A DNA stretch of 64,000 nucleotides, taken from assembly GCF_001542855.1 (NCBI RefSeq), contig NZ_LNBY01000001.1:186001-250000 (forward strand), given 5' to 3'. The notes beneath the pieces are model-generated. The model did no database searches. It saw only the letters and a program-made list of their open reading frames with translations, and had not been told where the DNA came from. The translations under genes were made by a program, and so were the position numbers. The DNA is from Erythrobacter sp. AP23 (lineage in GTDB: Bacteria > Pseudomonadota > Alphaproteobacteria > Sphingomonadales > Sphingomonadaceae). Of the stretch, positions 1-64,000 are shown one piece after another. Each line of letters opens with the position of its first letter. Within the stretch, counting starts at the first letter, position 1.

Positions 1-1734
1 CTGCCGGTCGGCGAGGTGCGTTGGGTCGCCGGCAAGCTCGAGCGGTTCGGCGACATGCTCCAGATCGTGCATCCGGACCATGTGGTCGAAGACGGTGGCG
101 AGACTCTGCAGCGGTTGTGCGAGCCGGTCTATCGCCTGTCCGAGGGGCTGACGCAGCCCAGGGTTGCGGGATTGGTCGAACAGGCCCTGACACGCACACC
201 CGAGCTCCCCGAATGGATCGAACCTACGCAGGTGGAGAAAGAGGGCTGGCCGTCCTGGCGCGATGCGCTGGTGTTGGCGCACAAGGGCGAGAATGCCTCG
301 GCGCGCGACCGGCTGGCCTATGACGAGTTGCTCGCCAATAGCCTTGCGCTAATGCTGGTGCGGGCGGACAATCGCAAGCGCAAGGGACAGCCGCTGCAAG
401 GCGATGGCAGCTACCGCGGCAAGCTCGACCTACCATTCCCGCTGACCGGCGCGCAAAAACGTTCGATTGCGGAGATCGAGGGCGACATGGCGCAGGAAGC
501 GCCGATGCTGCGACTGCTGCAGGGCGATGTCGGTGCGGGCAAGACGGTGGTGGCGCTGGAAGCCATGCTGATCGCTGTCGAAGCATGCGCGCAGGCAGCG
601 ATGCTGGCGCCGACCGAGCTTCTTGCTCGCCAGCATTACGAGACGCTGCGCCGCATGGCCGCGCCCACGGGAGCTGAGGTTGTCCTGTTCACCGGTCGCG
701 ACAAGGGAAGGGCGCGTGAAAGCATCCTTATGGGCCTCCTCGACGGGAGCATCGACATCGTCGTCGGCACGCATGCGATCTTCCAGGACACGGTCGCCTA
801 TAAGAATCTCGCCATGGTGGTGATCGACGAACAGCATCGTTTCGGGGTCGGCCAGCGGCTGATGCTAGCGAGCAAGGGCAAGCGTGCGCCGCACGTTCTC
901 GCCATGACCGCCACACCCATCCCGCGCACGCTGACGCTGGCGCAATATGGCGAGCTCGACGTGAGCAAGCTCGACGAACTACCGCCCGGTCGACAGGCGA
1001 TCGACACGGTGGTGATGGGGCAGGGCAAGATCGGTGCGCTGGTCGAGCGGCTTGCGGCGCAAATTGCCGATGGTCGTCAGGCCTATTGGGTGTGCCCGAT
1101 GGTCCGCGAGATGGATGGTCCGGATGAAATCGCTGCGGCGGAGGCGCGCTATGCCGCCCTGAAGGAGCGGTTCGGCGAGGACGTCGTCATGATCCACGGC
1201 CAGCTTGCGCCCGAGATCAAGGACGCGGCGATGGAGCGCTTCGCGCGCGGCGAAGCGAAACTGGTGGTGGCCACTACGGTGATCGAGGTGGGTGTCGACG
1301 TACCTAATGCGACGCTCATGGTGATCGAGCAGGCCGAGCGTTTCGGTCTGGCGCAATTGCACCAGTTACGTGGCCGTGTGGGGCGCGGAAGCGAGAAGTC
1401 GTTCTGTGTCCTGCTGCACGGCGAGACACTGTCCGAAACCGCTCAGAAACGGCTGGCGCTGATGCGCGAAAGTCAGGATGGTTTCTACCTCGCCGAAGAA
1501 GACCTGCGTCTTCGCGGAGGTGGTGAACTTCTTGGCACGCGGCAATCTGGCGATACGCCGTTCAGTGTCGCCAGCCTCGAGCAAATCACCGAACTGCTGC
1601 CCAAGGCCTATGACGATGCGCGCCTGCTGATGGAGCGCGACGGCGGGTTGGAGGGCAAGCGCGGCGAGGCGGCGCGCGTGCTGCTTTACCTGTTCGAACG
1701 CGATTTCGGCGTGAAGACGCTACGCGGCGGCTAG
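1..1734 (+). CDS. recG: ATP-dependent DNA helicase RecG, 3' part (5' end outside window)
   Basis: The frame is open from the first base, so the N-terminal wedge domain lies upstream and only about 577 C-terminal residues are here. The Walker A loop GDVGAGKT lies near residue 178 of the visible part. The motif II box DEQH follows in VVIDEQHRFG, then TATPIPRT (motif III), the helicase C domain with QLRGRVGRG (motif VI), and the RecG tail with LRLRGGGELLGTRQSG. RecG remodels stalled replication forks and branches Holliday junctions in the cytoplasm. Its stop codon overlaps the stop of the convergent kinase homologue inside a shared CTAG. Family assignment is firm. Confidence 0.96.
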   Translation: MPVGEVRWVAGKLERFGDMLQIVHPDHVVEDGGETLQRLCEPVYRLSEGLTQPRVAGLVEQALTRTPELPEWIEPTQVEKEGWPSWRDALVLAHKGENASARDRLAYDELLANSLALMLVRADNRKRKGQPLQGDGSYRGKLDLPFPLTGAQKRSIAEIEGDMAQEAPMLRLLQGDVGAGKTVVALEAMLIAVEACAQAAMLAPTELLARQHYETLRRMAAPTGAEVVLFTGRDKGRARESILMGLLDGSIDIVVGTHAIFQDTVAYKNLAMVVIDEQHRFGVGQRLMLASKGKRAPHVLAMTATPIPRTLTLAQYGELDVSKLDELPPGRQAIDTVVMGQGKIGALVERLAAQIADGRQAYWVCPMVREMDGPDEIAAAEARYAALKERFGEDVVMIHGQLAPEIKDAAMERFARGEAKLVVATTVIEVGVDVPNATLMVIEQAERFGLAQLHQLRGRVGRGSEKSFCVLLHGETLSETAQKRLALMRESQDGFYLAEEDLRLRGGGELLGTRQSGDTPFSVASLEQITELLPKAYDDARLLMERDGGLEGKRGEAARVLLYLFERDFGVKTLRGG

Positions 1735-2537
1735 AAGCCCAGCGCGTCGAGATCGCGCTCGACCGCGCCGCGATAACTGTCGCCGAACAGGCGGACGTGG
1801 ATGAGCCACATCCACAGACGATAGACCGGCAGTCGCTCCCGCCACCCGGGATCGAGCGCGAGCCGGTCGAAGAACTCCTCCGGCGGGCTGTCGAAAACCG
1901 TCAGCGCTGCAATGTCGACCTCGCGATCGCCGTAATAGGAGCAGGGATCGATCAGCCATGCCCGCGTTCCGTCCCACAGGACATTCCCGCCCCACAGATC
2001 GCCGTGCAACAGCGCCACCGGCGGGCGTTCGGGGATAATTTGGTCGAGCTGCGCGGCGAGGTTTTCGACACGCCGGGCGAGGGGGCGATCAAGCGCGGAG
2101 ACATGGCACAGCAGTCGGTTGTCGCGCCAGAATGCGGACCAGTTCCGGTCCCTTCGATTGGGCACTTCGACATGCGCGAAGCTATAGTCTTGGGACCAGC
2201 CGAAACCTTCGCGCGGGTCTGCATTCTTGAGCGGTTCGAGTGCGTCGGCAATCGCGGTCCACGCGGCCGCGATAAACGGGCGCGACGGGCCGAGGTCTTC
2301 CAGCACCAGCCAACCATCGGCGCATCCGACAATCTCGGGTACAGGAGCGCCCAGCGCCTTCATCGCGGACAGCATGCGGGCTTCGCGCTCAATGGTCGGC
2401 CCGCCCTTGACGACCACCGTGCGATCACCTGCCAAGCGCACCCGGCTTGCTCCCGAAATGTCTCCGCCGGCAAGCGGTTCGACAGCGAGCGCAGCGGCGC
2501 CGCAAATCGCCTCTACGGCAGGCTCAAGCGGTCTCAT
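1731..2537 (-). CDS. Fructosamine/ketosamine 3-kinase family protein
   Basis: A 268-residue protein of the fructosamine kinase / aminoglycoside phosphotransferase fold. Visible are the nucleotide-binding Lys in VVVKGG, the catalytic loop HGDLWGGN, and the metal-binding DPCSYYGDREVDIA, which is typical of FN3K homologues. Members phosphorylate sugars attached to protein amines, which makes the adduct fall off. Bacterial members often prefer ribulosamines or erythrulosamines. The ATG at 2537 is chosen because it overlaps the end of the upstream phosphatase gene by 14 bp, which points to translational coupling. The open frame runs further upstream, but that part is shadow sequence of the phosphatase. 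Substrate is inferred, not shown. Confidence 0.88.
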   Translation of the reverse strand: MRPLEPAVEAICGAAALAVEPLAGGDISGASRVRLAGDRTVVVKGGPTIEREARMLSAMKALGAPVPEIVGCADGWLVLEDLGPSRPFIAAAWTAIADALEPLKNADPREGFGWSQDYSFAHVEVPNRRDRNWSAFWRDNRLLCHVSALDRPLARRVENLAAQLDQIIPERPPVALLHGDLWGGNVLWDGTRAWLIDPCSYYGDREVDIAALTVFDSPPEEFFDRLALDPGWRERLPVYRLWMWLIHVRLFGDSYRGAVERDLDALGF

Positions 2538-2997
2538 CGAGCAACACCGCGAGCAAAGCGCGCGCGCCGGCGTCGACCTCGTGCCACGTGGTGCTGAACC
2601 CCTCAGGACCGCCATACCAGGGATCGGCCACTTCGCGCCCCTGCTGGCCCGGAACGATATCGAGCAGCATCGCGACCCTCGCCTTGCCGTCGCCCGGATC
2701 GACACGACCGATATTGGCCATGTTCGAGCGGTCCATGCCGAGGATGAAATCGAACTCGTGGAAATCGCGGGTGCTCAATTGGCGTCCGCGATAATGGCGG
2801 ATGTCGATCCCTCGGCGCTCCGCTTCCTCGATGCTGCGCGGATCTGGCGGCTCGCCCACATGATAGTCGGCAGTGCCGGCGCTATCGACCTCGACGTCGA
2901 GGCTTGCTTCGGCGGCAGCCCTGCGAAAGGCGGCTTCGGCAAGGGGGGAGCGGCAGATATTGCCGAGACATACGAAGAGGATGCGATGTTTTGCCAT
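2524..2997 (-). CDS. Low-molecular-weight protein-tyrosine-phosphatase family protein
   Basis: A 157-residue protein. The P-loop CLGNICRS close to the N-terminus is the CX5R active site, and the general-acid region DPWYGG near residue 125 completes the fold. Length fits the family (about 150-160). The ATG at 2997 is preferred over an in-frame TTG two codons earlier. The gene overlaps the ketosamine-kinase homologue downstream by 14 bp and follows a diguanylate cyclase gene after about 40 bp. In humans the related LMW-PTP-A acts as a protein-ribulosamine-5-phosphatase. A role in removing sugar-phosphate adducts, rather than in tyrosine signalling, is therefore a reasonable inference from the pairing. 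Confidence 0.93.
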   Translation of the reverse strand: MAKHRILFVCLGNICRSPLAEAAFRRAAAEASLDVEVDSAGTADYHVGEPPDPRSIEEAERRGIDIRHYRGRQLSTRDFHEFDFILGMDRSNMANIGRVDPGDGKARVAMLLDIVPGQQGREVADPWYGGPEGFSTTWHEVDAGARALLAVLLDETA

Positions 2998-3036
2998 GCA
3001 CAACGCCTAGGCGGGCAGGGACGCCATGTGCAAGGG

Positions 3037-4236
3037 TCAGGCGGCGAGGCGAACCTGGTTGCGGCCGCCTGTCTTCGCTTCGTACAGAGCCGCATCGGCG
3101 CGCGCCATCAAATGGTCGATATCATCGCCATCTTGGTAATCGGCAATGCCGATACTTGCCGTGAAGGGGATGATTGTATCGCCGTGCTTGACGGGGGTTC
3201 CTGCGATGGCGCCGCGCAGTCGCTCGCAAGCGGTGCGTGCGACTTCGAGATTGGCGCGGGGAAGGATCACGCCGAACTCCTCCCCCCCGATCCGCCCGAC
3301 GAGGTCGTCTTCACGTAAGGCAGCAAGCGCGCGTGCGCCTACTTCCTTGATGACCTCGTCGCCTGCCGGATGCCCGAACCTGTCGTTGATCCGCTTGAAA
3401 TGGTCGATATCGAATATGGCGAGACTGAACTTGCCATCGGGATCGCCCTCAACCTGAGATAACGAGCGGTCGAGAGCGTCCATGAAGGCCCGACGGTTGG
3501 GCAGCGACGTGAGCGGGTCGGTCGTGGCGAGCCGCTTGAGTTCGCGCCTGGCCGCTTTCTCCCTATCCAGCGCTTTGCGCACATGAATTGTCGCAAGGAT
3601 CGACAACGAAAGCAGCAAAAGACCGATTACCGCCAGCATGTACTGGTATTGTTCATTCTCGATCGCGCACTGAAGAGCGGTGGCTTTGCGCAAAGCAAGT
3701 GCTGAGCGTTCCGTGGATTCGATTTCGTCGAGGGTTCGCATGATGGCCTCGATTGCATCCCGGTCGCTGCCGTTGCGCATGACCCGCAGAGCATCGGATT
3801 CGCGCCCTCTTTCGGTATCTTCGATGATGAACCCGATTACCGACCCGAGTTGGGCGAGGTCGGTTCTCAAGGCCTCAATTCGGGAAAGCTGGGTCGGATT
3901 CTCCGCCACCAGATCGGCGAGACGCGCAAGAGCCGCTTCGGACCCTTGCACACCTTCGAGATGGGGCGTCAGAAACGATCGATTGCCAGTCAGCAGGAAA
4001 CCGCGTCCCCCACGTATCTGCTGCAGCGCGGCAGTGCGCAATTGGTCGGTCGCGTGTAATACGCCAAGGGTCTGATCGAGCCGGTCATCGGCTGCAGCGC
4101 GTTCCACGGAAGATCGCCATGCGAACCAGCTGGTACCAGCCAGGAGGAGGGCAAGGATCGCGACGCATCCGATCAGGAAGTAACCGCGCCAGCCGGACTT
4201 GCGCGTACGCTTGGCGACGCTCTGTACTATCCACAT
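3037..4236 (-). CDS. Membrane-anchored diguanylate cyclase (GGDEF)
   Basis: A 399-residue inner-membrane enzyme expected to make cyclic di-GMP from two GTP. It has a first membrane segment around residues 18-40, a periplasmic helical sensor of CHASE3-like layout (about 41-198), a second membrane segment (about 199-217), then the GGDEF domain to the end. The active-site motif is GGEEF at 317-321. An RxxD inhibitory site is present at 308-311, five residues before it, so product feedback is expected. No EAL domain is present. It lies between acs and the phosphatase gene on the same strand, with 159 bp to acs, so it may have its own promoter. The sensed signal is unknown. Confidence 0.93.
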   Translation of the reverse strand: MWIVQSVAKRTRKSGWRGYFLIGCVAILALLLAGTSWFAWRSSVERAAADDRLDQTLGVLHATDQLRTAALQQIRGGRGFLLTGNRSFLTPHLEGVQGSEAALARLADLVAENPTQLSRIEALRTDLAQLGSVIGFIIEDTERGRESDALRVMRNGSDRDAIEAIMRTLDEIESTERSALALRKATALQCAIENEQYQYMLAVIGLLLLSLSILATIHVRKALDREKAARRELKRLATTDPLTSLPNRRAFMDALDRSLSQVEGDPDGKFSLAIFDIDHFKRINDRFGHPAGDEVIKEVGARALAALREDDLVGRIGGEEFGVILPRANLEVARTACERLRGAIAGTPVKHGDTIIPFTASIGIADYQDGDDIDHLMARADAALYEAKTGGRNQVRLAA

Positions 4237-4395
4237 TGGCGTCGGTCCTCATACATATGGGACTTCTGCCATGCTTCTGGTTAAGCGCCCGATAACTCTG
4301 GCAGAGGCAATCTCCGTATCCGGGTGTGTCGATCGCCAGCTGCCTGCCCGCAGCGTTCAATGCCGCACGATTGGACTGGCGCGCGCGACGCACGG

Positions 4396-6345
4396 TTAGC
4401 GGTTTTGTCGTCCTTCGATCAGCGAATCGACGACGCCGGGATCGGCCAGCGTCGATGTGTCGCCCAGCGACCCGAAGTCGTTTTCGGCGATCTTGCGCAG
4501 GATGCGGCGCATGATCTTGCCGCTGCGAGTCTTGGGCAGGGCAGGGGTGAAATGCAGGTGGTCGGGCTTCGCGATCGGGCCGATTTCCTCGCGCACGAGC
4601 GCGCGCAGCTCGCCGGCTAGATCCTCGCTCGCCTCCTCTCCCGCATTGAGCGTGACGTAGCAATAGATACCCTGTCCCTTGATATCGTGCGGGAATCCCA
4701 CGACCGCGGCTTCGGATACCTTGGGATGGATCACCAGTGCGCTCTCCACCTCGGCAGTACCCATCCGGTGGCCGGATACGTTGATCACATCGTCGACGCG
4801 CCCCGTGATCCAGTAATATCCGTCTTCGTCCCGGCGGCAGCCGTCGCCGGTGAAGTATTTGCCTTCATAGGTGCTGAAATAGGTCTGCACGAAGCGCTCG
4901 TGATCGCCGTAAACGCTGCGTGCCTGGCCGGGCCAGCTGCGCGTGATGCACAGGTTCCCTTCGGTGGCACCGTCGAGCACCTCACCATCGTTGTCGACGA
5001 GCTGTGGGCAGACGCCGAAAAACGGGCGGCCCGCGCTGCCCGGCTTCATGTCGTGCGCGCCGGGCAGGGTGGTGATCATGCATCCGCCGGTCTCGGTCTG
5101 CCACCAGGTATCCACGATCGGCAACTCACCCTTGCCAACGGTCTCGTGATACCAGCGCCAGGCCTCGGGATTGATCGGCTCGCCCACACTGCCGAGCAAG
5201 CGGAGCGACGAAAGGTCGTGCTTTGCGACATGCGCATCGCCCTCGCGCATCAGCGCGCGGATCGCGGTGGGGGCGGTGTAGAAGATATTTACGTGGTGCT
5301 TGGCGCAGACCGCCCAGAAACGGTCGTGATCTGGATAGTTGGGTACGCCCTCGAACATGAGCGCGGTCGCGCGGTTCAGCAGAGGGCCGTAGACGATGTA
5401 ACTGTGACCTGTGACCCATCCGATATCGGCGGTGCACCAGTAGACCTCGTCCTCGCGGTAATCGAAGACATAGCGGAAAGTGGTTTCGGTCCACACGGCA
5501 TAGCCGCCGGTGGTGTGGAGCACGCCCTTTGGCTTTCCGGTCGAGCCCGACGTGTAGAGGATGAACAGCGGGTCTTCTGCGCTCATTGGCTCGCAGGGGC
5601 ACTCGCTGGGCACGTCGGCGGAAAGTTCGTGATACCAGTGGTCGCGGCCCTCGGTCATTGCCACCTTGCCACCGGTGTGCCGCAGCACGAGTACCGCCTT
5701 GGCCGATACCTTTTCCAGGGCCGCGTCGACATTGGCCTTTAGGGGTATGCGCTTGCCTCCGCGCAGGCCTTCGTCGGCGGTGACGATCCAGTCGCTCTTG
5801 CAGTCCTCGACCCGTCCGGCAATCGCCTCGGGGCTGAAACCGCCGAAGATGACCGAGTGGATCGCACCGATCCGCGCGCAGGCGAGCATGGCATAGGCAC
5901 CCTCGGGCACCATCGGCATGTAGATCGTGACCCGGTCGCCCTTCCGAACGCCAATGGCTTTGAGCGTGTTTGCCATGCGGACGACTTCGGTTTGAAGTTC
6001 TCCATAGGTGATCCGGCGGACCTCGCCCGCAGGATCGTCGGGCTCGAAGATGAGCGCGAGTTTGTCGCCATGACCCGCCGCGACATGGCGATCTACGGCG
6101 TTGTGACAAATGTTGAGTACGCCGTCCTCGAACCATTTGATCGAAACCGGGTCGTAAGACCAGTTGGCGATCGTGGTGGGCGCAGTAAACCACTCCAGTC
6201 GCTCCGCCTGACCGGCCCAAAAGGTGTCGGTGTCCTCCACACTGCGAGCGTACAGCGCTTGATAGTCATCGAGGGTACAACCGGTGCCCTCGATCGCTGC
6301 CGCGGGCCGTTTGACCCATTCCGAACGCTCATCTGCCTCGGTCAT
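4396..6345 (-). CDS. acs: Acetyl-CoA synthetase (AMP-forming acetate--CoA ligase)
   Basis: A 649-residue adenylate-forming enzyme that activates acetate to acetyl-CoA through acetyl-AMP. The P-loop [11 protein letters not shown] lies near residue 250, the adenylate site TWWQTETGG near 400, and the conserved lysine motif RSGKIMRR, the usual acetylation site, near 607. Length matches AcsA. The ATG at 6345 is chosen over an upstream in-frame ATG because a GAGGAGAG ribosome-binding site sits about 8 bases before it. The gene is divergent from a TonB-dependent receptor with 106 bp between starts. With aceA and the ScfR regulator about 33 kb away it fits growth on acetate through the glyoxylate shunt. 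Confidence 0.96.
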
Positions 6346-6451
6346 CCCAACTCTCTCCTCTTCCCCCGCCATCTCTAGGCAATCGCCGCAAAGGTGCAAT
6401 CGCTTAGCTTGCTCTCGCCTTCCTCCGGATCACCCGTTAGGGCACGCAGCG

Positions 6452-8461
6452 ATGTCTATTTCCCGATATTGGATGGCCGGTCCCGGCCTCGCTCTGGCCT
6501 TGGCTGCTCCGCTCTCGGCCAAGGATGAAAAACCAGTTATCGTCGTTAGCGGCGAAGGCCTGGACGAAACGCCTGCCGCGCCGGCTTACGACACACAGAC
6601 GATTGATCGCGAAGAGCTGCTATCGGTACCGTCGGGGCGGATAGAGGATGCGCTCTCCACGGTCGCCGGTTTCCAGCAGTTCCGCCGATCGGACAGTCGC
6701 TCGGCCAATGCGTCGGCACAAGGCGCGACGCTGCGCGCGCTGGGCGGCAATGCCACCAGCCGCGCCCTGGTGTTGCTTGATGGCGTGCCGATGAGCGATC
6801 CCTTCTTCGGCTATGTTCCCTTCAGCGCGCTCGCCCCCGAACGCTTGTCGCGGATCCGCGTGACGCGTGGTGGTGGTTCGGGACCTTTCGGCGCGGGCGC
6901 GCTCGCTGGCACGATCGAACTTGAAAGCGCGGGCATCGAGGCACTGGACGGATTCGGTGGACAGATACTTGCGAACGATCGGGGAGAAACCGAGGCATCG
7001 GCCACGGCGGGCGCTCGGGTCGGCAGTGGGTTCGTCGTCGCCTCGGGGCGCTGGGATCGAGGGAAAGGCTTCTTCACCACGCCCGAAGCGGATCGCGTCC
7101 CGCTCAGCGCGCGTGCCGCATTCGATGGCTGGTCGGCGCAATTGCGTGGTGTTGCCCCGCTCACCGATGATGTCGAACTGCAGTTTCGCGGCCTCGCCTA
7201 TCGCGACGAGCGCACGCTGCGCTTCGAAGGCGCGGACAGTAGCATCGAAGGGCAGGATGCGAGCCTGCGCCTGATCGGACGCGGCGCTTGGCAATTCGAC
7301 GCCATCGCCTACGTCCAGGCGCGGAACTTCACCAACAGGATCATATCTTCGACGCGCTTCGTCCCCGTGCTGGATCAGCGTAACACCCCGGCCACCGGGC
7401 TGGGCGGCAAATTCGAATTGCGGCCTCCCGTGGACGATGCGCATGTCTTGCGCTTGGGGGTCGACTATCGCCGCTCGGATGGCGAGCTGTTCGAAGACGC
7501 CATCAGTTCCTTCACGGGGGCCATCCGGGCACGCCGGAACGCCGGCGGCACCAACACCGATGTCGGGTTTTTCATCGAAGACGACTGGACGATCGGTGCG
7601 CTCGTCTTGACCGCGGGGGCGCGGCTTGATCGCTGGACCATTCGCGATGGCTTTTTCGAAGAGCGCGACGGCAATGGACGTCCTGTCGTCTCGGCGACCT
7701 ATCCCGACCGCAGCGGGTGGGACGCCTCGTTTCGGGGCGGGGTTCTTTATCGGACCGGCGATACGATCGCCCTGCGTGCCGCCGCCTATTCGGGTCTGCG
7801 CCTGCCGACGCTCAACGAGCTGTACCGCCCCTTCGTAGTGTTTCCGGTCGTCACCGAGGCCAATGCGGGGCTCGAAAACGAGCGGCTCGAAGGCTTCGAG
7901 GCAGGGATCGACGTCACGCCCGTGCCCGATGTCGCGTTCTCACTCACGGCATTCGATAATCGGGTCGAGAACGCCATCGCCAATGTCACGATTGGCACGA
8001 ACCTGCGCCAGCGCCGCAATATCGATGCGATCCATGCGCGTGGGATCGAGGCTTCGGCCTCGGCAACCTTCGGAAGAATCAGCCTCGATGCATCCGCCGC
8101 CTGGACCGACGCGGAATCTGACGGGTCCGGCTTCGCCGCCGCGCTCGACGGGAACCGTCCCTCGCAGACGCCGCGATTCGTCGGCGGGGCAACGCTATCC
8201 TACCGCCCTGCCGAGAACTGGCTGCTGTCGGCGAGTCTGCGCCATGTCGGCGCGCAGTTCGAGGACGACCTCGAAACCGACATCCTTCCGGCATTCACCA
8301 CGCTCGGTGCCTTTGTGCAGGTGCCGCTGACAGGCAATGTCGCACTGGTCTTCCGCGGCGAGAATCTCACCGATGAGACCATCGTGACACGCAACCAGGG
8401 CGGCTCGATCGACCTCGGCGTGCCGCGGACAGTGTGGGCGGGACTAAGAATGGGGCTCTGA
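6452..8461 (+). CDS. TonB-dependent outer-membrane receptor
   Basis: A 669-residue outer-membrane receptor. The N-terminus is a signal peptide ([12 protein letters not shown]). It is followed by a plug domain with the usual motifs ([23 protein letters not shown], then [20 protein letters not shown]) and a beta-barrel with many aromatic-girdle strands. It ends in a TonB-receptor-like C-terminus ([21 protein letters not shown]). The ATG at 6452 is used; the longer open frame upstream lacks a signal peptide. The ligand cannot be read from the sequence. It stands alone, divergent from acs, with a tRNA-Pro gene on the other strand 26 bp downstream. No riboswitch or iron box was recognised upstream. 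Confidence 0.9.
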
Positions 8462-8486
8462 ACGAGCCGCGCATAAACGTTGCAAA

Positions 8487-8563
8487 TGGTCGGGGAGAGA
8501 GGATTCGAACCTCCGGCCCCTGCCTCCCGAAGACAGTGCTCTACCAGGCTGAGCTACTCCCCG
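8487..8563 (-). tRNA. tRNA-Pro (CGG)
   Basis: On the minus strand the acceptor arm CGGGGAG pairs with CTCCCCG. The D arm reads GTAGCTCAGCCTGGTAGAGC. The anticodon loop is TTCGGGA with anticodon CGG, and the T loop is TTCGAAT. The discriminator base A is followed by an encoded CCA (8489-8487). All arms close, so the gene is intact. It lies between the receptor gene and thyA, antisense to both. Confidence 0.96.
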
Positions 8564-8704
8564 ACCGGATCGGACCGGGCCGCAAAATTCGGCCACGGGT
8601 GCGAGGCAGGCGCGCCCTATAGGTGTGGATTGCGAGGCACGCAAGCGGGCAATTTGCACAAATCGGCATTACAGCGGCATGACACATCCAGCGAGACTGA
8701 AACC

Positions 8705-9631
8705 GTGTCCGGACCGCACTTCGAACAGCAATATCTCGACCTCATGCGCAGGATCTGGCGCGAGGGAGACGAGCGCAAAGACCGAACCGGCATCGGTACC
8801 CGGTCGATCTTCGGTGCGACGCTGCGGTTCGACCTGGCGGGCGGCGCGATGCCGCTGATCACGACCAAGCGTGTCTATTGGAAGACCGCCACGCGCGAGC
8901 TGCTCTGGTTCCTCACCGGCGACACCAATATCCGCCCGCTGGTGCTCCAGAACGTCAAGATCTGGAACGAGTGGCCGCATGCTCGCTATGTCGAGGAGAC
9001 GGACGACGAGATCGCGCTCGACACATTCGTCGAACGGATCAGGGAGGACGAGGAATTCGCCGCGAAATGGGGCGATCTCGGTCCCGTCTATGGCAAGCAG
9101 TGGGTCGACTGGCCGACCTACCAGCCGGTGGCCGGAGGGCTCTTCCGCAAGGGGCGGGGGATCAATCAGGTCGCCGAAGTGGTCGATTCACTGAGGGACA
9201 ATCCGGGTAGCCGCCGGCATATCATCGAGGGATGGAACGTCGCCGAGGTGCCGCAGATGGCGCTGCCACCGTGTCACAAGACCTACCAGTTCCACGTCGC
9301 GGGCGATCGCCTGAACTGCCTGCTCTACCAGCGCAGTTGTGACGTTGCGCTCGGCCTGCCGTTCAACCTGTGGTCGGCGGCGCTGCTCCAACGCATGATC
9401 GCTCAGCAGGTCGATCTCGAACCGGGCGAGCTGGTCTGGATGGGTGGTGACACGCATCTGTATCTCAATCACGAACAGCTGATCCGCGAGCAGCTTTCGC
9501 GGGAACCGCGAGGGCATCCGCGGCTTGAGATAGTGCGGCGGCCGCGTTCGATTTTCGACTATACGATTGAGGATTTCGCGGTTCACGACTATGCGCCGCA
9601 CGGGCCCATCAAAGCGCCCGTCGCGGTGTGA
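8705..9631 (+). CDS. thyA: Thymidylate synthase
   Basis: A 308-residue enzyme that methylates dUMP to dTMP with methylenetetrahydrofolate. Visible are RTGIGTRSIFG near the N-terminus, the active-site cysteine in ALPPCHKTYQF, the dUMP-binding region YQRSCDVALGLPFNLW, and HLYLNHEQL near the C-terminus. The length indicates the larger form with the extra segment before the GKQW region. The open frame starts inside the tRNA gene, so I place the start at GTG 8705, where similarity to the family begins. The ribosome-binding site there is weak and this start is the least certain part of the call. Confidence 0.95.
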   Translation: MSGPHFEQQYLDLMRRIWREGDERKDRTGIGTRSIFGATLRFDLAGGAMPLITTKRVYWKTATRELLWFLTGDTNIRPLVLQNVKIWNEWPHARYVEETDDEIALDTFVERIREDEEFAAKWGDLGPVYGKQWVDWPTYQPVAGGLFRKGRGINQVAEVVDSLRDNPGSRRHIIEGWNVAEVPQMALPPCHKTYQFHVAGDRLNCLLYQRSCDVALGLPFNLWSAALLQRMIAQQVDLEPGELVWMGGDTHLYLNHEQLIREQLSREPRGHPRLEIVRRPRSIFDYTIEDFAVHDYAPHGPIKAPVAV

Positions 9632-9722
9632 CCGAAATCGTATGCACAGGCGTACTTGACCGTTTCCCACCGACGAAATAAAATAACGCGCGAGCGTAAG
9701 ATTGCGTCTGGGAGACGATTCT

Positions 9723-11039
9723 ATGGCCGACAGGCCCGAGGGTAATGCAGCGAAGGGTGACAATCGCCCCAAGCTGTCGCTGCATGTTCCCGAACCCAAG
9801 TTCCGGCCGGGCGATACGGTCGATTTCTCGCATATCGATGTGCCCGAGGCGGGCAGCATGGCCCGTCCCGACGAAGCCTGCGATCCGGGCGAAATGCGCG
9901 ATATGGCCTTCGGACTCGTTCGCGTATTGGGCGACGACGACAAGGCACACGGTCCCTGGGACCCGAAACTGGATGCGGACACGCTGCGCACGATGCTCGG
10001 CCATATGGCGATGACACGCGCGTTCGATGAACGCATGTTTCGGGGCCAGCGACAGGGCAAGACCAGCTTCTACATGAAGTGCACCGGCGAAGAGGCGACA
10101 AGCATCTCGGCCAGCATGGCGCTTGCCGGCGACGACATGGTCTTCCCCAGCTATCGCCAGCAAGGCATCCTGATCCAGCGCGGATACCCGATGATCGAGA
10201 TGATCAACCAGATCTACTCGAACAAGGGCGACAAGCTGAAGGGTCGCCAGCTGCCGATCATGTATTCGAGCCGCGAGCACAGCTTCTTCACCATCAGCGG
10301 CAACCTCGCCACGCAGACCCCGCAGGCGGTTGGCTGGGCCATGGCAAGCGCGATGAAGGGCGACAGCCGCATTGCCGCGACCTGGGTGGGCGAGGGCAGC
10401 ACAGCGGAAGGCGACTTCCACTCGGCCTGCACCTTTGCGACCGTCTACAACGCGCCGGTGATCCTCAACGTCATCAACAACCAGTGGGCGATCTCGAGCT
10501 TCAGCGGCTTTGCCGGGGCCGAGCGCACCACCTTTGCGGCGCGCGCGCTGGGCTATGGCCTTGCCGGTCTGCGGGTCGACGGCAACGATGCGCTCGCCTG
10601 CTATGCCGCCGAGCAGTGGGCCGCCAACCGTGCCCGCGCCAATGCCGGGCCGACGCTGATCGAATTCTTCACCTACCGTGCCGAAGGCCATTCCACCTCC
10701 GACGATCCCAGCGGTTATCGCAGCGCGCAGGAGCGCGACGAATGGCCGCTGGGCGACCCGGTTATGCGCCTCAAGAACCATCTGATCGCAATCGGCGAGT
10801 GGGACGAGGAGCGGCAGGAGAAAATGGACCTCGAGGCGGCCGAGCACGTCAAGAAGGTCACCAAGGAAGCCGAAGCCAACGGCATTCTCGGCCATGGCCT
10901 CCACCACCCGTTCCGCACCATGTTCGAAGATGTCTTCGAAGAGCTGCCCTGGCACCTCAAGGAGCAGGCCGACCAGGCGGTGCGCGAGCGCGAGACCAAG
11001 TTTCCCGAAGGGCTGCCGGCCAAGGGAGTGCAGGGCTGA
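9723..11039 (+). CDS. bkdA1: 2-oxoisovalerate dehydrogenase E1 alpha subunit
   Basis: A 438-residue thiamine-diphosphate subunit of the branched-chain 2-oxoacid dehydrogenase complex. It decarboxylates the oxoacids of valine, leucine and isoleucine. The thiamine/Mg motif runs from WVGEGSTAEGDFH to INNQWAIS (about residues 220-262). The phosphorylation-loop-like region with YRAEGHSTSDDPS is present. An N-terminal extension of about 90 residues is usual for the BCKDH type rather than the pyruvate dehydrogenase type. A GGGAGA site precedes the ATG at 9723. The stop overlaps the start of the beta subunit as TGATG. No E3 gene follows in this operon. Confidence 0.93.
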   Translation: MADRPEGNAAKGDNRPKLSLHVPEPKFRPGDTVDFSHIDVPEAGSMARPDEACDPGEMRDMAFGLVRVLGDDDKAHGPWDPKLDADTLRTMLGHMAMTRAFDERMFRGQRQGKTSFYMKCTGEEATSISASMALAGDDMVFPSYRQQGILIQRGYPMIEMINQIYSNKGDKLKGRQLPIMYSSREHSFFTISGNLATQTPQAVGWAMASAMKGDSRIAATWVGEGSTAEGDFHSACTFATVYNAPVILNVINNQWAISSFSGFAGAERTTFAARALGYGLAGLRVDGNDALACYAAEQWAANRARANAGPTLIEFFTYRAEGHSTSDDPSGYRSAQERDEWPLGDPVMRLKNHLIAIGEWDEERQEKMDLEAAEHVKKVTKEAEANGILGHGLHHPFRTMFEDVFEELPWHLKEQADQAVRERETKFPEGLPAKGVQG

Positions 11040-12100
11040 TGAGCGAAACCGAGACCAAGGACGCGCCCGCGACCGAGGGCAGCACTGAACGTCGCCTCAA
11101 CATGATCGAGGCGATCAACGATGCGCTCGACGTATCGATGGGCCGCGACGCGGATGTCGTGGTGATGGGCGAAGATGTCGGCTACTTCGGCGGCGTGTTC
11201 CGCTGCACCGCGGGCCTACAGGAGAAATACGGCAAGACGCGCGTGTTCGACACGCCGATCAACGAATGCGGCATCATCGCCGTGGCCGTGGGGATGGGAG
11301 CCTATGGCCTGCGGCCCGTGCCCGAAATCCAGTTCGCCGATTATATCTACCCCGGACTCGACCAGCTGATCAGCGAAGCGGCGCGCCTGCGCTATCGTTC
11401 GGCCGCCGAATATATCGCCCCGATGACCGTGCGTTCGCCCTTCGGTGGCGGCATCTTCGGTGGGCAGACGCACAGTCAGAGCCCCGAGGCGATCTTCACC
11501 CACGTTTCGGGTCTGAAGACGGTGATCCCCGCGACGCCCTACGACGCCAAGGGCCTGTTGATTTCGTGCATCGAGGATAACGACCCGGTCATCTTCTTCG
11601 AGCCCAAGCGCATCTACAACGGACCGTTCTCGGGCTATTATGACAAGCCGGTTCAGCCGTGGAAGAAGTTCGACGCGAGCGTGGTGCCCGAAGGCTATTA
11701 CAAGATCCCGCTCGGCAAGGCGCGCCAGGTAACCGAGGGCGAACAACTCACCATCCTTGCCTATGGCACCATGGTTCATGTGGTCGAGGCGGTGTGCAAG
11801 GAGAAGGGTGTCGAAGCCGATATCCTCGACCTGCGCACGCTGGTCCCGCTCGACATCGAAGCGATCGAAGCGTCGGTCGAGCGGACCGGACGCTGCTTGA
11901 TCGTCCATGAAGCCACGCGTACCAGCGGTTTCGGCGCCGAGCTTTCCGCGCTCGTGACGGAGCGTTGCTTCTACCATCTCGAAGCCCCGGTCGAACGTGT
12001 GACCGGCTTCGACACACCCTATCCCCACAGCCTCGAATGGGCCTATTTCCCCGGCCCGATCCGCATCGGCGAGGCCATCGACAAGATCCTCAAGGACTGA
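11039..12100 (+). CDS. bkdA2: 2-oxoisovalerate dehydrogenase E1 beta subunit
   Basis: A 353-residue transketolase-like E1 beta subunit, partner of the preceding alpha subunit. It contains GEDVGYFGGVFRCTAGL near residue 43, DTPINECGI, and QTHSQSPEAIF, all typical of the BCKDH beta chain, and a transketolase C domain with VHEATRTSGFGAEL near residue 288. Its ATG at 11039 shares one base with the stop of the alpha gene (TGATG), so the two are translationally coupled and made in equal amounts. The E2 gene begins six bases after its stop. A longer open frame upstream is only the shadow of the alpha gene. Confidence 0.94.
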   Translation: MSETETKDAPATEGSTERRLNMIEAINDALDVSMGRDADVVVMGEDVGYFGGVFRCTAGLQEKYGKTRVFDTPINECGIIAVAVGMGAYGLRPVPEIQFADYIYPGLDQLISEAARLRYRSAAEYIAPMTVRSPFGGGIFGGQTHSQSPEAIFTHVSGLKTVIPATPYDAKGLLISCIEDNDPVIFFEPKRIYNGPFSGYYDKPVQPWKKFDASVVPEGYYKIPLGKARQVTEGEQLTILAYGTMVHVVEAVCKEKGVEADILDLRTLVPLDIEAIEASVERTGRCLIVHEATRTSGFGAELSALVTERCFYHLEAPVERVTGFDTPYPHSLEWAYFPGPIRIGEAIDKILKD

Positions 12101-12105
12101 CGCAC

Positions 12106-13407
12106 ATGGCGAAATTCACCTTCAACATGCCCGATATCGGCGAAGGCATCGCCGAGGCCGAGATCGTGCAGTGGCACAAAAAGGTCGGCGATACGGTCCG
12201 TGAAGACGAGGAATTCGTCGACATGATGACCGACAAGGCCACCGTGCCGATGGAAAGCCCGGTCGACGGCAAGATCCTGGAAATTGCAGGTGCCGAAGGC
12301 GACATGGTCTCGATCGGTTCGATGCTGGTCGTGATCGAGGTCGAGGGCGAGGTGCCTGACGAGGTCGTCGAGGAAAACAAGGAAGCGGCGGAGGCTGCGC
12401 CCGCTCCCAAGGCGGAGGAAGTCGAGGAACGCATCGAGGTCGAGACTTCGGACGCCAGCGATGCCGATGACGCGCTCGCCGCAGATCCCGAACCCGAACC
12501 GATTCCGGAACCGACCCCGGCGCCAGAGCCGGCGCCGCAGGCTAAGGTTCTCGCTACCCCGGCGGTGCGCAAGCGCGCCAAGGAGCTTGGTGTCGATCTC
12601 GCGCAGGTGAAGCCCGCCGAGGACGGCCGCATTCGGCATGGCGATCTCGACCAGTTCCTGTCCTACAATTCGGGCTATGGCGCGGCTGCCAAGACCCGCG
12701 AGGACGAAGAGAAGAAGGTCATCGGCATGCGCCGCCGCATCGCCGAGAACATGGCCGCCTCGAAACGCAACATCCCGCACTTCTCCTATGTCGAAGAGTG
12801 CGACGTGACGGATCTCGAAGTCCTGCGCGCCCAGCTCAATGCGAGCCGCGGCGACAAGCCCAAACTGACGATCCTGCCGCTGCTGATCACTGCGATCTGC
12901 AAGACGTTGCCCGACTTCCCGATGATCAATGCGCGCTACGACGACGAAGCGGGCGTGGTGACGCGCCACGGCGCGGTGCACATGGGCATGGCCGCGCAGA
13001 CCGACGCCGGCCTGATGGTCCCGGTGATCAAGAATGCGCAGGCGAAGAACCTGTGGCAGCTCGCAAACGAGATTTCGCGCCTGGCCGAGGCAGCTCGCAC
13101 CGGCACTGCCAAGTCGGAAGAGATGCAGGGCGGCACGCTGACCGTCACCTCGCTCGGCCCGCTGGGCGGCGTTGCGACCACCCCGGTCATCAACCGCCCC
13201 GAAGTCGCCATCATCGGTCCGAATCGCATCATCGAGCGCCCGATGTATGTCACGGGCACCGACGGGGTCGAGCGGATCGAAAAGCGCAAGCTGATGAACA
13301 TCTCGATCAGTTGCGACCATCGCGTGGTCGACGGATGGGATGCGGCAAGTTTCGTCCAGGCTCTCCGGAAACTGCTTGAAACGCCGGCCCTTATCCTCGT
13401 CGATTGA
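12106..13407 (+). CDS. bkdB: Branched-chain 2-oxoacid dehydrogenase E2, dihydrolipoamide acyltransferase
   Basis: A 433-residue core subunit. One lipoyl domain fills residues 1-80, with the lipoylated lysine in MTDKATVPMESP. An acidic, proline- and alanine-rich hinge follows. A peripheral-subunit-binding domain (TPAVRKRAKELGVDL near residue 150) comes next, then the catalytic domain ending in CDHRVVDGWDAASF, whose HxxxDG is the active site. The E2 transfers the acyl group to CoA and binds E1 and E3. It starts six bases after the E1 beta stop. The E3 must be encoded elsewhere, since none lies in the window. Confidence 0.94.
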   Translation: MAKFTFNMPDIGEGIAEAEIVQWHKKVGDTVREDEEFVDMMTDKATVPMESPVDGKILEIAGAEGDMVSIGSMLVVIEVEGEVPDEVVEENKEAAEAAPAPKAEEVEERIEVETSDASDADDALAADPEPEPIPEPTPAPEPAPQAKVLATPAVRKRAKELGVDLAQVKPAEDGRIRHGDLDQFLSYNSGYGAAAKTREDEEKKVIGMRRRIAENMAASKRNIPHFSYVEECDVTDLEVLRAQLNASRGDKPKLTILPLLITAICKTLPDFPMINARYDDEAGVVTRHGAVHMGMAAQTDAGLMVPVIKNAQAKNLWQLANEISRLAEAARTGTAKSEEMQGGTLTVTSLGPLGGVATTPVINRPEVAIIGPNRIIERPMYVTGTDGVERIEKRKLMNISISCDHRVVDGWDAASFVQALRKLLETPALILVD

Positions 13408-13425
13408 TCTGCTAAGCTGTCGCGC

Positions 13426-14004
13426 ATGGAGCGTGACAGCCGAGTCGACGCGTATATCGCCAAAGCGCAGCCCTTTGCGCGTCCGATCCTCGAGCATTTG
13501 CGCTCGCTCGCTGAGCGCGCGGAGCCAGAGGCCCAAGAAGACCTGCGCTGGGGCGCACCCTTCTGGATCCTCGACGGTCGCCAGCTTTGCGGCATGGCGG
13601 CCTTCAAGGCCCATTGCGCTTTTGTCATCGAGGGGCCGGGCGGTGGCGAGGCGATGGGCGATCTCGGCCGCATCACGGCGCTCGACGACCTTCCTCCCGA
13701 TGAAGAGCTGGTGCGCCTGCTGAAGGAAAAAGCGCAGCGTATCCGTTCGGGCGAAGACAAGGCAGCCAAGGCCAAGCCGAAACCGAAACCCGAAATTGCA
13801 ATGCCGGACGATTTCGCCGCGGCGCTGGAACAGACTTCCGGCGCCGAGGATGTCTGGAACGGATTCACGGATGCACAGCGGCGCGACTATCTCCAATGGA
13901 TCACCGGTGCGAAACGCGAGGCCACCCGGACCAAGCGCATCGCCACCGCCGCCGAATGGATCGGCGAAGGCAAGCGGCGAAACTGGAAATACGAGAGCTG
14001 CTAG
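13426..14004 (+). CDS. YdeI/OmpD-associated family protein (DUF1801-type)
   Basis: A 192-residue soluble protein. The first half is a DUF1801-like fold (RPILEHLRSLAERAEP, then WGAPFWIL). A Lys/Ala/Pro-rich linker follows near residues 108-122. The C-terminal half is the YdeI-type helical domain (MPDDFAAALEQ, AQRRDYLQWITGAKREATRTKRI). Biochemical function is unknown for the family. It starts 18 bp after the E2 gene on the same strand and may be read through from the Bkd operon, though nothing ties it to that pathway. I see no signal peptide or membrane segment. Confidence 0.85.
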   Translation: MERDSRVDAYIAKAQPFARPILEHLRSLAERAEPEAQEDLRWGAPFWILDGRQLCGMAAFKAHCAFVIEGPGGGEAMGDLGRITALDDLPPDEELVRLLKEKAQRIRSGEDKAAKAKPKPKPEIAMPDDFAAALEQTSGAEDVWNGFTDAQRRDYLQWITGAKREATRTKRIATAAEWIGEGKRRNWKYESC

Positions 14005-14361
14005 CGCCTTTTCGCGGTCGGGACGGCTTGCGGCACCCTGATAGCTTCGAGCGGCACATCGACAATGGCTTCGGGCACCGGCATGGAAAAGGCCGAGTGT
14101 TTGATATCGAGACCGATTGTTCGGCAAGGCCGCCTGCACCGAGCAAACCCATGGATAAGGGGAGATAAAACCTCTTCGGCATAGCGACTCCCGCGATCAT
14201 TCTTCGAGGCGCAAGCGCCATCCGAATGATGGTCGATGGTGGTCATACCGGGGTGAAATCGGAACCGGAAATCGGGCAGTCCAAAAAGAACAAAAAAAGG
14301 GTCATATCGTCATTGACAGGAATCGGAGCCGCCCGTAGATGCGCGGCTCCCAAGTGGCTAC
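14005..14361. other. Intergenic region without a supported gene
   Basis: These 357 bases lie between the YdeI-like gene and tRNA-Asp. Short open frames occur on both strands, but none has a ribosome-binding site or recognisable composition. The last 50 bases hold the tRNA-Asp promoter, described separately. An A-rich tract lies at about 14282-14298. I see nothing else. Confidence 0.5.
14313..14341 (+). promoter_or_regulatory. Promoter of tRNA-Asp
   Basis: A perfect -35 box TTGACA (14313-14318), a 17-bp spacer and a -10 box TAGATG (14336-14341) lie 20 bp before the tRNA-Asp gene. This is a housekeeping-type promoter placed as expected for a stable RNA gene. Confidence 0.7.
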
Positions 14362-14438
14362 GCGGGTGTAGCTCAGTTGGTTAGAGTGTCGGCCTGTCAC
14401 GCCGAAGGTCGCGGGTTCGAGTCCCGTCACTCGCGCCA
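14362..14438 (+). tRNA. tRNA-Asp (GTC)
   Basis: The acceptor GCGGGTG pairs with CACTCGC. The D arm is GTAGCTCAGTTGGTTAGAG. The anticodon stem TCGGC/GCCGA encloses the loop CTGTCAC with anticodon GTC, and the T loop is TTCGAGT. Discriminator G is followed by an encoded CCA. The gene is complete. Confidence 0.97.
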
Positions 14439-14449
14439 CTTGGGTTTTT

Positions 14450-15523
14450 CTACAACATTTCGTCGAATAGAACCGACTGCTCGCGGGCAGGTAGGCTCAC
14501 GAGCATGCCGTCCTTGGCAAGCTCGATCCTGCCGTCAAAATGCTGCCCCGATTCGCCGAGAAAAGCCGGGCCGATGAGGGACACCGGCGGGGCCGGGACC
14601 AAGTGGTACAGCACCAGCGCCTCGACGTCCGCCTTCTGCGCGACGCGTGCCGCATCCTCCGGCGAGGTGTGATAATCGGGAATATCGGCCATGATTTTTG
14701 CGCCGGCGGCATTGCCACGTTCGGCCAGGGTCGTTCCGATCTCGCCAACCATGCGCGGATTGAGTGCTTCGTGAAACAGTACGTCGGCGCCCCGCGCAAG
14801 CTGCGCTAGCTGTTCGCTCCGCACCGTATCACCGCTGATGACTAGGGCACGGCCGGCATATTCGACCCGAAAGGCAAGCGCCGGTTCGACCGGGCGATGG
14901 TCGACCCTTATCGCGCGAATTGTCACCCCATCACTTTGATGAACCGTATGAGGGGCCGTGCCGACGTCGTCGATAATCCTTGCCTCGGCGCCAAAGCCGC
15001 CGGGCCGGGCAACTTCGGGGCCATGATGCGCAATCCGAAAACCGCGGTCGATCGTATAGGCCTCGATGAAGCCGGCCACGACGCGATCGGTGCCCTCTGG
15101 CCCGTAGACCGGCAGCGGGGAGTCGCGTTGCCCGGCGATCCATGCCTGGAGCATCAGTTCGCCGAGGCTGTCGAAATGGTCGGAGTGAAGATGCGTCAGG
15201 AATGCCGCGTCCAGCCGGTCCATCGGAAAAGCCAGGGGCTGCAGCTTGCGGATGGCTCCGGAGCCGACGTCGAAAATGAAGGCGCGCCGACCGGCGACAA
15301 CCGCGATACAAGGCCCGGCACGCTGCGCGTCCGGCATCGGCGATCCGCTACCGCAGACATAGGCATAAAGGCCGTCGGGCCATTCGGCTACGCGGTCTAC
15401 TCCCGCATTGCGCTCGACCGCGCGGTTGTAGAGGCGCTCTCCGATCTGGCGCTGTCCGACAAGGAAAATCAGGACCGCCACGAGCAGAAGCAGTAGAAAT
15501 CCGGTCCCGATCTTGCGCGCCAT
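14450..15523 (-). CDS. Membrane-anchored metallo-beta-lactamase-fold hydrolase
   Basis: A 357-residue protein with one N-terminal membrane segment (about residues 7-23), then a metallo-beta-lactamase fold of the RNase Z-like or arylsulfatase-like type. The metal motif HLHSDHFD is at about 111-118. Further likely ligands are the Asp of VISGDTV and the His in ALVLYHLVP near the C-terminus. The start lies only five bases after the MFS transporter gene, with a GGAGGA ribosome-binding site inside that gene's end, so the two form one operon. The substrate is unknown; joint expression with a transporter suggests a small imported molecule, which is inference only. Confidence 0.85.
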   Translation of the reverse strand: MARKIGTGFLLLLLVAVLIFLVGQRQIGERLYNRAVERNAGVDRVAEWPDGLYAYVCGSGSPMPDAQRAGPCIAVVAGRRAFIFDVGSGAIRKLQPLAFPMDRLDAAFLTHLHSDHFDSLGELMLQAWIAGQRDSPLPVYGPEGTDRVVAGFIEAYTIDRGFRIAHHGPEVARPGGFGAEARIIDDVGTAPHTVHQSDGVTIRAIRVDHRPVEPALAFRVEYAGRALVISGDTVRSEQLAQLARGADVLFHEALNPRMVGEIGTTLAERGNAAGAKIMADIPDYHTSPEDAARVAQKADVEALVLYHLVPAPPVSLIGPAFLGESGQHFDGRIELAKDGMLVSLPAREQSVLFDEML

Positions 15524-15528
15524 TTTCG

Positions 15529-16938
15529 CTATCCTCCTCGTTCCACCAACTTGCGCAAGTTTTCCTCATGCCGTTCCTTGTCGATCCGATAGCGCGATAC
15601 GAAATACAACGCCGTCAGCCACAGGAAGAGCAGCGATGGCGCGTAGAATGCGCCGAGGTTCCACAGGATTTCGGGATCGACGCTGGCCGGGTCGGCACCT
15701 TCTGGAAAGGCGATTAGCGACAGGATCAGTCCGGCAGACAGCACGCCAAGGCCCTGGGTGGTTTTCCGCGTGAAGGTCATCGCCGCATAATACACTCCTT
15801 CGGAGCGCCTGCCCGTCTTCACCTGATTCGATTCGACGAGGTCGGCGATCATTGAATAGGCGACCGCCTGCACCGCGATGATCAACGCCAGATCGATCAC
15901 ATTGATGCCCAACACGAGCGGGAACAGCAGCGGATCTCCATTCTCCGGCATCAGGCCTGCCAGTCGAAGCAGCACCGGCGCTGGTTGGATGGTGAAGGCG
16001 AGCAGGCCGAGCACGATGGTTGCCTGCTTCTTGCCCAGCTTGCGCGTCGCCCAAGGCGCGAGGAGGAAGCCGAGAAGCGCCGAAAGGAACACGGTGCAGG
16101 TCCAGATGAAGATCTGGAATTCGCTGAAGCCCCAGAAATAGTTGAGCATCAGAAAGGCGAGCGCAGCCGAAAGCCCCGTCGCGATGGCGAAGAGCACCGT
16201 AGCGAAGAACAACGCGAGGAAGCTCTTTTCGCTCAGCGTTTCGACCATTTCCCCGAAGATGCGGCGGATGCTGTAGCGTTCGCCGGTTTCGACCGGGCGG
16301 TGGAGGTGCGGAATACGGCTGTGCGTGCCGAGCGCGGAAATCATGATCGCCGCAAAGATCAGCAGCGATCCGATTATGCCATAGGTCACGTATGCCTGCT
16401 GGTCGCGCATGCCGAGCGGGCCGGTCAGCAATACACCGAACATCACGATGCTCATGAGGTTGCCGCCCGACCAGCCGAAGAACAGGCGGTAGGCCTGCAG
16501 GCTGGTGCGTTCCTCGTAATCGCTCGTCAATTCGGGGATCAGCGCGGAGCTCGGAGTCTCGTAAAAGGTAATGAAAGTGCGGATGAGAATCGCGAGGATC
16601 GTCAGGTAGGCAAAAAGCCCACCTTGTCCCCAGTCCGGCGGGTTCCAGAGCAGGAAGTAGCTGAGTGCTACGGGCAGCGCGGCGGCGTACATGAAGGGAT
16701 GGCGGCGGCCCCAGCGGCTGCGGAAGTTGTCGGACCAATAGCCGACCAGCGGATCGCTTATCGCATCGACCACCAATGCGATGAGAATGGCAAGCCCGAC
16801 CAGACCCGGCTCGAGACCGATCACCGTACCGTAGAACAGCAGCAGGAAATAGTCGAAGCCGTTGTTTTTGATACCGAACGCTGCGGCACCCGAACCATGC
16901 GCAAGCTTGAGCCAGACCGTCGGCCTTTCGGCCGGCAT
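15529..16938 (-). CDS. MFS transporter of the glycoside-pentoside-hexuronide (GPH) type
   Basis: A 469-residue inner-membrane carrier with about 12 hydrophobic segments. The motif DAISDPLVGYWSDNFRSRWG after the second segment, followed by RRHPFMY, is the GPH-family signature. Members carry sugars or related compounds with H+ or Na+. The ATG at 16938 fits the family length. An in-frame TTG five codons upstream, with GGGAGAG close before it, is an alternative start. The gene is divergent from an arsR-type regulator, and a 26-bp near-palindrome lies between them, so that regulator may control it. It heads an operon with the metallo-hydrolase. The substrate cannot be told. Confidence 0.86.
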   Translation of the reverse strand: MPAERPTVWLKLAHGSGAAAFGIKNNGFDYFLLLFYGTVIGLEPGLVGLAILIALVVDAISDPLVGYWSDNFRSRWGRRHPFMYAAALPVALSYFLLWNPPDWGQGGLFAYLTILAILIRTFITFYETPSSALIPELTSDYEERTSLQAYRLFFGWSGGNLMSIVMFGVLLTGPLGMRDQQAYVTYGIIGSLLIFAAIMISALGTHSRIPHLHRPVETGERYSIRRIFGEMVETLSEKSFLALFFATVLFAIATGLSAALAFLMLNYFWGFSEFQIFIWTCTVFLSALLGFLLAPWATRKLGKKQATIVLGLLAFTIQPAPVLLRLAGLMPENGDPLLFPLVLGINVIDLALIIAVQAVAYSMIADLVESNQVKTGRRSEGVYYAAMTFTRKTTQGLGVLSAGLILSLIAFPEGADPASVDPEILWNLGAFYAPSLLFLWLTALYFVSRYRIDKERHEENLRKLVERGG

Positions 16939-17010
16939 TTCCCTCGTCGCCAATATGCTCTCCCTTGCAGTCGAGGCTAAGCGGCAGAGGAAGGGTTTGC
17001 AATGGGATGG

Positions 17011-17036
17011 AATAGTCAACCAATTGATTGACTATT
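17011..17036. promoter_or_regulatory. 26-bp near-perfect palindrome, candidate ArsR operator
   Basis: The sequence is symmetric over 26 bases with a single mismatched pair. The outer arms are AATAGTCAA and TTGACTATT, and the centre contains CAATTG. It lies in the divergent region between the MFS gene and the arsR-type gene. The right arm contains a possible -35 box TTGACT (17028-17033), which stands 16 bp before TAATTT (17050-17055). Binding there would block RNA polymerase. Operator function is inferred from symmetry and position. Confidence 0.65.
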
Positions 17037-17046
17037 TATCCCTATG

Positions 17047-17059
17047 GGTTAATTTAACC
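17047..17059. promoter_or_regulatory. Second small inverted repeat at the arsR start
   Basis: GGTTAA and TTAACC face each other around one T, ending two bases before the ATG of the regulator gene. It overlaps the putative -10 box. It may be a secondary regulator site or simply part of the promoter. Confidence 0.35.
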
Positions 17060-17061
17060 GA

Positions 17062-17394
17062 ATGGTTGAGCGATTCACCGACTCCGATTCTCTGTTTCGC
17101 GCACTCTCGGATGGTACGCGCCGAGCGATGCTCGAGAGGCTGTCGCAATGCGATATGACGGTTGGTGCCTTGGCTGAACCGCTCGAAATGAGCCTTGCGG
17201 CCGCTTCGAAACATATCGGCGTACTCGAGGAAGCCGGTTTGATCAGACGGCAAAAACGCGGGCGCGAGCGTGTGTGTTCGCTCGACCCGCGGGGGCTGGA
17301 AGCCGTGCGCGACTGGGCCGAGCGCTATGTCGGATTCTGGAACGAGCGGCTCGATGCGCTCGACCGGGCATTGAAGGAGCTGGACGATGAATGA
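17062..17394 (+). CDS. ArsR-family winged-helix transcriptional regulator
   Basis: A 110-residue DNA-binding repressor of the ArsR/SmtB fold. Residues 10-80 hold the winged helix: LFRALSDGTRRAMLERLS, then the recognition helix around SLAAASKHIGVLEEAGLI and the wing RRQKRGRERVCSL. It lacks the metal-binding CXC of arsenic sensors, so a metal ligand is unlikely. The putative -10 lies so close to the ATG that the message may be leaderless. It overlaps the SRPBCC gene by 8 bp, an ArsR-SRPBCC pairing that is common in bacteria. Likely target is the palindrome just upstream, and so both itself and the MFS operon. Confidence 0.9.
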   Translation: MVERFTDSDSLFRALSDGTRRAMLERLSQCDMTVGALAEPLEMSLAAASKHIGVLEEAGLIRRQKRGRERVCSLDPRGLEAVRDWAERYVGFWNERLDALDRALKELDDE

Positions 17395-17911
17395 TTACGG
17401 CAGGCTGGTCGATGCGAATACGATCCAATTCCGGCGGCACTTCGATGCGGATGTCGAAACCGTCTGGGCCTTTCTGATCGATCCCGAAAAGCGTAAACTG
17501 TGGTTCTGCGGCGGCGAGACCGACGCCCGGGTCGGCGGGCGAATCGTTTTCGAATTCGACCACCGTCGGCTTTCCGACACGCCCCCGCCCGAAAAATACG
17601 CCGACCAGGAGACGGCCCGCTTCGAAGGCGAAATCCTCGCCTGCGAGCCGCTTCGCCGTCTCGTCTTTACCTGGCCCGAGGAAGAGGGCGAGGGAACGAG
17701 GGTCGAGATAGACCTGAGCAAGGCGGATGGCGGCGGGACCGATCTGGTCCTCACGCACAGGGGTCTTGGATCGGCCGAATTTCGAATCGGCGCGCTTGCC
17801 GGGTGGCATGCCCATTTCGACCTGCTCGACGATATCTTTGCGGGCATCGATCCACGCGATTTCTGGACGCGGCACATGGCGCTCGAAGATCATTACGGCG
17901 AAGTGGGCTAG
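17387..17911 (+). CDS. SRPBCC (AHSA1/START-like) domain protein
   Basis: A 174-residue protein of the activator-of-Hsp90-ATPase-like SRPBCC fold, which forms a hydrophobic ligand pocket. Typical strands and helices are seen: FDADVETVWAFLIDPEK at about residues 19-35, VGGRIVFEF, EGEILACEPLRRLVFTWP, and the C-terminal helix GWHAHFDLLDDIF. It overlaps the preceding arsR-type gene by 8 bp and is therefore co-translated. Function is unknown. Such proteins sitting next to ArsR regulators are thought to bind small hydrophobic ligands or aid detoxification. Confidence 0.88.
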   Translation: MNDYGRLVDANTIQFRRHFDADVETVWAFLIDPEKRKLWFCGGETDARVGGRIVFEFDHRRLSDTPPPEKYADQETARFEGEILACEPLRRLVFTWPEEEGEGTRVEIDLSKADGGGTDLVLTHRGLGSAEFRIGALAGWHAHFDLLDDIFAGIDPRDFWTRHMALEDHYGEVG

Positions 17912-18123
17912 TCCCGGCGCCCGGTCTCCATCCAAATCAGGAAGCGGCGCAGCGGAAGGAGCCAGACCAGCCCCAGAACGATGTAGATCACGGTCTGCAC
18001 GAGTGTCGGCCAGTCGCCGATCAGATCTGGTGCGTAGCGAGCGATGACGAGCCCGTAGATCGTCAGGCCGAGCAGCAGGCCGAGCAGGCCGACCGGGATG
18101 CGCCAGGTGGGTTCTTTCCTCAT
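17908..18123 (-). CDS. DUF2842 small membrane protein
   Basis: A 71-residue protein with two hydrophobic segments (about residues 10-28 and 40-57) and a basic C-terminal tail (PLRRFLIWMETGRRD). This layout and the WRIP start match DUF2842, a family found in alphaproteobacteria and without known function. Its ATG overlaps the stop of the 5-FCL gene (ATGA), so it is translated with it. Its end overlaps by four bases the end of the convergent SRPBCC gene. Confidence 0.85.
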   Translation of the reverse strand: MRKEPTWRIPVGLLGLLLGLTIYGLVIARYAPDLIGDWPTLVQTVIYIVLGLVWLLPLRRFLIWMETGRRD

Positions 18124-18692
18124 GCGAAGGGTCCATAGATTCGTGTCGGCGTAACGACGGCGGTTAGCGGGATATCGTGCGGCTCGGTGGGCAAATCATC
18201 GACCAGCTGGCAGTCCCACGCAAGCCCGATGGCAGCGGCAGCGGAGTGGCTGGCAAGCCAGCGATCGTAATGTCCACCGCCCTGACCGAGACGGTCGCCA
18301 CGCTCGGTGAAACCCACCAGCGGCACGAAAAGCACCGATGGTGCGCTGGTGGGAACGTCGCCCTTGGGTTGCAGCAAGCCGAAGGGGCCGATCTCCAAGT
18401 CGCTTTCATCGAAGGGGTCGGCAAAATGCGCAAACTCCATCGGCGCGCCCCTGTCGGCGAACCGCGGCAGAGCGAGCTCGTGGCCCTGTTCGAAAAAGTG
18501 CTTGGCATACGATGCCGCCGGCGCTTCGTAGGGATTTGCGCGATAGAGACCGATGGTCGCATCGTCGGGGACCAGTTCGAGAAGCGGCGCAGGCGGACGC
18601 ATAAAGACCAGTGTTCGCATGCTCTCGGGGAGAGTGGCCACATGCTCGCGGCGCCGGGCGCGCAGTTGCTTCCGAAGTTCGTCCTTTGTCAC
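18120..18692 (-). CDS. 5-formyltetrahydrofolate cyclo-ligase
   Basis: A 190-residue enzyme that converts 5-formyl-THF to methenyl-THF with ATP. It begins with TKDELRKQLRARR. It contains GLYRANPYEAP, LPRFADRG, then the ATP-binding LFVPLVGFTERGDRLGQGGGHYDRWL and GLAWDCQLVDDLP, all typical of the family. I place the start at GTG 18692; the longer frame upstream runs toward the 6S RNA region. Position after zapA and 6S RNA is the same as in many proteobacteria, where the enzyme is often co-transcribed with the 6S RNA. Confidence 0.94.
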   Translation of the reverse strand: MTKDELRKQLRARRREHVATLPESMRTLVFMRPPAPLLELVPDDATIGLYRANPYEAPAASYAKHFFEQGHELALPRFADRGAPMEFAHFADPFDESDLEIGPFGLLQPKGDVPTSAPSVLFVPLVGFTERGDRLGQGGGHYDRWLASHSAAAAIGLAWDCQLVDDLPTEPHDIPLTAVVTPTRIYGPFA

Positions 18693-18839
18693 GCAGGCCT
18701 CCTTATCGGGAGCCACGAAGAGCGTCCATGCGCACCTTGCTCCTGAATGCCGATCCAAGCGGCAGATCAGCCAAGACAGAAAGCGAAGTCGAAGACGCGG
18801 TTAGCCTTGGGAAACATTCGGCGTTGCCCGCAGAAATGC

Positions 18840-18985
18840 GCCCATGTTCGAGGTCAGACAGGGAAGTGGCGGGACCACCATGGGTCGTTTCCGGCGAAAT
18901 CCTCTGACGCCTAAACGTCAGGTGGGTGCCGTATGCCCCAATCCCACGGCCGAACCGGTGGACCGGGACAGGGACAGCTCCCTTG
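18840..18985 (-). ncRNA. ssrS: 6S RNA (approximate ends)
   Basis: The 356 bases between zapA and the cyclo-ligase gene have no CDS and can fold on the minus strand into a long rod. The terminal hairpin is CTGACG/CGTCAG (18921-18904). A stem CCGTGGG (18949-18943) pairs with CCCATGG (18884-18878), with unpaired segments beyond. A -10 box TATAAG (18996-18991) stands just before the proposed 5' end. 6S RNA mimics an open promoter and binds RNA polymerase. The zapA-6S-cyclo-ligase order is conserved in proteobacteria. Ends are estimates; a covariance-model search would settle them. Confidence 0.72.
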
Positions 18986-19048
18986 GATTGCTTATAGCCT
19001 CAGGGATGTTCATGCGGCTCGTGCCGGGCAGCCCCGCCGTCGCGATAT

Positions 19049-19372
19049 CTAGGATGAGTCCGCGCCGCTCTCAAGGGTGGATGCCGCATTCTCGAGTGCG
19101 AGTGCGATCCGCTCGAGCTGGCCTGCCAGCCTGTCCGTATCGAAACCGGGCACTCCGGCGGGCACCGCCTGTTTTTTCGCCTCGTCGAGTTCGTCGGCCA
19201 GCAAGAGTGCGGCGAAGAGCAAATTCTTGGCCTCCTGGCTCGACAGGTTCGCCCCCATCGAACCGAGCTTGTCATCTATTACGCCGGCGAGCCGCTGGAC
19301 GTGTTCTTCCTGCCCATCCGCACAGGACACCGTATAATTACGGCCCCCTACGGAAAGGGTGACGTCGCTCAC
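19049..19372 (-). CDS. zapA: Cell division protein ZapA
   Basis: A 107-residue cytoplasmic FtsZ-bundling protein. It begins SDVTLSVGGRNYTVSCADGQE, the beta-hairpin domain typical of ZapA, and continues with a long helix rich in Ala, Leu and Glu from about residue 40 (SQEAKNLLFAALLLADELDEAK), which makes the dimer coiled coil. The start is GTG at 19372, overlapping the stop of the upstream 68-residue gene as GTGA. The order zapA, 6S RNA, cyclo-ligase is the usual proteobacterial arrangement and supports the call. Confidence 0.93.
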   Translation of the reverse strand: MSDVTLSVGGRNYTVSCADGQEEHVQRLAGVIDDKLGSMGANLSSQEAKNLLFAALLLADELDEAKKQAVPAGVPGFDTDRLAGQLERIALALENAASTLESGADSS

Positions 19373-19575
19373 TTTTCGAGCCCTTCGATGAGCGAGTCGA
19401 GTTCGGCGACAGTCGCCGAAACGCTTTCCCTCAGAGCTTCGTGCCGGGCGACCAACTCGGCATTGGCCGGGCCGCCCGCCGCACCCGTATGCGATGCCAG
19501 TGCCGCCTGTGTTTCGATCCGCGCCAATGCACGGTCGATACGGTCCATGGCATTTTGGATGCGTTCGGAACTCAT
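19369..19575 (-). CDS. Small coiled-coil protein upstream of zapA
   Basis: A 68-residue, almost fully helical protein with heptad-like spacing (IQNAMDRIDRALARIE, then LVARHEALRESVSATVAELDSLI). It overlaps zapA by four bases (GTGA), so it is made together with it. In alphaproteobacteria a short coiled-coil protein of the DUF4164 kind often stands here. A role next to ZapA at the division site is inferred from that coupling; nothing in the sequence shows an activity. The start at 19575 is the only ATG before the coil. Confidence 0.75.
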   Translation of the reverse strand: MSSERIQNAMDRIDRALARIETQAALASHTGAAGGPANAELVARHEALRESVSATVAELDSLIEGLEK

Positions 19576-19754
19576 GACGTTGTCCGAATACCAAGATAGC
19601 CGCGGTAATGCAAAGGTTTGGCTTGATCTGTTGATAAGTGGGATGAGGGAAGGAGCGGCTGTGCAGGGTCGCCCGTGCGGGTTGACCTCGTGCGCGTGCT
19701 CCGCGAAGGCTTCGCGCGCGTCGAATCGGCCCTCTTTCCCGGAGAATTTTTCCT

Positions 19755-21746
19755 ATGAGTCTCGACACTGCCCGCCTGGTCCAGATGGCCAACGCCATCC
19801 GGGCACTATCGATGGATGCGGTGCAGGCGGCAAAATCGGGGCATCCCGGCATGCCGATGGGCATGGCCGATGTAGCGACCGTTCTGTGGGGCGAATACCT
19901 CAAGCACGATCCCCGGACCCCCGAATGGGCCGACCGCGACCGTTTCGTGCTGTCGGCGGGCCACGGCTCGATGCTGATCTACAGCCTTCTCCACCTCTCG
20001 GGCTATGCGCGCCCGACGATGGAGGACATCCGCAACTTCCGCCAGCTCGGCAGTCCCTGTGCCGGCCACCCGGAAAACTTCTTTCTCGACGGAGTTGAAA
20101 GCACCACCGGGCCGCTTGGCCAGGGCCTGGCAATGGCGGTCGGCATGGCGATCGCCGAGCGGCACCTGAATGCAACGTTCGGTGACGACCTGGTCGACCA
20201 CCGGACCTGGGTGGTTGCCGGCGACGGATGTCTCATGGAAGGCATCAATCACGAGGCGATCGGGCTCGCCGGGCACTTGAAGCTCGGGCGGATGATCGTG
20301 CTGTGGGACGATAACAACATTACCATTGACGGGACGACCGACCTGTCGACCAGCGAGGACATCAAGGCGCGCTACGAAGCGACCGGATGGCATGTCGTCG
20401 GCTGCGACGGTCATGATTTCGCCGATATCCGCCGCGCGCTCGACGAAGCGGTGGCTGACGACCGGCCGTCGCTCGTTGCCTGCAAGACGGTGATCGGCAA
20501 GGGCGCGCCGAACAAGCAGGGCACCAGTGCCACGCACGGCGCACCGCTCGGCGACGAGGAGGTTGCCGCGGCACGCGAAGTGCTGGGCTGGGATGCGCCG
20601 CCGTTCGAAGTTCCCGACCAGGTCCTGACAGACTGGCGCGGCACGCGCGAGCGTGGAGCGAAGCAGCGCGCCGAGTGGCACGGGCGGCTCGTCGACCATG
20701 ACCAGCGAGCCGAATTCGAACGCCGCATTGCAGGCGATTTGCCACATGGCGATGCTGCGGAAAACTATATTGCCTCGCTGATTGCCGAACCGCAGAATGT
20801 CGCGACCCGGAAGGCGAGCGAGATGGCGCTGGCCGAGATCAATCCTCGCCTGCCCGACACAATCGGTGGCAGCGCCGACCTTACGGGATCGAACAACACA
20901 AAGGCGGGCGGCGTCGAGCCGTTCACAGCCGACAATTACGGTGGGCGCTACGTCTACTACGGCATTCGCGAGTTCGGCATGGCCGCAGCGATGAACGGCA
21001 TGGCGCTGCATGGCGGCGTGATCCCCTATGGCGGAACCTTCCTCGTGTTTACCGACTATTGCCGCGCCGCGATCCGCCTGTCGGCATTGCAGCAGGTGCG
21101 CGTGATCTATGTCATGACGCATGACAGCATCGGCCTCGGCGAGGATGGCCCCACGCACCAGCCGGTCGAACATGTGCAGTCGCTGCGCATGATGCCCAAT
21201 GTACTCGTGATGCGTCCGGCGGATGCGGTGGAAACCGCCGAGTGCTGGAACGTCGCGCTGCGGCAGAAGGATCGCCCAACCGTGCTCGCGTTGAGCCGCC
21301 AGAATTTGCCGCAGGTTCGGACTCATCAGCTTTCCGAAAACATGTCCGAGCGTGGCGGCTACCGCCTCAAGGCGGCGCAGGTGCCGCGGCGGGTCATCCT
21401 GATTGCGACCGGCTCCGAGCTTCACCTTGCGATGGATTGCGCAGAGAAGCTCGAGAAAGAAGGGGTGGGGGCGGATGTCGTTTCGATGGTCTGTACTCGG
21501 CTCTTCGACGAGCAGGATGAAGCCTATCGCTCCGATATTCTGCCGGACGTCTCCTCCGACGAAATCCTTCGGGTAAGCATCGAGGCAGGAACCACTTTCG
21601 GTTGGGAACGCTATGTCGGCACGCACGGGCTGACCATCGGCATCGATAGCTTCGGAGCGTCCGCCCCCGCGAGCGACCTGTTCGAGAAATTCGGTCTCAC
21701 GGCGGATGCGATCGTTCCGCAAATCATGAACAAATTGAACGGATAA
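19755..21746 (+). CDS. tkt: Transketolase
   Basis: A 663-residue thiamine-diphosphate enzyme that moves two-carbon units between sugar phosphates in the pentose phosphate pathway. It shows [13 protein letters not shown] at about residues 27-39, [12 protein letters not shown], the cofactor motif from GDGCLMEG to [10 protein letters not shown] (about 157-192), the pyrimidine-domain region [15 protein letters not shown] (about 457-471), and the C domain. Length is normal. It is followed 16 bp later by gap and then pgk, a common alphaproteobacterial order. A GGAGAATT site precedes the ATG. It is divergent from the zapA group, with 179 bp between them. Confidence 0.97.
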
Positions 21747-21762
21747 GCAGGAGTTCTTACCA

Positions 21763-22770
21763 ATGGCGACCAAGGTTGCAATCAACGGTTTCGGACGTAT
21801 CGGCCGCCTCGTGGCGCGGGCCATCCTCGAGCGTGACGATCACGATCTCGATCTCGTCAGCATCAACGATCTGGCCGATACCAAGTCGAACGCGATCCTG
21901 TTCCAGTACGATTCCACCCACGGCCGTTTCCCCGGTACCGTCGAGGTTGGCGACAACGCCATCATCGTGAACGGCAAGTCGATCGCGGTGACCAGCGAAC
22001 GCGACCCGGGCGACCTTCCACATGCGGACCAGGGCGTCGACATCGTTCTCGAATGCACCGGCTTCTTCCAGAGCCACGAAGCCGCCGAACCGCACCTCAA
22101 GGCAGGCGCCAAGCGCGTGCTGATCTCGGCTCCGGCAAAGAACGTCTCGGCCACCATCGTCTATGGCGTGAACCACGAAACGCTGACCGCCGATGACGTA
22201 ATCGTCTCGAACGCCAGCTGCACGACCAATTGCCTCTCGCCAATGGCGAAGGTGCTGCACGACACGGTGGGCATCGAGCGCGGCTTCATGACCACGATCC
22301 ACAGCTACACCAACGACCAGCGCATGCTCGACCAGATGCATGGCGACATGCGTCGTGCCCGCGGCGGTGCGCAGAACATGATCCCGACCACCACCGGCGC
22401 GGCCCGTGCGGTCGGTCTGGTTCTGCCCGAACTTGCCGGCAAGCTCGATGGTAGCTCGGTCCGCGTCCCGACGCCCAATGTCAGCCTTGTCGACCTTGTT
22501 TTCACCCCCGGCCGCGACACAAGCGCAGAGGAACTGAACGCCGCGCTCAAGGCAGCCGCAGAAGGCAAGATGAAGGGCGTGCTCGACTACACCGACCAGC
22601 CGCTCGTCAGCTCGGACTTCAATCACTATCCGGCCAGCTCGACCATCGACAGCCTCGAAACCAGCGTAATGGAGGGCAAGCTCTGCCGCGTCGTCAGCTG
22701 GTACGACAACGAGTGGGGCTTCTCGAACCGCATGATCGACACTGCCGGCGTAATGGCGAAGTTCCTCTAA
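21763..22770 (+). CDS. gap: Glyceraldehyde-3-phosphate dehydrogenase, type I
   Basis: A 335-residue NAD-dependent enzyme of glycolysis and gluconeogenesis. The Rossmann start [13 protein letters not shown], the catalytic cysteine in [12 protein letters not shown] near residue 153, and [12 protein letters not shown] at the C-terminus are all intact. The residues after the second strand (SINDLAD) suit NAD rather than NADP. It sits 16 bp after tkt with an AGGAG ribosome-binding site and is separated from pgk by a palindromic repeat of 68 bases that can fold into a hairpin. Confidence 0.97.
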
Positions 22771-22781
22771 GCGCTACATCA

Positions 22782-22849
22782 CCGTTCGTGTCGAGCGAAG
22801 TCGAGACACGGCCACGCCAGCGGTTCTCGACTTCGCTCGAACCGAACGG
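22782..22849. repeat. Long inverted repeat between gap and pgk, copy 1
   Basis: Two 25-bp arms (22782-22806 and 22825-22849) match as inverted repeats except at two positions, around an 18-base loop. Each arm contains TCGAGCGAAGTCGAGA. A second copy of the element is at 56486-56552. It resembles the dispersed extragenic palindromes common in Erythrobacteraceae. In the gap-pgk message it would form a stable hairpin. Confidence 0.9.
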
Positions 22850-22862
22850 ATAGGTTGGGAAT

Positions 22863-24062
22863 ATGAGTAATTTCAAAACCCTGGACGACCTTGGCGACAT
22901 CACCGGCAAGGTCGCGCTGGTGCGCGTCGACCTGAACCTTCCGATGAAAGATGGTTCGGCCACCGACGTCACCCGTGTCGAGGCTGTGAAGCCCACCATT
23001 CTCGAACTGGCGGACAAGGGCGCCAAGATCCTGCTGCTCGCCCATTTCGGGCGTCCCAAGGGCCAGCGCCATTCGACGATGAGCACCAGCTTCGTGCAGG
23101 GCGATGTCGAAAAGGTGCTGGGCAAGGAGATCATGTTCATCCCCGAGGTGATGGGCCCGGTGGTCGAACAGTCGATCGGCATCCTCGGCAATGGCGATAT
23201 CGGCCTGCTCGACAACGTCCGCTTTTGGCCCGGCGAGGAGTCTAACGATCCGGAATTCGCCAAAGGTATTGCCGCTCACGGCGATTTCTACGTCAACGAT
23301 GCCTTCTCCGCCGCGCATCGGGCGCATGCCTCGACCGAGGGGCTCGCACATCACCTGCCGGCCCATGCGGGCCGCGCGATGGAAGCCGAGTTGAAGGCTC
23401 TCGATGCCGCGCTCGGCACGCCCGAGCCGCCCGTCGCGGCGGTGGTCGGCGGCGCCAAGGTTTCGACCAAGCTCGATGTGCTTACCAACCTCGTCGGCAA
23501 GGTCCAGCACCTGATCATCGGCGGCGGCATGGCGAACACGTTCCTTGCCGCAAAGGGCGTCGATGTCGGCAAGTCGCTGTGCGAGCATGACCTGACCGCC
23601 ACCGCGAACACAATCATGGACGAGGCCGACCACGCCGGCTGCACGGTCCACCTGCCCTATGACGTGGTGGTGGCGAAGGAATTTGCCGCCAACCCAGATA
23701 GCCTGCGCACCTGCAACGTCCACGAGGTCGCCGAAGACGAGATGATTCTCGATGTTGGCCCGCTCGCCACCGAAGCGCTGGGCGATGTGCTCAAGACCTG
23801 TCGCACGCTGGTGTGGAACGGTCCGCTGGGCGCGTTCGAGACCGAACCGTTCGACACCGCCACCGCAGCGCTCGCCAAGACAGCCGCGGCGCTGACGCAG
23901 GACGGCTCGCTCACCTCGGTTGCCGGTGGCGGCGACACCGTTGCCGCGCTCGCCCATGCAGGCGTGAAGGACGACTTCACCTTCGTTTCGACCGCCGGAG
24001 GCGCGTTCCTCGAATGGATGGAAGGCAAGGCGCTGCCCGGCGTGGCGGCGCTGATGGCATGA
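22863..24062 (+). CDS. pgk: Phosphoglycerate kinase
   Basis: A 399-residue glycolytic kinase that forms ATP from 1,3-bisphosphoglycerate. The N domain shows VRVDLNLPMKDG at about residues 21-32 and LAHFGRPKG. The hinge region has DAFSAAHRAHAS. The C domain has the nucleotide site VVGGAKVSTKLDVL, WNGPLGAFE, and the glycine-rich VAGGGDTVAAL. It follows gap on the same strand, with the palindromic repeat between. Its stop overlaps the next start as ATGA. Confidence 0.97.
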   Translation: MSNFKTLDDLGDITGKVALVRVDLNLPMKDGSATDVTRVEAVKPTILELADKGAKILLLAHFGRPKGQRHSTMSTSFVQGDVEKVLGKEIMFIPEVMGPVVEQSIGILGNGDIGLLDNVRFWPGEESNDPEFAKGIAAHGDFYVNDAFSAAHRAHASTEGLAHHLPAHAGRAMEAELKALDAALGTPEPPVAAVVGGAKVSTKLDVLTNLVGKVQHLIIGGGMANTFLAAKGVDVGKSLCEHDLTATANTIMDEADHAGCTVHLPYDVVVAKEFAANPDSLRTCNVHEVAEDEMILDVGPLATEALGDVLKTCRTLVWNGPLGAFETEPFDTATAALAKTAAALTQDGSLTSVAGGGDTVAALAHAGVKDDFTFVSTAGGAFLEWMEGKALPGVAALMA

Positions 24063-24514
24063 GCGAGAACGAAGGCGTAGGTTCGAGCGGCGGGCTCGTA
24101 CCCGTTACCGAAGGCGAATGGGCGGGCTGGTCGGTCTGGCAGGGCGATGCCTTCGAACAGCGCGCGGGGCCGTTCTATGAGCGGCGCGAGGAGGATGGCT
24201 CGATGCTTGCGGCCTTCCGCGCGGAAGAGCGCCATATGAACGGCGCCGGGTTTATGCACGGCGGCTGCTTGATGACCTTCGCCGACAGCGCGATCTTCAC
24301 CATTGCCACCGATGCGCTGGCGGGATGTCATGGAGTGACCATGCACCTCGCCGGCGATTTCCTCGATCCCGCGCGGGTTGGCCAGCTGCTCGAAGCCCGC
24401 GGAGAGGTCGTGCGAGCGGGGGGCAAGACGATCTATGTGGTCGGCATGATCCGCGCCGACGGCGAACCTGTGCTGAGCTTCAACGGGATCATCCGGAAAA
24501 TCACCCGGAGATAG
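24059..24514 (+). CDS. PaaI-type hotdog-fold thioesterase
   Basis: A 151-residue single hotdog-domain protein. The motif MNGAGFMHGGCLMTFADSA at about residues 61-79 is the central-helix signature of PaaI-like acyl-CoA thioesterases. The HGG and the following Asp are the usual active-site elements. Its ATG overlaps the pgk stop (ATGA), so it is translated from the same message. The acyl-CoA substrate cannot be told from the sequence. A link with glycolysis is not implied by the family. Confidence 0.85.
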   Translation: MSENEGVGSSGGLVPVTEGEWAGWSVWQGDAFEQRAGPFYERREEDGSMLAAFRAEERHMNGAGFMHGGCLMTFADSAIFTIATDALAGCHGVTMHLAGDFLDPARVGQLLEARGEVVRAGGKTIYVVGMIRADGEPVLSFNGIIRKITRR

Positions 24515-24518
24515 GGCG

Positions 24519-25598
24519 ATGAGATTCTTCTTTCTGCTCGCTATTTTGATGGCCCCTGTCACGGGCGCAAAAGCGAGTGAGCCGGAAAACGAGTTCGCAG
24601 CGTTCGATCGCTTCCTCGAAGAGTTCCGCAAGGAAAGCGGCACTCCTGCCTTGAGCGCGGTCATCGTGCGTGACGGGCAGATCGCGTGGGAGGGCTATTA
24701 CGGCACTTACGACGACGAAGGCGATCTGGCGACTGTGCCCGAGACGACCTATAAGATCGCTTCGGTAACGAAGCCGATAGCGGCTACGGCGATTCTGGCG
24801 GAAAGCGCGTCAGGGGAATTGCATCTCGATACTTCGATGGCCAGCGACGGCGGCTGGAAGGAATTGTGCGAATTCTTCGTCGCCAATACGCCGATTCCCT
24901 TCATGGCAGGAGGCGAGGATCGCCATGGCAATCCCGTCCCACCGATGGATTGCAGGAAACCGACGACGCTGTCCGACATGCTGGACATGCGCGCGAATGG
25001 CGATGCCTCCGTCTACAACCCAATCGCCTTTGCGCGGATCGATCGCGCGATTTTGGGCGCTGGGGGCCGCGACCTGCGCGAGATCGTACGTCACCGGGTA
25101 GCGACACCGGCAGGCATGGAAAATACCGCGCTCGGCTGGCGGGACCCCGAGGGCGGCGCGGCGCTGCGTTATCTTGCCGAACCATTTCACGTGGTCGAGG
25201 GAAGGGCGATCAAGCAGCCGCTTCCCGATGACGATTTTCGTGCTGCTGCGGGGATAATCGCCAGCCCACGCGCGCTCGCTGCCTTCGATATCGCGTTCGA
25301 TAGCGGCGTATTGATCCCTTCCGCGATGATCCGCAACCTCGTCGATGCGGAGATCGGCCCCCTTGGCGACTACCGCGCCGGCTGGTTCCTGGAGGATTGG
25401 AATGGCCAGCGTCTGCTATGGCACTCCGGCTGGAACGAGAAGAAGGGTTCCGCGCTCTATCTGAAGGTGCCCGAGAAGCGACTTTCGCTGATCGTCCTCG
25501 CCAATACCGAAGCGATCTGGTGGGGTAACTCGGTGGTAAAAGCCGAAATTGTCGAAAGCGCTATCGCCCTGCGTTTCCTCGAGGAATTCGCAAGCTAA
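24519..25598 (+). CDS. Exported beta-lactamase-family serine hydrolase
   Basis: A 359-residue protein with a signal peptide (MRFFFLLAILMAPVTGAKA) and a class C beta-lactamase / penicillin-binding fold. The nucleophile motif SVTK is at 82-85. A YNP stands where YxN is usual, and HSG near residue 305 takes the place of the KTG box, both typical of the broad esterase/peptidase group rather than true beta-lactamases. It begins four bases after the thioesterase gene, in the same operon. It may act on cell-wall peptides or esters in the periplasm. Resistance to antibiotics should not be assumed. Confidence 0.82.
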   Translation: MRFFFLLAILMAPVTGAKASEPENEFAAFDRFLEEFRKESGTPALSAVIVRDGQIAWEGYYGTYDDEGDLATVPETTYKIASVTKPIAATAILAESASGELHLDTSMASDGGWKELCEFFVANTPIPFMAGGEDRHGNPVPPMDCRKPTTLSDMLDMRANGDASVYNPIAFARIDRAILGAGGRDLREIVRHRVATPAGMENTALGWRDPEGGAALRYLAEPFHVVEGRAIKQPLPDDDFRAAAGIIASPRALAAFDIAFDSGVLIPSAMIRNLVDAEIGPLGDYRAGWFLEDWNGQRLLWHSGWNEKKGSALYLKVPEKRLSLIVLANTEAIWWGNSVVKAEIVESAIALRFLEEFAS

Positions 25599-25617
25599 GC
25601 CGCTGCCGATTGCGCGC

Positions 25618-26844
25618 TTAGATCACAGCCTCTCCTGCGATGAGCCCGAGAGACACGACAACGCCGAGGATCGGCACGACCAGCGGTACTTCAAACCCGG
25701 CGCGTCGCGCGTTCGATTTCAATTTCAGGGCCACCAGCGCGCCGTTCGCGGCCGCGAACACGCCGAGGACGACGAAGCTCGTCCAGGATGCAAGCGTTAC
25801 GGTCGGGAAGAACAAGGCCAGGACAAGGACAAGCGTTCCACAAAGCAAAGTGGCGTTGACCGGAGTGGCGGACCTGTGACCGAGTCTCACGAGCCAGTGT
25901 GGGACGGCTCCGTGATGTTCGTGAAGGTCGTGCAATACCCGCGGTGCCATGACGATCTGGGCGAGTGCGCCATTCACGATCATCGCCAGACTGACCACGC
26001 CGAGTAGCTGGCCGCTGGAGCCTTCGCTTCGCACGACGTCGACGAGTGGAGCGGCGCTTTGCGCAAGCTCTTCGGCCGGGATTACGGTTATCGCGGCAAT
26101 GGAAACGACGACATAGAGCAACAGCGAAACGATCAGGGTGGTAACGATCGCACGCGGCATCGCGCTTGCCTGTTCTTCCGCTTCTTCGGACAGCGTCACC
26201 AGATCCTCGAAACCGATATAAGCGTAGAAGGCAAGGAACGCGGCGGGAAGGACGGCCGATGCCATCACCGGACCACTGCCAGCCTCGAATTGTGCCAGCG
26301 CCATTTGCGGATAGTCCAGCATGTCGCTCCCCGCATGCTCGACGACCCAGACAAGGCCTGCGATTCCCAGCACGGTCGTTATCGCCATAAACCAGCCGGC
26401 CTGGCGTATTCCAATTGCGGCAATGCCAGTCAGAATGCCGACAAGCAGCGGAATGGCCCACCATTTGGAGATGTCCAGAAACACATTTGCATAGCCGACG
26501 AATCCCGTGGCAATGGTCGCGGCTGAAATCACGCCGGTGGCGACAACTGCGTATCCGACCACCACGGTGAGCGATTTCCTGCTGAAGCCGGCATCGACGT
26601 AGGCGGCGCTTCCCCCACTTTCCGGTACGCGCACCGCCAGCTCGGCATAGGAAAGCGCGGAAAGGGACGCTGCGAATGCGGCAAGCAGAAAGGCGAAGGG
26701 CGCCAGTGCATCGGCCCTGCCGAGAATATCGCCTATGACGACGTAGATACCCGCGCCGACAACGGTGCCGATGCCATAGAGCGAGAGGGTCTTAGGGCCG
26801 ATGTCGCGTTTGAAACCGTCGGCACTCTCAGCTTTCGATGAGAT
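25618..26844 (-). CDS. APC-family amino acid permease (no canonical start codon)
   Basis: About 408 residues with roughly 12 membrane segments. The N-terminus has GIGTVVGAGIYVVIGD, the APC substrate-binding motif, followed by LAVRVPESGGSAAYVDAGF. The first in-frame ATG/GTG/TTG is GTG 26634, which would delete the first two membrane segments. Upstream the frame stays open and coding-like back to about 26844, where an ATC stands seven bases after AGGAGA. No ATG, GTG, TTG or CTG occurs in frame between the next upstream stop (near 26898) and there. The start may therefore be ATC, or a sequence error hides it. The transported amino acid is unknown. Confidence 0.78.
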   Translation of the reverse strand: MSSKAESADGFKRDIGPKTLSLYGIGTVVGAGIYVVIGDILGRADALAPFAFLLAAFAASLSALSYAELAVRVPESGGSAAYVDAGFSRKSLTVVVGYAVVATGVISAATIATGFVGYANVFLDISKWWAIPLLVGILTGIAAIGIRQAGWFMAITTVLGIAGLVWVVEHAGSDMLDYPQMALAQFEAGSGPVMASAVLPAAFLAFYAYIGFEDLVTLSEEAEEQASAMPRAIVTTLIVSLLLYVVVSIAAITVIPAEELAQSAAPLVDVVRSEGSSGQLLGVVSLAMIVNGALAQIVMAPRVLHDLHEHHGAVPHWLVRLGHRSATPVNATLLCGTLVLVLALFFPTVTLASWTSFVVLGVFAAANGALVALKLKSNARRAGFEVPLVVPILGVVVSLGLIAGEAVI

Positions 26845-26895
26845 CTGGTGTCTCCTGTCGCTTGGTGGCGGCGATTGCCGAACGGCACTATCGTG

Positions 26896-27654
26896 TTAGC
26901 GGTATTCGGGGTTCGGGGCGTCGAATCGGTGCCCTTGTTTCCACAGGTCGACCGAGTTGCCATGCGCGGGAATACCACCCGCATCCTTCAATATGCGCGC
27001 TGTGTGCATCAGGTTCCAGGTCATGAAGGTCGTGTTTCGGCGAGTGAAGTCGTTGTCGAAGCCGACGTACCCCTCACCGTCTTCCTTTGCATCGCCATAG
27101 CTCGGCCCGGGGCCCGCCTCGCCGATCCAGCCCGCATCGGCCTGCGGCGGGATGGTATAACCGACGTGCTGCAGCGAGTAGAGCACGCCCATGCCGACGT
27201 GTTTGATACCATCCTCATTGCCGGTGACGATGCACCCGCCGACCTTGCCATAAAAGACATACTGGCCCTTGTCGTTGGTCTGGCCCGAATGGCCGTAAAG
27301 CCGCTCGATCAGCCGCTGGCAGACCGAGCTTTTCTCCCCCAGCCAGATCGGCGTACCGACGATAAGAATGTCTGCCGCACGCACCTTTTCCCAGATGACC
27401 GGCCAGTCGTCGCTCGCGGCTCCGTGCGCGGTCATGTCGGGATAGACGCCGGGTGCGATATCGTGATCCACCAGCCGTAGCTGATCGAGCGTGACGGCGT
27501 TCTTGACCAATATAGCTTCGACTACGCCGAGGAGCTTGTCGGTGTGCGAACCCTGCGGCGATGGCTTCAGTGTGCAGTTGATCGTCAGCGCCTTGAGGTC
27601 CGAAAAATCGGTCGTGTTCTCGTCACAAAGCTTCTGCTGGGTCTCGTCCAGCAT
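26896..27654 (-). CDS. Flavodoxin-fold NAD(P)H-dependent oxidoreductase
   Basis: A 252-residue protein of the flavodoxin/FMN-reductase fold. The FMN phosphate region is read in TINCTLKPSPQGSHTDKLL (about residues 24-42). The second FMN loop is ILIVGTPIWLGEKSS near residues 97-111, and the third VGGCIVTGNEDG near 139. A GGAGGAAAC site precedes the ATG. Members reduce quinones or other electrophiles, or act as FMN-dependent electron carriers. It stands alone between the permease gene, which reads the same way, and the divergent aldolase gene. Confidence 0.82.
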   Translation of the reverse strand: MLDETQQKLCDENTTDFSDLKALTINCTLKPSPQGSHTDKLLGVVEAILVKNAVTLDQLRLVDHDIAPGVYPDMTAHGAASDDWPVIWEKVRAADILIVGTPIWLGEKSSVCQRLIERLYGHSGQTNDKGQYVFYGKVGGCIVTGNEDGIKHVGMGVLYSLQHVGYTIPPQADAGWIGEAGPGPSYGDAKEDGEGYVGFDNDFTRRNTTFMTWNLMHTARILKDAGGIPAHGNSVDLWKQGHRFDAPNPEYR

Positions 27655-27829
27655 GTTTCCTCCCCATGTTTCGTAAGAAATACGCTCGGGACGCGGGATG
27701 GTTACTTGCGTTCATAGAAACGGTAGCTGGGGGCAAGTCGCGTTGCCCTAGATCGCATGTCCAGATGGGTGGCGATCGAGCTGTCATTGACAATAAGTTC
27801 CCCACCGCTGTTGCAGGTGCGAAATCGCT

Positions 27830-27852
27830 TTTGTATGCGGCGCGCATACGAA
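27830..27852. promoter_or_regulatory. Inverted repeat upstream of the aldolase gene
   Basis: GTATGC (27833-27838) and GCATAC (27844-27849) face each other around GGCGC. Flanking TT and AA extend the symmetry to 23 bp with one mismatched pair. It lies 35 bp before the aldolase ATG, in the divergent region shared with the flavodoxin-like gene. It may be a repressor site or a leader hairpin. No known regulator could be assigned. Confidence 0.45.
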
Positions 27853-27886
27853 TGCAAGACCACACCTAAGCGACGGGGTTTTCCAG

Positions 27887-28774
27887 ATGACTTTCGATGA
27901 GATGAAGGCGCGTATCGCCGAGGGCCAGGGCTTTATCGCGGCACTCGACCAGTCGGGCGGTTCGACCCCCAAGGCACTCAGGGGCTACGGTGTCGAGGAC
28001 GGCGCCTGGAGTACCGAAGACGAGATGTTCGCGCTGATCCATGAAATGCGCCAGCGCATCATCGAAGCGCCCAGCTTCGGTAACGGCAAGGTCATCGGTG
28101 CGATCCTGTTCGAAAAGACGATGGACGGCACGAGCGGCGGCAAGAGCGTGCCCGCGCGCCTCAAGGAACGCGGCATCGTGCCGTTCCTCAAGGTCGATAA
28201 GGGGCTTGAGGACGAGCGCGACGGTGCGCAACTGATGAAGCCCAATCCGGGCCTTGAGGACATGTGCAACCGTGCCAGGAAACTCGGAGTCTTCGGCACG
28301 AAGATGCGCAGCGTTATCAAGTCGGCCAACCCGGTCGGTATCAAGGCGGTCGTCCGCCAGCAGTTTGCCGAAGGCGCGCGCATCCTCAGCTGCGGACTCG
28401 TTCCCATCCTCGAGCCGGAATACGATATCACCGCCGCCGATCGCGAGGAGGGCGAGAAGATTCTGCTCGGAGCGATCGAGGAGGGTCTCGAGGCTTTGCC
28501 CGAGGGCCAGCAGATCATGCTCAAGCTGTCGATCCCCAAGGAAGCGGGGCTGTACGGCGGCCTTACCCACCACCCTAAGGTGCTGCGCGTCGTCGCACTC
28601 TCGGGCGGGTATTCGACCGACGAGGCGTGCCGCGAACTCGCCAAGAACCCTGGCATGATCGCCAGCTTCAGCCGCGGCCTCCTGCAGGACCTGCGCGCAA
28701 CGCAGGGCGATGAGGAATTCGATGCCACGCTGTCGGGTGCCATCACCCAGATCCACGCAGCCAGCGTCGCCTGA
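27887..28774 (+). CDS. fda: Fructose-bisphosphate aldolase, class I
   Basis: A 295-residue Schiff-base aldolase of the bacterial class I type. It starts with the family signature FIAALDQSGGSTPKAL at about residues 17-32. It has GAILFEKTMDG, a lysine in FLKVDKGLED, and the Schiff-base region IMLKLSIPKEAGLY near residues 208-221. It splits fructose 1,6-bisphosphate into two triose phosphates. Its position some 4 kb from tkt-gap-pgk fits clustering of carbon-metabolism genes. It is divergent from the flavodoxin-like gene and has an inverted repeat in its upstream region. Confidence 0.94.
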   Translation: MTFDEMKARIAEGQGFIAALDQSGGSTPKALRGYGVEDGAWSTEDEMFALIHEMRQRIIEAPSFGNGKVIGAILFEKTMDGTSGGKSVPARLKERGIVPFLKVDKGLEDERDGAQLMKPNPGLEDMCNRARKLGVFGTKMRSVIKSANPVGIKAVVRQQFAEGARILSCGLVPILEPEYDITAADREEGEKILLGAIEEGLEALPEGQQIMLKLSIPKEAGLYGGLTHHPKVLRVVALSGGYSTDEACRELAKNPGMIASFSRGLLQDLRATQGDEEFDATLSGAITQIHAASVA

Positions 28775-29054
28775 GGCCCATAGCCTTTCGAAAACGAGGC
28801 CGTAATCGTCCTCGCCGATTGCCCGGTCGGTGATCCGCGCGGGCGATATCGAAACCGGAAGGTATCTGCGTCCCATCACCTGATAAGGTTCGCCCAAGCT
28901 GATTGGGGCGGCCTGCGTTTAGCGGGTAGCGGCTATACGGGTCTTGGAAGCGCGGCGGGCAACAGGGATCTCATAGCCTCTCCAAAAGTGCGGATCGCTT
29001 TTGCATGTCTGCACGCGTGACGAATTGCGGAGAGCACATTAGAGAGCGCGACCG
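28775..29054. other. Intergenic region between fda and thiE
   Basis: These 280 bases have no supported gene. I looked for a TPP riboswitch before thiE and did not find the CTGAGA/ACCTGA cores. On the minus strand a coding-like stretch (PYQVMGRRYLPV, about 28820-28890) has no start, and a stop-interrupted frame precedes it; see findings. Confidence 0.5.
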
Positions 29055-29678
29055 ATGACCGATTGCCAACTCTACCTCATCTCGCCGCTCGATGTGTCGG
29101 GCGAATTCCCCGAGCGGCTCGAACGCGCACTCGATGCGGGGCCGGGGCTCGTTACGGCCTTCCAGTTTCGGGTGAAGGGACTCGACCAGCACGAGGCCGC
29201 GCGGCTTGCCGAGCCATTGCAGGAAATTTGCGCGGCGCGCGAAGTGGCCTTCATCGTCAATGACGACATCGCGCTGTCGAAACGCCTCAAGGCCGATGGC
29301 GTGCACCTGGGGCAGGGCGATGGCGACCCAAGGGACGCGCGCGAGCAGCTGGGGCGCGAGGCGCAGATCGGCGTGACCTGCCATGCGTCGAGGCATCTCG
29401 CGATGGAAGCGGGCGAAGCGGGGGCCGACTATGTCGCCTTCGGCGCTTTCTTCGACAGTACGACCAAGGCGAGCGAGCATCGGCCGGAGCCCGAAATCCT
29501 CGGCTGGTGGAGCGCGCTGTTCGAAATCCCCTGCGTCGCCATCGGGGGTATCACACCTGTCAATTGCAAGCCGCTGGTCGAGGCCGGGGCCGATTTTCTC
29601 GCCGTGTCGGGTGCGGTGTGGAACGGCGATGAGGCGGCGGCAGTGAGGGCTTTCGCGGAGCAAATCGGCGCGGCGTGA
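29055..29678 (+). CDS. thiE: Thiamine-phosphate synthase
   Basis: A 207-residue TIM-barrel enzyme that joins the pyrimidine and thiazole moieties into thiamine phosphate. Visible are the phosphate- and substrate-binding parts FQFRVKGL, FIVNDDIALSKRLKADGVHLGQGD (in two pieces, near residues 73-96), GVTCHASRHLA, FGAFFDSTTK, and IGGITPVN. The ordinary Q-R-K of ThiE reads Q-F-R-V-K here, a common variation. No TPP riboswitch was seen upstream. It stands between the aldolase gene and an L,D-transpeptidase gene on the same strand. Confidence 0.9.
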   Translation: MTDCQLYLISPLDVSGEFPERLERALDAGPGLVTAFQFRVKGLDQHEAARLAEPLQEICAAREVAFIVNDDIALSKRLKADGVHLGQGDGDPRDAREQLGREAQIGVTCHASRHLAMEAGEAGADYVAFGAFFDSTTKASEHRPEPEILGWWSALFEIPCVAIGGITPVNCKPLVEAGADFLAVSGAVWNGDEAAAVRAFAEQIGAA

Positions 29679-29733
29679 GTTGGCTATCCTGAACGGGACG
29701 GGTCGCGTCCCGTGATTCAGGAGAGGCTCCCTC

Positions 29734-30972
29734 ATGCGCACGATCATTCTTGCCGCTGTTTCTTCGTTCGCCTTAACCGCATGCGGAATGCAGGGTCAGG
29801 ACAATGACCAGGGGAACGAAACAGTCGCCAGCGCGGATAACCGCACCGACTACGGCTACGAGACATATGGCGACGACAACCTCGCCGACACCATGGCCTC
29901 GAACGACGATCGCCATCTAAACGAGATCGACCAGGATGCGGCTGGCGAGAAGGCGCAGGCTTCCGAAACCCCCGATCCCGAAGAGCGCCCGATTATGCAG
30001 GCACAAGTCGTACTCGATCGGGTCGGTTTCGCGCCCGGAGTGATCGATGGCAAGATGGGCATGAGCACCGAAAATGCCCTGCGCGGTTTTCAGGAAGCCA
30101 ACGATCTCGACATAACCGGCAAGCTCGACGAGGCCACCAAGAACGCGCTTTCCGATTGGGAGCGCATTCCAGCTACCCGACTCGTTACCATCCCGGCAAG
30201 CTGGGGTGATGCTACCTATACCGACATGCCCGAAGACGTCGCCGAAAAGGCCAAGCTCCAGCGGCTCGGCTACAAATCGCTCGACGAACGCCTTGCCGAA
30301 CGTTTCCATACGACAGTGGATGTGCTCAGGACCCTCAACCCCGATGGAAGGCCTGCTGGAGCTTCGGGAAGCGCGTCAACCGACGAGGCGGAAACCGCTG
30401 AAACGACTGCATCCGGCACTTCGGAAAACCAACCCTATTTCGCCGCGGGCCAGCAAGTCCGCGTGCCCAATATCGGCGGGGATCGGATTGCGCCCGGCTC
30501 GGTGGAGGACGGCGATTGGCAGCGCACGCTCGCCTCGCTTGGGGTCGGCACGGAGCAGCCGGAAGTCGACCGGATCGTGGTGAGCAAGGCGGGCAAGACC
30601 CTGAAGGCCTATCGGGCTGACAAACTCGTCGCGCTGTTTACCGTAAGTTCCGGATCGAGCGAGTTCCCCCTGCCGCTCGGCGAATGGGACATTCTCGGCG
30701 AGGCTTACAATCCTCCCTACAGTTACGATCCCGCGGTGCTGGGAAAGGACGACCCGGATGGCGAGGAGTACACTCTTCCGCCAGGCCCGAACTCACCCGT
30801 CGGAGTGGTATGGATCGACCTCAGCAAGGAGCATTACGGCATTCATGGCACGCCCGATCCCGAAACCATCGGTCGCGCGCAATCGAGCGGCTGCGTGCGC
30901 CTGACCAATTGGGATGCGGCGCGGCTCGCAGGGATGGTCTCGCAATCGACGCAGGTGATTTTCGAAGCGTAA
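29734..30972 (+). CDS. L,D-transpeptidase lipoprotein with peptidoglycan-binding domain
   Basis: A 412-residue exported protein. The signal sequence ends in the lipobox LTAC (Cys17), so it should be lipidated. A low-complexity acidic linker follows. Then comes a PG_binding_1 domain at about residues 85-135 (LDRVGFAPGVIDGKMG, ENALRGFQEAND), a LysM-like stretch, and the YkuD catalytic domain at about 280-412. Its active site is HGTPDPETIGRAQSSGCVRL, with the nucleophile in SGC. Members form 3-3 crosslinks or attach lipoproteins to peptidoglycan. The M23 peptidase gene follows 17 bp later, so two wall enzymes are made together. Confidence 0.92.
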   Translation: MRTIILAAVSSFALTACGMQGQDNDQGNETVASADNRTDYGYETYGDDNLADTMASNDDRHLNEIDQDAAGEKAQASETPDPEERPIMQAQVVLDRVGFAPGVIDGKMGMSTENALRGFQEANDLDITGKLDEATKNALSDWERIPATRLVTIPASWGDATYTDMPEDVAEKAKLQRLGYKSLDERLAERFHTTVDVLRTLNPDGRPAGASGSASTDEAETAETTASGTSENQPYFAAGQQVRVPNIGGDRIAPGSVEDGDWQRTLASLGVGTEQPEVDRIVVSKAGKTLKAYRADKLVALFTVSSGSSEFPLPLGEWDILGEAYNPPYSYDPAVLGKDDPDGEEYTLPPGPNSPVGVVWIDLSKEHYGIHGTPDPETIGRAQSSGCVRLTNWDAARLAGMVSQSTQVIFEA

Positions 30973-30989
30973 GCCGTTAGGGTCGCTGC

Positions 30990-31688
30990 ATGAACCTCGT
31001 CGATCGCATCCTCACCATCGTCATCACTGCCACGATCACCAGCGCGGTGTGGATCGTGGCCGGTGGCAGTCTGATCGAGAATGCCACCAGCGCCAGCCAA
31101 CGCGAGCGGACCCGCCCCGCCGAAGCCGCGCCCAGTCCGTCACCCGGCGAGACCGCCACGGGCGTGGCCGATGTGGCGAGCGAAGCGCCCGATAAACCGG
31201 TCGCGAGCGCGCTCGACACGGAGGTTCCGCAAACGCCCAGCCCCTCGCAGGCCAGCCAGTTGCTGATCCCGGTCAAGAACATCCGTCCCGCCGATCTTAC
31301 CGACACTTACAGCGATTCGCGTGACGGAGGGGCACGGTTGCACGAGGCAATCGACATTATGGCGCCCAAGGGCACCACCGTGCAGTCCTCGGCGCCCGGC
31401 ACGGTGGAAAAGCTCTTCCGTTCGGACGCCGGCGGGAAGACGATCTATGTGCGATCGACCGACGGCGAAACGATCTATTACTATGCCCACCTGGATGAAT
31501 ATGCCGAAGGGCTGCAGGAAGGCCAGCGCGTGCGCCGAGGCCAGCGTCTGGGCACCGTGGGCAGCTCGGGCAATGCGTCCGAAGACGCACCCCACTTGCA
31601 TTTCGCCATCCTGCAGACAACGGCGGATGCCGCGTGGTGGGAGCCCGCGCATGCAGTCAACCCCTATCCGTTGCTCCGCGGCGAGTGA
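30990..31688 (+). CDS. M23-family (LytM) peptidase, membrane anchored
   Basis: A 232-residue protein with an N-terminal membrane anchor (about residues 7-29), a Pro/Ser/Thr-rich linker to about residue 90, and an M23 domain. Metal ligands are seen in RLHEAIDIMAPKGT (His and Asp) and HLHF near residue 209. The region YYYAHLDEY supplies another typical His. Such enzymes cut peptide crosslinks in peptidoglycan. It follows the L,D-transpeptidase gene by 17 bp in one operon. Its stop directly abuts the stop of the convergent small secreted protein gene. Confidence 0.9.
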   Translation: MNLVDRILTIVITATITSAVWIVAGGSLIENATSASQRERTRPAEAAPSPSPGETATGVADVASEAPDKPVASALDTEVPQTPSPSQASQLLIPVKNIRPADLTDTYSDSRDGGARLHEAIDIMAPKGTTVQSSAPGTVEKLFRSDAGGKTIYVRSTDGETIYYYAHLDEYAEGLQEGQRVRRGQRLGTVGSSGNASEDAPHLHFAILQTTADAAWWEPAHAVNPYPLLRGE

Positions 31689-32057
31689 TCAGTCGGCCAC
31701 CGGTCCCGTGCGATGGCAGCGCAAGCGGCCGAGCTTGCCATCGCGTCCTACCTCTTGCAGCATACCCGATCCAAGCAGCATCATCCGGGTGCCCCGCATC
31801 GGGCCGCGCGTGAAAGTGACCTGCTTTCCCTCCATCAGATAGGTGCCGCTCCCGCGCGCGGTGCGATAGCTCGAACCGCCGGTGATGGCGAAACCGCGGC
31901 CTTCCTGTTCGACCCAGGCCGAACTCGTCGCATCACCGGGAAGCGCGCAGACATATTCCCCACGGTCGAGCAACGATAGCCGCCCCTGCGCAAAAACAGG
32001 AGCAGTGGCGAGGACCGCCAATGCGGCGATCGAGGCAAGGGTGGTCGAAGTTTTCAT
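31689..32057 (-). CDS. Small secreted protein of unknown function
   Basis: A 122-residue protein with a signal peptide (TTLASIAALAVLATAPVFA, cleavage after AQ or A). The mature part contains Cys residues in GEYVCALPGDA and RLRCHRTG, which may form a disulfide. I do not recognise the family. Glycine-rich strands (GFAITGGSSYRTARGSGTYLMEGKQVTF) suggest a small beta fold of about 100 residues. The ATG at 32057 is chosen because the signal peptide starts there. It is divergent from efp, with 142 bp between, and convergent with the M23 gene. Confidence 0.8.
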   Translation of the reverse strand: MKTSTTLASIAALAVLATAPVFAQGRLSLLDRGEYVCALPGDATSSAWVEQEGRGFAITGGSSYRTARGSGTYLMEGKQVTFTRGPMRGTRMMLLGSGMLQEVGRDGKLGRLRCHRTGPVAD

Positions 32058-32199
32058 GCGATGCGTCCGCCGACGTCCATAGCAACGTCGCCAGCGTTTT
32101 TCCACTCGCTTGCCCGCACGGCTCGGCTCCGCTAAGGCGCGCCGCACACGGGCCGCTTGCGGGCGGCATGCTCTTTTACAAGTCGAAGGTAGCTTCCCC

Positions 32200-32763
32200 A
32201 TGAAGATCAGCGGCGTGGACATCCGTCCGGGCAACATCATCGAATACGAAGGCGGCATCTGGAAGGTCGCCAAGATCCAACACACCCAGCCCGGGAAGGG
32301 CGGCGCCTATATGCAGGTCGAGATGAAGAACCTGCAGGACGGCCGCAAAACCAATGTCCGCTTCCGCAGCGCCGACACGGTCGAAAAGGTGCGCCTGGAT
32401 ACGGCAGATTACCAATTCCTCTACGAGGACGGCGATATGCTCGTCTTCATGGACCAGAACACCTACGAACAGATCAACCTGCCCAGCGATCTGCTGGGGG
32501 ATGCCCGCCCGTTCCTGCAGGATGGGATGCAGGTGAAGCTCGAACTGTGGGAGGAAAAGCCCATCTCGGTCGAGCTTCCGCAGCAGGTCGAAGCCGAGAT
32601 CGTCGAGGCCGACGCCGTGGTGAAGGGCCAGACCGCCTCCTCCAGCTACAAGCCCGCCGTGCTCGACAACGGCGTTCGCATCATGGTCCCGCCGCATATC
32701 GAAAGCGGCACGCGGATCGTCGTCGACGTGTACGAGCAGAGTTACGTCGGCAAGGCCAGCTGA
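32200..32763 (+). CDS. efp: Translation elongation factor P
   Basis: A 187-residue three-domain factor that helps ribosomes pass polyproline stretches. It starts [19 protein letters not shown]. The loop carrying the modifiable residue reads [14 protein letters not shown], with Lys at about position 33, consistent with EpmA-type lysylation. The second and third OB domains follow ([17 protein letters not shown], then [23 protein letters not shown]). Length is standard. The next gene, of the inositol monophosphatase family, begins 79 bp later. Confidence 0.97.
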
Positions 32764-32842
32764 TTGCGCGTGGCCCGCGATCGGGCCACCGTCCACTTTC
32801 CGGCGCGCACAATCCGCGCCCTGACCGAATAAGAGAGTTTCC

Positions 32843-33664
32843 ATGGCCGTTCTATCGGGTGTCATCCGCGTAATGGAGAAAGCTGCGCGCAAGGCGGGGG
32901 GGCGCCTGCGCCGCGACTTCGGCGAGGTCGAGCACCTCCAGGTCAGCCGCAAGGGTCCGGCCGACTTCGTCTCCAAGGCGGATCGCATCGCCGAACGCAC
33001 GATCTACGATGAACTTCTCACGGCGCGGCCGGATTGGGGCTTCGTCATGGAAGAAGCCGGAATCATCGAAGGCGACGAGAGCAAGCCGCGCTGGATCGTC
33101 GATCCGCTCGATGGGACGAGCAACTTCCTCCACGGCATTCCGCATTTCGCGATCAGCATCGCGGTGCAGGAACCCAAGCTCGGTGGTGGCGGCTGGGGCG
33201 ACGTCTCCGCCGGGGTGATCTACAATCCCATCACCGACGAGACATTCTGGGCGGAAAAGAGCCGCGGCGCCTGGCTTCACGATGGCCGACTGCGCGTTTC
33301 GGCCCGCCGCCAGCTGCCCGAGGCGCTGATCGCGACCGGCATCCCTTTCCAGGGGCATGGCGATTTCGGCGAATGGACGAAAATCTTCGGCGCCATCGGC
33401 CCGCAGGTCGCGGGCGTGCGCCGGTTCGGTGCCGCCTCGCTCGATCTCGCCTGGCTTGCGGCGGGGCGCTACGACGGGTTCTGGGAAAGCGGGCTCAACG
33501 ATTGGGATACCGCCGCCGGCTGCCTGATCGTGCGCGAGGCGGGCGGTTTCGTGTCCGATTTCCGCGGCCGGTCGCAGCCGATCCATTCGGCACAGGTGCT
33601 GGCTGCCAACGATGCGCTGCACTCGAAACTGCACAAATTGCTCGTCAATGCGCTCAAGGCTTGA
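32843..33664 (+). CDS. suhB: Inositol monophosphatase family protein
   Basis: A 273-residue Mg-dependent, Li-sensitive phosphatase. The metal sites are seen in MEEAG (Glu), IVDPLDGTSNFLHG (about residues 89-102, motif A) and GLNDWDTAAGCLIVREAGG (about 218-236, motif B). This is the full IMPase signature. It may hydrolyse inositol phosphate or a related sugar phosphate. SuhB in E. coli also has an RNA-polymerase role, which cannot be judged here. It lies after efp on the same strand, an arrangement seen in related genomes. Confidence 0.9.
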   Translation: MAVLSGVIRVMEKAARKAGGRLRRDFGEVEHLQVSRKGPADFVSKADRIAERTIYDELLTARPDWGFVMEEAGIIEGDESKPRWIVDPLDGTSNFLHGIPHFAISIAVQEPKLGGGGWGDVSAGVIYNPITDETFWAEKSRGAWLHDGRLRVSARRQLPEALIATGIPFQGHGDFGEWTKIFGAIGPQVAGVRRFGAASLDLAWLAAGRYDGFWESGLNDWDTAAGCLIVREAGGFVSDFRGRSQPIHSAQVLAANDALHSKLHKLLVNALKA

Positions 33665-33707
33665 TGCCGCACCGGGGCGCGGCTAACGCCTGCGGTCCCG
33701 ACGCAGT

Positions 33708-33792
33708 GCCCCTGTGGCGGAATTGGTAGACGCGCTCGACTCAAAATCGAGTTTCTTCTGAAGTGCCGGTTCGAGTCCGGCCAGGGGTACCA
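33708..33792 (+). tRNA. tRNA-Leu (CAA)
   Basis: A class II tRNA of 85 bases with a long variable arm. The acceptor GCCCCTG pairs with CAGGGGT. The anticodon stem CTCGA/TCGAG holds the loop CTCAAAA with anticodon CAA, and the T loop is TTCGAGT. Discriminator A and an encoded CCA end the gene. Confidence 0.97.
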
Positions 33793-33840
33793 AACTAAAT
33801 CCTTGCGCAAAGCGGGATAAACTGGGATTCCGGCTCTCGG

Positions 33841-35640
33841 ATGATCGGAGTTCCTTCCTACCATGCGATTGCGGCGATGGTCATCACCATCGCCATGTTC
33901 GTCGCCTTTGCGCGCGGGCGCATGTCCGTGGAGATCATTTCGCTGCTGACGATCGCGGTGATCGCGGTCGGACTCTACTTCTTCCCGCTGCCCGATACGC
34001 AGCCGACCGACGGGCTCAGCCTCGCCTTCTCGGGTTTCGGCCATTACGCGCTGATCACCATTTGCGCGCTGATGATCATGGGGCGGGGGCTGGTGGTGAC
34101 CGGCGCATTGGAACCTGCGGCGCGCTTTTTGGAGCGGCTGTTCAAGGTCAATCTTCAGCTCGGCCTGATTTTTTCGCTGCTGGTCACCTTCGTGCTGTCG
34201 ATGGGGGTTAACAACACGCCGGTGCTGGTGCTGCTGATGCCGATTTTCGTGCACCTGGCGATGCGCGGGGCGATGGCCGCCTCGAAGACCCTGATCCCGC
34301 TCAATGCCGCTTCGCTGATGGGGGGGATGGCCACCACCATCGGCACTTCGACGAATATTCTGGTGGTGTCGATCGCGGTCGATCTGGGCATGCCCGAAAT
34401 GGGCGTTTTCCACTTCACGCCGATCGTGCTGTTCGCGTCGCTTGTCGCGCTCCCCTTCGTCTGGATCGTCATGCCGCGAATGCTCGGCGACAATCGGATC
34501 GAAACGGTCCATGCCCAGCGCTTGTTCGAGACGCGGCTGCGCGTGACCGAAAATTCGATCCTCAACGGGCGTGAGCTGTCGGAGCTTGAATCGCGCCTCC
34601 CCGCCGGAATCGAGTTTCACGATGTGCCGGTCGGCCTTCTTCGTCCACAACATCGCCTGCGCATGACCGGCACACATGAAGCGATCGAGGAAGCCATGGC
34701 GACGCTGCGCGGTGACGCGGCGCCGAGTTGGGTGATCGACCGCATTCGCCGCCGGTCGGGCGAGACCGGGACGGATATCGCGGTGGGCGAAATGATCGTC
34801 ACGGCGGATTCGCGGCTGATAGGGCGCACGCTACCGAGTTCGGGCATCGCCGATCTCTACGGTGTTGCGGTGATCGGTACGCACCGGCCCGATCGCCTGG
34901 TGGGCGAGAAGGAGCAATTCTCCGAAGGCGGCGACCATCGGTTCGCCGAGGGTGACGTGCTGCTGGTGATGGGCCTACCCGACGACATGCAGCATTTCGC
35001 ACGCGCGGACAGCCTGCTCCAGCTCGAAGGGATGCGCGAATTGCCGCGTCGGTCCAAGGCCGCATTGGCAGCGGGGATAATGGGTGGTTCCATTGCCTTC
35101 GCGTCGGTCGGGTTGGTCCCCATTGCCATTGCCTCGCTGGCGGGTGCGATCCTGATGTTCGTAACCGGCTGCGTACGGTTCGATCGCGTCGGGCGCGGCC
35201 TGTCCGGCAGCGTGATCGTGCTGGTGGCAGCCAGTATCGCGTTGGGCCGCATCATTCTCGACAGCGGGGCGGCGGATTGGATCGGGACGGTCATGGCGGC
35301 CGGTCTCGACTACCTCTCTCCAGCCGCTGCGCTGGCGGCGATCATGCTGGCGATGACTTTCCTGACGAATTTCGCCTCGAATGCCACGGCGGCAACGGTC
35401 GGCACGCCGATTGCCTTTGCCATAGCCAGCAAGCTGGGCCTGCCTCCCGAACCGTTGGTTCTGGCCGTGCTATTCGGCTGCAATCTTTGCTACGCGACGC
35501 CCATCGCCTATCAAACCAATATGCTGATCATGGCGGAAGGGTCTTATGAGTTCCGCGACTACGTTCGCACGGGCGTGCCACTCGTTCTGATCATGGTATT
35601 GATGCTCTCGCTCGCGCTCGTGGTCACCTACGAACTCTAG
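33841..35640 (+). CDS. SLC13/DASS-type permease with RCK_C domains
   Basis: A 599-residue inner-membrane transporter. About 10 hydrophobic segments are split by a soluble middle part. The first half contains GVNNTPVLVLLMPIF and GTSTNILV (about residues 123-180), matching the SNT-type motif of the CitT/ArsB superfamily. Residues about 220-400 hold two RCK_C (TrkA-C) domains (DVPVGLLRPQHRL, then VGEMIVTADSRLIG). The second half has TNFASNATAATVGTPIA. Substrate may be sulfate, a dicarboxylate or another anion; the sequence does not decide. It stands alone after tRNA-Leu. Confidence 0.87.
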   Translation: MIGVPSYHAIAAMVITIAMFVAFARGRMSVEIISLLTIAVIAVGLYFFPLPDTQPTDGLSLAFSGFGHYALITICALMIMGRGLVVTGALEPAARFLERLFKVNLQLGLIFSLLVTFVLSMGVNNTPVLVLLMPIFVHLAMRGAMAASKTLIPLNAASLMGGMATTIGTSTNILVVSIAVDLGMPEMGVFHFTPIVLFASLVALPFVWIVMPRMLGDNRIETVHAQRLFETRLRVTENSILNGRELSELESRLPAGIEFHDVPVGLLRPQHRLRMTGTHEAIEEAMATLRGDAAPSWVIDRIRRRSGETGTDIAVGEMIVTADSRLIGRTLPSSGIADLYGVAVIGTHRPDRLVGEKEQFSEGGDHRFAEGDVLLVMGLPDDMQHFARADSLLQLEGMRELPRRSKAALAAGIMGGSIAFASVGLVPIAIASLAGAILMFVTGCVRFDRVGRGLSGSVIVLVAASIALGRIILDSGAADWIGTVMAAGLDYLSPAAALAAIMLAMTFLTNFASNATAATVGTPIAFAIASKLGLPPEPLVLAVLFGCNLCYATPIAYQTNMLIMAEGSYEFRDYVRTGVPLVLIMVLMLSLALVVTYEL

Positions 35641-35764
35641 GGGCTTTCCTGCCGCTCTCCTGTCTGCAACATTCGGCGGGCTAACGAAGCGGCCGATCGC
35701 CGGTCATGAATCTTTGCCCATGAACCGGTTCCATGTGTTCCATCGCGTAGGGAGAGCGCTCAGA

Positions 35765-37096
35765 ATGTCCAAGATATGTCCTACAGCACTGGTCGCCGCA
35801 GCGATCGCCTTTGCCACCCCCGCCGCGGCAAATGAGCTGCGCGCGGATCTGGCGGCCGACATGCCCGGCCTGATGGAACTCTACCGCGACCTCCACGCGA
35901 ACCCCGAGCTCAGTTTCGAAGAGTATGAGACGGCGGCCAAGCTGGCCACGCGGATGCGCGATCTCGGCTTCGAAGTGACCGAGGGGATCGGCAAGACCGG
36001 TGTCGTCTCGGTGATGCGCAATGGCGAGGGACCGACCGTGCTGCTGCGCGCGGATATGGACGCGCTTCCAGTGGTAGAGCAGACCGGGCTGCCCTATGCC
36101 TCGACGGTCACGGCCACTCCGGCAAGCGGCGTGACCACGGGGGTGATGCATGCTTGTGGGCACGACACGCATATGGCGGGCTTCATCGGCGCCGCGCAGT
36201 TGCTGGTGGACCACAAGGACAAGTGGCAGGGCACGTTGGTGATGGTGTTGCAACCGGCCGAAGAGCTGGGTCTTGGCGCGCTCGCCATGCTCGAGGACGG
36301 ACTCTACACCCGCTTTCCCAAGCCCGATTACGCACTTGCCTTCCACGATGCGGCCGCTCCGGTCCCGGCCGGAACTATCGGTTATACCCCCGGCTATGCG
36401 CTCGCCAATGTCGATAGCGTCGACATCACGGTGAAGGGCATCGGCGGCCATGGGGCCTATCCGCACACCACGGTCGATCCCGTGGTGCTCGCCAGCGCGA
36501 TCGTTATGAAACTGCAGACGGTGGTCAGCCGCAATTCCTCGCCGCTCGATCCGGCGGTGATTACGGTGGGCAGTTTTCATGCGGGCGCGAAGCACAACAT
36601 CATCAGCGACGAGGCCAGGCTGCAGCTGACCGTGCGTAGCTACTCGGACGAAAGCCGACAGTTACTGCTCGACGGCATTCGCCGCGTGGCGAGGGGCGAG
36701 GCGATCACCGCCGGCCTGCCGGACGAACTGATGCCCGAGATCACGGTCGAAGAGCCCTATACGCCTTCGACCTTCAACGATCCCGGTTTCAGCGAAGCGC
36801 GTGCCGAGAGTTTCAGGCAAAGGTTTGGTGAAGACCGGGTGATGCAATGGCCCGCCGTCATGGGCGGCGAGGATTTCAGCCAGTTCCGTCGCGCCGCGCC
36901 CGACGACGTCGAATCGATGATCTTCTGGATCAGTGGCACGCCGCAGGCGATGCTCGATGCACTGGAAGAGAATGGTACGCCCTTGCCATCGCTGCACTCG
37001 CCGTTCTGGGCGCCCGATGCGGAAGCAGTGATTGCGACCGGCGCGGAAGCGCTCGCTAGCGCGGCGATCGATCTGATGCCCGTTGGCGGAAACTAG
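35765..37096 (+). CDS. Exported M20-family amidohydrolase
   Basis: A 443-residue protein with a signal peptide (CPTALVAAAIAFATPAAANE) and an M20D-type metallopeptidase fold. Metal-binding parts are visible: RADMDALPV at about residues 97-105, HACGHDTHMAG near 130, QPAEELGLGA with the catalytic Glu near 165, and the dimerisation domain with GIGGHGAYPHTTVDP. The distal ligand lies in MGGEDFSQF. Relatives cleave N-acyl amino acids or hippurate-like amides. A GGGAGAG ribosome-binding site supports ATG 35765 over an earlier in-frame ATG. It ends at a bidirectional terminator. Confidence 0.9.
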   Translation: MSKICPTALVAAAIAFATPAAANELRADLAADMPGLMELYRDLHANPELSFEEYETAAKLATRMRDLGFEVTEGIGKTGVVSVMRNGEGPTVLLRADMDALPVVEQTGLPYASTVTATPASGVTTGVMHACGHDTHMAGFIGAAQLLVDHKDKWQGTLVMVLQPAEELGLGALAMLEDGLYTRFPKPDYALAFHDAAAPVPAGTIGYTPGYALANVDSVDITVKGIGGHGAYPHTTVDPVVLASAIVMKLQTVVSRNSSPLDPAVITVGSFHAGAKHNIISDEARLQLTVRSYSDESRQLLLDGIRRVARGEAITAGLPDELMPEITVEEPYTPSTFNDPGFSEARAESFRQRFGEDRVMQWPAVMGGEDFSQFRRAAPDDVESMIFWISGTPQAMLDALEENGTPLPSLHSPFWAPDAEAVIATGAEALASAAIDLMPVGGN

Positions 37097-37114
37097 CCGC
37101 CGGGATAAAAGTGT

Positions 37115-37168
37115 GGCCGCCGGAGCATTGGGGGTGCTCCGACGGCCGTATTCTCCTCCCCAGGAGAA
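37115..37168. terminator. Bidirectional terminator region with two hairpins
   Basis: A 13-bp stem with one mismatch (37115-37127 with 37135-37147) is followed by a perfect 7-bp hairpin TTCTCCT/AGGAGAA around CCCC (37151-37168). They lie between the convergent M20 gene and the 63-residue gene behind aceA. Read on the minus strand, the larger hairpin is followed by a T-rich stretch, so it should end the aceA unit. Confidence 0.7.
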
Positions 37169-37191
37169 TTGTTGATCGGGATGCCGGCGGC

Positions 37192-37383
37192 TCAGCCGTC
37201 CGAGGGAACGTAGGTGCCGAGCCGGTGGTGCAGGGCGTTGATCCGGGCCAGTTCGTCGCGATCTTCGGTAGCCCTGGCATAATGGGTGAGGGCGGTACGC
37301 AAGAGCCGGAAATCGGCGGTCGAGAACAGTGCCCGGGCGCGGCCCGGCTCGGTCTTTGGAATGTCGTCTGTCATGGTCGTCAT
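37192..37383 (-). CDS. Small protein downstream of aceA, function unknown
   Basis: A 63-residue soluble protein, basic in its middle (FSTADFRLLRTALTHYARATEDRDELARINALHHRLG). It looks fully helical. It begins 11 bases after the stop of isocitrate lyase on the same strand, so it is co-transcribed. I do not recognise a family. The coupling suggests an accessory to isocitrate lyase or the glyoxylate shunt, but that is position only. A GGAAGGATG context precedes the start. Confidence 0.7.
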   Translation of the reverse strand: MTTMTDDIPKTEPGRARALFSTADFRLLRTALTHYARATEDRDELARINALHHRLGTYVPSDG

Positions 37384-37394
37384 CCTTCCTCTCC

Positions 37395-38993
37395 TTACGC
37401 CGCAGCGAACTGGTTCATCGTATTGTCCTTGCCGCCGGCCTTGAGGGCGGCTTCGCCGGCGAAGTATTCCTTATGGTCGTCGCCCATGTCGGAGCCCGCC
37501 ATATTCTGGTGCTTAACGCAGGCGATACCCTGGCGGATCTCCTCGCGCTGGACGTTCTTTACGTAGCCCAGCATAGCCTGTTCGCCGAAGTATTCGCGAG
37601 CGAGATTGTCGGTGCTCAGCGCGGCCGTGTGATACGTCGGCAGCGTGATGAGGTGGTGGAAGATACCGGCGCGCTTCGAGGCATCGGCCTGGAATGTGCG
37701 GATCTTCTCGTCAGCTTCGGCGGCAAGCACGGTGCCGTCGTAATCGACGCTCATCAGCTTGTCGCGATCGTAGGCCGAGACGTCCTTGCCCGCTTCCACC
37801 CAGGCATCGTAAACCTGCTGGCGGAAGTTGAGCGTCCAGTTGAAGCTCGGTGAATTGTTATAGACGAGCTTGGCGTTGGGGATCACTTCGCGAATCCTGT
37901 CGACCATGCCGGCGATCTGTTCGACATGCGGCTTCTCGGTCTCGATCCACAGCAGGTCGGCACCATGCTGCAGCGCCGTGATGCAATCGAGCACGCAGCG
38001 GTCTTCGCCCGTTCCGGGACGGAACTGGTAGAGATTGCTGGGCAGCCGCTTGGGCGCCATCAGCTTGCCGTCGCGGCTGATGAATACCTGGCCATTGGTG
38101 ATATCCGCCGGATCGACTTCGTCGCAATCGAGGAAGCCGTTGTACTGGTCGCCGAGGTCGCCCGGCTCCTTCGAATAAGCGATCTGCTTGGTCAGGCCGG
38201 CGCCGAGGCTGTCGGTGCGGGCGACGATGATGCCCTCCGGCACGCCCAATTCGAGGAAGGCATAACGGATCGCGCGGATCTTCTGGAGGAAGTCCTCGTG
38301 CGGCACGGTAACCTTGCCATCCTGGTGGCCGCACTGCTTTTCGTCGGACACCTGGTTCTCGATCTGCAGCGCGCAGGCCCCAGCCTCGATCATCTTCTTG
38401 GCAAGTAGGTAGGTAGCCTCGGCATTTCCGAAGCCCGCATCGATATCGGCGATGATCGGAACAATGTGCGTTTCGTGATCGTCGATCGCTTTCTGCAGGC
38501 GCTGGGCTTCGACTTCGTCGCCGGCATCGCGCGCAGCGTCCAGATCGCGGAACAGCATACCCAGTTCGCGGGCATCGGCCTGCTTGAGGAAAGTATAGAG
38601 CTCCTCGATCAGTCCGGGCACCGAAGTCTTCTCGTGCATCGACTGATCGGGCAGCGGACCGAATTCGCTACGCAGCGCGGCGACCATCCAGCCCGAAAGG
38701 TAGAGGTAACGGCGCTTGGTGCTGCCGAAATGCTTCTTGATCGAGATCATCTTCTGCTGGGCGATAAAACCGTGCCAGGTGCCGAGCGACTGGGTGTAGT
38801 TCGTCGGGTCAGCATCATAGGCGTCCATGTCTTCGCGCATGATCTTGGCGGTATAGCGCGCAATATCGAGCCCCGTGCGGAAACGGTTCTGGACGACCAT
38901 GCGCGCGGCACTTTCGGCGTCGATCGCGCCCCAGGGTGCGCCGTTGGCTGCGATGGTTTCGTTCAGTTCGGTGATCCGGGCCGAATAGGTCAC
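37395..38993 (-). CDS. aceA: Isocitrate lyase
   Basis: A 532-residue enzyme of the glyoxylate shunt that splits isocitrate into succinate and glyoxylate. The catalytic cysteine motif reads EKQCGHQDGK near residue 215. This is the form found in the 531-residue Pseudomonas-type subfamily, rather than KKCGH of the E. coli type. Other parts are WHGFIAQQ, ADIDAGFGNAEATYLL and YNNSPSFNW. The start is GTG at 38993 with AAGGAG seven bases upstream. The gene is divergent from scfR, its likely regulator. With acs it allows growth on acetate. Confidence 0.96.
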   Translation of the reverse strand: MTYSARITELNETIAANGAPWGAIDAESAARMVVQNRFRTGLDIARYTAKIMREDMDAYDADPTNYTQSLGTWHGFIAQQKMISIKKHFGSTKRRYLYLSGWMVAALRSEFGPLPDQSMHEKTSVPGLIEELYTFLKQADARELGMLFRDLDAARDAGDEVEAQRLQKAIDDHETHIVPIIADIDAGFGNAEATYLLAKKMIEAGACALQIENQVSDEKQCGHQDGKVTVPHEDFLQKIRAIRYAFLELGVPEGIIVARTDSLGAGLTKQIAYSKEPGDLGDQYNGFLDCDEVDPADITNGQVFISRDGKLMAPKRLPSNLYQFRPGTGEDRCVLDCITALQHGADLLWIETEKPHVEQIAGMVDRIREVIPNAKLVYNNSPSFNWTLNFRQQVYDAWVEAGKDVSAYDRDKLMSVDYDGTVLAAEADEKIRTFQADASKRAGIFHHLITLPTYHTAALSTDNLAREYFGEQAMLGYVKNVQREEIRQGIACVKHQNMAGSDMGDDHKEYFAGEAALKAGGKDNTMNQFAAA

Positions 38994-39102
38994 GAGGAAG
39001 CTCCTTGTCGAATTGGGACGCCGTTGAGTGGGACGTCGTATTGCGGCGTGTTCGCCTTGGCTTCTTGATGGGGCATCGAATGATCCGGCGACAGGGAAAT
39101 TT

Positions 39103-39116
39103 ACAAAATATCTTGT
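39103..39116. promoter_or_regulatory. Inverted repeat in the aceA-scfR divergent region
   Basis: ACAA and TTGT flank an ATAT core with weaker symmetry beyond, forming an AT-rich element in a GC-rich genome. It lies 55 bp before scfR and 110 bp before aceA. It is a candidate site for ScfR, which binds upstream of glyoxylate-shunt genes in related bacteria. Assignment is by position and symmetry only. Confidence 0.4.
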
Positions 39117-39170
39117 TTATCTGGACTATTTGGCGCTATCGAGCATGTAATGATGTAAAGAAAGTGACAA

Positions 39171-40553
<1,383 letters not shown>

Positions 40554-40636
40554 CCACTAATCGTCGCGATCGGGGAACCGGCCTATGCGTAAAGGCGTTT
40601 TCGGGCGCATGATCTCCATCGCAGGGAGGAATTTAC

Positions 40637-40930
40637 ATGACTGAAGAACGCATTACCGAAACGACCGATTCTTCCGGCAATACCCATACGACGCACACCG
40701 TCGTTACCGATGGCGCCAACCGCGGCGGAGGGACGAACTGGGTGCTGATCATGCTGGTCGTCGCCATTGCGATTATCGGCATCTTCTTCTTCACCCAGAT
40801 GAACAGCGCGGAAGTGGCAAAAGACAACGCGATCGCGGATGCGGCTAACGAGGTTGGCGAGGCCGCCAACCAGGTCGGCGACGCAGCCCAGAATGCGGGC
40901 GAGGCAGTCGAAGACGCTGTCGCTAACTAA
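40637..40930 (+). CDS. Small single-pass membrane protein
   Basis: A 97-residue protein with a Thr-rich polar N-terminus (about residues 1-33), one membrane segment (WVLIMLVVAIAIIGIFFF, about 34-51) and an Ala/Asn/Val-rich amphipathic tail with repeats of the type ANEVGEAANQVGDAAQNAGEA. An AGGGAGG site precedes the ATG. The tail resembles the repeated helices of stress-linked membrane proteins. I do not recognise a function. It ends at a strong terminator, so it is separate from the EPS-type cassette that follows. Confidence 0.75.
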   Translation: MTEERITETTDSSGNTHTTHTVVTDGANRGGGTNWVLIMLVVAIAIIGIFFFTQMNSAEVAKDNAIADAANEVGEAANQVGDAAQNAGEAVEDAVAN

Positions 40931-40948
40931 CGCGTTAAAATCATTTCA

Positions 40949-40986
40949 GAAGGGCGGCATGCATAGCGCGTGTCGCCCTTTCTTTT
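40949..40986 (+). terminator. Rho-independent terminator
   Basis: AAGGGCG (40950-40956) pairs with CGCCCTT (40974-40980), and the stem is followed by the T-rich TCTTTTCG. It closes the small membrane protein gene 20 bp after its stop. Confidence 0.75.
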
Positions 40987-40990
40987 CGAC

Positions 40991-41047
40991 TGTAAAATTT
41001 ACCGACGGTTCATCCCTCTCTGCTAGTCAAGATTTCCGACACTAGCA
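40991..41047 (+). promoter_or_regulatory. Tandem boxes and inverted repeat before the EpsB/PrsK/PrsR/PrsT cassette
   Basis: A box TGTAAAATTTACCGAC (40991-41006) is followed by a weaker second version ending TTTCCGAC (41025-41040). The latter lies inside an inverted repeat TGCTAGT (41021-41027) / ACTAGCA (41041-41047). The first resembles the PEP-CTERM box as I recall it, which is linked with PrsR and sigma-54 promoters. A clear sigma-54 -24/-12 pair was not found. They lie 19-75 bp before the cassette start. Confidence 0.45.
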
Positions 41048-41065
41048 ATTTGCGAGCCGGTCCGG

Positions 41066-42451
41066 ATGATCCGCCTCTTCAAGCACTACATTTCCCACAA
41101 TGTCGTGCTGCTGTCCCTGATAGACCTTGCGCTGCTCGCTATGGCGGGCGAGGCCGCATGGCGTCTGCGCGTGGCGCAAATCGGGGTGAGCGTCGGGGAC
41201 TTTTCCGATCGTGCGCTCGAAATTGGCGGTTTCGCGGGCGTCATCTGGCTGGCGATGATCGCGGTGGGGACTTATGGGCCCGAAGCCCTGCGCTCGATCC
41301 GCTTTGCGACCGCACGGCTGCTGGTGGCTGTAAGCCTCGGCGTTCTTGCGATTTCGTTGATGAATTTCATGTTTCCCGGCTCGGCGCTGTGGCGCTCGGT
41401 GCTGCTCTACGCAATGGGCATCTCGATTGTCGTCCTGATCGCCAATCGTATTCTTTCCGGCAGATTGTTGGGAATCGAGGCCTTCCGCCGGACGGTCATC
41501 GTTCTCGGCGCAGGTGAACGCGCCGAACGATTGCTCAAGCTTTCGCACCGCGAGGAGAGCGGATTTACAGTGGCGGCCTTCATCGCCATGGGAGATTCTC
41601 CGCCCACGCTTCACGCGGCCGTCCCGCGCGAAACCATTTCCGATCTCGGTAAATTCGTCGAGCGCGTGGGCGCCACCGAAGTCGTCCTGGCCCTGCAGGA
41701 ACGGCGAAATTCGTTGCCGCTCAAGGATTTGCTGCGAGTGAAGACGAAGGGCGTTCAGGTCAGCGATTTTTCGAGTTTCCTCGAACGCGAAATGGGCCGC
41801 GTCGATCTCGACACACTCAATCCAAGCTGGCTGATCTTTTCCGACGGCTTCTCCGCCGGTCGGCGCTTGTCGAGCATCGGCAAACGTGTCTTCGATATCG
41901 TGGTCAGCCTGCTGATTTTGGTAGTCGGTTTGCCGCTAATGGGCATTTTCGCGCTTCTGGTGAAGCTGGAAAGCAAAGGACCGGCCTTCTTCCGGCAGAC
42001 CCGCGTCGGGCTGTACGGTCAGCATTTCACGCTCGTCAAACTGCGCTCGATGCGCGTGGGCTCCGACGATTCGGGCGCGAAGTGGGCGGAAGAGGACGAT
42101 CCGCGGGTCACGCGGATAGGCCGCTTGATCCGAACGGTACGGATCGACGAGTTGCCGCAGGTGTGGAGCGTGCTGAAGGGCGAAATGAGCTTCGTCGGAC
42201 CGCGACCCGAAGTGCCGGCCTTCGTCGTCGATCTGGAAGAGGAACTGCCCTATTATGCCGAGCGGCATGTCGTGAAGCCCGGGATCACCGGGTGGGCACA
42301 GATCAATTATCCCTATGGCGCAAGTACGGAGGATGCTCGGCACAAGCTTGAATACGACCTCTATTACGCCAAGAATTACACGCCCTTCCTCGACATTCTC
42401 ATCCTGCTGCAAACCGCACGCGTGATACTTTGGCCGGATGGAGCGCGGTGA
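41066..42451 (+). CDS. XrtA/PEP-CTERM-associated sugar transferase (EpsB type)
   Basis: A 461-residue polyprenyl-phosphate glycosylphosphotransferase that starts lipid-linked exopolysaccharide assembly. The N-terminal part has about four membrane segments. A nucleotide-binding-like part (VIVLGAGERAERLL near residue 144) follows. A fifth membrane segment near 281 comes before the sugar-transferase domain, with RVGLYGQHFTLVKLRSM and the signature DELPQVWSVLKGEMSFVGPRPE (in pieces, about 353-375). The long form fits TIGR03013. The stop overlaps prsK as TGATG, and two PEP-CTERM-like boxes lie upstream. Confidence 0.9.
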   Translation: MIRLFKHYISHNVVLLSLIDLALLAMAGEAAWRLRVAQIGVSVGDFSDRALEIGGFAGVIWLAMIAVGTYGPEALRSIRFATARLLVAVSLGVLAISLMNFMFPGSALWRSVLLYAMGISIVVLIANRILSGRLLGIEAFRRTVIVLGAGERAERLLKLSHREESGFTVAAFIAMGDSPPTLHAAVPRETISDLGKFVERVGATEVVLALQERRNSLPLKDLLRVKTKGVQVSDFSSFLEREMGRVDLDTLNPSWLIFSDGFSAGRRLSSIGKRVFDIVVSLLILVVGLPLMGIFALLVKLESKGPAFFRQTRVGLYGQHFTLVKLRSMRVGSDDSGAKWAEEDDPRVTRIGRLIRTVRIDELPQVWSVLKGEMSFVGPRPEVPAFVVDLEEELPYYAERHVVKPGITGWAQINYPYGASTEDARHKLEYDLYYAKNYTPFLDILILLQTARVILWPDGAR

Positions 42452-44559
42452 TGGGCTGGATGGCAAGCTTATCCTATGTGGCCTATACGCTCGGCGCCAT
42501 CGTCTGCGCGCTTGCGGCCATCTGGATTGCCCGCAAGGGCGACCAGGCCCGCAGCGATCGCACACCGGCAATCGTCGCGCTGGCCCTGACCGCCAACTGG
42601 TGTTTCGCCGCCGCCAGTTTCGAACCCGGCAAGCCGATCGTAGAACTGACCGAAATCGCGCGCAATCTGGCATGGCTATTCACGCTATTCCGGCTTTTCG
42701 CCAATGATGGTCGCGACGAAACGCTCAGGGTCGTGCGTCCGGCAGTGGCCGCGCTCGCTTTCGTCGAAGTGCTTCAATTCGCGCTGCTCTTGCTGGCGTA
42801 TCGCTATGCCGTGACCGGAGAGATTGCCGAGCTGATTTTCGAGACGGCGGCGCTGTTCCGGGTAATGGTTGCGGTGGGCGCGCTTGTCCTGCTGCATAAT
42901 CTCTATGTCGGTGCGGCAGCCTCGTCGCGGTTGATTTTGCGCTGGAATGTCGCGGCGCTGGCCGGATTGTGGGCCTTCGATCTCAATTACTTCACGATCG
43001 GCTACATTGTTGGATCGGTGCCGGCCGAACTGGCGGCTCTGCGCGGCATTGCGGCCGCGGTCGTGGCCGTACCCTTTGCGCTGGGATATACCGGCACTTC
43101 GTCCAAGCTCGAGTTTCGCCCGTCGCGGGCGGCAACCTTTCGCTTCCTTTCGCTCCTGGTGATCGGCGCTTATTTCGGTCTGATGCTGGCGCTGGCCCGC
43201 TCGCTCGACATGCTGACCGGAGATTTGGCCCGCATGACGCAGGTCGGCCTGATCATCGCGGCTGGCGCGCTGGCGCTGATCTGGCTTCCCTCGAATCGTC
43301 TGCGCGGATGGTTGCGGGTGACCGCAATCAAGCACCTGTTCAAACATCGCTACGATTATCGCAACGAATGGATCCGGTTTACCCGCACGATCGGTTCGAC
43401 GGGCTTCGACAACACGACGCTGCAGGAAAGGGCGGTGAAGGCGCTGGCGGATATCACCGACAGTCCGTCGGGTATATTGCTGGTGCCCGACGACGACAGC
43501 GGGTTCGAGATCGCTGCCAATTGGCGCTGGCCGGACAGCGATATCCCCGCGCGCGCAGCACCTGCCGCGCTGGGTTACGTCCTCGAGCGAAGCGAGCTCA
43601 TCGTCGATCTGGATGAAGTGCGAGAAGGCATCGACCACCATGGCGAACAGGCCTTGGTTCCCGACTGGATGCGCGAAGACAGGCGCGCCTGGGCAGCCGT
43701 GCCGCTGCTTCATTTCGACCGACTTATCGGGTTGGCGGTGCTTGCGCGTCCGGTCGTCGCGCGCAAACTCGACTGGGAGGATTTCGATCTTCTGGCCGTG
43801 GTGGGGCGCCAACTGGCGAGCTACCTCGCGGAACAGGCCGGTCAGGCCGCGCTGCTCGAAGCCGGCCGTTTCGACGAGTTCAACCGTCGCATGGCTTTCG
43901 TGATGCACGACATCAAGAACCTGTCGAGCCAGATGTCGCTCTTGCTGCGCAATGCCGAAAAACACGCCGACAAACCCGAATTCCGCAAGGACATGCTGGT
44001 GACGCTGCGCAACAGCACCGACAAGCTCGATTCGCTGCTCGCACGCCTGGGTCGGTATGGTACCCCCGAGAGCGAGAAGAGCAGTCAGTTCGATCTGGCC
44101 GAAGCGGCACAAAAGGTCGCGGATCGGCTGGACAAGACGCATCCGGTGACCATGCTTCGAGCGGAGCCGGTGAAAGTAGAAGGCAATCGAGAAGCGCTCG
44201 ATCAGGCACTGGTCCATCTCGTCCAGAATGCGGTCGATGCCAGCGAAGCGGACAGCGCGGTCATGATCGAGGCGTACAGCGACGGCGTATCGGGGAAAGT
44301 GACGGTGATCGACAATGGCTGCGGCATGTCTCCCCAATTCCTACGCAATGGATTGTTCAAGCCGTTCGTCTCCTCGAAAACCGGCGGTTTCGGCATTGGC
44401 GCCTTCGAGGCGCGCGAACTGATTCGTTCGATGGGCGGACGGCTCGATGTGCAGTCGCGCGAGGGTCTCGGGTCCCGGTTTACCGTCAGCCTGCCGCTCA
44501 AAGCGGCTGCATCGATCATCGGACGCGGCCGAACCAATAGACAAAACGAGGTCGCTTGA
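42451..44559 (+). CDS. prsK: XrtA/PEP-CTERM system histidine kinase PrsK
   Basis: A 702-residue sensor kinase. The first 290 residues hold about eight membrane segments. A GAF-like domain follows at about 310-470. The dimerisation helix with the phosphorylated His486 in FVMHDIKNLSSQ comes next. The HATPase domain ends the protein, with the N box NAVDAS, DNGCGM and GFGIGAFEAREL. This order defines PrsK. Its ATG shares one base with the end of the sugar transferase gene, and its stop shares one base with the start of prsR (TGATG both times), so the three are tightly coupled. Confidence 0.92.
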   Translation: MGWMASLSYVAYTLGAIVCALAAIWIARKGDQARSDRTPAIVALALTANWCFAAASFEPGKPIVELTEIARNLAWLFTLFRLFANDGRDETLRVVRPAVAALAFVEVLQFALLLLAYRYAVTGEIAELIFETAALFRVMVAVGALVLLHNLYVGAAASSRLILRWNVAALAGLWAFDLNYFTIGYIVGSVPAELAALRGIAAAVVAVPFALGYTGTSSKLEFRPSRAATFRFLSLLVIGAYFGLMLALARSLDMLTGDLARMTQVGLIIAAGALALIWLPSNRLRGWLRVTAIKHLFKHRYDYRNEWIRFTRTIGSTGFDNTTLQERAVKALADITDSPSGILLVPDDDSGFEIAANWRWPDSDIPARAAPAALGYVLERSELIVDLDEVREGIDHHGEQALVPDWMREDRRAWAAVPLLHFDRLIGLAVLARPVVARKLDWEDFDLLAVVGRQLASYLAEQAGQAALLEAGRFDEFNRRMAFVMHDIKNLSSQMSLLLRNAEKHADKPEFRKDMLVTLRNSTDKLDSLLARLGRYGTPESEKSSQFDLAEAAQKVADRLDKTHPVTMLRAEPVKVEGNREALDQALVHLVQNAVDASEADSAVMIEAYSDGVSGKVTVIDNGCGMSPQFLRNGLFKPFVSSKTGGFGIGAFEARELIRSMGGRLDVQSREGLGSRFTVSLPLKAAASIIGRGRTNRQNEVA

Positions 44560-45926
44560 TGGCACAATCCAAGCCCAAACTGTTGATCGTCGAGGACGAC
44601 GAGGGCCTGCAGGCACAGCTGAAATGGGCCTATGACGATTTCGACGTCGTAATCGCGGGAACCCGCGAGGCGGCGCTTGCCGCATTGCGGTCCGAAGAAC
44701 CGGCGGTTGTCACGCTCGACCTCGGCCTTCCGCCCGATCCTGACGGGACGAGCGAGGGTTTCGCGGTTCTCGAAGCGATCATGGCGATGAAGCCCGACAC
44801 CAAGGTCATCGTCGCATCGGGGCATGGTGCACGCGAGAGTGCTCTGCGTGCGGTCGAACAGGGAGCTTACGATTTCTACCAGAAGCCGGTGGACATCGAC
44901 ACTTTGGGGCTGATCGTGCAGCGCGCCTTTCGCCTGCATCAGATCGAAAAGGAGAACCGCCGCCTGGCCGAGAAGGTCGGTGAGGATCGCACGGTGCTCG
45001 GCTCGATGGTGACGGCCGCGCCGGAAATGGCCAAGGTCGCGCGTACGATAGAGCGTGTTGCGCCGACCAACGTCTCGGTGATGCTCCTCGGCGCAAGCGG
45101 TACGGGCAAGGAATTGCTCGCGCGTGGGGTTCATGATTCCAGCGACCGCCGCAACGGTGCCTTCATTGCCATTAATTGCGCAGCGATTCCCGAAAACCTG
45201 CTCGAAAGCGAGCTGTTCGGGCATGAAAAAGGCGCATTTACCGGTGCGGTCAAGATGACCGAGGGCAAGATCGAACTGGCCGACGGGGGCACGCTGTTTC
45301 TCGACGAGGTCGGCGACATTCCGCTCCCGCTGCAGGTCAAGCTGCTGCGCTTCCTGCAGGAACGCACGATCGAGCGCATCGGCGGTCGCAAGCCGATCCC
45401 CGTCGATACCCGCATCGTCTGCGCCACGCATCAGGATCTCGAGGTGATGATCGGCGAGGGAAGTTTTCGCGAAGATCTTTTCTACCGGCTGGCGGAGATC
45501 GTGGTGAAGGTGCCGACGCTGGCCGAACGGCCGGGCGATGCGATACTGCTTGCCAAGCATTTTCTGGCGCGCTTTGCGAAGGAGATGAATCCGCAGGTCA
45601 AGGGTTTCGCGCCAGATGCCCTTGCCGCCATCGACGGCTGGAACTGGCCGGGCAACGTTCGCGAGCTGGAGAACAGGGTGAAACGAGCGGTGATCATGGC
45701 GGACGCCAAGCTGGTATCCGCCGAAGATCTCGATCTGGCGCAGACCGACGAGGAAGGTGCGGACATCGCTCTCAATCTCAAGGCGGCGCGCGAGCAGGCG
45801 GACAGGCGAATGATCCGCCAGGCCTTGGCGCGTAGCGAGGGCAATATATCCAACACGGCCAAGCTGCTCGGCATTAGTCGGCCGACGCTGTACGACTTGC
45901 TCAAGCAATATGATCTCCAGACGTGA
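44559..45926 (+). CDS. prsR: Sigma-54-dependent response regulator PrsR
   Basis: A 455-residue activator. A receiver domain ([10 protein letters not shown] near the start; phospho-Asp in [10 protein letters not shown]) is followed by an AAA+ sigma-54 interaction domain. Walker A is [12 protein letters not shown] and the sigma-54 loop GAFTGA is at 225-230. [10 protein letters not shown] is Walker B. A Fis-type helix-turn-helix ends the protein ([20 protein letters not shown]). It is the partner of PrsK and should activate sigma-54 promoters carrying PEP-CTERM boxes. ATG 44559 overlaps the prsK stop. The end overlaps prsT by 17 bp. Confidence 0.93.
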
Positions 45927-47676
45927 CCTGAAGCTGATTGCTGCACTCGCGCTTGCGCTTGCGGCGCTCGGAGGGTGCGAGGAGACCGTTCCGGATCGAC
46001 CGGCCGTTGAGAGCGCGCGGATCGAACTTGCGCGCGGTGATTTTCTTGCAGCGCAGGTGTTTCTGGATCGCGCACTGGATGAAGGCACGCCGCGCGAGGA
46101 ACTCGCTGCGCTGCTCGGTGAGGCGGCACTGCTCGCCGGAAATTTGCAGGTGGCGCGCGAGTGGCTCGCCCCGGGCGAATTCTCGGAGCAGACAAGGGCC
46201 CGTGGATTCCGATTGCTTGGCCGATTGGAAATGGCCGAGGGAAACCTTCCGGCAGCAGGTGCCGCATTCGACCAATCCTATCGGGTCAGGCCGGACAATG
46301 CAGAATTGTGGGTCGATATCGGGCGGTTGCGGTATCGTGGCGGTGAGCAGTTGGAAGCGATTGAGGCAGCCGAACGCGCGCTTGCGATCGATCCCGACAA
46401 TGGCGAGGCACTTCGTTTTCGCGGTCAGCTGGCGCGCGATGCAGAGGGGCTGATAAAGGGTGCAGAGCTGCTGGGAAGAGCCCTGGAGAGCCAGCCTGAC
46501 AACATCGATTTACGGGTCGAGTATGCCGCCACGCTCGGCGATGCAGGGCGCGCGGACGAGGCATTGCAGGTTCTGCGGGAAGAGGATGGCTCGGCTGCGG
46601 CAACACCGCGGGGACTATTCGTCCAGGCGGTCATCGCAGCGCGCGGTGGCCAGTTCCGCCTTTCGCGGAATCTGCTGACGAAATCAGGATTGCAGCGTGA
46701 TGATCTTGCGTCGGCGCACCTCCTGTCGGCGATCATCGACCTGCAAAAGGGAAACTACGCCAGCGCGGCGCAGGCCCTCGACCGCTTATACACGCGGCAG
46801 CCCGACAACGCCCGTATCCGCGATCTTCTCGCCTTTGCCTTGTCACGCGACGGCGGCGAACGCGAGCTGGTCTATCGCTTTGCCACCACTGCTTCGAGCG
46901 GTTCGGGCTCCGCCTATTTGCGAACCCTGGTGGGGCGCGCTTACGAGGCGCTGGGAAATCGCGAGCGCGCGGCAATGTTTCTCGACCTCGCGGCTATCGG
47001 GCAAGCCAATCTGTCGGTACTGCCCAGCATGACCCCATATGAATTACTGGCGATTTCTGGTAGCGGTAACGGCGGCGGGCTCGAAACGCGCGATTATGTG
47101 CGCAGTGCCATCGCCGGACGAGAAGCGGTTGCGGCGGTTCGCAGGGCACGCGATTTCGCAAAACGCTTTCCCGGCTCGGCCGACGCTCAGGCCATTCTCG
47201 GCGATGCCGAATTCGCGCGCGGGAACAAGCGTGCCGCGCGCGAGGCCTATGCTCGGTCTGCGCGAGTACGGCGACCGTGGCCGCTAGCCTTGCGGCTTGC
47301 AGGCGCGCAGGACAGCCCGGAAAGCGCGCGCGAGTTGCTCGAAGACTATGTGCGCGACAATCCGATGAACGGAGAGGCCGCAGCAATCCTTGCCGATGCG
47401 TTGGCGGCAGAGGGCGACTGGGAGCGGGCTATCCGACTTCTCGATCATTCGATGGGGCTTGGCATGGTGCGGGTGCCGTGGGTGCTCGCAGCACGAAGCG
47501 TTGGTGCGCTGCAACTCGATGATCGCGAAACTGCGCTCGATTTCGCGCTGGCGGCGCATGACTTGCAACCGATGAATCCCCTGGCGATTTCGGCTCTCAT
47601 TGCTGCCCTGCCCGAAAGAGAAGAAGCCGCTAGGCGCGAGCTCGAGGCCAAGCTGCGATCGCTGGGCACGGGTTGA
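45910..47676 (+). CDS. prsT: XrtA/PEP-CTERM system TPR-repeat lipoprotein PrsT
   Basis: A 588-residue exported lipoprotein. The signal ends in the lipobox LGGC (Cys23). The rest is a chain of tetratricopeptide-like repeats, for example ERALAIDPDNGEALRFRGQLA and ALDRLYTRQPDNARIRDLLA, read in pieces. It ends in a helical repeat region. PrsT of the exosortase system is thought to work in export or assembly of the exopolysaccharide at the outer membrane. This protein is shorter than many PrsT members, which often exceed 900 residues. It overlaps prsR by 17 bp. Confidence 0.85.
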   Translation: MISRRDLKLIAALALALAALGGCEETVPDRPAVESARIELARGDFLAAQVFLDRALDEGTPREELAALLGEAALLAGNLQVAREWLAPGEFSEQTRARGFRLLGRLEMAEGNLPAAGAAFDQSYRVRPDNAELWVDIGRLRYRGGEQLEAIEAAERALAIDPDNGEALRFRGQLARDAEGLIKGAELLGRALESQPDNIDLRVEYAATLGDAGRADEALQVLREEDGSAAATPRGLFVQAVIAARGGQFRLSRNLLTKSGLQRDDLASAHLLSAIIDLQKGNYASAAQALDRLYTRQPDNARIRDLLAFALSRDGGERELVYRFATTASSGSGSAYLRTLVGRAYEALGNRERAAMFLDLAAIGQANLSVLPSMTPYELLAISGSGNGGGLETRDYVRSAIAGREAVAAVRRARDFAKRFPGSADAQAILGDAEFARGNKRAAREAYARSARVRRPWPLALRLAGAQDSPESARELLEDYVRDNPMNGEAAAILADALAAEGDWERAIRLLDHSMGLGMVRVPWVLAARSVGALQLDDRETALDFALAAHDLQPMNPLAISALIAALPEREEAARRELEAKLRSLGTG

Positions 47677-47716
47677 AGGTCTCGACAAGCTTACAAGGCA
47701 GCGGCAGGTGCAGCGC

Positions 47717-48718
47717 ATGGCTTTCAGAACGCTATTTGCCGACCCCATGCTGCGGATGCTCGTGGCCGCCATAGGCCTGGCCGCGCTCCTTCCGGCGACG
47801 GGTGAAGCTAGGGGGGTGGCACAGAGCGTCGCCAATGCGGCGATCTTCATCCTGTTCCTGCTCAACGGCATGCGGATTGCGCGACGCGATATCGCCGTCG
47901 GAATTGCCAACTGGCGCTTTCTCCTCCCGCTCGTCCTGTGGGTTTTCGGTGCCATGGCGCTCATGGGGCTTGCGCTCGCATCCCTGGGACAAGGCTGGCT
48001 GACTCCATCGGTTGCGCTAGGCTTCCTCTATCTGGGCACGCTTCCTTCCACCGTGCAATCGGCCACGTCCTACACCGCGCTCGCTGGAGGCAATGTCGCA
48101 CTGTCGGTCGTCGGCGCGGCATTGCTCAACATCCTCGGGGTCTTCGTGACCGTCCCGATTTTCCTGGCGCTCGGAGGCAGCGGGAGCGGCGCGGTGGGAA
48201 TGGAGGTGATCGGCAAGATCATGCTGCTGCTGATCCTGCCTTTCGCCCTCGGCCAGGCGGTCCAGAATCTCACCAGCGAGTTCATTTCGCGCCACAAACC
48301 GAAGATCGCCTGGGTGGATCGCTTCGCCATATCGGCGGCTATCTACGTCGCTTTTTCGGGCGCGGTCGAGCAGGGGATCTGGTCGCGAGTGGATGGCTAC
48401 GATTGGGTGCTGATCGGTTTGCTCGTCGGGGTGTTTCTTGTCTTGGCCAATCTCGGCGCATGGATTGCCGGCGGAGCTCTCGGTCTGGTGCGTGCGGACC
48501 GGATCGCGTTTCTGTTTGCGGGAGCGCAGAAAAGCGCCGCAGTGGGCGCGCCCTTGGCCACGATACTTTTTGCGCCCGAACAAGCGGGTTTCATCGTGAT
48601 CGCGCTGTTGCTCTATCACTTCTGCCAACTGGTTGTGGCGGCACCGATCGCTACTCGGCTGGCGCATCAGCATCCGGCTGATGCCGCCGCTCATGGCGCC
48701 CCGACCACCAGAAGCTGA
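47717..48718 (+). CDS. Bile acid:sodium symporter-like transporter
   Basis: A 333-residue membrane protein with about nine to ten hydrophobic segments, of the SBF-like (YfeH type) group. Motifs include ANAAIFILFLLNGMRI, LGFLYLGTLPSTVQSA with the conserved crossover region, and RIAFLFAGAQKSAAVGAPLA. It starts 40 bp after prsT on the same strand, but its job need not concern the exopolysaccharide. The substrate is unknown; relatives carry organic anions with Na+. The ATG at 47717 fits the first membrane segment. Confidence 0.84.
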   Translation: MAFRTLFADPMLRMLVAAIGLAALLPATGEARGVAQSVANAAIFILFLLNGMRIARRDIAVGIANWRFLLPLVLWVFGAMALMGLALASLGQGWLTPSVALGFLYLGTLPSTVQSATSYTALAGGNVALSVVGAALLNILGVFVTVPIFLALGGSGSGAVGMEVIGKIMLLLILPFALGQAVQNLTSEFISRHKPKIAWVDRFAISAAIYVAFSGAVEQGIWSRVDGYDWVLIGLLVGVFLVLANLGAWIAGGALGLVRADRIAFLFAGAQKSAAVGAPLATILFAPEQAGFIVIALLLYHFCQLVVAAPIATRLAHQHPADAAAHGAPTTRS

Positions 48719-48880
48719 GCCCGATAGGACCGCGCCGATCAGCCCGGTGCCCGTTCCCACTATCGCGAGGAAGGCGAAAGGCAAACCGTACCAGACGGAG
48801 AGGCTAAGGCGGAATAGAGTGAAGACGAGCAGAAAGCCGCAGACACGCCGAAGCGTAGCTATGGAAAGGGATTCCTGAAA

Positions 48881-49753
48881 TCAGCCCTTGGGCTGGTAGG
48901 TTTGGTCTTGCGTCGGGAAGCTGCGCGAGCGCACTTCCCCTGCATATTGGGCCACGGTCTTTTCGATCACGCTCGCGATGTCTTCGTACTTCTTCACGAA
49001 GCGGGGCACGCGTTCGAACATGCCGAGCATGTCTTCGGTTACCAGGACTTGCCCGTCGCATTCGGCCGAAGCTCCGATGCCGATGGTCGGGCACGATACC
49101 GCCTTCGTCGCCTCGATCGCGATCGGTTCGAGAACGCCTTCGAGGACGATGGCGAAGGCTCCGGCTTCATCGAGCGCCTTGGCATCGCCGACGATCTTCT
49201 TCGCTTCCGCATCGTCGCGTCCGCGCGCGGCATAACCGCCAAGTACGTTCACGGCCTGGGGTGTCAGGCCGACGTGCCCCATCACCGGGATACCGCGCTG
49301 GTTGAGGAACGAGACGGTCTCGGCCATCTGCTCGCCACCTTCCAGCTTGACCGCTGCCGCTCCCGATTGCTTGAGCAGGAAGGTCGCGCTTTCGAAGGCC
49401 TGCTGCGGCGATTGCTCGTAGGAGCCGAACGGCATGTCGACCACGACAACCGAATGATAGCTTCCGCGAACGACGGCGGCGGCATGGTTGGCCATCATAT
49501 CGAGCGTGACCGGAATGGTCGTCGGCAGCCCGTAGATCACTTGAGCCAGCGAATCTCCGACCAGCAGGATGTCGCAATGCGCATCGAGCAGCTGTGCCTG
49601 CCGGGCGGTGTAGGCGGTCAGCATGACGAGCGGTTCGCGGGTCTCGCCATCGGCCTTGTGGGCGCGAATTTTCGGCACCGTCAGGCGCTTCATCGGCTGC
49701 GGAGTGGGGTTGGCCCGGCTGGTGCTCGTATCGAGCTTGAATGTGGTCGACAT
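48881..49753 (-). CDS. panB: 3-methyl-2-oxobutanoate hydroxymethyltransferase (ketopantoate synthesis)
   Basis: A 290-residue TIM-barrel enzyme of pantothenate and CoA synthesis. It adds a hydroxymethyl group from methylene-THF to ketoisovalerate. Seen are MLTAYTARQAQLLD, the Mg-binding LLVGDSLAQVIYG, VVDMPFGSYEQSP, VKLEGGE, MGHVGLTPQAVNVLGGY, and the catalytic-Glu region IVLEGVLEPIA followed by TIGIGASAECDGQVLV. It begins with a 20-residue polar extension before MKRLTVPKIR, which could be the true start. The Bkd complex also uses its substrate, but the genes lie 36 kb apart. Confidence 0.95.
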   Translation of the reverse strand: MSTTFKLDTSTSRANPTPQPMKRLTVPKIRAHKADGETREPLVMLTAYTARQAQLLDAHCDILLVGDSLAQVIYGLPTTIPVTLDMMANHAAAVVRGSYHSVVVVDMPFGSYEQSPQQAFESATFLLKQSGAAAVKLEGGEQMAETVSFLNQRGIPVMGHVGLTPQAVNVLGGYAARGRDDAEAKKIVGDAKALDEAGAFAIVLEGVLEPIAIEATKAVSCPTIGIGASAECDGQVLVTEDMLGMFERVPRFVKKYEDIASVIEKTVAQYAGEVRSRSFPTQDQTYQPKG

Positions 49754-49880
49754 GGCGCTCCACTAGCAAGCGCGTGGACGATGGCAAAGCGAAGCTTGGA
49801 ATTCTGCGGAATTGCGTGTTTAAGAGCGCGCATCTGACACGCGGCAGGGATCACCGCGCCTGGAGAGGAACAATCTGAAC

Positions 49881-51311
49881 ATGGTCGCCACCACGACTTC
49901 GACGGGCGAGGGCTGGTCCTCGCGTACGGCATTCATCCTCGCAGCGGTCGGCGCCGCGGTGGGGCTGGGCAATATCTGGCGCTTTCCGACACTGGCGGGC
50001 GAAAGCGGGGGCGGGGCCTTCGTGATCGTCTACATCGGCTGCGTGTTCCTGTTGGGCCTGCCGCTGGTGCTGTCGGAAATCTTCATCGGCAGGGTGGGGC
50101 AGACCGACGCTGTCGGATCGATCCGCCGCGTGGCGGCACAATCGCAGTCGTCGCCGAGTTGGTCGGTGTTCGGCGCGGTCGGTGCGCTGGCGGCCTTTCT
50201 CATCGTTTCCTTCTACTCGGTGGTTGCCGGCTGGGTCCTCTATTACGCGGGTGTGATGGGAAGCGACCTCGTCTCCGCAATCGCGGCAGGCGACCCGTTC
50301 CGCGGCGCGCTTGCAGGCGAGAGCCAGGAACAGATTCAGCAAAGGTTGGGCGATATGTTCGCCAGCCCGAGCCTGCTGCTTGGCATGCATTTGCTGTTCA
50401 TGGGCCTCACCCTTTACATCGTTGCGCGTGGGGTGAGCTCGGGGATCGAGAAGGCGGCGACCTATCTCATGCCGATGTTCTTCGTCCTGCTGGTCGGGCT
50501 CGTAATCTATGGCGCGATCGAGGGCGATATCGGCGATGCGCTGGCGTTCCTGTTCACTCCCGACTGGTCGAAGCTGACCCCGCAGGTGATGAATTCCGCC
50601 CTGGGCCAGGCCCTGTTCTCGCTCTCGCTGGGTGTGGCAGGGCTGATTACCTATGGTTCCTATATCAAGGAGAATAGCGGGCTTGGGCCCACCGCGGGCG
50701 TAATCGCGGTCATGGACACCGGCGTTGCGCTGCTGGCTGGTCTGATGATCTTCCCGATCGTCTTCGCTGTCGGTCTCGATCCGGCGGCAGGGCCGACGCT
50801 GGTGTTCCAGACCCTGCCCTTCGCGTTCCAGACGATGCCGGGTGGTGCATTGTTCGGGTTCCTGTTTTTCGTCCTGATCCTCGTCGCGGCGGTTACCAGC
50901 TCGATTTCGCTGCTCGAGGTGCCGACCGCCTACGGGATCGGCGAGCGGGGATGGAGCCGCCCGAAATCGGCGCTGATCTTCGGCGGCGGCGCATTCCTGA
51001 TCGGGATCGCCTGCCTGCTCGGGTACAATGTTTGGGCCGATGTCCGCCCGTTGGGTTTCTGGCCACTGTTTGAGAACACCGATATCCTCGACACGGTCGA
51101 TGGCTTTACGGGCAAGGTGATGCTGCCGGTCGGCGCGCTGCTGACCTCGATTTTCATCGGGTGGAAGGCGGATGAGAACCTGCTGCGCACGACAACCGGA
51201 CTGTCGCCCTGGGCCTTCGGCCTGTGGCGCTTCCTGATCGCCTGGTTGTGCCCCCTGGCAGTCTCGATCATCCTGGTGACCGGTCTGTTCCCGGGCATTC
51301 TCGGCTCCTGA
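49881..51311 (+). CDS. Sodium-dependent transporter of the NSS/SNF family
   Basis: A 476-residue inner-membrane symporter with about 11-12 hydrophobic segments. The first segment holds the family signature AVGAAVGLGNIWRFP at about residues 22-36. Further typical parts are GLPLVLSEIFIGRVGQ, FYSVVAGWVLYY and SLSLGVAGLITYGSY. It takes up an amino acid or other small amine with Na+; the substrate is not evident. A GGAGAGG site precedes the ATG. It ends at a strong bidirectional terminator. Confidence 0.92.
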   Translation: MVATTTSTGEGWSSRTAFILAAVGAAVGLGNIWRFPTLAGESGGGAFVIVYIGCVFLLGLPLVLSEIFIGRVGQTDAVGSIRRVAAQSQSSPSWSVFGAVGALAAFLIVSFYSVVAGWVLYYAGVMGSDLVSAIAAGDPFRGALAGESQEQIQQRLGDMFASPSLLLGMHLLFMGLTLYIVARGVSSGIEKAATYLMPMFFVLLVGLVIYGAIEGDIGDALAFLFTPDWSKLTPQVMNSALGQALFSLSLGVAGLITYGSYIKENSGLGPTAGVIAVMDTGVALLAGLMIFPIVFAVGLDPAAGPTLVFQTLPFAFQTMPGGALFGFLFFVLILVAAVTSSISLLEVPTAYGIGERGWSRPKSALIFGGGAFLIGIACLLGYNVWADVRPLGFWPLFENTDILDTVDGFTGKVMLPVGALLTSIFIGWKADENLLRTTTGLSPWAFGLWRFLIAWLCPLAVSIILVTGLFPGILGS

Positions 51312-51320
51312 CGCGCAAAG

Positions 51321-51346
51321 GGCCGCTCCGGTTGGGGAGCGGCCCT
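51321..51346. terminator. Bidirectional terminator
   Basis: GGGCCGCTCC (51321-51330) pairs perfectly with GGAGCGGCCC (51337-51346) around six bases. It lies between the convergent NSS transporter and PPOX-like genes, 9 bp after the former's stop. On the minus strand the stem is followed by TTTGCG. Confidence 0.75.
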
Positions 51347-51373
51347 GTGCAATCGGTTGGCCGTGAGGTCGCG

Positions 51374-51859
51374 CTAGATATCGACCTTTTCGACGTGGCG
51401 TTCTTCGGCTTCATCCCGGACATTCATGCCGAGCGCCATCTTGGCGGTGTTGAGCATGCCCAATTCGCCGCTCCAGATTTCGGCATCGCCTAAATCCATG
51501 CGCAGGAACAGGATGTCGGGATCGTCCTTCCCGCCATCGTACCAGGCCTCGACGAAATTGTTCCAGAACTGGTCGAAGCGTTCCTTGCTGGTTTCGACTG
51601 ACAGCATGCCGTCGAAACGAGCGAACATGTCGTGATCCTTGCCGGCGAAGCTGGCGGTGGCCTTACCCAGCTTGGCGAAGCTGCTGCCCTTGCTCGTGAA
51701 GAACCAGATTGCGCTGTTTGCATCCTTATCGAGCTGGGCGGTCATCGGCACTGAAGTGTCCGATTGTCCGTCGAGTTCGAGGAAGAGAAACGGCGAGTCG
51801 GCCAGCGCCAGCCAAAATTTCTCCTTCAGCGTGTCGGGGTTGCCTGCGGAATATTTCAT
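51374..51859 (-). CDS. PPOX-fold general stress protein
   Basis: A 161-residue protein of the pyridoxamine-5'-phosphate-oxidase-like split-barrel fold, general stress protein 26 subgroup. It contains FLFLELDGQSDTSVPMTAQL, AIWFFTSKGSSFAKL and a C-terminal part with WNNFVEAWYDGGKDDPDILF, all typical. Members bind FMN or F420-like flavins, and the function of this subgroup is unknown. The ATG at 51859 begins the fold; the longer frame upstream is not coding-like. It is divergent from imuA, whose SOS promoter lies about 110 bp away. Confidence 0.85.
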   Translation of the reverse strand: MKYSAGNPDTLKEKFWLALADSPFLFLELDGQSDTSVPMTAQLDKDANSAIWFFTSKGSSFAKLGKATASFAGKDHDMFARFDGMLSVETSKERFDQFWNNFVEAWYDGGKDDPDILFLRMDLGDAEIWSGELGMLNTAKMALGMNVRDEAEERHVEKVDI

Positions 51860-51956
51860 GGGTGACGTCCTTTCGTGATAGCGTTTGTTTTTCAAACGGC
51901 TGCTAGGGCGCGGATGTTCCTCCGGTTGCGCTGGGGCGGGGTGATGGAAGGACGAA

Positions 51957-51985
51957 TTGCGAATCGATCCGATATGGAACATAAT
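51957..51985 (+). promoter_or_regulatory. imuA promoter
   Basis: A -35 TTGCGA (51957-51962), a 17-bp spacer and a -10 CATAAT (51980-51985) place the transcription start at about 51992, two bases before the imuA ATG. The message is therefore leaderless or nearly so. Confidence 0.55.
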
Positions 51986-51991
51986 GAGAAC
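51977..51991 (+). promoter_or_regulatory. LexA (SOS) box of imuA
   Basis: GAAC (51977-51980), seven bases and GAAC (51988-51991) form the alphaproteobacterial LexA box (GTTC-N7-GTTC on the other strand). It covers the -10 region and ends two bases before the imuA ATG, ideally placed for repression by LexA and induction by DNA damage. Confidence 0.85.
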
Positions 51992-51993
51992 GA

Positions 51994-52791
51994 ATGAGTC
52001 GTTTCCCTATGTCCCGACCAGAGCTTGCCTCATTGCCGTTCATGGCCTTCGAAGACGTCGCTGCGCTGTCCGCGCGGCGCAACGCACGCTGGCGACCGGG
52101 GTTGGCGGCAAATCAGGGGCTGGCGCTGCACAACGAAGTCTTTGCTTCCTCGTGCGAGGGGGTGGGGGCGGCTGCGGCATTGGCACTGGCGCTCGACGAT
52201 TGGCGCAGCCTGCCGCGCGAGGATGTCGGCGAAGCGCAGGACCGGCGTAGCGTACTGTGGGTCCAGACGCGCGAGGCAGTGCGGCGGGTCGGACGTCCCT
52301 ACCGTGCGGGATTGCCCGAAGAATTGCAGGCGCGGGTCATCCATGTGCTGGCGGAGAAGGCGGAAGATGCGCTCTTCGCGCTCGAGGAAGGGTTGCGCTG
52401 CCGCGATCTCGCCTTCGTGGTGGGGGAGATCGCGGGCAATCCCAAGCCGCTCGATCTCACCGCCTCGCGCCGCCTGACGCTGGCGAGCGAGAAGCACGGC
52501 GTGCCGCTTTTTCTCGTCCGGATCGATGCGGCGCGCGACCTGTCCTCTGCACGCATGCGGTGGGAGATAACCTCGGCCCCCTCGCTGTCGCCGCACTGGA
52601 ATGCGCAGGCTCCCGGGGCGCCGCGCTGGCGGGCCGAACTGTTCCGTGCGCGTTCGCATGCGCCAGGCGAGTGGGTGCTGGCTGAGGAGCAGGGCTCTCT
52701 CACTGCGAGCAAGGCCCGGCGCGAGGCCGACGAAGCGATGGCCGACTGGACGGCGGGATTGTGCCTGCGACACCCGCCGCGCCGGGCGTGA
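51994..52791 (+). CDS. imuA: Translesion mutasome protein ImuA
   Basis: A 265-residue RecA/SulA-like protein of the SOS mutasome. It has the RecA-like core without an obvious Walker A: GLALHNEVFASSCEGVGAAAAL, RSVLWVQTREAVRRVGRPY, EEGLRCRDLAFVVGEI, and a C-terminal tail with RWRAELFRARSHAPGEW that contacts RecA and ImuB in characterised systems. The LexA box directly before it and imuB overlapping its end support the name. An in-frame ATG five codons further in is an alternative start. ImuA, ImuB and DnaE2 together copy past lesions and cause damage-induced mutation. Confidence 0.88.
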   Translation: MSRFPMSRPELASLPFMAFEDVAALSARRNARWRPGLAANQGLALHNEVFASSCEGVGAAAALALALDDWRSLPREDVGEAQDRRSVLWVQTREAVRRVGRPYRAGLPEELQARVIHVLAEKAEDALFALEEGLRCRDLAFVVGEIAGNPKPLDLTASRRLTLASEKHGVPLFLVRIDAARDLSSARMRWEITSAPSLSPHWNAQAPGAPRWRAELFRARSHAPGEWVLAEEQGSLTASKARREADEAMADWTAGLCLRHPPRRA

Positions 52792-54362
52792 GCGTGCCGC
52801 CTGCGGGCATATCGCGTTCCCGCCGCATCCTGTCGATTTGGCTTCCCGCGCTGGCGATGGATCGCTGGAGCATGGCGATGGGCGAGAGCGGGGCTGCCCT
52901 CGATTCTGGGCCGCTGGTGCTGATCGGCGATACCGCGCATGGGCCGCGGATCGAGGCGGTCAATCGCGCCGGGGCCGCTGCCGGTGCGCGCAGGGGCATG
53001 ATGCTCGCCGATGCGCGCACGCTGTGTCCCGAAATCGCCACCGCGCCTTCCGATCCGGCGGGCGATCTGACTTTCCTCGAAGATCTCGCCATCTGGGCGC
53101 AACGCTGGGGACCGTGGTCGGCGCTCGATGCGCCCGACGGCGTGCTGGTCGACGTGACTTCGGTGCCGCATCTCTTTGGTGGCGAGAAACATCTGCTGGC
53201 CGACGTCCACGAGGCCTTCGCCAAGCGCCGACTGTCCATTCGCGCCGCCATCGCGCCTACCGCCGGTGCAGCCTGGGCGCTGGCGCACTACGGCCCCGAT
53301 GCCGCGATCGTGGAGGGGCACGATGCGATCGAGCGGGCCTTGGCCGACCTGCCCGTGGCCGCGCTTCGCCTCGACGAGGACGTGGTCACGGTGCTGCGCC
53401 GCCTCGGCCTCAAACGCATGGGCGAGATCGCCACCATTGGGCGCGATGCGATCCAGCGGCGGTTCCGCAACCGCAAATCGCCCGCCGCCAATCCGCTGAT
53501 CCGTCTCGACCAGTTGCTCGGTCGCGTGCCCGAGCCGCTGCTGCCCGTCGTCCCGCAACAGATACCGCTGGTCCAGCGCCGGCTGTTGGAGCCGATCCGC
53601 TACCGGGCATTGCTCGACCGCGTGGTGGCCGACCTTGCCGCGGACATGGCGCGCGAACTCGAAGGGCAGGGGAAGGGTGCGCGGCGACTCGAACTGCAGC
53701 TGTGGCGAGTCGATGGCAAGGTGGTGGTGCGCCGTCTCGAAATGGCCGCCGCCACGCGCGATCCGGCGCATATCGTCCGCCTGTTCGCCGCACGTCTCGA
53801 CGATATCGACGCAGGATTCGGGATCGAGATGCTGCGCCTGCGCGCCAGCTGGGCCGAGCCGCTTGCTCTGGAGCAGAGCGATATCGAGACCGCGGCGGAG
53901 ACCCGGGGCACCAGCCTTGCCGCCTGTATCGACCGGCTGACGGTCCGTCTTGGCGCGAAGGCGGTCAGTCGCCCGGTGCCCTTCGCCAGCTATATCCCCG
54001 AGCGCGCGCAGCGCTGGCAGCCGCCGCTCGAACCCGAACCGGCTTCGCAGGGGCAATTGGCCTTCCATGCACGGCCGCTCAAACTGCTCGATAATCCTGA
54101 GAAGATCGCGGTGCTTTATGCAACGCCCGACGGCCATCCGCAGCGTTTTCGCTGGCGCGGGCAGGTGCATGAGGTTGCGCGGGTGGAAGGGCCCGAGCGC
54201 ATCGCGCCCGAATGGTGGCGCGAACGGCGTGGGGCGCGCCTGCGCGATTATTACCGGATCGAAGATGGGGAAGGGCGGCGCTACTGGATCTACCGCCAGG
54301 GTATCGTCGGTGATGGGCGCGGCGGTGCGCCCGACTGGTACCTGCAGGGATTGTGTGCCTGA
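52788..54362 (+). CDS. imuB: Translesion mutasome protein ImuB (Y-family polymerase-like)
   Basis: A 524-residue protein. The first 350 residues resemble Y-family polymerases: RRILSIWLPALAMDRW, VNRAGAAAGARRGMMLADAR, VLVDVTSVPHLFGGE and the little-finger region after residue 340. The acidic residues needed for catalysis are not in their usual places, as expected for ImuB, which acts as an adaptor to the beta clamp and DnaE2. The GTG at 52788 overlaps the imuA stop (GTGA) and is preferred to GTG 52761. The C-terminal 150 residues (WWRERRGARLRDYYRIEDGEGRR, in part) form the tail typical of ImuB. Confidence 0.9.
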   Translation: MSVPPAGISRSRRILSIWLPALAMDRWSMAMGESGAALDSGPLVLIGDTAHGPRIEAVNRAGAAAGARRGMMLADARTLCPEIATAPSDPAGDLTFLEDLAIWAQRWGPWSALDAPDGVLVDVTSVPHLFGGEKHLLADVHEAFAKRRLSIRAAIAPTAGAAWALAHYGPDAAIVEGHDAIERALADLPVAALRLDEDVVTVLRRLGLKRMGEIATIGRDAIQRRFRNRKSPAANPLIRLDQLLGRVPEPLLPVVPQQIPLVQRRLLEPIRYRALLDRVVADLAADMARELEGQGKGARRLELQLWRVDGKVVVRRLEMAAATRDPAHIVRLFAARLDDIDAGFGIEMLRLRASWAEPLALEQSDIETAAETRGTSLAACIDRLTVRLGAKAVSRPVPFASYIPERAQRWQPPLEPEPASQGQLAFHARPLKLLDNPEKIAVLYATPDGHPQRFRWRGQVHEVARVEGPERIAPEWWRERRGARLRDYYRIEDGEGRRYWIYRQGIVGDGRGGAPDWYLQGLCA

Positions 54363-54372
54363 GACGAAAAGA

Positions 54373-54398
54373 AAGGGCCGCCCCGAAGAGCGGCCCTT
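54373..54398. terminator. Bidirectional terminator after imuB
   Basis: AAGGGCCGC (54373-54381) pairs with GCGGCCCTT (54390-54398). It lies between imuB and the convergent lipoprotein gene, so imuAB is not read through to the rest of the SOS module. Confidence 0.7.
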
Positions 54399-54415
54399 GG
54401 CGTGAAAAACTCCGA

Positions 54416-55006
54416 TCAGTTCGCGCTGTAGGGCAGCGAGCTGTGATGGAGCACGATCTTGAGCTCGCCGTCATCGCCGCGCTCATAGGCGAAGGAATAC
54501 TCCACCTTCGTTTCGTTGCCGTCGGTACCGGTGAAATAGTAATTGCCCATCGCCACGGCCATGTCGCCGCTATCGGAGATGACCGTGCCATTATTTTCCC
54601 AGCGAACCCCGGTATAGGGTGCGATGGCGAAACCGCCGTCTTCGGTTCCTTCGGTGCCGACGAAATAGCTGAGCGCCTCGCCGTCATTCTCGCGGAACTG
54701 ATCCTCCGCAGCCAGCGTGGGCTTGAACAGGATCGTCTGGTCGTCGCCATAGGCATAGTGCGTGGCGATGTGTTCCTGCGCGCGGGCGCGATAGTCGCCT
54801 TCTTCGGTGTAGGTCTGGCCGATGGCCACGATGCCTTCGCCCCAGGCCTGCTGCGCCGCTTCGACCTCGGCTTCGGTAATGGGGTCGGCTGCTACCGCCG
54901 TTTCGGCGGTTGCACTGCCGTCTCCGGCTTCCGTGGTCGTTTCGCTGCATGCAGCAAGAGCCAGCGAGCTGCCGGCAAGGATAGTCGTAAGCAAGATCTT
55001 GGTCAT
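54416..55006 (-). CDS. Lipoprotein with SnoaL/NTF2-like domain
   Basis: A 196-residue exported lipoprotein. The signal sequence ends in LALAAC (Cys20). A short Thr/Ala-rich linker follows, then an NTF2-like domain of about 150 residues (ITEAEVEAAQQAWGEGIVAIG, then HYAYGDDQTILFKPTLA and SGDMAVAMGNYYFTG). Such folds are mostly small-molecule binding or structural. It is the only gene of opposite direction within the SOS region and has its own terminator. No LexA box lies on its side of the promoter region, so it may be unrelated to the SOS response. Confidence 0.8.
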   Translation of the reverse strand: MTKILLTTILAGSSLALAACSETTTEAGDGSATAETAVAADPITEAEVEAAQQAWGEGIVAIGQTYTEEGDYRARAQEHIATHYAYGDDQTILFKPTLAAEDQFRENDGEALSYFVGTEGTEDGGFAIAPYTGVRWENNGTVISDSGDMAVAMGNYYFTGTDGNETKVEYSFAYERGDDGELKIVLHHSSLPYSAN

Positions 55007-55189
55007 GTCTTTCCCTTCTCAGGATTGATTGACGCCCGGATGGGCACCGAAGGGCAGCATGTGAGAATATGGCTAACCCCCCAGTATACGTCCGACATCA
55101 CGAGCAAAAGCTCGCCAGAGGGGCCCGGTCCGCGTCGCATTTACGCGCGAATCGAATTTCGGTTCCCGTCGAGCGAATAGCTTTTGATA

Positions 55190-55218
55190 TTGGCGAATCC
55201 CGCGGCGGAACATATAAG
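55190..55218 (+). promoter_or_regulatory. Promoter of the rSAM-udgX-dnaE2 unit
   Basis: A -35 TTGGCG (55190-55195), a 17-bp spacer and a -10 TATAAG (55213-55218) place the start of transcription at about the ATG at 55225, so the message is probably leaderless. The -10 lies exactly within the LexA-box spacer. Confidence 0.6.
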
Positions 55219-55222
55219 GAAC
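55208..55222 (+). promoter_or_regulatory. LexA (SOS) box of the radical-SAM gene
   Basis: GAAC (55208-55211), the spacer ATATAAG and GAAC (55219-55222) repeat the arrangement seen before imuA. Two bases (GA) separate it from the ATG, as at imuA. Repression by LexA would cover the -10 box fully. Confidence 0.87.
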
Positions 55223-55224
55223 GA

Positions 55225-56469
55225 ATGTCCGCGCGAACCATCCTCCAGAAACTCGAAATTCTCGCCGATGCGGCGAAATACGATGCATCGTGCGCCTCGT
55301 CGGGTACGGCCAAGCGCAATTCGATGGGCGGGAAGGGGATCGGCTCGACCGAGGGGATGGGCATCTGCCACGCCTATGCGCCCGATGGTCGCTGTATCAG
55401 CCTGCTCAAGATACTGCTGACCAACCACTGCATTTTCGATTGCCACTACTGCATCAACCGCAAGAGTTCGAACGTGGCGCGCGCGCGGTTCACGCCGCAG
55501 GAGGTGGTCGACCTCACATTGGCCTTCTACCGGCGCAATTATATCGAGGGGCTGTTCCTGTCCTCGGGCATCGTGAAGAGCTCGAATCACACGATGGAAC
55601 AGCTGGTAGAAGTCGCGCGCATCCTGCGGGAAGAGCACGATTTTCGCGGCTATATCCATCTCAAGACCATCCCCGAGGCGGATGCCGAGATCGTCCACCA
55701 GGCGGGGCTTTATGCTGATCGCGTGTCGATCAATGTCGAACTGCCGACCGACAGTGGGCTTACCCGTCTCGCGCCCGACAAGGATGCGCGCCAGATCGAA
55801 GGCGCGATGGGGAAGGTCAAAAGCGACATTACTGAGCTGAAAGACGCGCACAAAAGATTCAAGCACGCTCCGCGCTTCGCGCCCGCGGGCCAGTCGACCC
55901 AGATGATCGTCGGGGCCGATGCGGCGAGCGATGCGGACATCGTCGGCAAGGCCAGCAGGCTTTACGACAGCTTTGGTTTGCGCCGGGTCTACTACAGCGC
56001 CTTCTCACCGATCCCCGATGCCAGCGCGGTGCTGCCGCTGAAACGCCCGCCGCTGATCCGCGAACACAGGCTCTACCAGTCCGACTGGCTGATGCGCTTC
56101 TATGGCTATAAACCGGCCGAGGTGATGCAGGCGACCGAGGCGGACGGAAATCTGCCGCTCGATATCGACCCCAAGCTCGCTTGGGCGCTGAAGTTTCGTG
56201 AGCAATTCCCGGTCGATGTGAACCGCGCGAGCAAGGAGCAATTGCTGCGCGTGCCGGGACTTGGCGTGAAGGCGGTGGGCAGGATCCTCGCCAGCCGCCG
56301 CCACCGCAATTTGCGGCTCGACGATGTGGCGCGACTGACCCAGTCGATCACAAAGGTGCGTCCCTTCATCTGCACCGTCGACTGGCGGCCCGTGACCCTC
56401 ACCGACCGCGCCGATTTGCGCAGCCTGCTCGCGCCCAAAACCGAGCAGTTGGAGCTGTTTGCCGCATGA
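55225..56469 (+). CDS. UDG-linked radical-SAM protein, putative DNA repair or modification enzyme
   Basis: A 414-residue radical-SAM enzyme of the TIGR03916 type. The iron-sulfur cluster motif is CIFDCHYC (CX3CX2C) at about residues 70-77. The upstream part shows GIGSTEGMGICHAY. A radical-SAM barrel follows, with GLFLSSGIVKSS and HLKTIPEADAEIV. Two helix-hairpin-helix-like segments near the end (VNRASKEQLLRVPGLGVKAVGRI) suggest DNA binding. The reaction is unknown. The start ATG 55225 is set by the LexA box and promoter just before it; the longer frame upstream is not coding-like. UdgX follows after a palindromic repeat. Confidence 0.88.
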   Translation: MSARTILQKLEILADAAKYDASCASSGTAKRNSMGGKGIGSTEGMGICHAYAPDGRCISLLKILLTNHCIFDCHYCINRKSSNVARARFTPQEVVDLTLAFYRRNYIEGLFLSSGIVKSSNHTMEQLVEVARILREEHDFRGYIHLKTIPEADAEIVHQAGLYADRVSINVELPTDSGLTRLAPDKDARQIEGAMGKVKSDITELKDAHKRFKHAPRFAPAGQSTQMIVGADAASDADIVGKASRLYDSFGLRRVYYSAFSPIPDASAVLPLKRPPLIREHRLYQSDWLMRFYGYKPAEVMQATEADGNLPLDIDPKLAWALKFREQFPVDVNRASKEQLLRVPGLGVKAVGRILASRRHRNLRLDDVARLTQSITKVRPFICTVDWRPVTLTDRADLRSLLAPKTEQLELFAA

Positions 56470-56485
56470 GGTTCGTTCTTTCCTT

Positions 56486-56552
56486 CCGTTCGTGTCGAGC
56501 GAAGTCGAGACACTCTGCCCGAATGCCTCTCGACTGCGCTCGAAGCGAATGG
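56486..56552. repeat. Long inverted repeat between the rSAM gene and udgX, copy 2
   Basis: Arms of 25 bp (56486-56510 and 56528-56552) contain the same TCGAGCGAAGTCGAGA core as the gap-pgk copy, with a few changes on the right arm. The element ends eight bases before the udgX ATG, and its right end lends part of the ribosome-binding site GGAGG, so the hairpin could hide it. Confidence 0.88.
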
Positions 56553-56560
56553 AGGTGGCT

Positions 56561-58009
56561 ATGACCGCACTCCAACACGTCAAGCTCGGTATCTATTACG
56601 TGGTGCACCTGCCCGAAGCGGACGATTTCGACTTCTGGCGCGAGCGGGCGCGCGCGCTGGTCCAGTGCGAGATCCCGCCAGATCGCATCGCCTGGGTCGA
56701 GCCAAGCGGCAGCGGCGATCTCTTTACGCATGGGGAGCGGCGCATGCCGGTACCGTCCGACGACGCCCGCCAGGTCCGCGCAAGCAAGCGCTTCGTGAGC
56801 CTGGCCCGCAACGCCATCCTCCATTCCGAGCCCGAACGTTTCGCGCTGCTCTATCGCCTGCTGTGGCGGCTGCAGGCGACCCCGCGCATCATGGAGGACA
56901 AGGCCGACCCCGACGTGCGGCGGGTGGAAGACCTCGCCAAGAACGTGCGGCGAGACAGCCACAAAATGCACGCCTTCGTCCGCTTCCGCCTGGTCGAGAA
57001 CGAGGATGAGGATAGCGAGGCGGGCGAGCATTACGTGGCCTGGTTCGAACCCGATCACCATATTTTGCGCGCTAATGCTGGCTTCTTCATGCGGCGCTTT
57101 GCCAACATGCGCTGGTCGATCCTGACCCCGCGCGGAAGCCTGCATTGGGACGGTGAGACCATGTCCGAGGGCCCGCCCGCCGAGCGGAGCGATGCGCCCG
57201 GTGGCGATCCGATGGAGGACCTGTGGCGCAGCTATTACGCCTCGATCTTCAACCCCGCGCGGCTGAAGGTCGGCGCGATGCTCAAGGAAATGCCCAGGAA
57301 ATACTGGAAGAACATGCCGGAGGCCGCGCTCATCCCCGAGCTGGTGGCGGGCGCGCAGAAGCGGGAAAGCGCTATGGTCGAGGAAGGTGCGTTGGAGTTC
57401 GAGGAACGGCCCGACACGCTGGCAACCATCGACAAAGCCATCCACGCCTGCCGCAAGTGCCCCATCGGCCAGCTCGACAACCATGCGGTGATGGGCGAGG
57501 GACCGCAGGACGCAGCACTCATGATCGTCGGCGAGCAACCGGGTGATCAGGAGGATCAGGCGGGGCGCCCCTTCGTCGGCCCGGCCGGACAATTGCTCGA
57601 TATGCATCTGGAAAAGGCCGGGATCGACCGGCGCGGATCTTACGTCACCAATGCAGTGAAGCACTTCAAATATGTCCAGCGCGGCAAAAGGCGGCTGCAC
57701 CAGAACCCGGGTGCGAAGGAGATCGACACTTGCCGCTGGTGGATCGAAAGCGAGCGCGCGATCGTGCAGCCGAAGCTGGTGCTGGCGATGGGTGCGAGTG
57801 CGGCGCGCGCGATTCTGGGCAAGACGGTGAGCATTGCGAAGGTGCGCGGGCAGCCGATCCCGCTCGAGGATGGCAGCGAGCTGTGGATCACCGCGCACCC
57901 CTCCTACCTGCTGCGCCTGGAGGGGCCTGCGCGAGAAGAACAGGCGCGCCTCTTCGATGCCGATCTCGCCGCGATGAGGGAGCGGCTCGCGGAACTATCT
58001 GCGCCATGA
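56561..58009 (+). CDS. udgX: UdgX-type uracil-DNA-binding protein with N-terminal DUF4130 domain
   Basis: A 482-residue fusion. Residues 1-250 are the DUF4130 / TIGR03915 domain (LARNAILHSEPERFALLYRLLWRL and RDSHKMHAFVRF, then the EMPRKYWKNMPEA stretch, in parts). Residues about 285-480 are a family 4-like UDG fold with Cys residues of a cluster (CRKCPIG) and the UdgX motifs GEQPGDQ at 324-330 and KRRLH at 376-380, whose His380 corresponds to the residue that bonds covalently to uracil-DNA in the mycobacterial protein. It lies behind the radical-SAM gene under the same SOS promoter. Confidence 0.92.
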   Translation: MTALQHVKLGIYYVVHLPEADDFDFWRERARALVQCEIPPDRIAWVEPSGSGDLFTHGERRMPVPSDDARQVRASKRFVSLARNAILHSEPERFALLYRLLWRLQATPRIMEDKADPDVRRVEDLAKNVRRDSHKMHAFVRFRLVENEDEDSEAGEHYVAWFEPDHHILRANAGFFMRRFANMRWSILTPRGSLHWDGETMSEGPPAERSDAPGGDPMEDLWRSYYASIFNPARLKVGAMLKEMPRKYWKNMPEAALIPELVAGAQKRESAMVEEGALEFEERPDTLATIDKAIHACRKCPIGQLDNHAVMGEGPQDAALMIVGEQPGDQEDQAGRPFVGPAGQLLDMHLEKAGIDRRGSYVTNAVKHFKYVQRGKRRLHQNPGAKEIDTCRWWIESERAIVQPKLVLAMGASAARAILGKTVSIAKVRGQPIPLEDGSELWITAHPSYLLRLEGPAREEQARLFDADLAAMRERLAELSAP

Positions 58010-58025
58010 AACCCCTAATGTCCCT

Positions 58026-58109
58026 CGTTACCCCTGCGAAGGCGGGGGTCCAGCCAAGCTTTCGCCGATGCGCGAGGGTGGATGGATCCCTGCCTTCGCA
58101 GGGATGACG
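58026..58109. repeat. Palindromic repeat A before dnaE2
   Basis: Inverted arms CGTTACCCCTGCGAAGGCGG (left) and CCTTCGCAGGGATGACG (right), 84 bases in all, end 22 bases before the dnaE2 ATG. It is a sister of element C inside dnaE2. It separates udgX from dnaE2 and might fold in the message. Confidence 0.85.
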
Positions 58110-58131
58110 GCGGCCTCGAGGCCCGTCCGCC

Positions 58132-61100
58132 ATGCCCGAAAACGACCTCCAGATACCCAAGCGGACGATCGAGCTCGACCCGGACGGCATCGATGCGCCG
58201 CCGCGCAGCCCTTTCGTCGAACTGGGCCTCGTCTCCTGCTTCAGTTTCCTGCGCGGGGCTTCGGATGCGGTCGATCTCGTGCTGCAGGCCCGCAGGCTGG
58301 GATATGACGCGATCGGGATCGCCGATGCCAACACCATGGCCGGCGTGGTGCGCATCCATACAGAGGCAAAAACGCTGAAGCTGAAGCCGCTTATCGGCTG
58401 CAGGATAGAAACGGTCGAGGGTCTCGCCTTTCTCGTCTATCCCACCGATCGCGCCGCCTATGGCCGCCTGTGTCGCCTGATTTCGGCGGGCCGGATGCGC
58501 ACGCTCGACGGCGAATGGCAGGAGAAGGGCGCCTGCGATATCAGCCTCGCCATGCTCGCCGCGCATGCCGAGGGCGTGCAACTCATCCTCCTCCCGCCGC
58601 GCGATCTCGATCAGCGCTTCACCATCGAAATCGAAAGCAACATCATCCCCTTCCGTCACCCCGGACTTGATCCGGGGCCCTGCTTTTCTTCCAGCACTGA
58701 ACCAGAAGAAGCGGGACCCCGGCTCGGGGGCCGGGGTGACGTGGAGAAGGTGGCAATGGACGGAAGTCTGGCCGACATCCTTCCCCATCTTGCCGCCCAG
58801 CTCCCCACACTGCGCCATATCGCTGCGGCCTTCCTCTACACCGACAGCGACATTGCCCGGATCGAGCGGCTCGACGCGCTTGCCCACGCGCATGGCCTCA
58901 CCATCCTCGCTACCAACGATGTGCATTATGCGACGCCCGACCGGCGGCCGTTGCAGGACGTGATGACCGCGATCCGGCACAAGACCACGGTCGCCGCCGC
59001 CGGGTATCTGCTCCACGGCAATGGCGAACGCTACCTCAAGCAGCCCGAGACCATGATCCGGCTGTTCGAGCGCTGGCCGCACGCCATCGCCGCCACGCGC
59101 GAGGTCGCCGATGCCTGCAATTTCAGCCTCGACGAGCTGCGCTACGAATATCCCGAGGAAATCTACCCCGACGGGCAGAGCCCCCAGCAATTCCTCGAAG
59201 GCGAGACCTGGAAGGGGGCGGAGTGGCGTTATCCCGGCGGCTTGCCCGACAGCGTGCGCCAGACGCTCGAGCGCGAGCTGGCGCTGATCGGCAAGCTCGA
59301 GCTTGCGCGCTATTTCCTCACCATCAAGGACATCGTCGATTATGCGCGCGGGGTCGACCCGCCCATCCTGTGCCAGGGGCGCGGCAGCGCGGCCAATTCG
59401 GCCGTGTGCTACTGCCTCGGCATTACCAGTGTCGACCCGGCCAAGCATGCGCTGCTGTTCGACCGCTTCATCTCCGAAGAGCGCAAGGAGCCGCCCGATA
59501 TCGACGTCGATTTCGAGCATGAGCGGCGCGAGGAGGTGATCCAGTACATCTATCGCAAATACGGTCGCCACCGCGCGGGCCTGTGCGCCACGGTGATCCA
59601 TTATCGCCCGCGCATGGCGATCCGCGAGGTGGGCAAGGCGATGGGGCTGACCGAGGATGTCACCGCCGCGCTGGCCAAGACCGTCTGGGGGGGGTGGGGC
59701 CGCGAGATCAGCGAACGCCACGCGGCGGAAACCGGCATGGACGTGACCGATCCGCACCTGCGACGTGTCCTCAAGCTGACCGAGCAAATGATTGGTATGC
59801 CACGCCATCTATCCCAGCATGTCGGCGGGTTCATCCTTACCGAAGGCGCGCTGACCGAGACCGTGCCGATCGGCAATGGCGCCATGCCCGAGCGCACGTT
59901 CATCGAGTGGGACAAGGACGATATCGAGGCGCTGGGCATCCTCAAGGTCGATGTCCTGGCGCTGGGCATGCTGACCTGCATCCGCAAGTGCCTCGACCTG
60001 CTCGACGACCATCACAATCGCCCGCTGACGCTGGCCAGCGTCCCGCGCGAGGACCCTGAAACCTATGCCATGCTGCGCAAGGGCGATTCGCTCGGCGTGT
60101 TCCAGGTCGAAAGCCGAGCGCAGATGAACATGCTGCCGCGTTTGCGTCCGCGTGAATTCTACGACCTGGTGATCCAGGTTGCCATCGTGCGCCCGGGGCC
60201 GATCCAGGGTGATATGGTGCATCCCTATCTCAAACGCAGGCGCGGGGCGGAACAGGTGGTCATACCGGCCCCGAGCCCCAGGCATGGTCCGCCCGATGAG
60301 CTTTCAAGCATTCTCGAGCGCACATTGGGCGTGCCGATCTTCCAGGAACAGGCGATGAAAATCGCGCTCGACGCGGCGAAATTCTCCTCGCTCGAGGCCA
60401 ACCGGCTGCGCAAGGCCATGGCGACCTTCCGCAGCCGCGGCATGGTCGACGAATTGCAGGACATGATGGTCGAGCGCATGGTCCACCGGGGCTACGATCG
60501 CGACTTCGCGCAGCGCTGCTTCAACCAGATCCGCGGCTTCGGCGAATACGGCTTCCCCGAAAGTCACGCGGCCAGCTTCGCACATCTCGTCTATGTGTCG
60601 AGCTGGCTCAAATGCCACTTCCCCGCCGCTTTCGGCTGCGCGCTGCTCAACTCGCAGCCGATGGGCTTTTATGCCCCGGCACAGATCGTGCGCGATGCGG
60701 TGGAGCACGGGGTGACGGTGCTGCCGGCGGATGTGAATTGCTCGCAGTGGGAGTGCACGCTGGAAGAGATTGACGAAGAAATTCCTGCTTCCCGTCGCCC
60801 CTGCGAAGGCAGGGGCCCATCTAACGCTAATTCTTTAGCGTACGCTTATCTGGATCCCCGCCTTCGCGGGGATGACGAACGGGAGGGGCGGGGCAGGATG
60901 GACACCCACATCGCCCTGCGGCTCGGTCTACGACAGGTCGATGGCCTGCCCGAAGCCGTGGCGGCGCGACTGATTGCCGAACGCGAGGAACGCGGGCGCT
61001 ACGCCGACGTCGCGGCGCTGAGAGACCGTGCCGGCATCGGTCCGGCGCATATCGAGCGGCTTGCGAGCGCGGACTGCTTCGGTTCGATCAACCTCTCGCG

Positions 61101-61833
61101 GCGCCAGGCCCTGTGGGATGCGCGCAGCATCGTCGGCGCGCCCGATCTGCCGCTGTTCGCTGCCGCTGCAGCGCGCGACGAGGGCGCAGAGGCCCCACGC
61201 ACGCGGCTTCCCCAGATGCCGCTCAGCGAGGAAGTCGTGGCGGATTACCAGACCACGCGCCTCAGCCTGAAGGCGCACCCGATGGCCTTCCTGCGCGCCA
61301 GCCTGGCCGAGCGCGGCTTCGTGCGCGCCTGCGACCTGCGCGCGCGCAAGCTGCGCTCCATGGTCCATGTCGCAGGCGTGGTGCTGATCCGCCAGCGGCC
61401 CGGTTCGGCCAAGGGCGTGTGCTTCATCACGCTGGAGGACGAAACCGGCGTCATCAATCTCGTCGTCTGGCCGGATCTCAAGGAAAAACAGCGCCGTGTG
61501 GTGATGGGTTCGCGCCTGATGGAGGTGCGTGGACGGGTCGAATATGACGACGAGGTAATCCACGTCATCGCGCAGCACATGACCGATGCGACCGATCAGC
61601 TCTATCGCCTGTCCGACGACATGCTCGATGCGCCGGTCGCACGCGCCGATCATGTCACCTCGCCGCTGCCTGCCAAGGTCAATCCGCGCGACAATCTCAG
61701 GGAAGGCAAGGACGATCCCTATCGACCCGTCGAACCGTGGGAGGAACCGCCGCCGGGCAATCGCGAATGCGGATGGCGGGGCGGGCACCCGCGCGACGTG
61801 AGGATCATTCCCCCGAGCCGCGACTTCCACTAG
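58132..61833 (+). CDS. dnaE2: Error-prone DNA polymerase DnaE2
   Basis: A 1233-residue C-family polymerase, about 150 longer than most DnaE2. It has a PHP domain at the start (FVELGLVSCFSFLRGASDAVDLVL), catalytic aspartates in PDIDVDF (456, 458) and KVDVLAL (607), and the GGFILTEG motif. The tail shows the beta-clamp/OB region (VVLIRQRPGSAKGVCFITLEDETG). Two palindromic repeat elements lie in frame at residues about 175-204 and 888-916 and add foreign peptides. The core remains intact, so it is probably active. With ImuA and ImuB it carries out SOS mutagenesis. Confidence 0.93.
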   Translation: MPENDLQIPKRTIELDPDGIDAPPRSPFVELGLVSCFSFLRGASDAVDLVLQARRLGYDAIGIADANTMAGVVRIHTEAKTLKLKPLIGCRIETVEGLAFLVYPTDRAAYGRLCRLISAGRMRTLDGEWQEKGACDISLAMLAAHAEGVQLILLPPRDLDQRFTIEIESNIIPFRHPGLDPGPCFSSSTEPEEAGPRLGGRGDVEKVAMDGSLADILPHLAAQLPTLRHIAAAFLYTDSDIARIERLDALAHAHGLTILATNDVHYATPDRRPLQDVMTAIRHKTTVAAAGYLLHGNGERYLKQPETMIRLFERWPHAIAATREVADACNFSLDELRYEYPEEIYPDGQSPQQFLEGETWKGAEWRYPGGLPDSVRQTLERELALIGKLELARYFLTIKDIVDYARGVDPPILCQGRGSAANSAVCYCLGITSVDPAKHALLFDRFISEERKEPPDIDVDFEHERREEVIQYIYRKYGRHRAGLCATVIHYRPRMAIREVGKAMGLTEDVTAALAKTVWGGWGREISERHAAETGMDVTDPHLRRVLKLTEQMIGMPRHLSQHVGGFILTEGALTETVPIGNGAMPERTFIEWDKDDIEALGILKVDVLALGMLTCIRKCLDLLDDHHNRPLTLASVPREDPETYAMLRKGDSLGVFQVESRAQMNMLPRLRPREFYDLVIQVAIVRPGPIQGDMVHPYLKRRRGAEQVVIPAPSPRHGPPDELSSILERTLGVPIFQEQAMKIALDAAKFSSLEANRLRKAMATFRSRGMVDELQDMMVERMVHRGYDRDFAQRCFNQIRGFGEYGFPESHAASFAHLVYVSSWLKCHFPAAFGCALLNSQPMGFYAPAQIVRDAVEHGVTVLPADVNCSQWECTLEEIDEEIPASRRPCEGRGPSNANSLAYAYLDPRLRGDDEREGRGRMDTHIALRLGLRQVDGLPEAVAARLIAEREERGRYADVAALRDRAGIGPAHIERLASADCFGSINLSRRQALWDARSIVGAPDLPLFAAAAARDEGAEAPRTRLPQMPLSEEVVADYQTTRLSLKAHPMAFLRASLAERGFVRACDLRARKLRSMVHVAGVVLIRQRPGSAKGVCFITLEDETGVINLVVWPDLKEKQRRVVMGSRLMEVRGRVEYDDEVIHVIAQHMTDATDQLYRLSDDMLDAPVARADHVTSPLPAKVNPRDNLREGKDDPYRPVEPWEEPPPGNRECGWRGGHPRDVRIIPPSRDFH
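58654..58741. repeat. Palindromic repeat B, in frame inside dnaE2
   Basis: Outer arms CGTCACCCCGG and CCGGGGTGACG bracket 88 bases. They encode the peptide RHPGLDPGP and continue in the dnaE2 frame without a stop. The sequence is of a type common in Sphingomonadales intergenic regions. Confidence 0.9.
60793..60877. repeat. Palindromic repeat C, in frame inside dnaE2
   Basis: Arms CGTCGCCCCTGCGAAGGC and GCCTTCGCGGGGATGACG, with an inner hairpin ACGCTAA/TTAGCGT, total 85 bases. It encodes RRPCEGRGPSN to LDPRLRGDD in the dnaE2 frame. It is a sister of element A. Confidence 0.9.
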
Positions 61834-61843
61834 GGGCCGCCAC

Positions 61844-62479
61844 ATGATCGATGCCGAGAAGCTCGTCGCCTTCGCGCTGGTGACCGCGACCACCAGCCTG
61901 GTGCCGGGGCAGTCGATGCTGTTCGTCATGGGGCAGGCGATCTGGCGCGGCGCGCGCTCGGGCTGGGCGGCGCTGCTGGGGATGCAGATCGGTTACCTCG
62001 CCTGGTGGGTGCTGGCCGCATTCGGGCTCGGGACGCTGGCGGCGACCTATCCGCTCGCCTTCCGCATGCTGGCCTTCGCCGGGATCGGCTATCTCGCCTG
62101 GCTCGGCGTGCAGGCGATCCGCCACTCCTTCCATCCGGAGGGCGACGCGCCATCACCCGCCCGGCAGCCATCGCGCCATGCCTTTCGCGACGGGATATTC
62201 ATCGCCATCGGCAATCCTAAATCGCTGATCTACATGGTCGCGATCATCCCGCCCTTCGTCGATCCAGGCTCGGCAATCGGCCCGCAGATCGTGATTTTAG
62301 CGGTGCTGGCGCTGGCGATCGATCTGCCGATCGGCGCGCTCTACATCGTCGCCGGCCAACGGCTCGCGCGCCTGATGGAGCGCGCCGCGACCCGCCGCTG
62401 GATCGATCGTGGCATCGGAGCGCTGTTCCTGGTGATCTCGGCACTGGTTCTGGCCGAACTGCTGGAGAGCGGGTTGTGA
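61844..62479 (+). CDS. LysE-family translocator
   Basis: A 211-residue membrane exporter with about six hydrophobic segments. The family signature is seen in TSLVPGQSMLFVMGQAIWRGARSG at about residues 17-40 (in parts) and in IFIAIGNPKSLIYM at about 119. It likely exports an amino acid or related metabolite; the substrate is not evident. It follows dnaE2 by 10 bp, so read-through from the SOS unit is possible. Its stop overlaps the next gene as GTGA. Confidence 0.9.
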   Translation: MIDAEKLVAFALVTATTSLVPGQSMLFVMGQAIWRGARSGWAALLGMQIGYLAWWVLAAFGLGTLAATYPLAFRMLAFAGIGYLAWLGVQAIRHSFHPEGDAPSPARQPSRHAFRDGIFIAIGNPKSLIYMVAIIPPFVDPGSAIGPQIVILAVLALAIDLPIGALYIVAGQRLARLMERAATRRWIDRGIGALFLVISALVLAELLESGL

Positions 62480-63201
62480 AGCTGACGATATCGCGGAGTA
62501 TCGGGACATTCGCCGGCGACCGGCGCATGGTCCTGCTGCTGATACTCGCAGCCTGCCTGCTTGCCGGACGCGCATGGCTGGCCGCACATCCGCAGCACGA
62601 TCCCTGGGCTCCGCTCGACCTGCGCCACCCGGTGGGCTGGGCGACCGAGGCCAAGCTGCGCGCGCTGCGCGACGACGTTCGCGCATGCCGCGCGGTGCTC
62701 GAACGCAGCGATATCGCGCACGAGGTGCTCGAACCGGCGGGCGAGGGCGCGTGCCGCAGAGAGGACCGCACCCGGCTCGGCGACTTACCGCTCTCGCCGG
62801 CGACCACGCCGGTCACCTGTCCGGCCGCGATCGCGCTGCTCCTGTGGGAACGAGACTTTCTCGACCCGTCAGCACGACGCATCTTCGATTCGGGAATTGC
62901 CGAAATAGAGCACCTTGGCGCCTATTCCTGCCGCCGCCTCTATGGGCGCGACGAGGGTCCGTGGAGCGAGCACGCCACCGCCAATGCGCTGGATATCGCC
63001 GGTTTCGTGCTTGAGGATGGCACGCGCATCAGCGTGCTGCGCGACTGGCGAGGCGAGGGCGACGAGGCGCGCTTCCTGCGCGAGGTGCGCGACGGGGCCT
63101 GCGGCAGCTTCGCCACCGTCCTCTCGCCCGACTACAACGCCGCGCATGCCGACCATTTCCATTTCGATATGAGCCCGCGCTGGCGTGGGGTGTGTCGCTA
63201 G
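62476..63201 (+). CDS. Extensin-like family exported protein
   Basis: A 241-residue protein. The N-terminus has a membrane segment (VLLLILAACLLAGRAW). The C-terminal extensin-like domain contains the Cys residues typical of the family (CRAVL, ACRRED, VTCPAA, SCRRLYG, ACGSF and VCR) and motifs SEHATANALDIAGFVL and HADHFHFDMS. The His and Asp of these resemble the metal sites of VanY/D,D-carboxypeptidase-like folds. A role in the cell envelope is inferred. It starts at GTG 62476, overlapping the lysE stop. Confidence 0.85.
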   Translation: MKLTISRSIGTFAGDRRMVLLLILAACLLAGRAWLAAHPQHDPWAPLDLRHPVGWATEAKLRALRDDVRACRAVLERSDIAHEVLEPAGEGACRREDRTRLGDLPLSPATTPVTCPAAIALLLWERDFLDPSARRIFDSGIAEIEHLGAYSCRRLYGRDEGPWSEHATANALDIAGFVLEDGTRISVLRDWRGEGDEARFLREVRDGACGSFATVLSPDYNAAHADHFHFDMSPRWRGVCR

Positions 63202-63263
63202 CCGGGCGAAGCGCAATCGACCTCGTTGGTTTCAAAGCGATCGTCCGACTGTTCCATCGTCCA

Positions 63264-64000
63264 TTACGGAGCGCGCGATAGCACCAGGCCGATACTGTCG
63301 GTCGATATGAGGATCTCCTCCGGTCCGGCCCATTCGACCAGCGGACTCGCGTGGAGAACCCTCAGCGCATCCCACTGGACCGGCATCTCGGCCGAACCCT
63401 GCCGCTTTTCGCCAAGCTCGTTGCAATCCGTCGGTGTGGACGGAACGGCAGGGCCAGAGGTTTTCAGTAGACGCCCCTCTTCGGAATAGCTGTAGGCGAA
63501 ATCATATTGCACGCAGCGCGTGTAGCTGGCCCGGCCATCGGCGAAGCGCACGCGTCCGGGCACGTCCGACAGGCCGATGCCGGCATAGCCGTTGCCGTCG
63601 AGATAGCGCGTTACGCCGACCATGCGCCAATTGCCTTCGAGTTCGGCAGGGCGCGGCAGGAATTCGAGCCTGCGCTCGTCTGGGCGCTGAAGCAGGAGTT
63701 CCTTCCCGTTTGCCCTCAGGAGGAGCTTGCCGTCTGGCAGTCGCTCGACCGTCGGTGATTTCCGGAAGAAGCCGAACAGCGCAGCATCGCGCGCCTCGCG
63801 TTCTTCGCCGCAGCCCATGGCGGTCTGAATGCCTTCGTCGGGTCTGGGTTCGAACCTGCCATCGACGACTACGCCTGCTGCGCCCGAATAATTGCATTCG
63901 ATCCGCAGCGAGACTCCGCTGTCGCCGAAATCGGCAAAGGCGACACGGGTCGCGCCGCGAAGCCGCGCGGGCTCGTAATCGTCGAAGCTGACGATGTCCC
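63264..64000 (-). CDS. META/HslJ-like domain protein, partial (5' end outside window)
   Basis: The frame is open to the right edge, so the N-terminus lies beyond it. About 245 residues are visible. They form two META-like copies. The first contains ECNYSGAAG, QTAMGCGEER and LFGFFRKSP, and the second begins at about LEGNWRMVGVTRYL and has CVQYDFAYS and TDCNELGEK. META domains are small beta folds in exported heat-shock and envelope proteins. It is convergent with the extensin-like gene, 62 bases apart. An internal ATG at 63818 is not the start. Confidence 0.75.
   Translation of the reverse strand, partial: DIVSFDDYEPARLRGATRVAFADFGDSGVSLRIECNYSGAAGVVVDGRFEPRPDEGIQTAMGCGEEREARDAALFGFFRKSPTVERLPDGKLLLRANGKELLLQRPDERRLEFLPRPAELEGNWRMVGVTRYLDGNGYAGIGLSDVPGRVRFADGRASYTRCVQYDFAYSYSEEGRLLKTSGPAVPSTPTDCNELGEKRQGSAEMPVQWDALRVLHASPLVEWAGPEEILISTDSIGLVLSRAP

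Follow-up and report, generated by a model that had tools for sequence, protein, structure and literature searches.

Why does the gene of the error-prone DNA polymerase DnaE2 in Erythrobacter sp. AP23 stand behind a radical SAM (rSAM) gene and a udgX gene, and does this neighbourhood reflect a common pathway, common expression, or gene order only? Within the window analysed here (the whole 64,000-nucleotide stretch of DNA), the first-pass annotation had described two units, imuA-imuB and rSAM-udgX-dnaE2, each beginning at a GAACN7GAAC LexA box, and this description holds: a pattern search placed the box of imuA (GAACATAATGAGAAC) at 51977-51991 and that of the rSAM unit (GAACATATAAGGAAC), whose 3' end lies 2 nt from the ATG, at 55208-55222, both on the forward strand. 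With a probability of roughly two in three, we read the region as two separable LexA-controlled modules, the ImuA-ImuB-DnaE2 mutasome and an rSAM/DUF4130-UdgX module for lesion processing, joined for co-expression.

The first unit carries imuA (51994..52791, forward strand), for which a conserved GAGT after the box suggests that translation may in fact begin at the ATG at 52009. Its product scores 25.8 bits with the ImuA profile, under the NCBIfam cut-off of 150, and was named by its position before imuB together with relatives in the equivalent place. The product of imuB (about 52788..54362, forward) contains the IMS and IMS_C domains of Y-family polymerases, both above their Pfam cut-offs, and DUF6504. 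Between imuB and the second box lies an unrelated open reading frame on the reverse strand (54416..55006), whose product scores below the cut-off for metal-independent carbonic anhydrase (124.8 vs 350). The second unit, entirely on the forward strand, is composed of the gene for a 414-aa radical SAM protein (55225..56469; TIGR03916, rSAM_link_UDG, 577 bits with a cut-off of 343.5), a reading frame (56549..58009, with the ATG at 56561 as the likelier start) that fuses DUF4130 (TIGR03915, 231.5 bits, cut-off 112.25) to UdgX (TIGR03914, 320.7 bits, cut-off 189.95), and dnaE2 (58132..61833; NF004225, 1369.8 bits, cut-off 939), which is indeed the third gene of a unit headed by rSAM. A terminator scan returned six matches, against 6.1 expected, none of them between udgX and dnaE2. 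Repeat comparison located a palindromic dispersed repeat at 58026..58109, between udgX and dnaE2. A second copy of this repeat is present in frame within dnaE2 (60792..60878). Like the imuA-imuB-dnaE2 mutagenesis cassette, the locus possesses all three genes and a LexA box before imuA; unlike that cassette, it is split by rSAM-udgX, and its dnaE2 has no LexA box of its own.

In this genome GAACN7GAAC is very likely the LexA operator, since the motif occurs before lexA (C1:485243-485257, 36 bp before the lexA match, which begins at 485294) as well as near recA, uvrA, a pcrA/uvrD-type helicase gene and radA/sms, as seen in 20 inspected regions among 96 exact genome sites. The number of boxes in the window is not clearly above chance (four vs 1.63 expected, a count reached in 5 of 100 shuffles), and was discarded as evidence; the other two boxes, at 28634 and 52641, are probably chance matches. 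Box placement, unlike box number, is conserved beyond chance. A predicted sigma-70 promoter of imuA, TTGCGA-N17-CATAAT (51957..51985, forward), emerged from a consensus scan with 3 matches in the region vs 1.4 expected, and a logo was built from 46 distinct imuA upstream sequences. For the rSAM unit, the predicted promoter TTGGCG-N17-TATAAG (55190..55218, forward) derives from the sequence and a logo of 163 distinct upstream sequences, and is absent from the list of a stricter consensus scan of the region. In both cases the predicted -10 element lies within the LexA box, and the rSAM transcript is predicted to start at the ATG, that is, to be leaderless.

The conservation of this operator was followed through related genomes. 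In 81 of the 82 genomes of the order, an exact box in either orientation lies no more than 300 bp from the rSAM start, namely in 35/35 genomes in which rSAM is linked to dnaE2 and in 46/47 unlinked ones (35 and 41, respectively, when the forward orientation alone is counted). Outside the order, 17 of 18 genomes of the class sample carry it, with one partial rSAM (L201) excluded and L182, L184 and L187 being repeats of order-set genomes. The same holds for 78 of 80 named loci (the best 80 of 594 candidates, some from genomes shared with the order and class sets), compared with 40 of 3642 background windows. Of the 52 loci with an ImuA match, 51 also have a LexA box close to the ImuA start, while dnaE2 has no own LexA box within 300 bp in any of the 35 linked loci. 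At the level of sequence, the rSAM promoter thus bears the conserved operator expected of a LexA regulon member, and the presence of the box in nearly all genomes, linked or not, suggests that SOS control belongs to the rSAM-UdgX pair itself. Outside the alphaproteobacteria, CTGTN8ACAG precedes rSAM in 8 of 11 chosen regions vs 9 of 227 windows of the same regions, the true ones included; the looser E. coli-type pattern CTGN10CAG was abandoned because 40 of the 227 background windows contain it, at the cost of one of nine hits (G650).

In 34 of the 82 genomes of the order, imuB and dnaE2 flank the pair, which amounts to 34 of 35 linked genomes, as imuB of the remaining one (G030) is on another contig. 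rSAM lies apart from dnaE2 in 44 genomes and is present without dnaE2 in three, and imuB and dnaE2 are direct neighbours in 43 of the 44 unlinked genomes with dnaE2. In the gene-order table of the order, dnaE2 and ImuB rows come from the family of the window and G002 only, and where ImuB matches were split, in seven genomes, the pieces were joined by their outer coordinates. Two further arrangements were encountered: a divergent juxtaposition of the pair with imuA-imuB-dnaE2 around a single shared box in five genomes of one other genus, and a divergent juxtaposition with two boxes in Henriciella pelagia. Three relatives devoid of the pair carry an exact LexA box before dnaE2, which we read as the scar of a lost pair, though it could also predate the pair. 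Across the class sample, the occurrence of rSAM is associated with that of dnaE2 (20 genomes with both, 2 with rSAM only, 121 with dnaE2 only, 146 with neither; p = 2.5e-5, uncorrected for kinship), while in the family the association is no more than modest (78, 3, 26 and 6 of 113 genomes, respectively; p = 0.015, likewise uncorrected). The idea that the pair is strictly bound to dnaE2 was rejected in view of the 44/82 genomes with the genes apart, the 3/82 lacking dnaE2 and the 26/113 with dnaE2 alone. As linked and unlinked states both exist, the coupling is dispensable; the direct tie to SOS translesion synthesis that had been put forward is retained as genomic linkage in three lineages and given up as an obligatory one.

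These data could also be taken to mean that the gene order reflects no shared function: pair and mutasome would have nothing but LexA in common, and rearrangements of SOS genes would have been tolerated because their promoters are equivalent. Such neutrality would agree with the independent retention and loss of rSAM and dnaE2, the identical LexA control of rSAM in linked and unlinked loci, an imuB-rSAM distance that ranges from 51 to 3338 bp in linked loci, and the finding that, of the 16 class-sample genomes that possess both genes and belong to other families, not one places them less than 10 kb apart by the listed coordinates. It is less easily reconciled with linkage in three lineages in differing orientations, nor with the first lineage, which keeps the linkage across 35 genomes, with only 4-24 nt from the udgX match to dnaE2 in 28 of them. 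We regard it as possible yet unlikely.

Turning to the fusion protein, the UdgX part contains GEQPG (motif A, residues 328-332), the KRRLH loop (380-384) and HPSYLLR (motif B, 450-456). It resembles UdgX of Mycobacterium smegmatis (PDB 6ail, 8iie and others) in its glycosylase domain, motif A, KRR[IL]H loop and HPS, with 41-44% identity in the fold search, and differs from it in being fused behind DUF4130 and encoded beside a radical SAM protein. The cross-linking His384 is kept in 33 of 34 sequences, the sole exception being L063, which is compatible with the UdgX trapping step; motif A and the HPS of motif B are each found in 33/34 sequences as well, and K-R-R-H is complete in 25/34. As for DUF4130, no PDB sequence match was found, and the fold search of the fusion returned only UDG-type hits among the best 50 of 79 at E 0.001, leaving DUF4130 without a fold relative among these. 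rSAM is accompanied by DUF4130 in all 38 phylum-sample genomes, whereas in 10 of 18 chosen regions, of which 6-7 kb were read, the DUF4130 beside rSAM has no UdgX domain (eight of the ten are outside the alphaproteobacteria), so the proximity to a UDG-domain protein seen in the window is not general for this rSAM family. The 18 regions consist of all 10 phylum genomes above the cut-off with a DUF4130 frame below 350 aa, two without rSAM and six others; a further 14 regions were selected from the alphaproteobacterial genomes of the phylum sample. Three of the 47 unlinked loci likewise show no UdgX match in the 2.5 kb downstream of rSAM. Judging from this gene content, the partner that rSAM keeps throughout is DUF4130 and not UdgX.

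This distribution bears on the mechanism originally suggested, taken here as one coupled pathway: UdgX would capture uracil where forks stall, the covalent adduct would then be modified or released by the rSAM enzyme, and DnaE2 would synthesise past it. The adjacency of the genes in one likely transcription unit, the conserved UdgX motifs and the repeated linkage of the pair with imuAB-dnaE2 would all suit such a scheme. Nevertheless, the rSAM-DUF4130 regions without UdgX, the retention of DUF4130-UdgX without rSAM in two genomes (G630 and G639) and the genomes having rSAM and no dnaE2 do not fit; the scheme is weakened by this misfit with the family as a whole, and we consider it improbable.

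The rSAM protein itself, whose family TIGR03916 presumably corresponds to COG4277, keeps the CxxxCxxC motif (C69, C73, C76) in 39/39 aligned sequences, along with three further invariant cysteines (23, 48 and 57), an N-terminal triad that may resemble that of sulfur-inserting radical SAM enzymes. No PDB relative was found by sequence at E 0.01; in the fold search, the best 50 of 83 PDB hits at E 0.001 are general radical SAM enzymes, with no spore photoproduct lyase among them, and NCBIfam at E 0.001 returned TIGR03916 alone. The triad, these best fold hits and the NCBIfam result would speak against an SplB-like direct reversal of UV or radical lesions, for which UdgX would be an add-on acting on uracil from damaged cytosine and which would lower the need for DnaE2. 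We judge this quite unlikely, even though the available text of PMC3765255 calls the protein SplB-like, the radical SAM domain is joined by a weak C-terminal HhH match just under the Pfam cut-off, and UdgX is optional.

We consider rSAM-DUF4130-UdgX to be most likely a separable lesion-processing module that is co-deployed with the mutasome. In ancestors of the clade, rSAM-udgX would have moved in between imuB and dnaE2 and brought a LexA promoter along, a direction of rearrangement that rests on parsimony over a tree that leaves 40 of its 97 inner branches open; dnaE2 would consequently be read from the rSAM promoter. Upon DNA damage, LexA would be released from both operators, and ImuA-ImuB would assist DnaE2 where forks stall. 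Meanwhile, the UdgX domain may excise uracil in exposed strands and remain covalently on the abasic site as a shield, whereas rSAM with DUF4130 would perform a radical reaction on damaged DNA independently of UdgX. What selection favoured in the linkage would be synchronised expression of the genes and not the formation of an obligatory complex of their proteins. A closer integration, which we think rather unlikely, would make rSAM and DUF4130-UdgX an auxiliary branch of the DnaE2 mutasome, converting lesions and uracil in single-stranded template into shielded or chemically altered sites that ImuB-DnaE2 bypasses; selection for matched dosage would then have joined the genes on three or more occasions, in one case behind one common LexA operator, and in this clade one leaderless transcript would further tie DnaE2 output to the pair.

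SRAP/HMCES is a covalent protein cap that shields abasic sites in damaged single strands, with a fold unrelated to that of UdgX. UdgX would be similar in its proposed action as a covalent abasic-site cap and would differ in making its own abasic site from uracil. SRAP has been placed in SOS operons, and SOS gene neighbourhoods in which DUF4130 occurs together with rSAM and UDG were described in 2013 (PMC3765255, available text). SOS control of a UDG/rSAM two-gene operon has already been published, as a LexA-controlled COG1573-COG4277 operon predicted in Bacteroidetes, with references to its occurrence in Verrucomicrobia and alphaproteobacteria (PMC8565304). By the available description in that source, the same two kinds of genes under LexA control are present in AP23; here, unlike there, dnaE2 is third in the unit, imuA-imuB lies just upstream, and DUF4130, not UdgX, is the partner found throughout. 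The Deinococcus literature, in the portion consulted, concerns SplB and other cassettes, not the rSAM-UdgX pair. Our literature search, of incomplete coverage, retrieved no paper joining UdgX with dnaE2 or radical SAM, and the linked operon may have been described earlier. What is new here is the pair wedged between imuB and dnaE2 in 34/82 genomes; the parts were already known, and the arrangement is recurrent.

With DUF4130 as the constant partner of rSAM, the biochemical question is redirected. The physiological role of UdgX has been described as largely unknown (PMC10359453, available text). The fused UdgX is found behind a LexA box near-universally in the alphaproteobacterial loci examined, and beside an error-prone polymerase in three lineages, which offers a concrete genetic setting for this protein: SOS translesion synthesis in the presence of uracil or abasic sites.

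Re-examination of the sequence found the genes and both LexA-type boxes (GAACN7GAAC) of the imuA-imuB and rSAM-udgX-dnaE2 units at the places proposed in the first-pass annotation. On the forward strand, a box at 51977-51991 precedes imuA and then imuB, and a second box at 55208-55222, beyond an intervening reverse-strand gene (54416-55006), precedes the gene of the radical SAM protein TIGR03916 (rSAM; 55225-56469), which is followed on the same strand by a DUF4130-UdgX fusion ending at 58009 and by dnaE2 (58132-61833). The box count in the window is unremarkable (four seen, 1.63 expected); genome-wide, the motif occurs at 96 sites versus 48 for the reversed pattern, lies 36 bp upstream of a lexA match and, among 20 regions examined, is also found near recA, uvrA, a pcrA/uvrD-type helicase and radA/sms. 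In the same genome, an exact LexA-type box (G000:C1:569067-569081; L162) overlaps the start of a second radical SAM gene, assigned to the PA0069 family from a match of its first 90 residues, and some regions with such boxes (L164, L168, L171) contain small helix-turn-helix proteins, S24-repressor-like by eye, that perhaps belong to mobile elements.

Among 196 genomes of the order, rSAM, dnaE2 and the UdgX family exceeded the cut-off in 82, 131 and 84, respectively. The three genes stand consecutively on one strand in 35 of the 82 rSAM genomes, every one in the window's family (linked genomes), while dnaE2 lies elsewhere in 44/82 and is absent from 3/82. Of the 35 linked genomes, 34 have imuB upstream in the same orientation, with 51-3338 bp from match end to rSAM start (below 100 bp in five genomes); the exception is G030, where imuB sits on another contig. 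Of the 44 unlinked genomes having dnaE2, 43 have it immediately next to imuB. In the linked clade, the rSAM/DUF4130-UdgX pair and its LexA box are interposed between imuB and dnaE2. A UdgX match was present in the sequence fetched 3' of rSAM in 44/47 unlinked loci, in some after a gap of 0.5-0.9 kb. The distance between the two genes is about 3.5-4 kb in G044 and G047, they are on separate contigs in G183, and a gene of 158-174 aa, hemerythrin-like (HHE) by eye, lies between them in at least six of 11 unlinked loci examined (L101, L109, L111, L123, L124, L125).

The LexA box belongs with rSAM rather than with dnaE2. Counting either orientation, 35/35 linked and 46/47 unlinked genomes of the order have an exact box no more than 300 bp from the rSAM start (35 and 41 for the forward orientation alone), G002 being the sole rSAM genome of the order without one. 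A search of both orientations at the 35 linked loci found no exact box within 300 bp of dnaE2 itself. Of 18 class genomes outside the order with full-length rSAM, 17 carry the exact box; the exception is G359. Among 80 named loci, the best of 594 candidates and in part overlapping the order and class genomes, the rSAM box was found in 78; the background frequency was 40 in 3642 windows (315 bases each). Outside the alphaproteobacteria, the E. coli-type box CTGTN8ACAG occurs at rSAM in 8 of 11 chosen regions and in 9 of 227 background windows of those regions, true sites included. Of 52 loci having an ImuA match, 51 also show a box near imuA.

The plain reading, although not proved, is a single origin of the linkage followed by several separations. 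A quick rSAM tree of 100 rows, in which 40 of the 97 inner branches are open, requires 7 changes of the linked label, whereas shuffled labels require 29. Three genomes whose genus includes six linked members of the sample, G127, G130 and G163, lack rSAM and carry an exact LexA box (GAACATATAAGGAAC twice, GAACATATAAAGAAC once) 138, 40 and 22 bp upstream of dnaE2, respectively; we read it as a putative leftover of the rSAM promoter. In G019, G117 and G136, also without rSAM, the imuB-dnaE2 junction is direct. In the linked genome G030, the UdgX gene (L063) is apparently out of the homologous frame in its C-terminal half, and the pair may be decaying there.

For the 163 distinct rSAM upstream regions in which the box is in forward orientation, the consensus has TTG 17 nt ahead of TATAAN, a hexamer falling within the box spacer, and the ATG stands 2 nt past the box in 105 of them. 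This arrangement puts the expected transcription start on the ATG, and the rSAM mRNA is therefore predicted to be leaderless; among the matches listed, and in the parts of them available, no paper had leaderless LexA/SOS transcription as its subject. Across 46 distinct imuA upstreams, the -35 element is placed 2 nt farther upstream than that of rSAM, CATAAT overlaps the box, and the first ATG lies 2 nt past the box in 14 and 17 nt past it in another 14, with a conserved GAGT between the two positions. The window has an ATG at both (51994 and 52009), the latter of which we consider the likelier start of imuA. A strict promoter scan reports the imuA promoter and omits that of rSAM (-10 TATAAG).

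Co-occurrence of rSAM and dnaE2, a check proposed in the first-pass annotation, is an association and not a rule. In the family (113 genomes), both genes are present in 78, rSAM alone in 3, dnaE2 alone in 26 and neither in 6 (p = 0.015, ignoring kinship), and in the class sample dnaE2 is present in 20/22 rSAM genomes versus 121/267 others (p = 2.5e-5, again ignoring kinship). Outside the family, both genes are present in 16 class-sample genomes, and the listed coordinates place them less than 10 kb apart in none of these. Five genomes (G506, G575, G607, G630, G639), all from one genus in another family, have the imu genes divergent from the module and a single exact LexA box in the region separating them; imuA-imuB-dnaE2 is complete in four, and the G630 contig stops after imuA. 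G630 and G639 (L354, L352) retain DUF4130-UdgX without rSAM, adjoining the box that it shares with imuA. In Henriciella pelagia (L250), the imu unit and the module diverge with two boxes between. Of the 80 named loci, several of which are truncated by contig ends, 13 have dnaE2 in the flank on the same strand and one (L250) on the opposite strand. The linkage of rSAM-udgX with dnaE2 is lineage-specific yet repeated.

In the UdgX half, 33/34 sequences retain the cross-linking His, GEQPG and HPS, the row without this His being the apparently frame-shifted L063, and K-R-R-x-H is complete in 25/34; among the matches listed, the best in the PDB are M. smegmatis UdgX. All 39 rSAM sequences share six invariant cysteines, of which the three additional to CxxxCxxC could possibly bind a second cluster. 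The C-terminal HhH match of rSAM is slightly under the Pfam cut-off, and a sequence search of the PDB at E 0.01 found no relative. The fold predicted for rSAM (mean pLDDT 83.5, below 50 at residues 23-47) resembles general radical SAM enzymes (HydE, LIAS, biotin synthase) among the matches listed. In the 199 phylum genomes searched, DUF4130 is over the cut-off in 38/38 rSAM-positive genomes; 10 of the 40 DUF4130 genomes have a frame below 350 aa, and no UDG domain occurs in the 6-7 kb read in these ten. DUF4130, rather than UdgX, is the constant partner of rSAM.

A dispersed palindromic repeat occupies 58026-58109, between udgX and dnaE2, and a copy of it occupies 60792-60878, within the dnaE2 reading frame. 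In DnaE2, such in-frame repeats are placed at two loop sites, residues ~176-205 and ~885-920. By eye, other repeat-like inserts occupy the same two sites in several of 34 aligned linked relatives (for example, L062, L064, L083 and L088 at the first; L068, L071 and L080 at the second). These in-frame repeats in an SOS polymerase gene resemble Rickettsia palindromic elements.

SOS control of the rSAM-udgX pair and its setting in an SOS neighbourhood are already known; in the literature searched, we found no paper treating rSAM-udgX-dnaE2 as one unit. UdgX is described as excising uracil and binding the abasic site covalently (PMC10359453, PMC10776899), and ImuA-ImuB-DnaE2 as performing SOS translesion synthesis (PMC8072749, PMC3765255); earlier proposals assign the UDG to dealing with misincorporation by SOS polymerases (PMC8565304) and give UdgX a role in protecting abasic sites (PMC10359453). 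The first-pass annotation had UdgX trap uracil, rSAM alter the adduct and DnaE2 copy across it; the adduct-resolution step is weakened because rSAM occurs without UdgX and UdgX without rSAM. At the level of sequence, our comparison establishes the LexA boxes, the gene order, the conserved catalytic motifs and the separability of the module. We infer that the rSAM/DUF4130-UdgX pair would process damaged template, and that DnaE2 would bypass the remainder.
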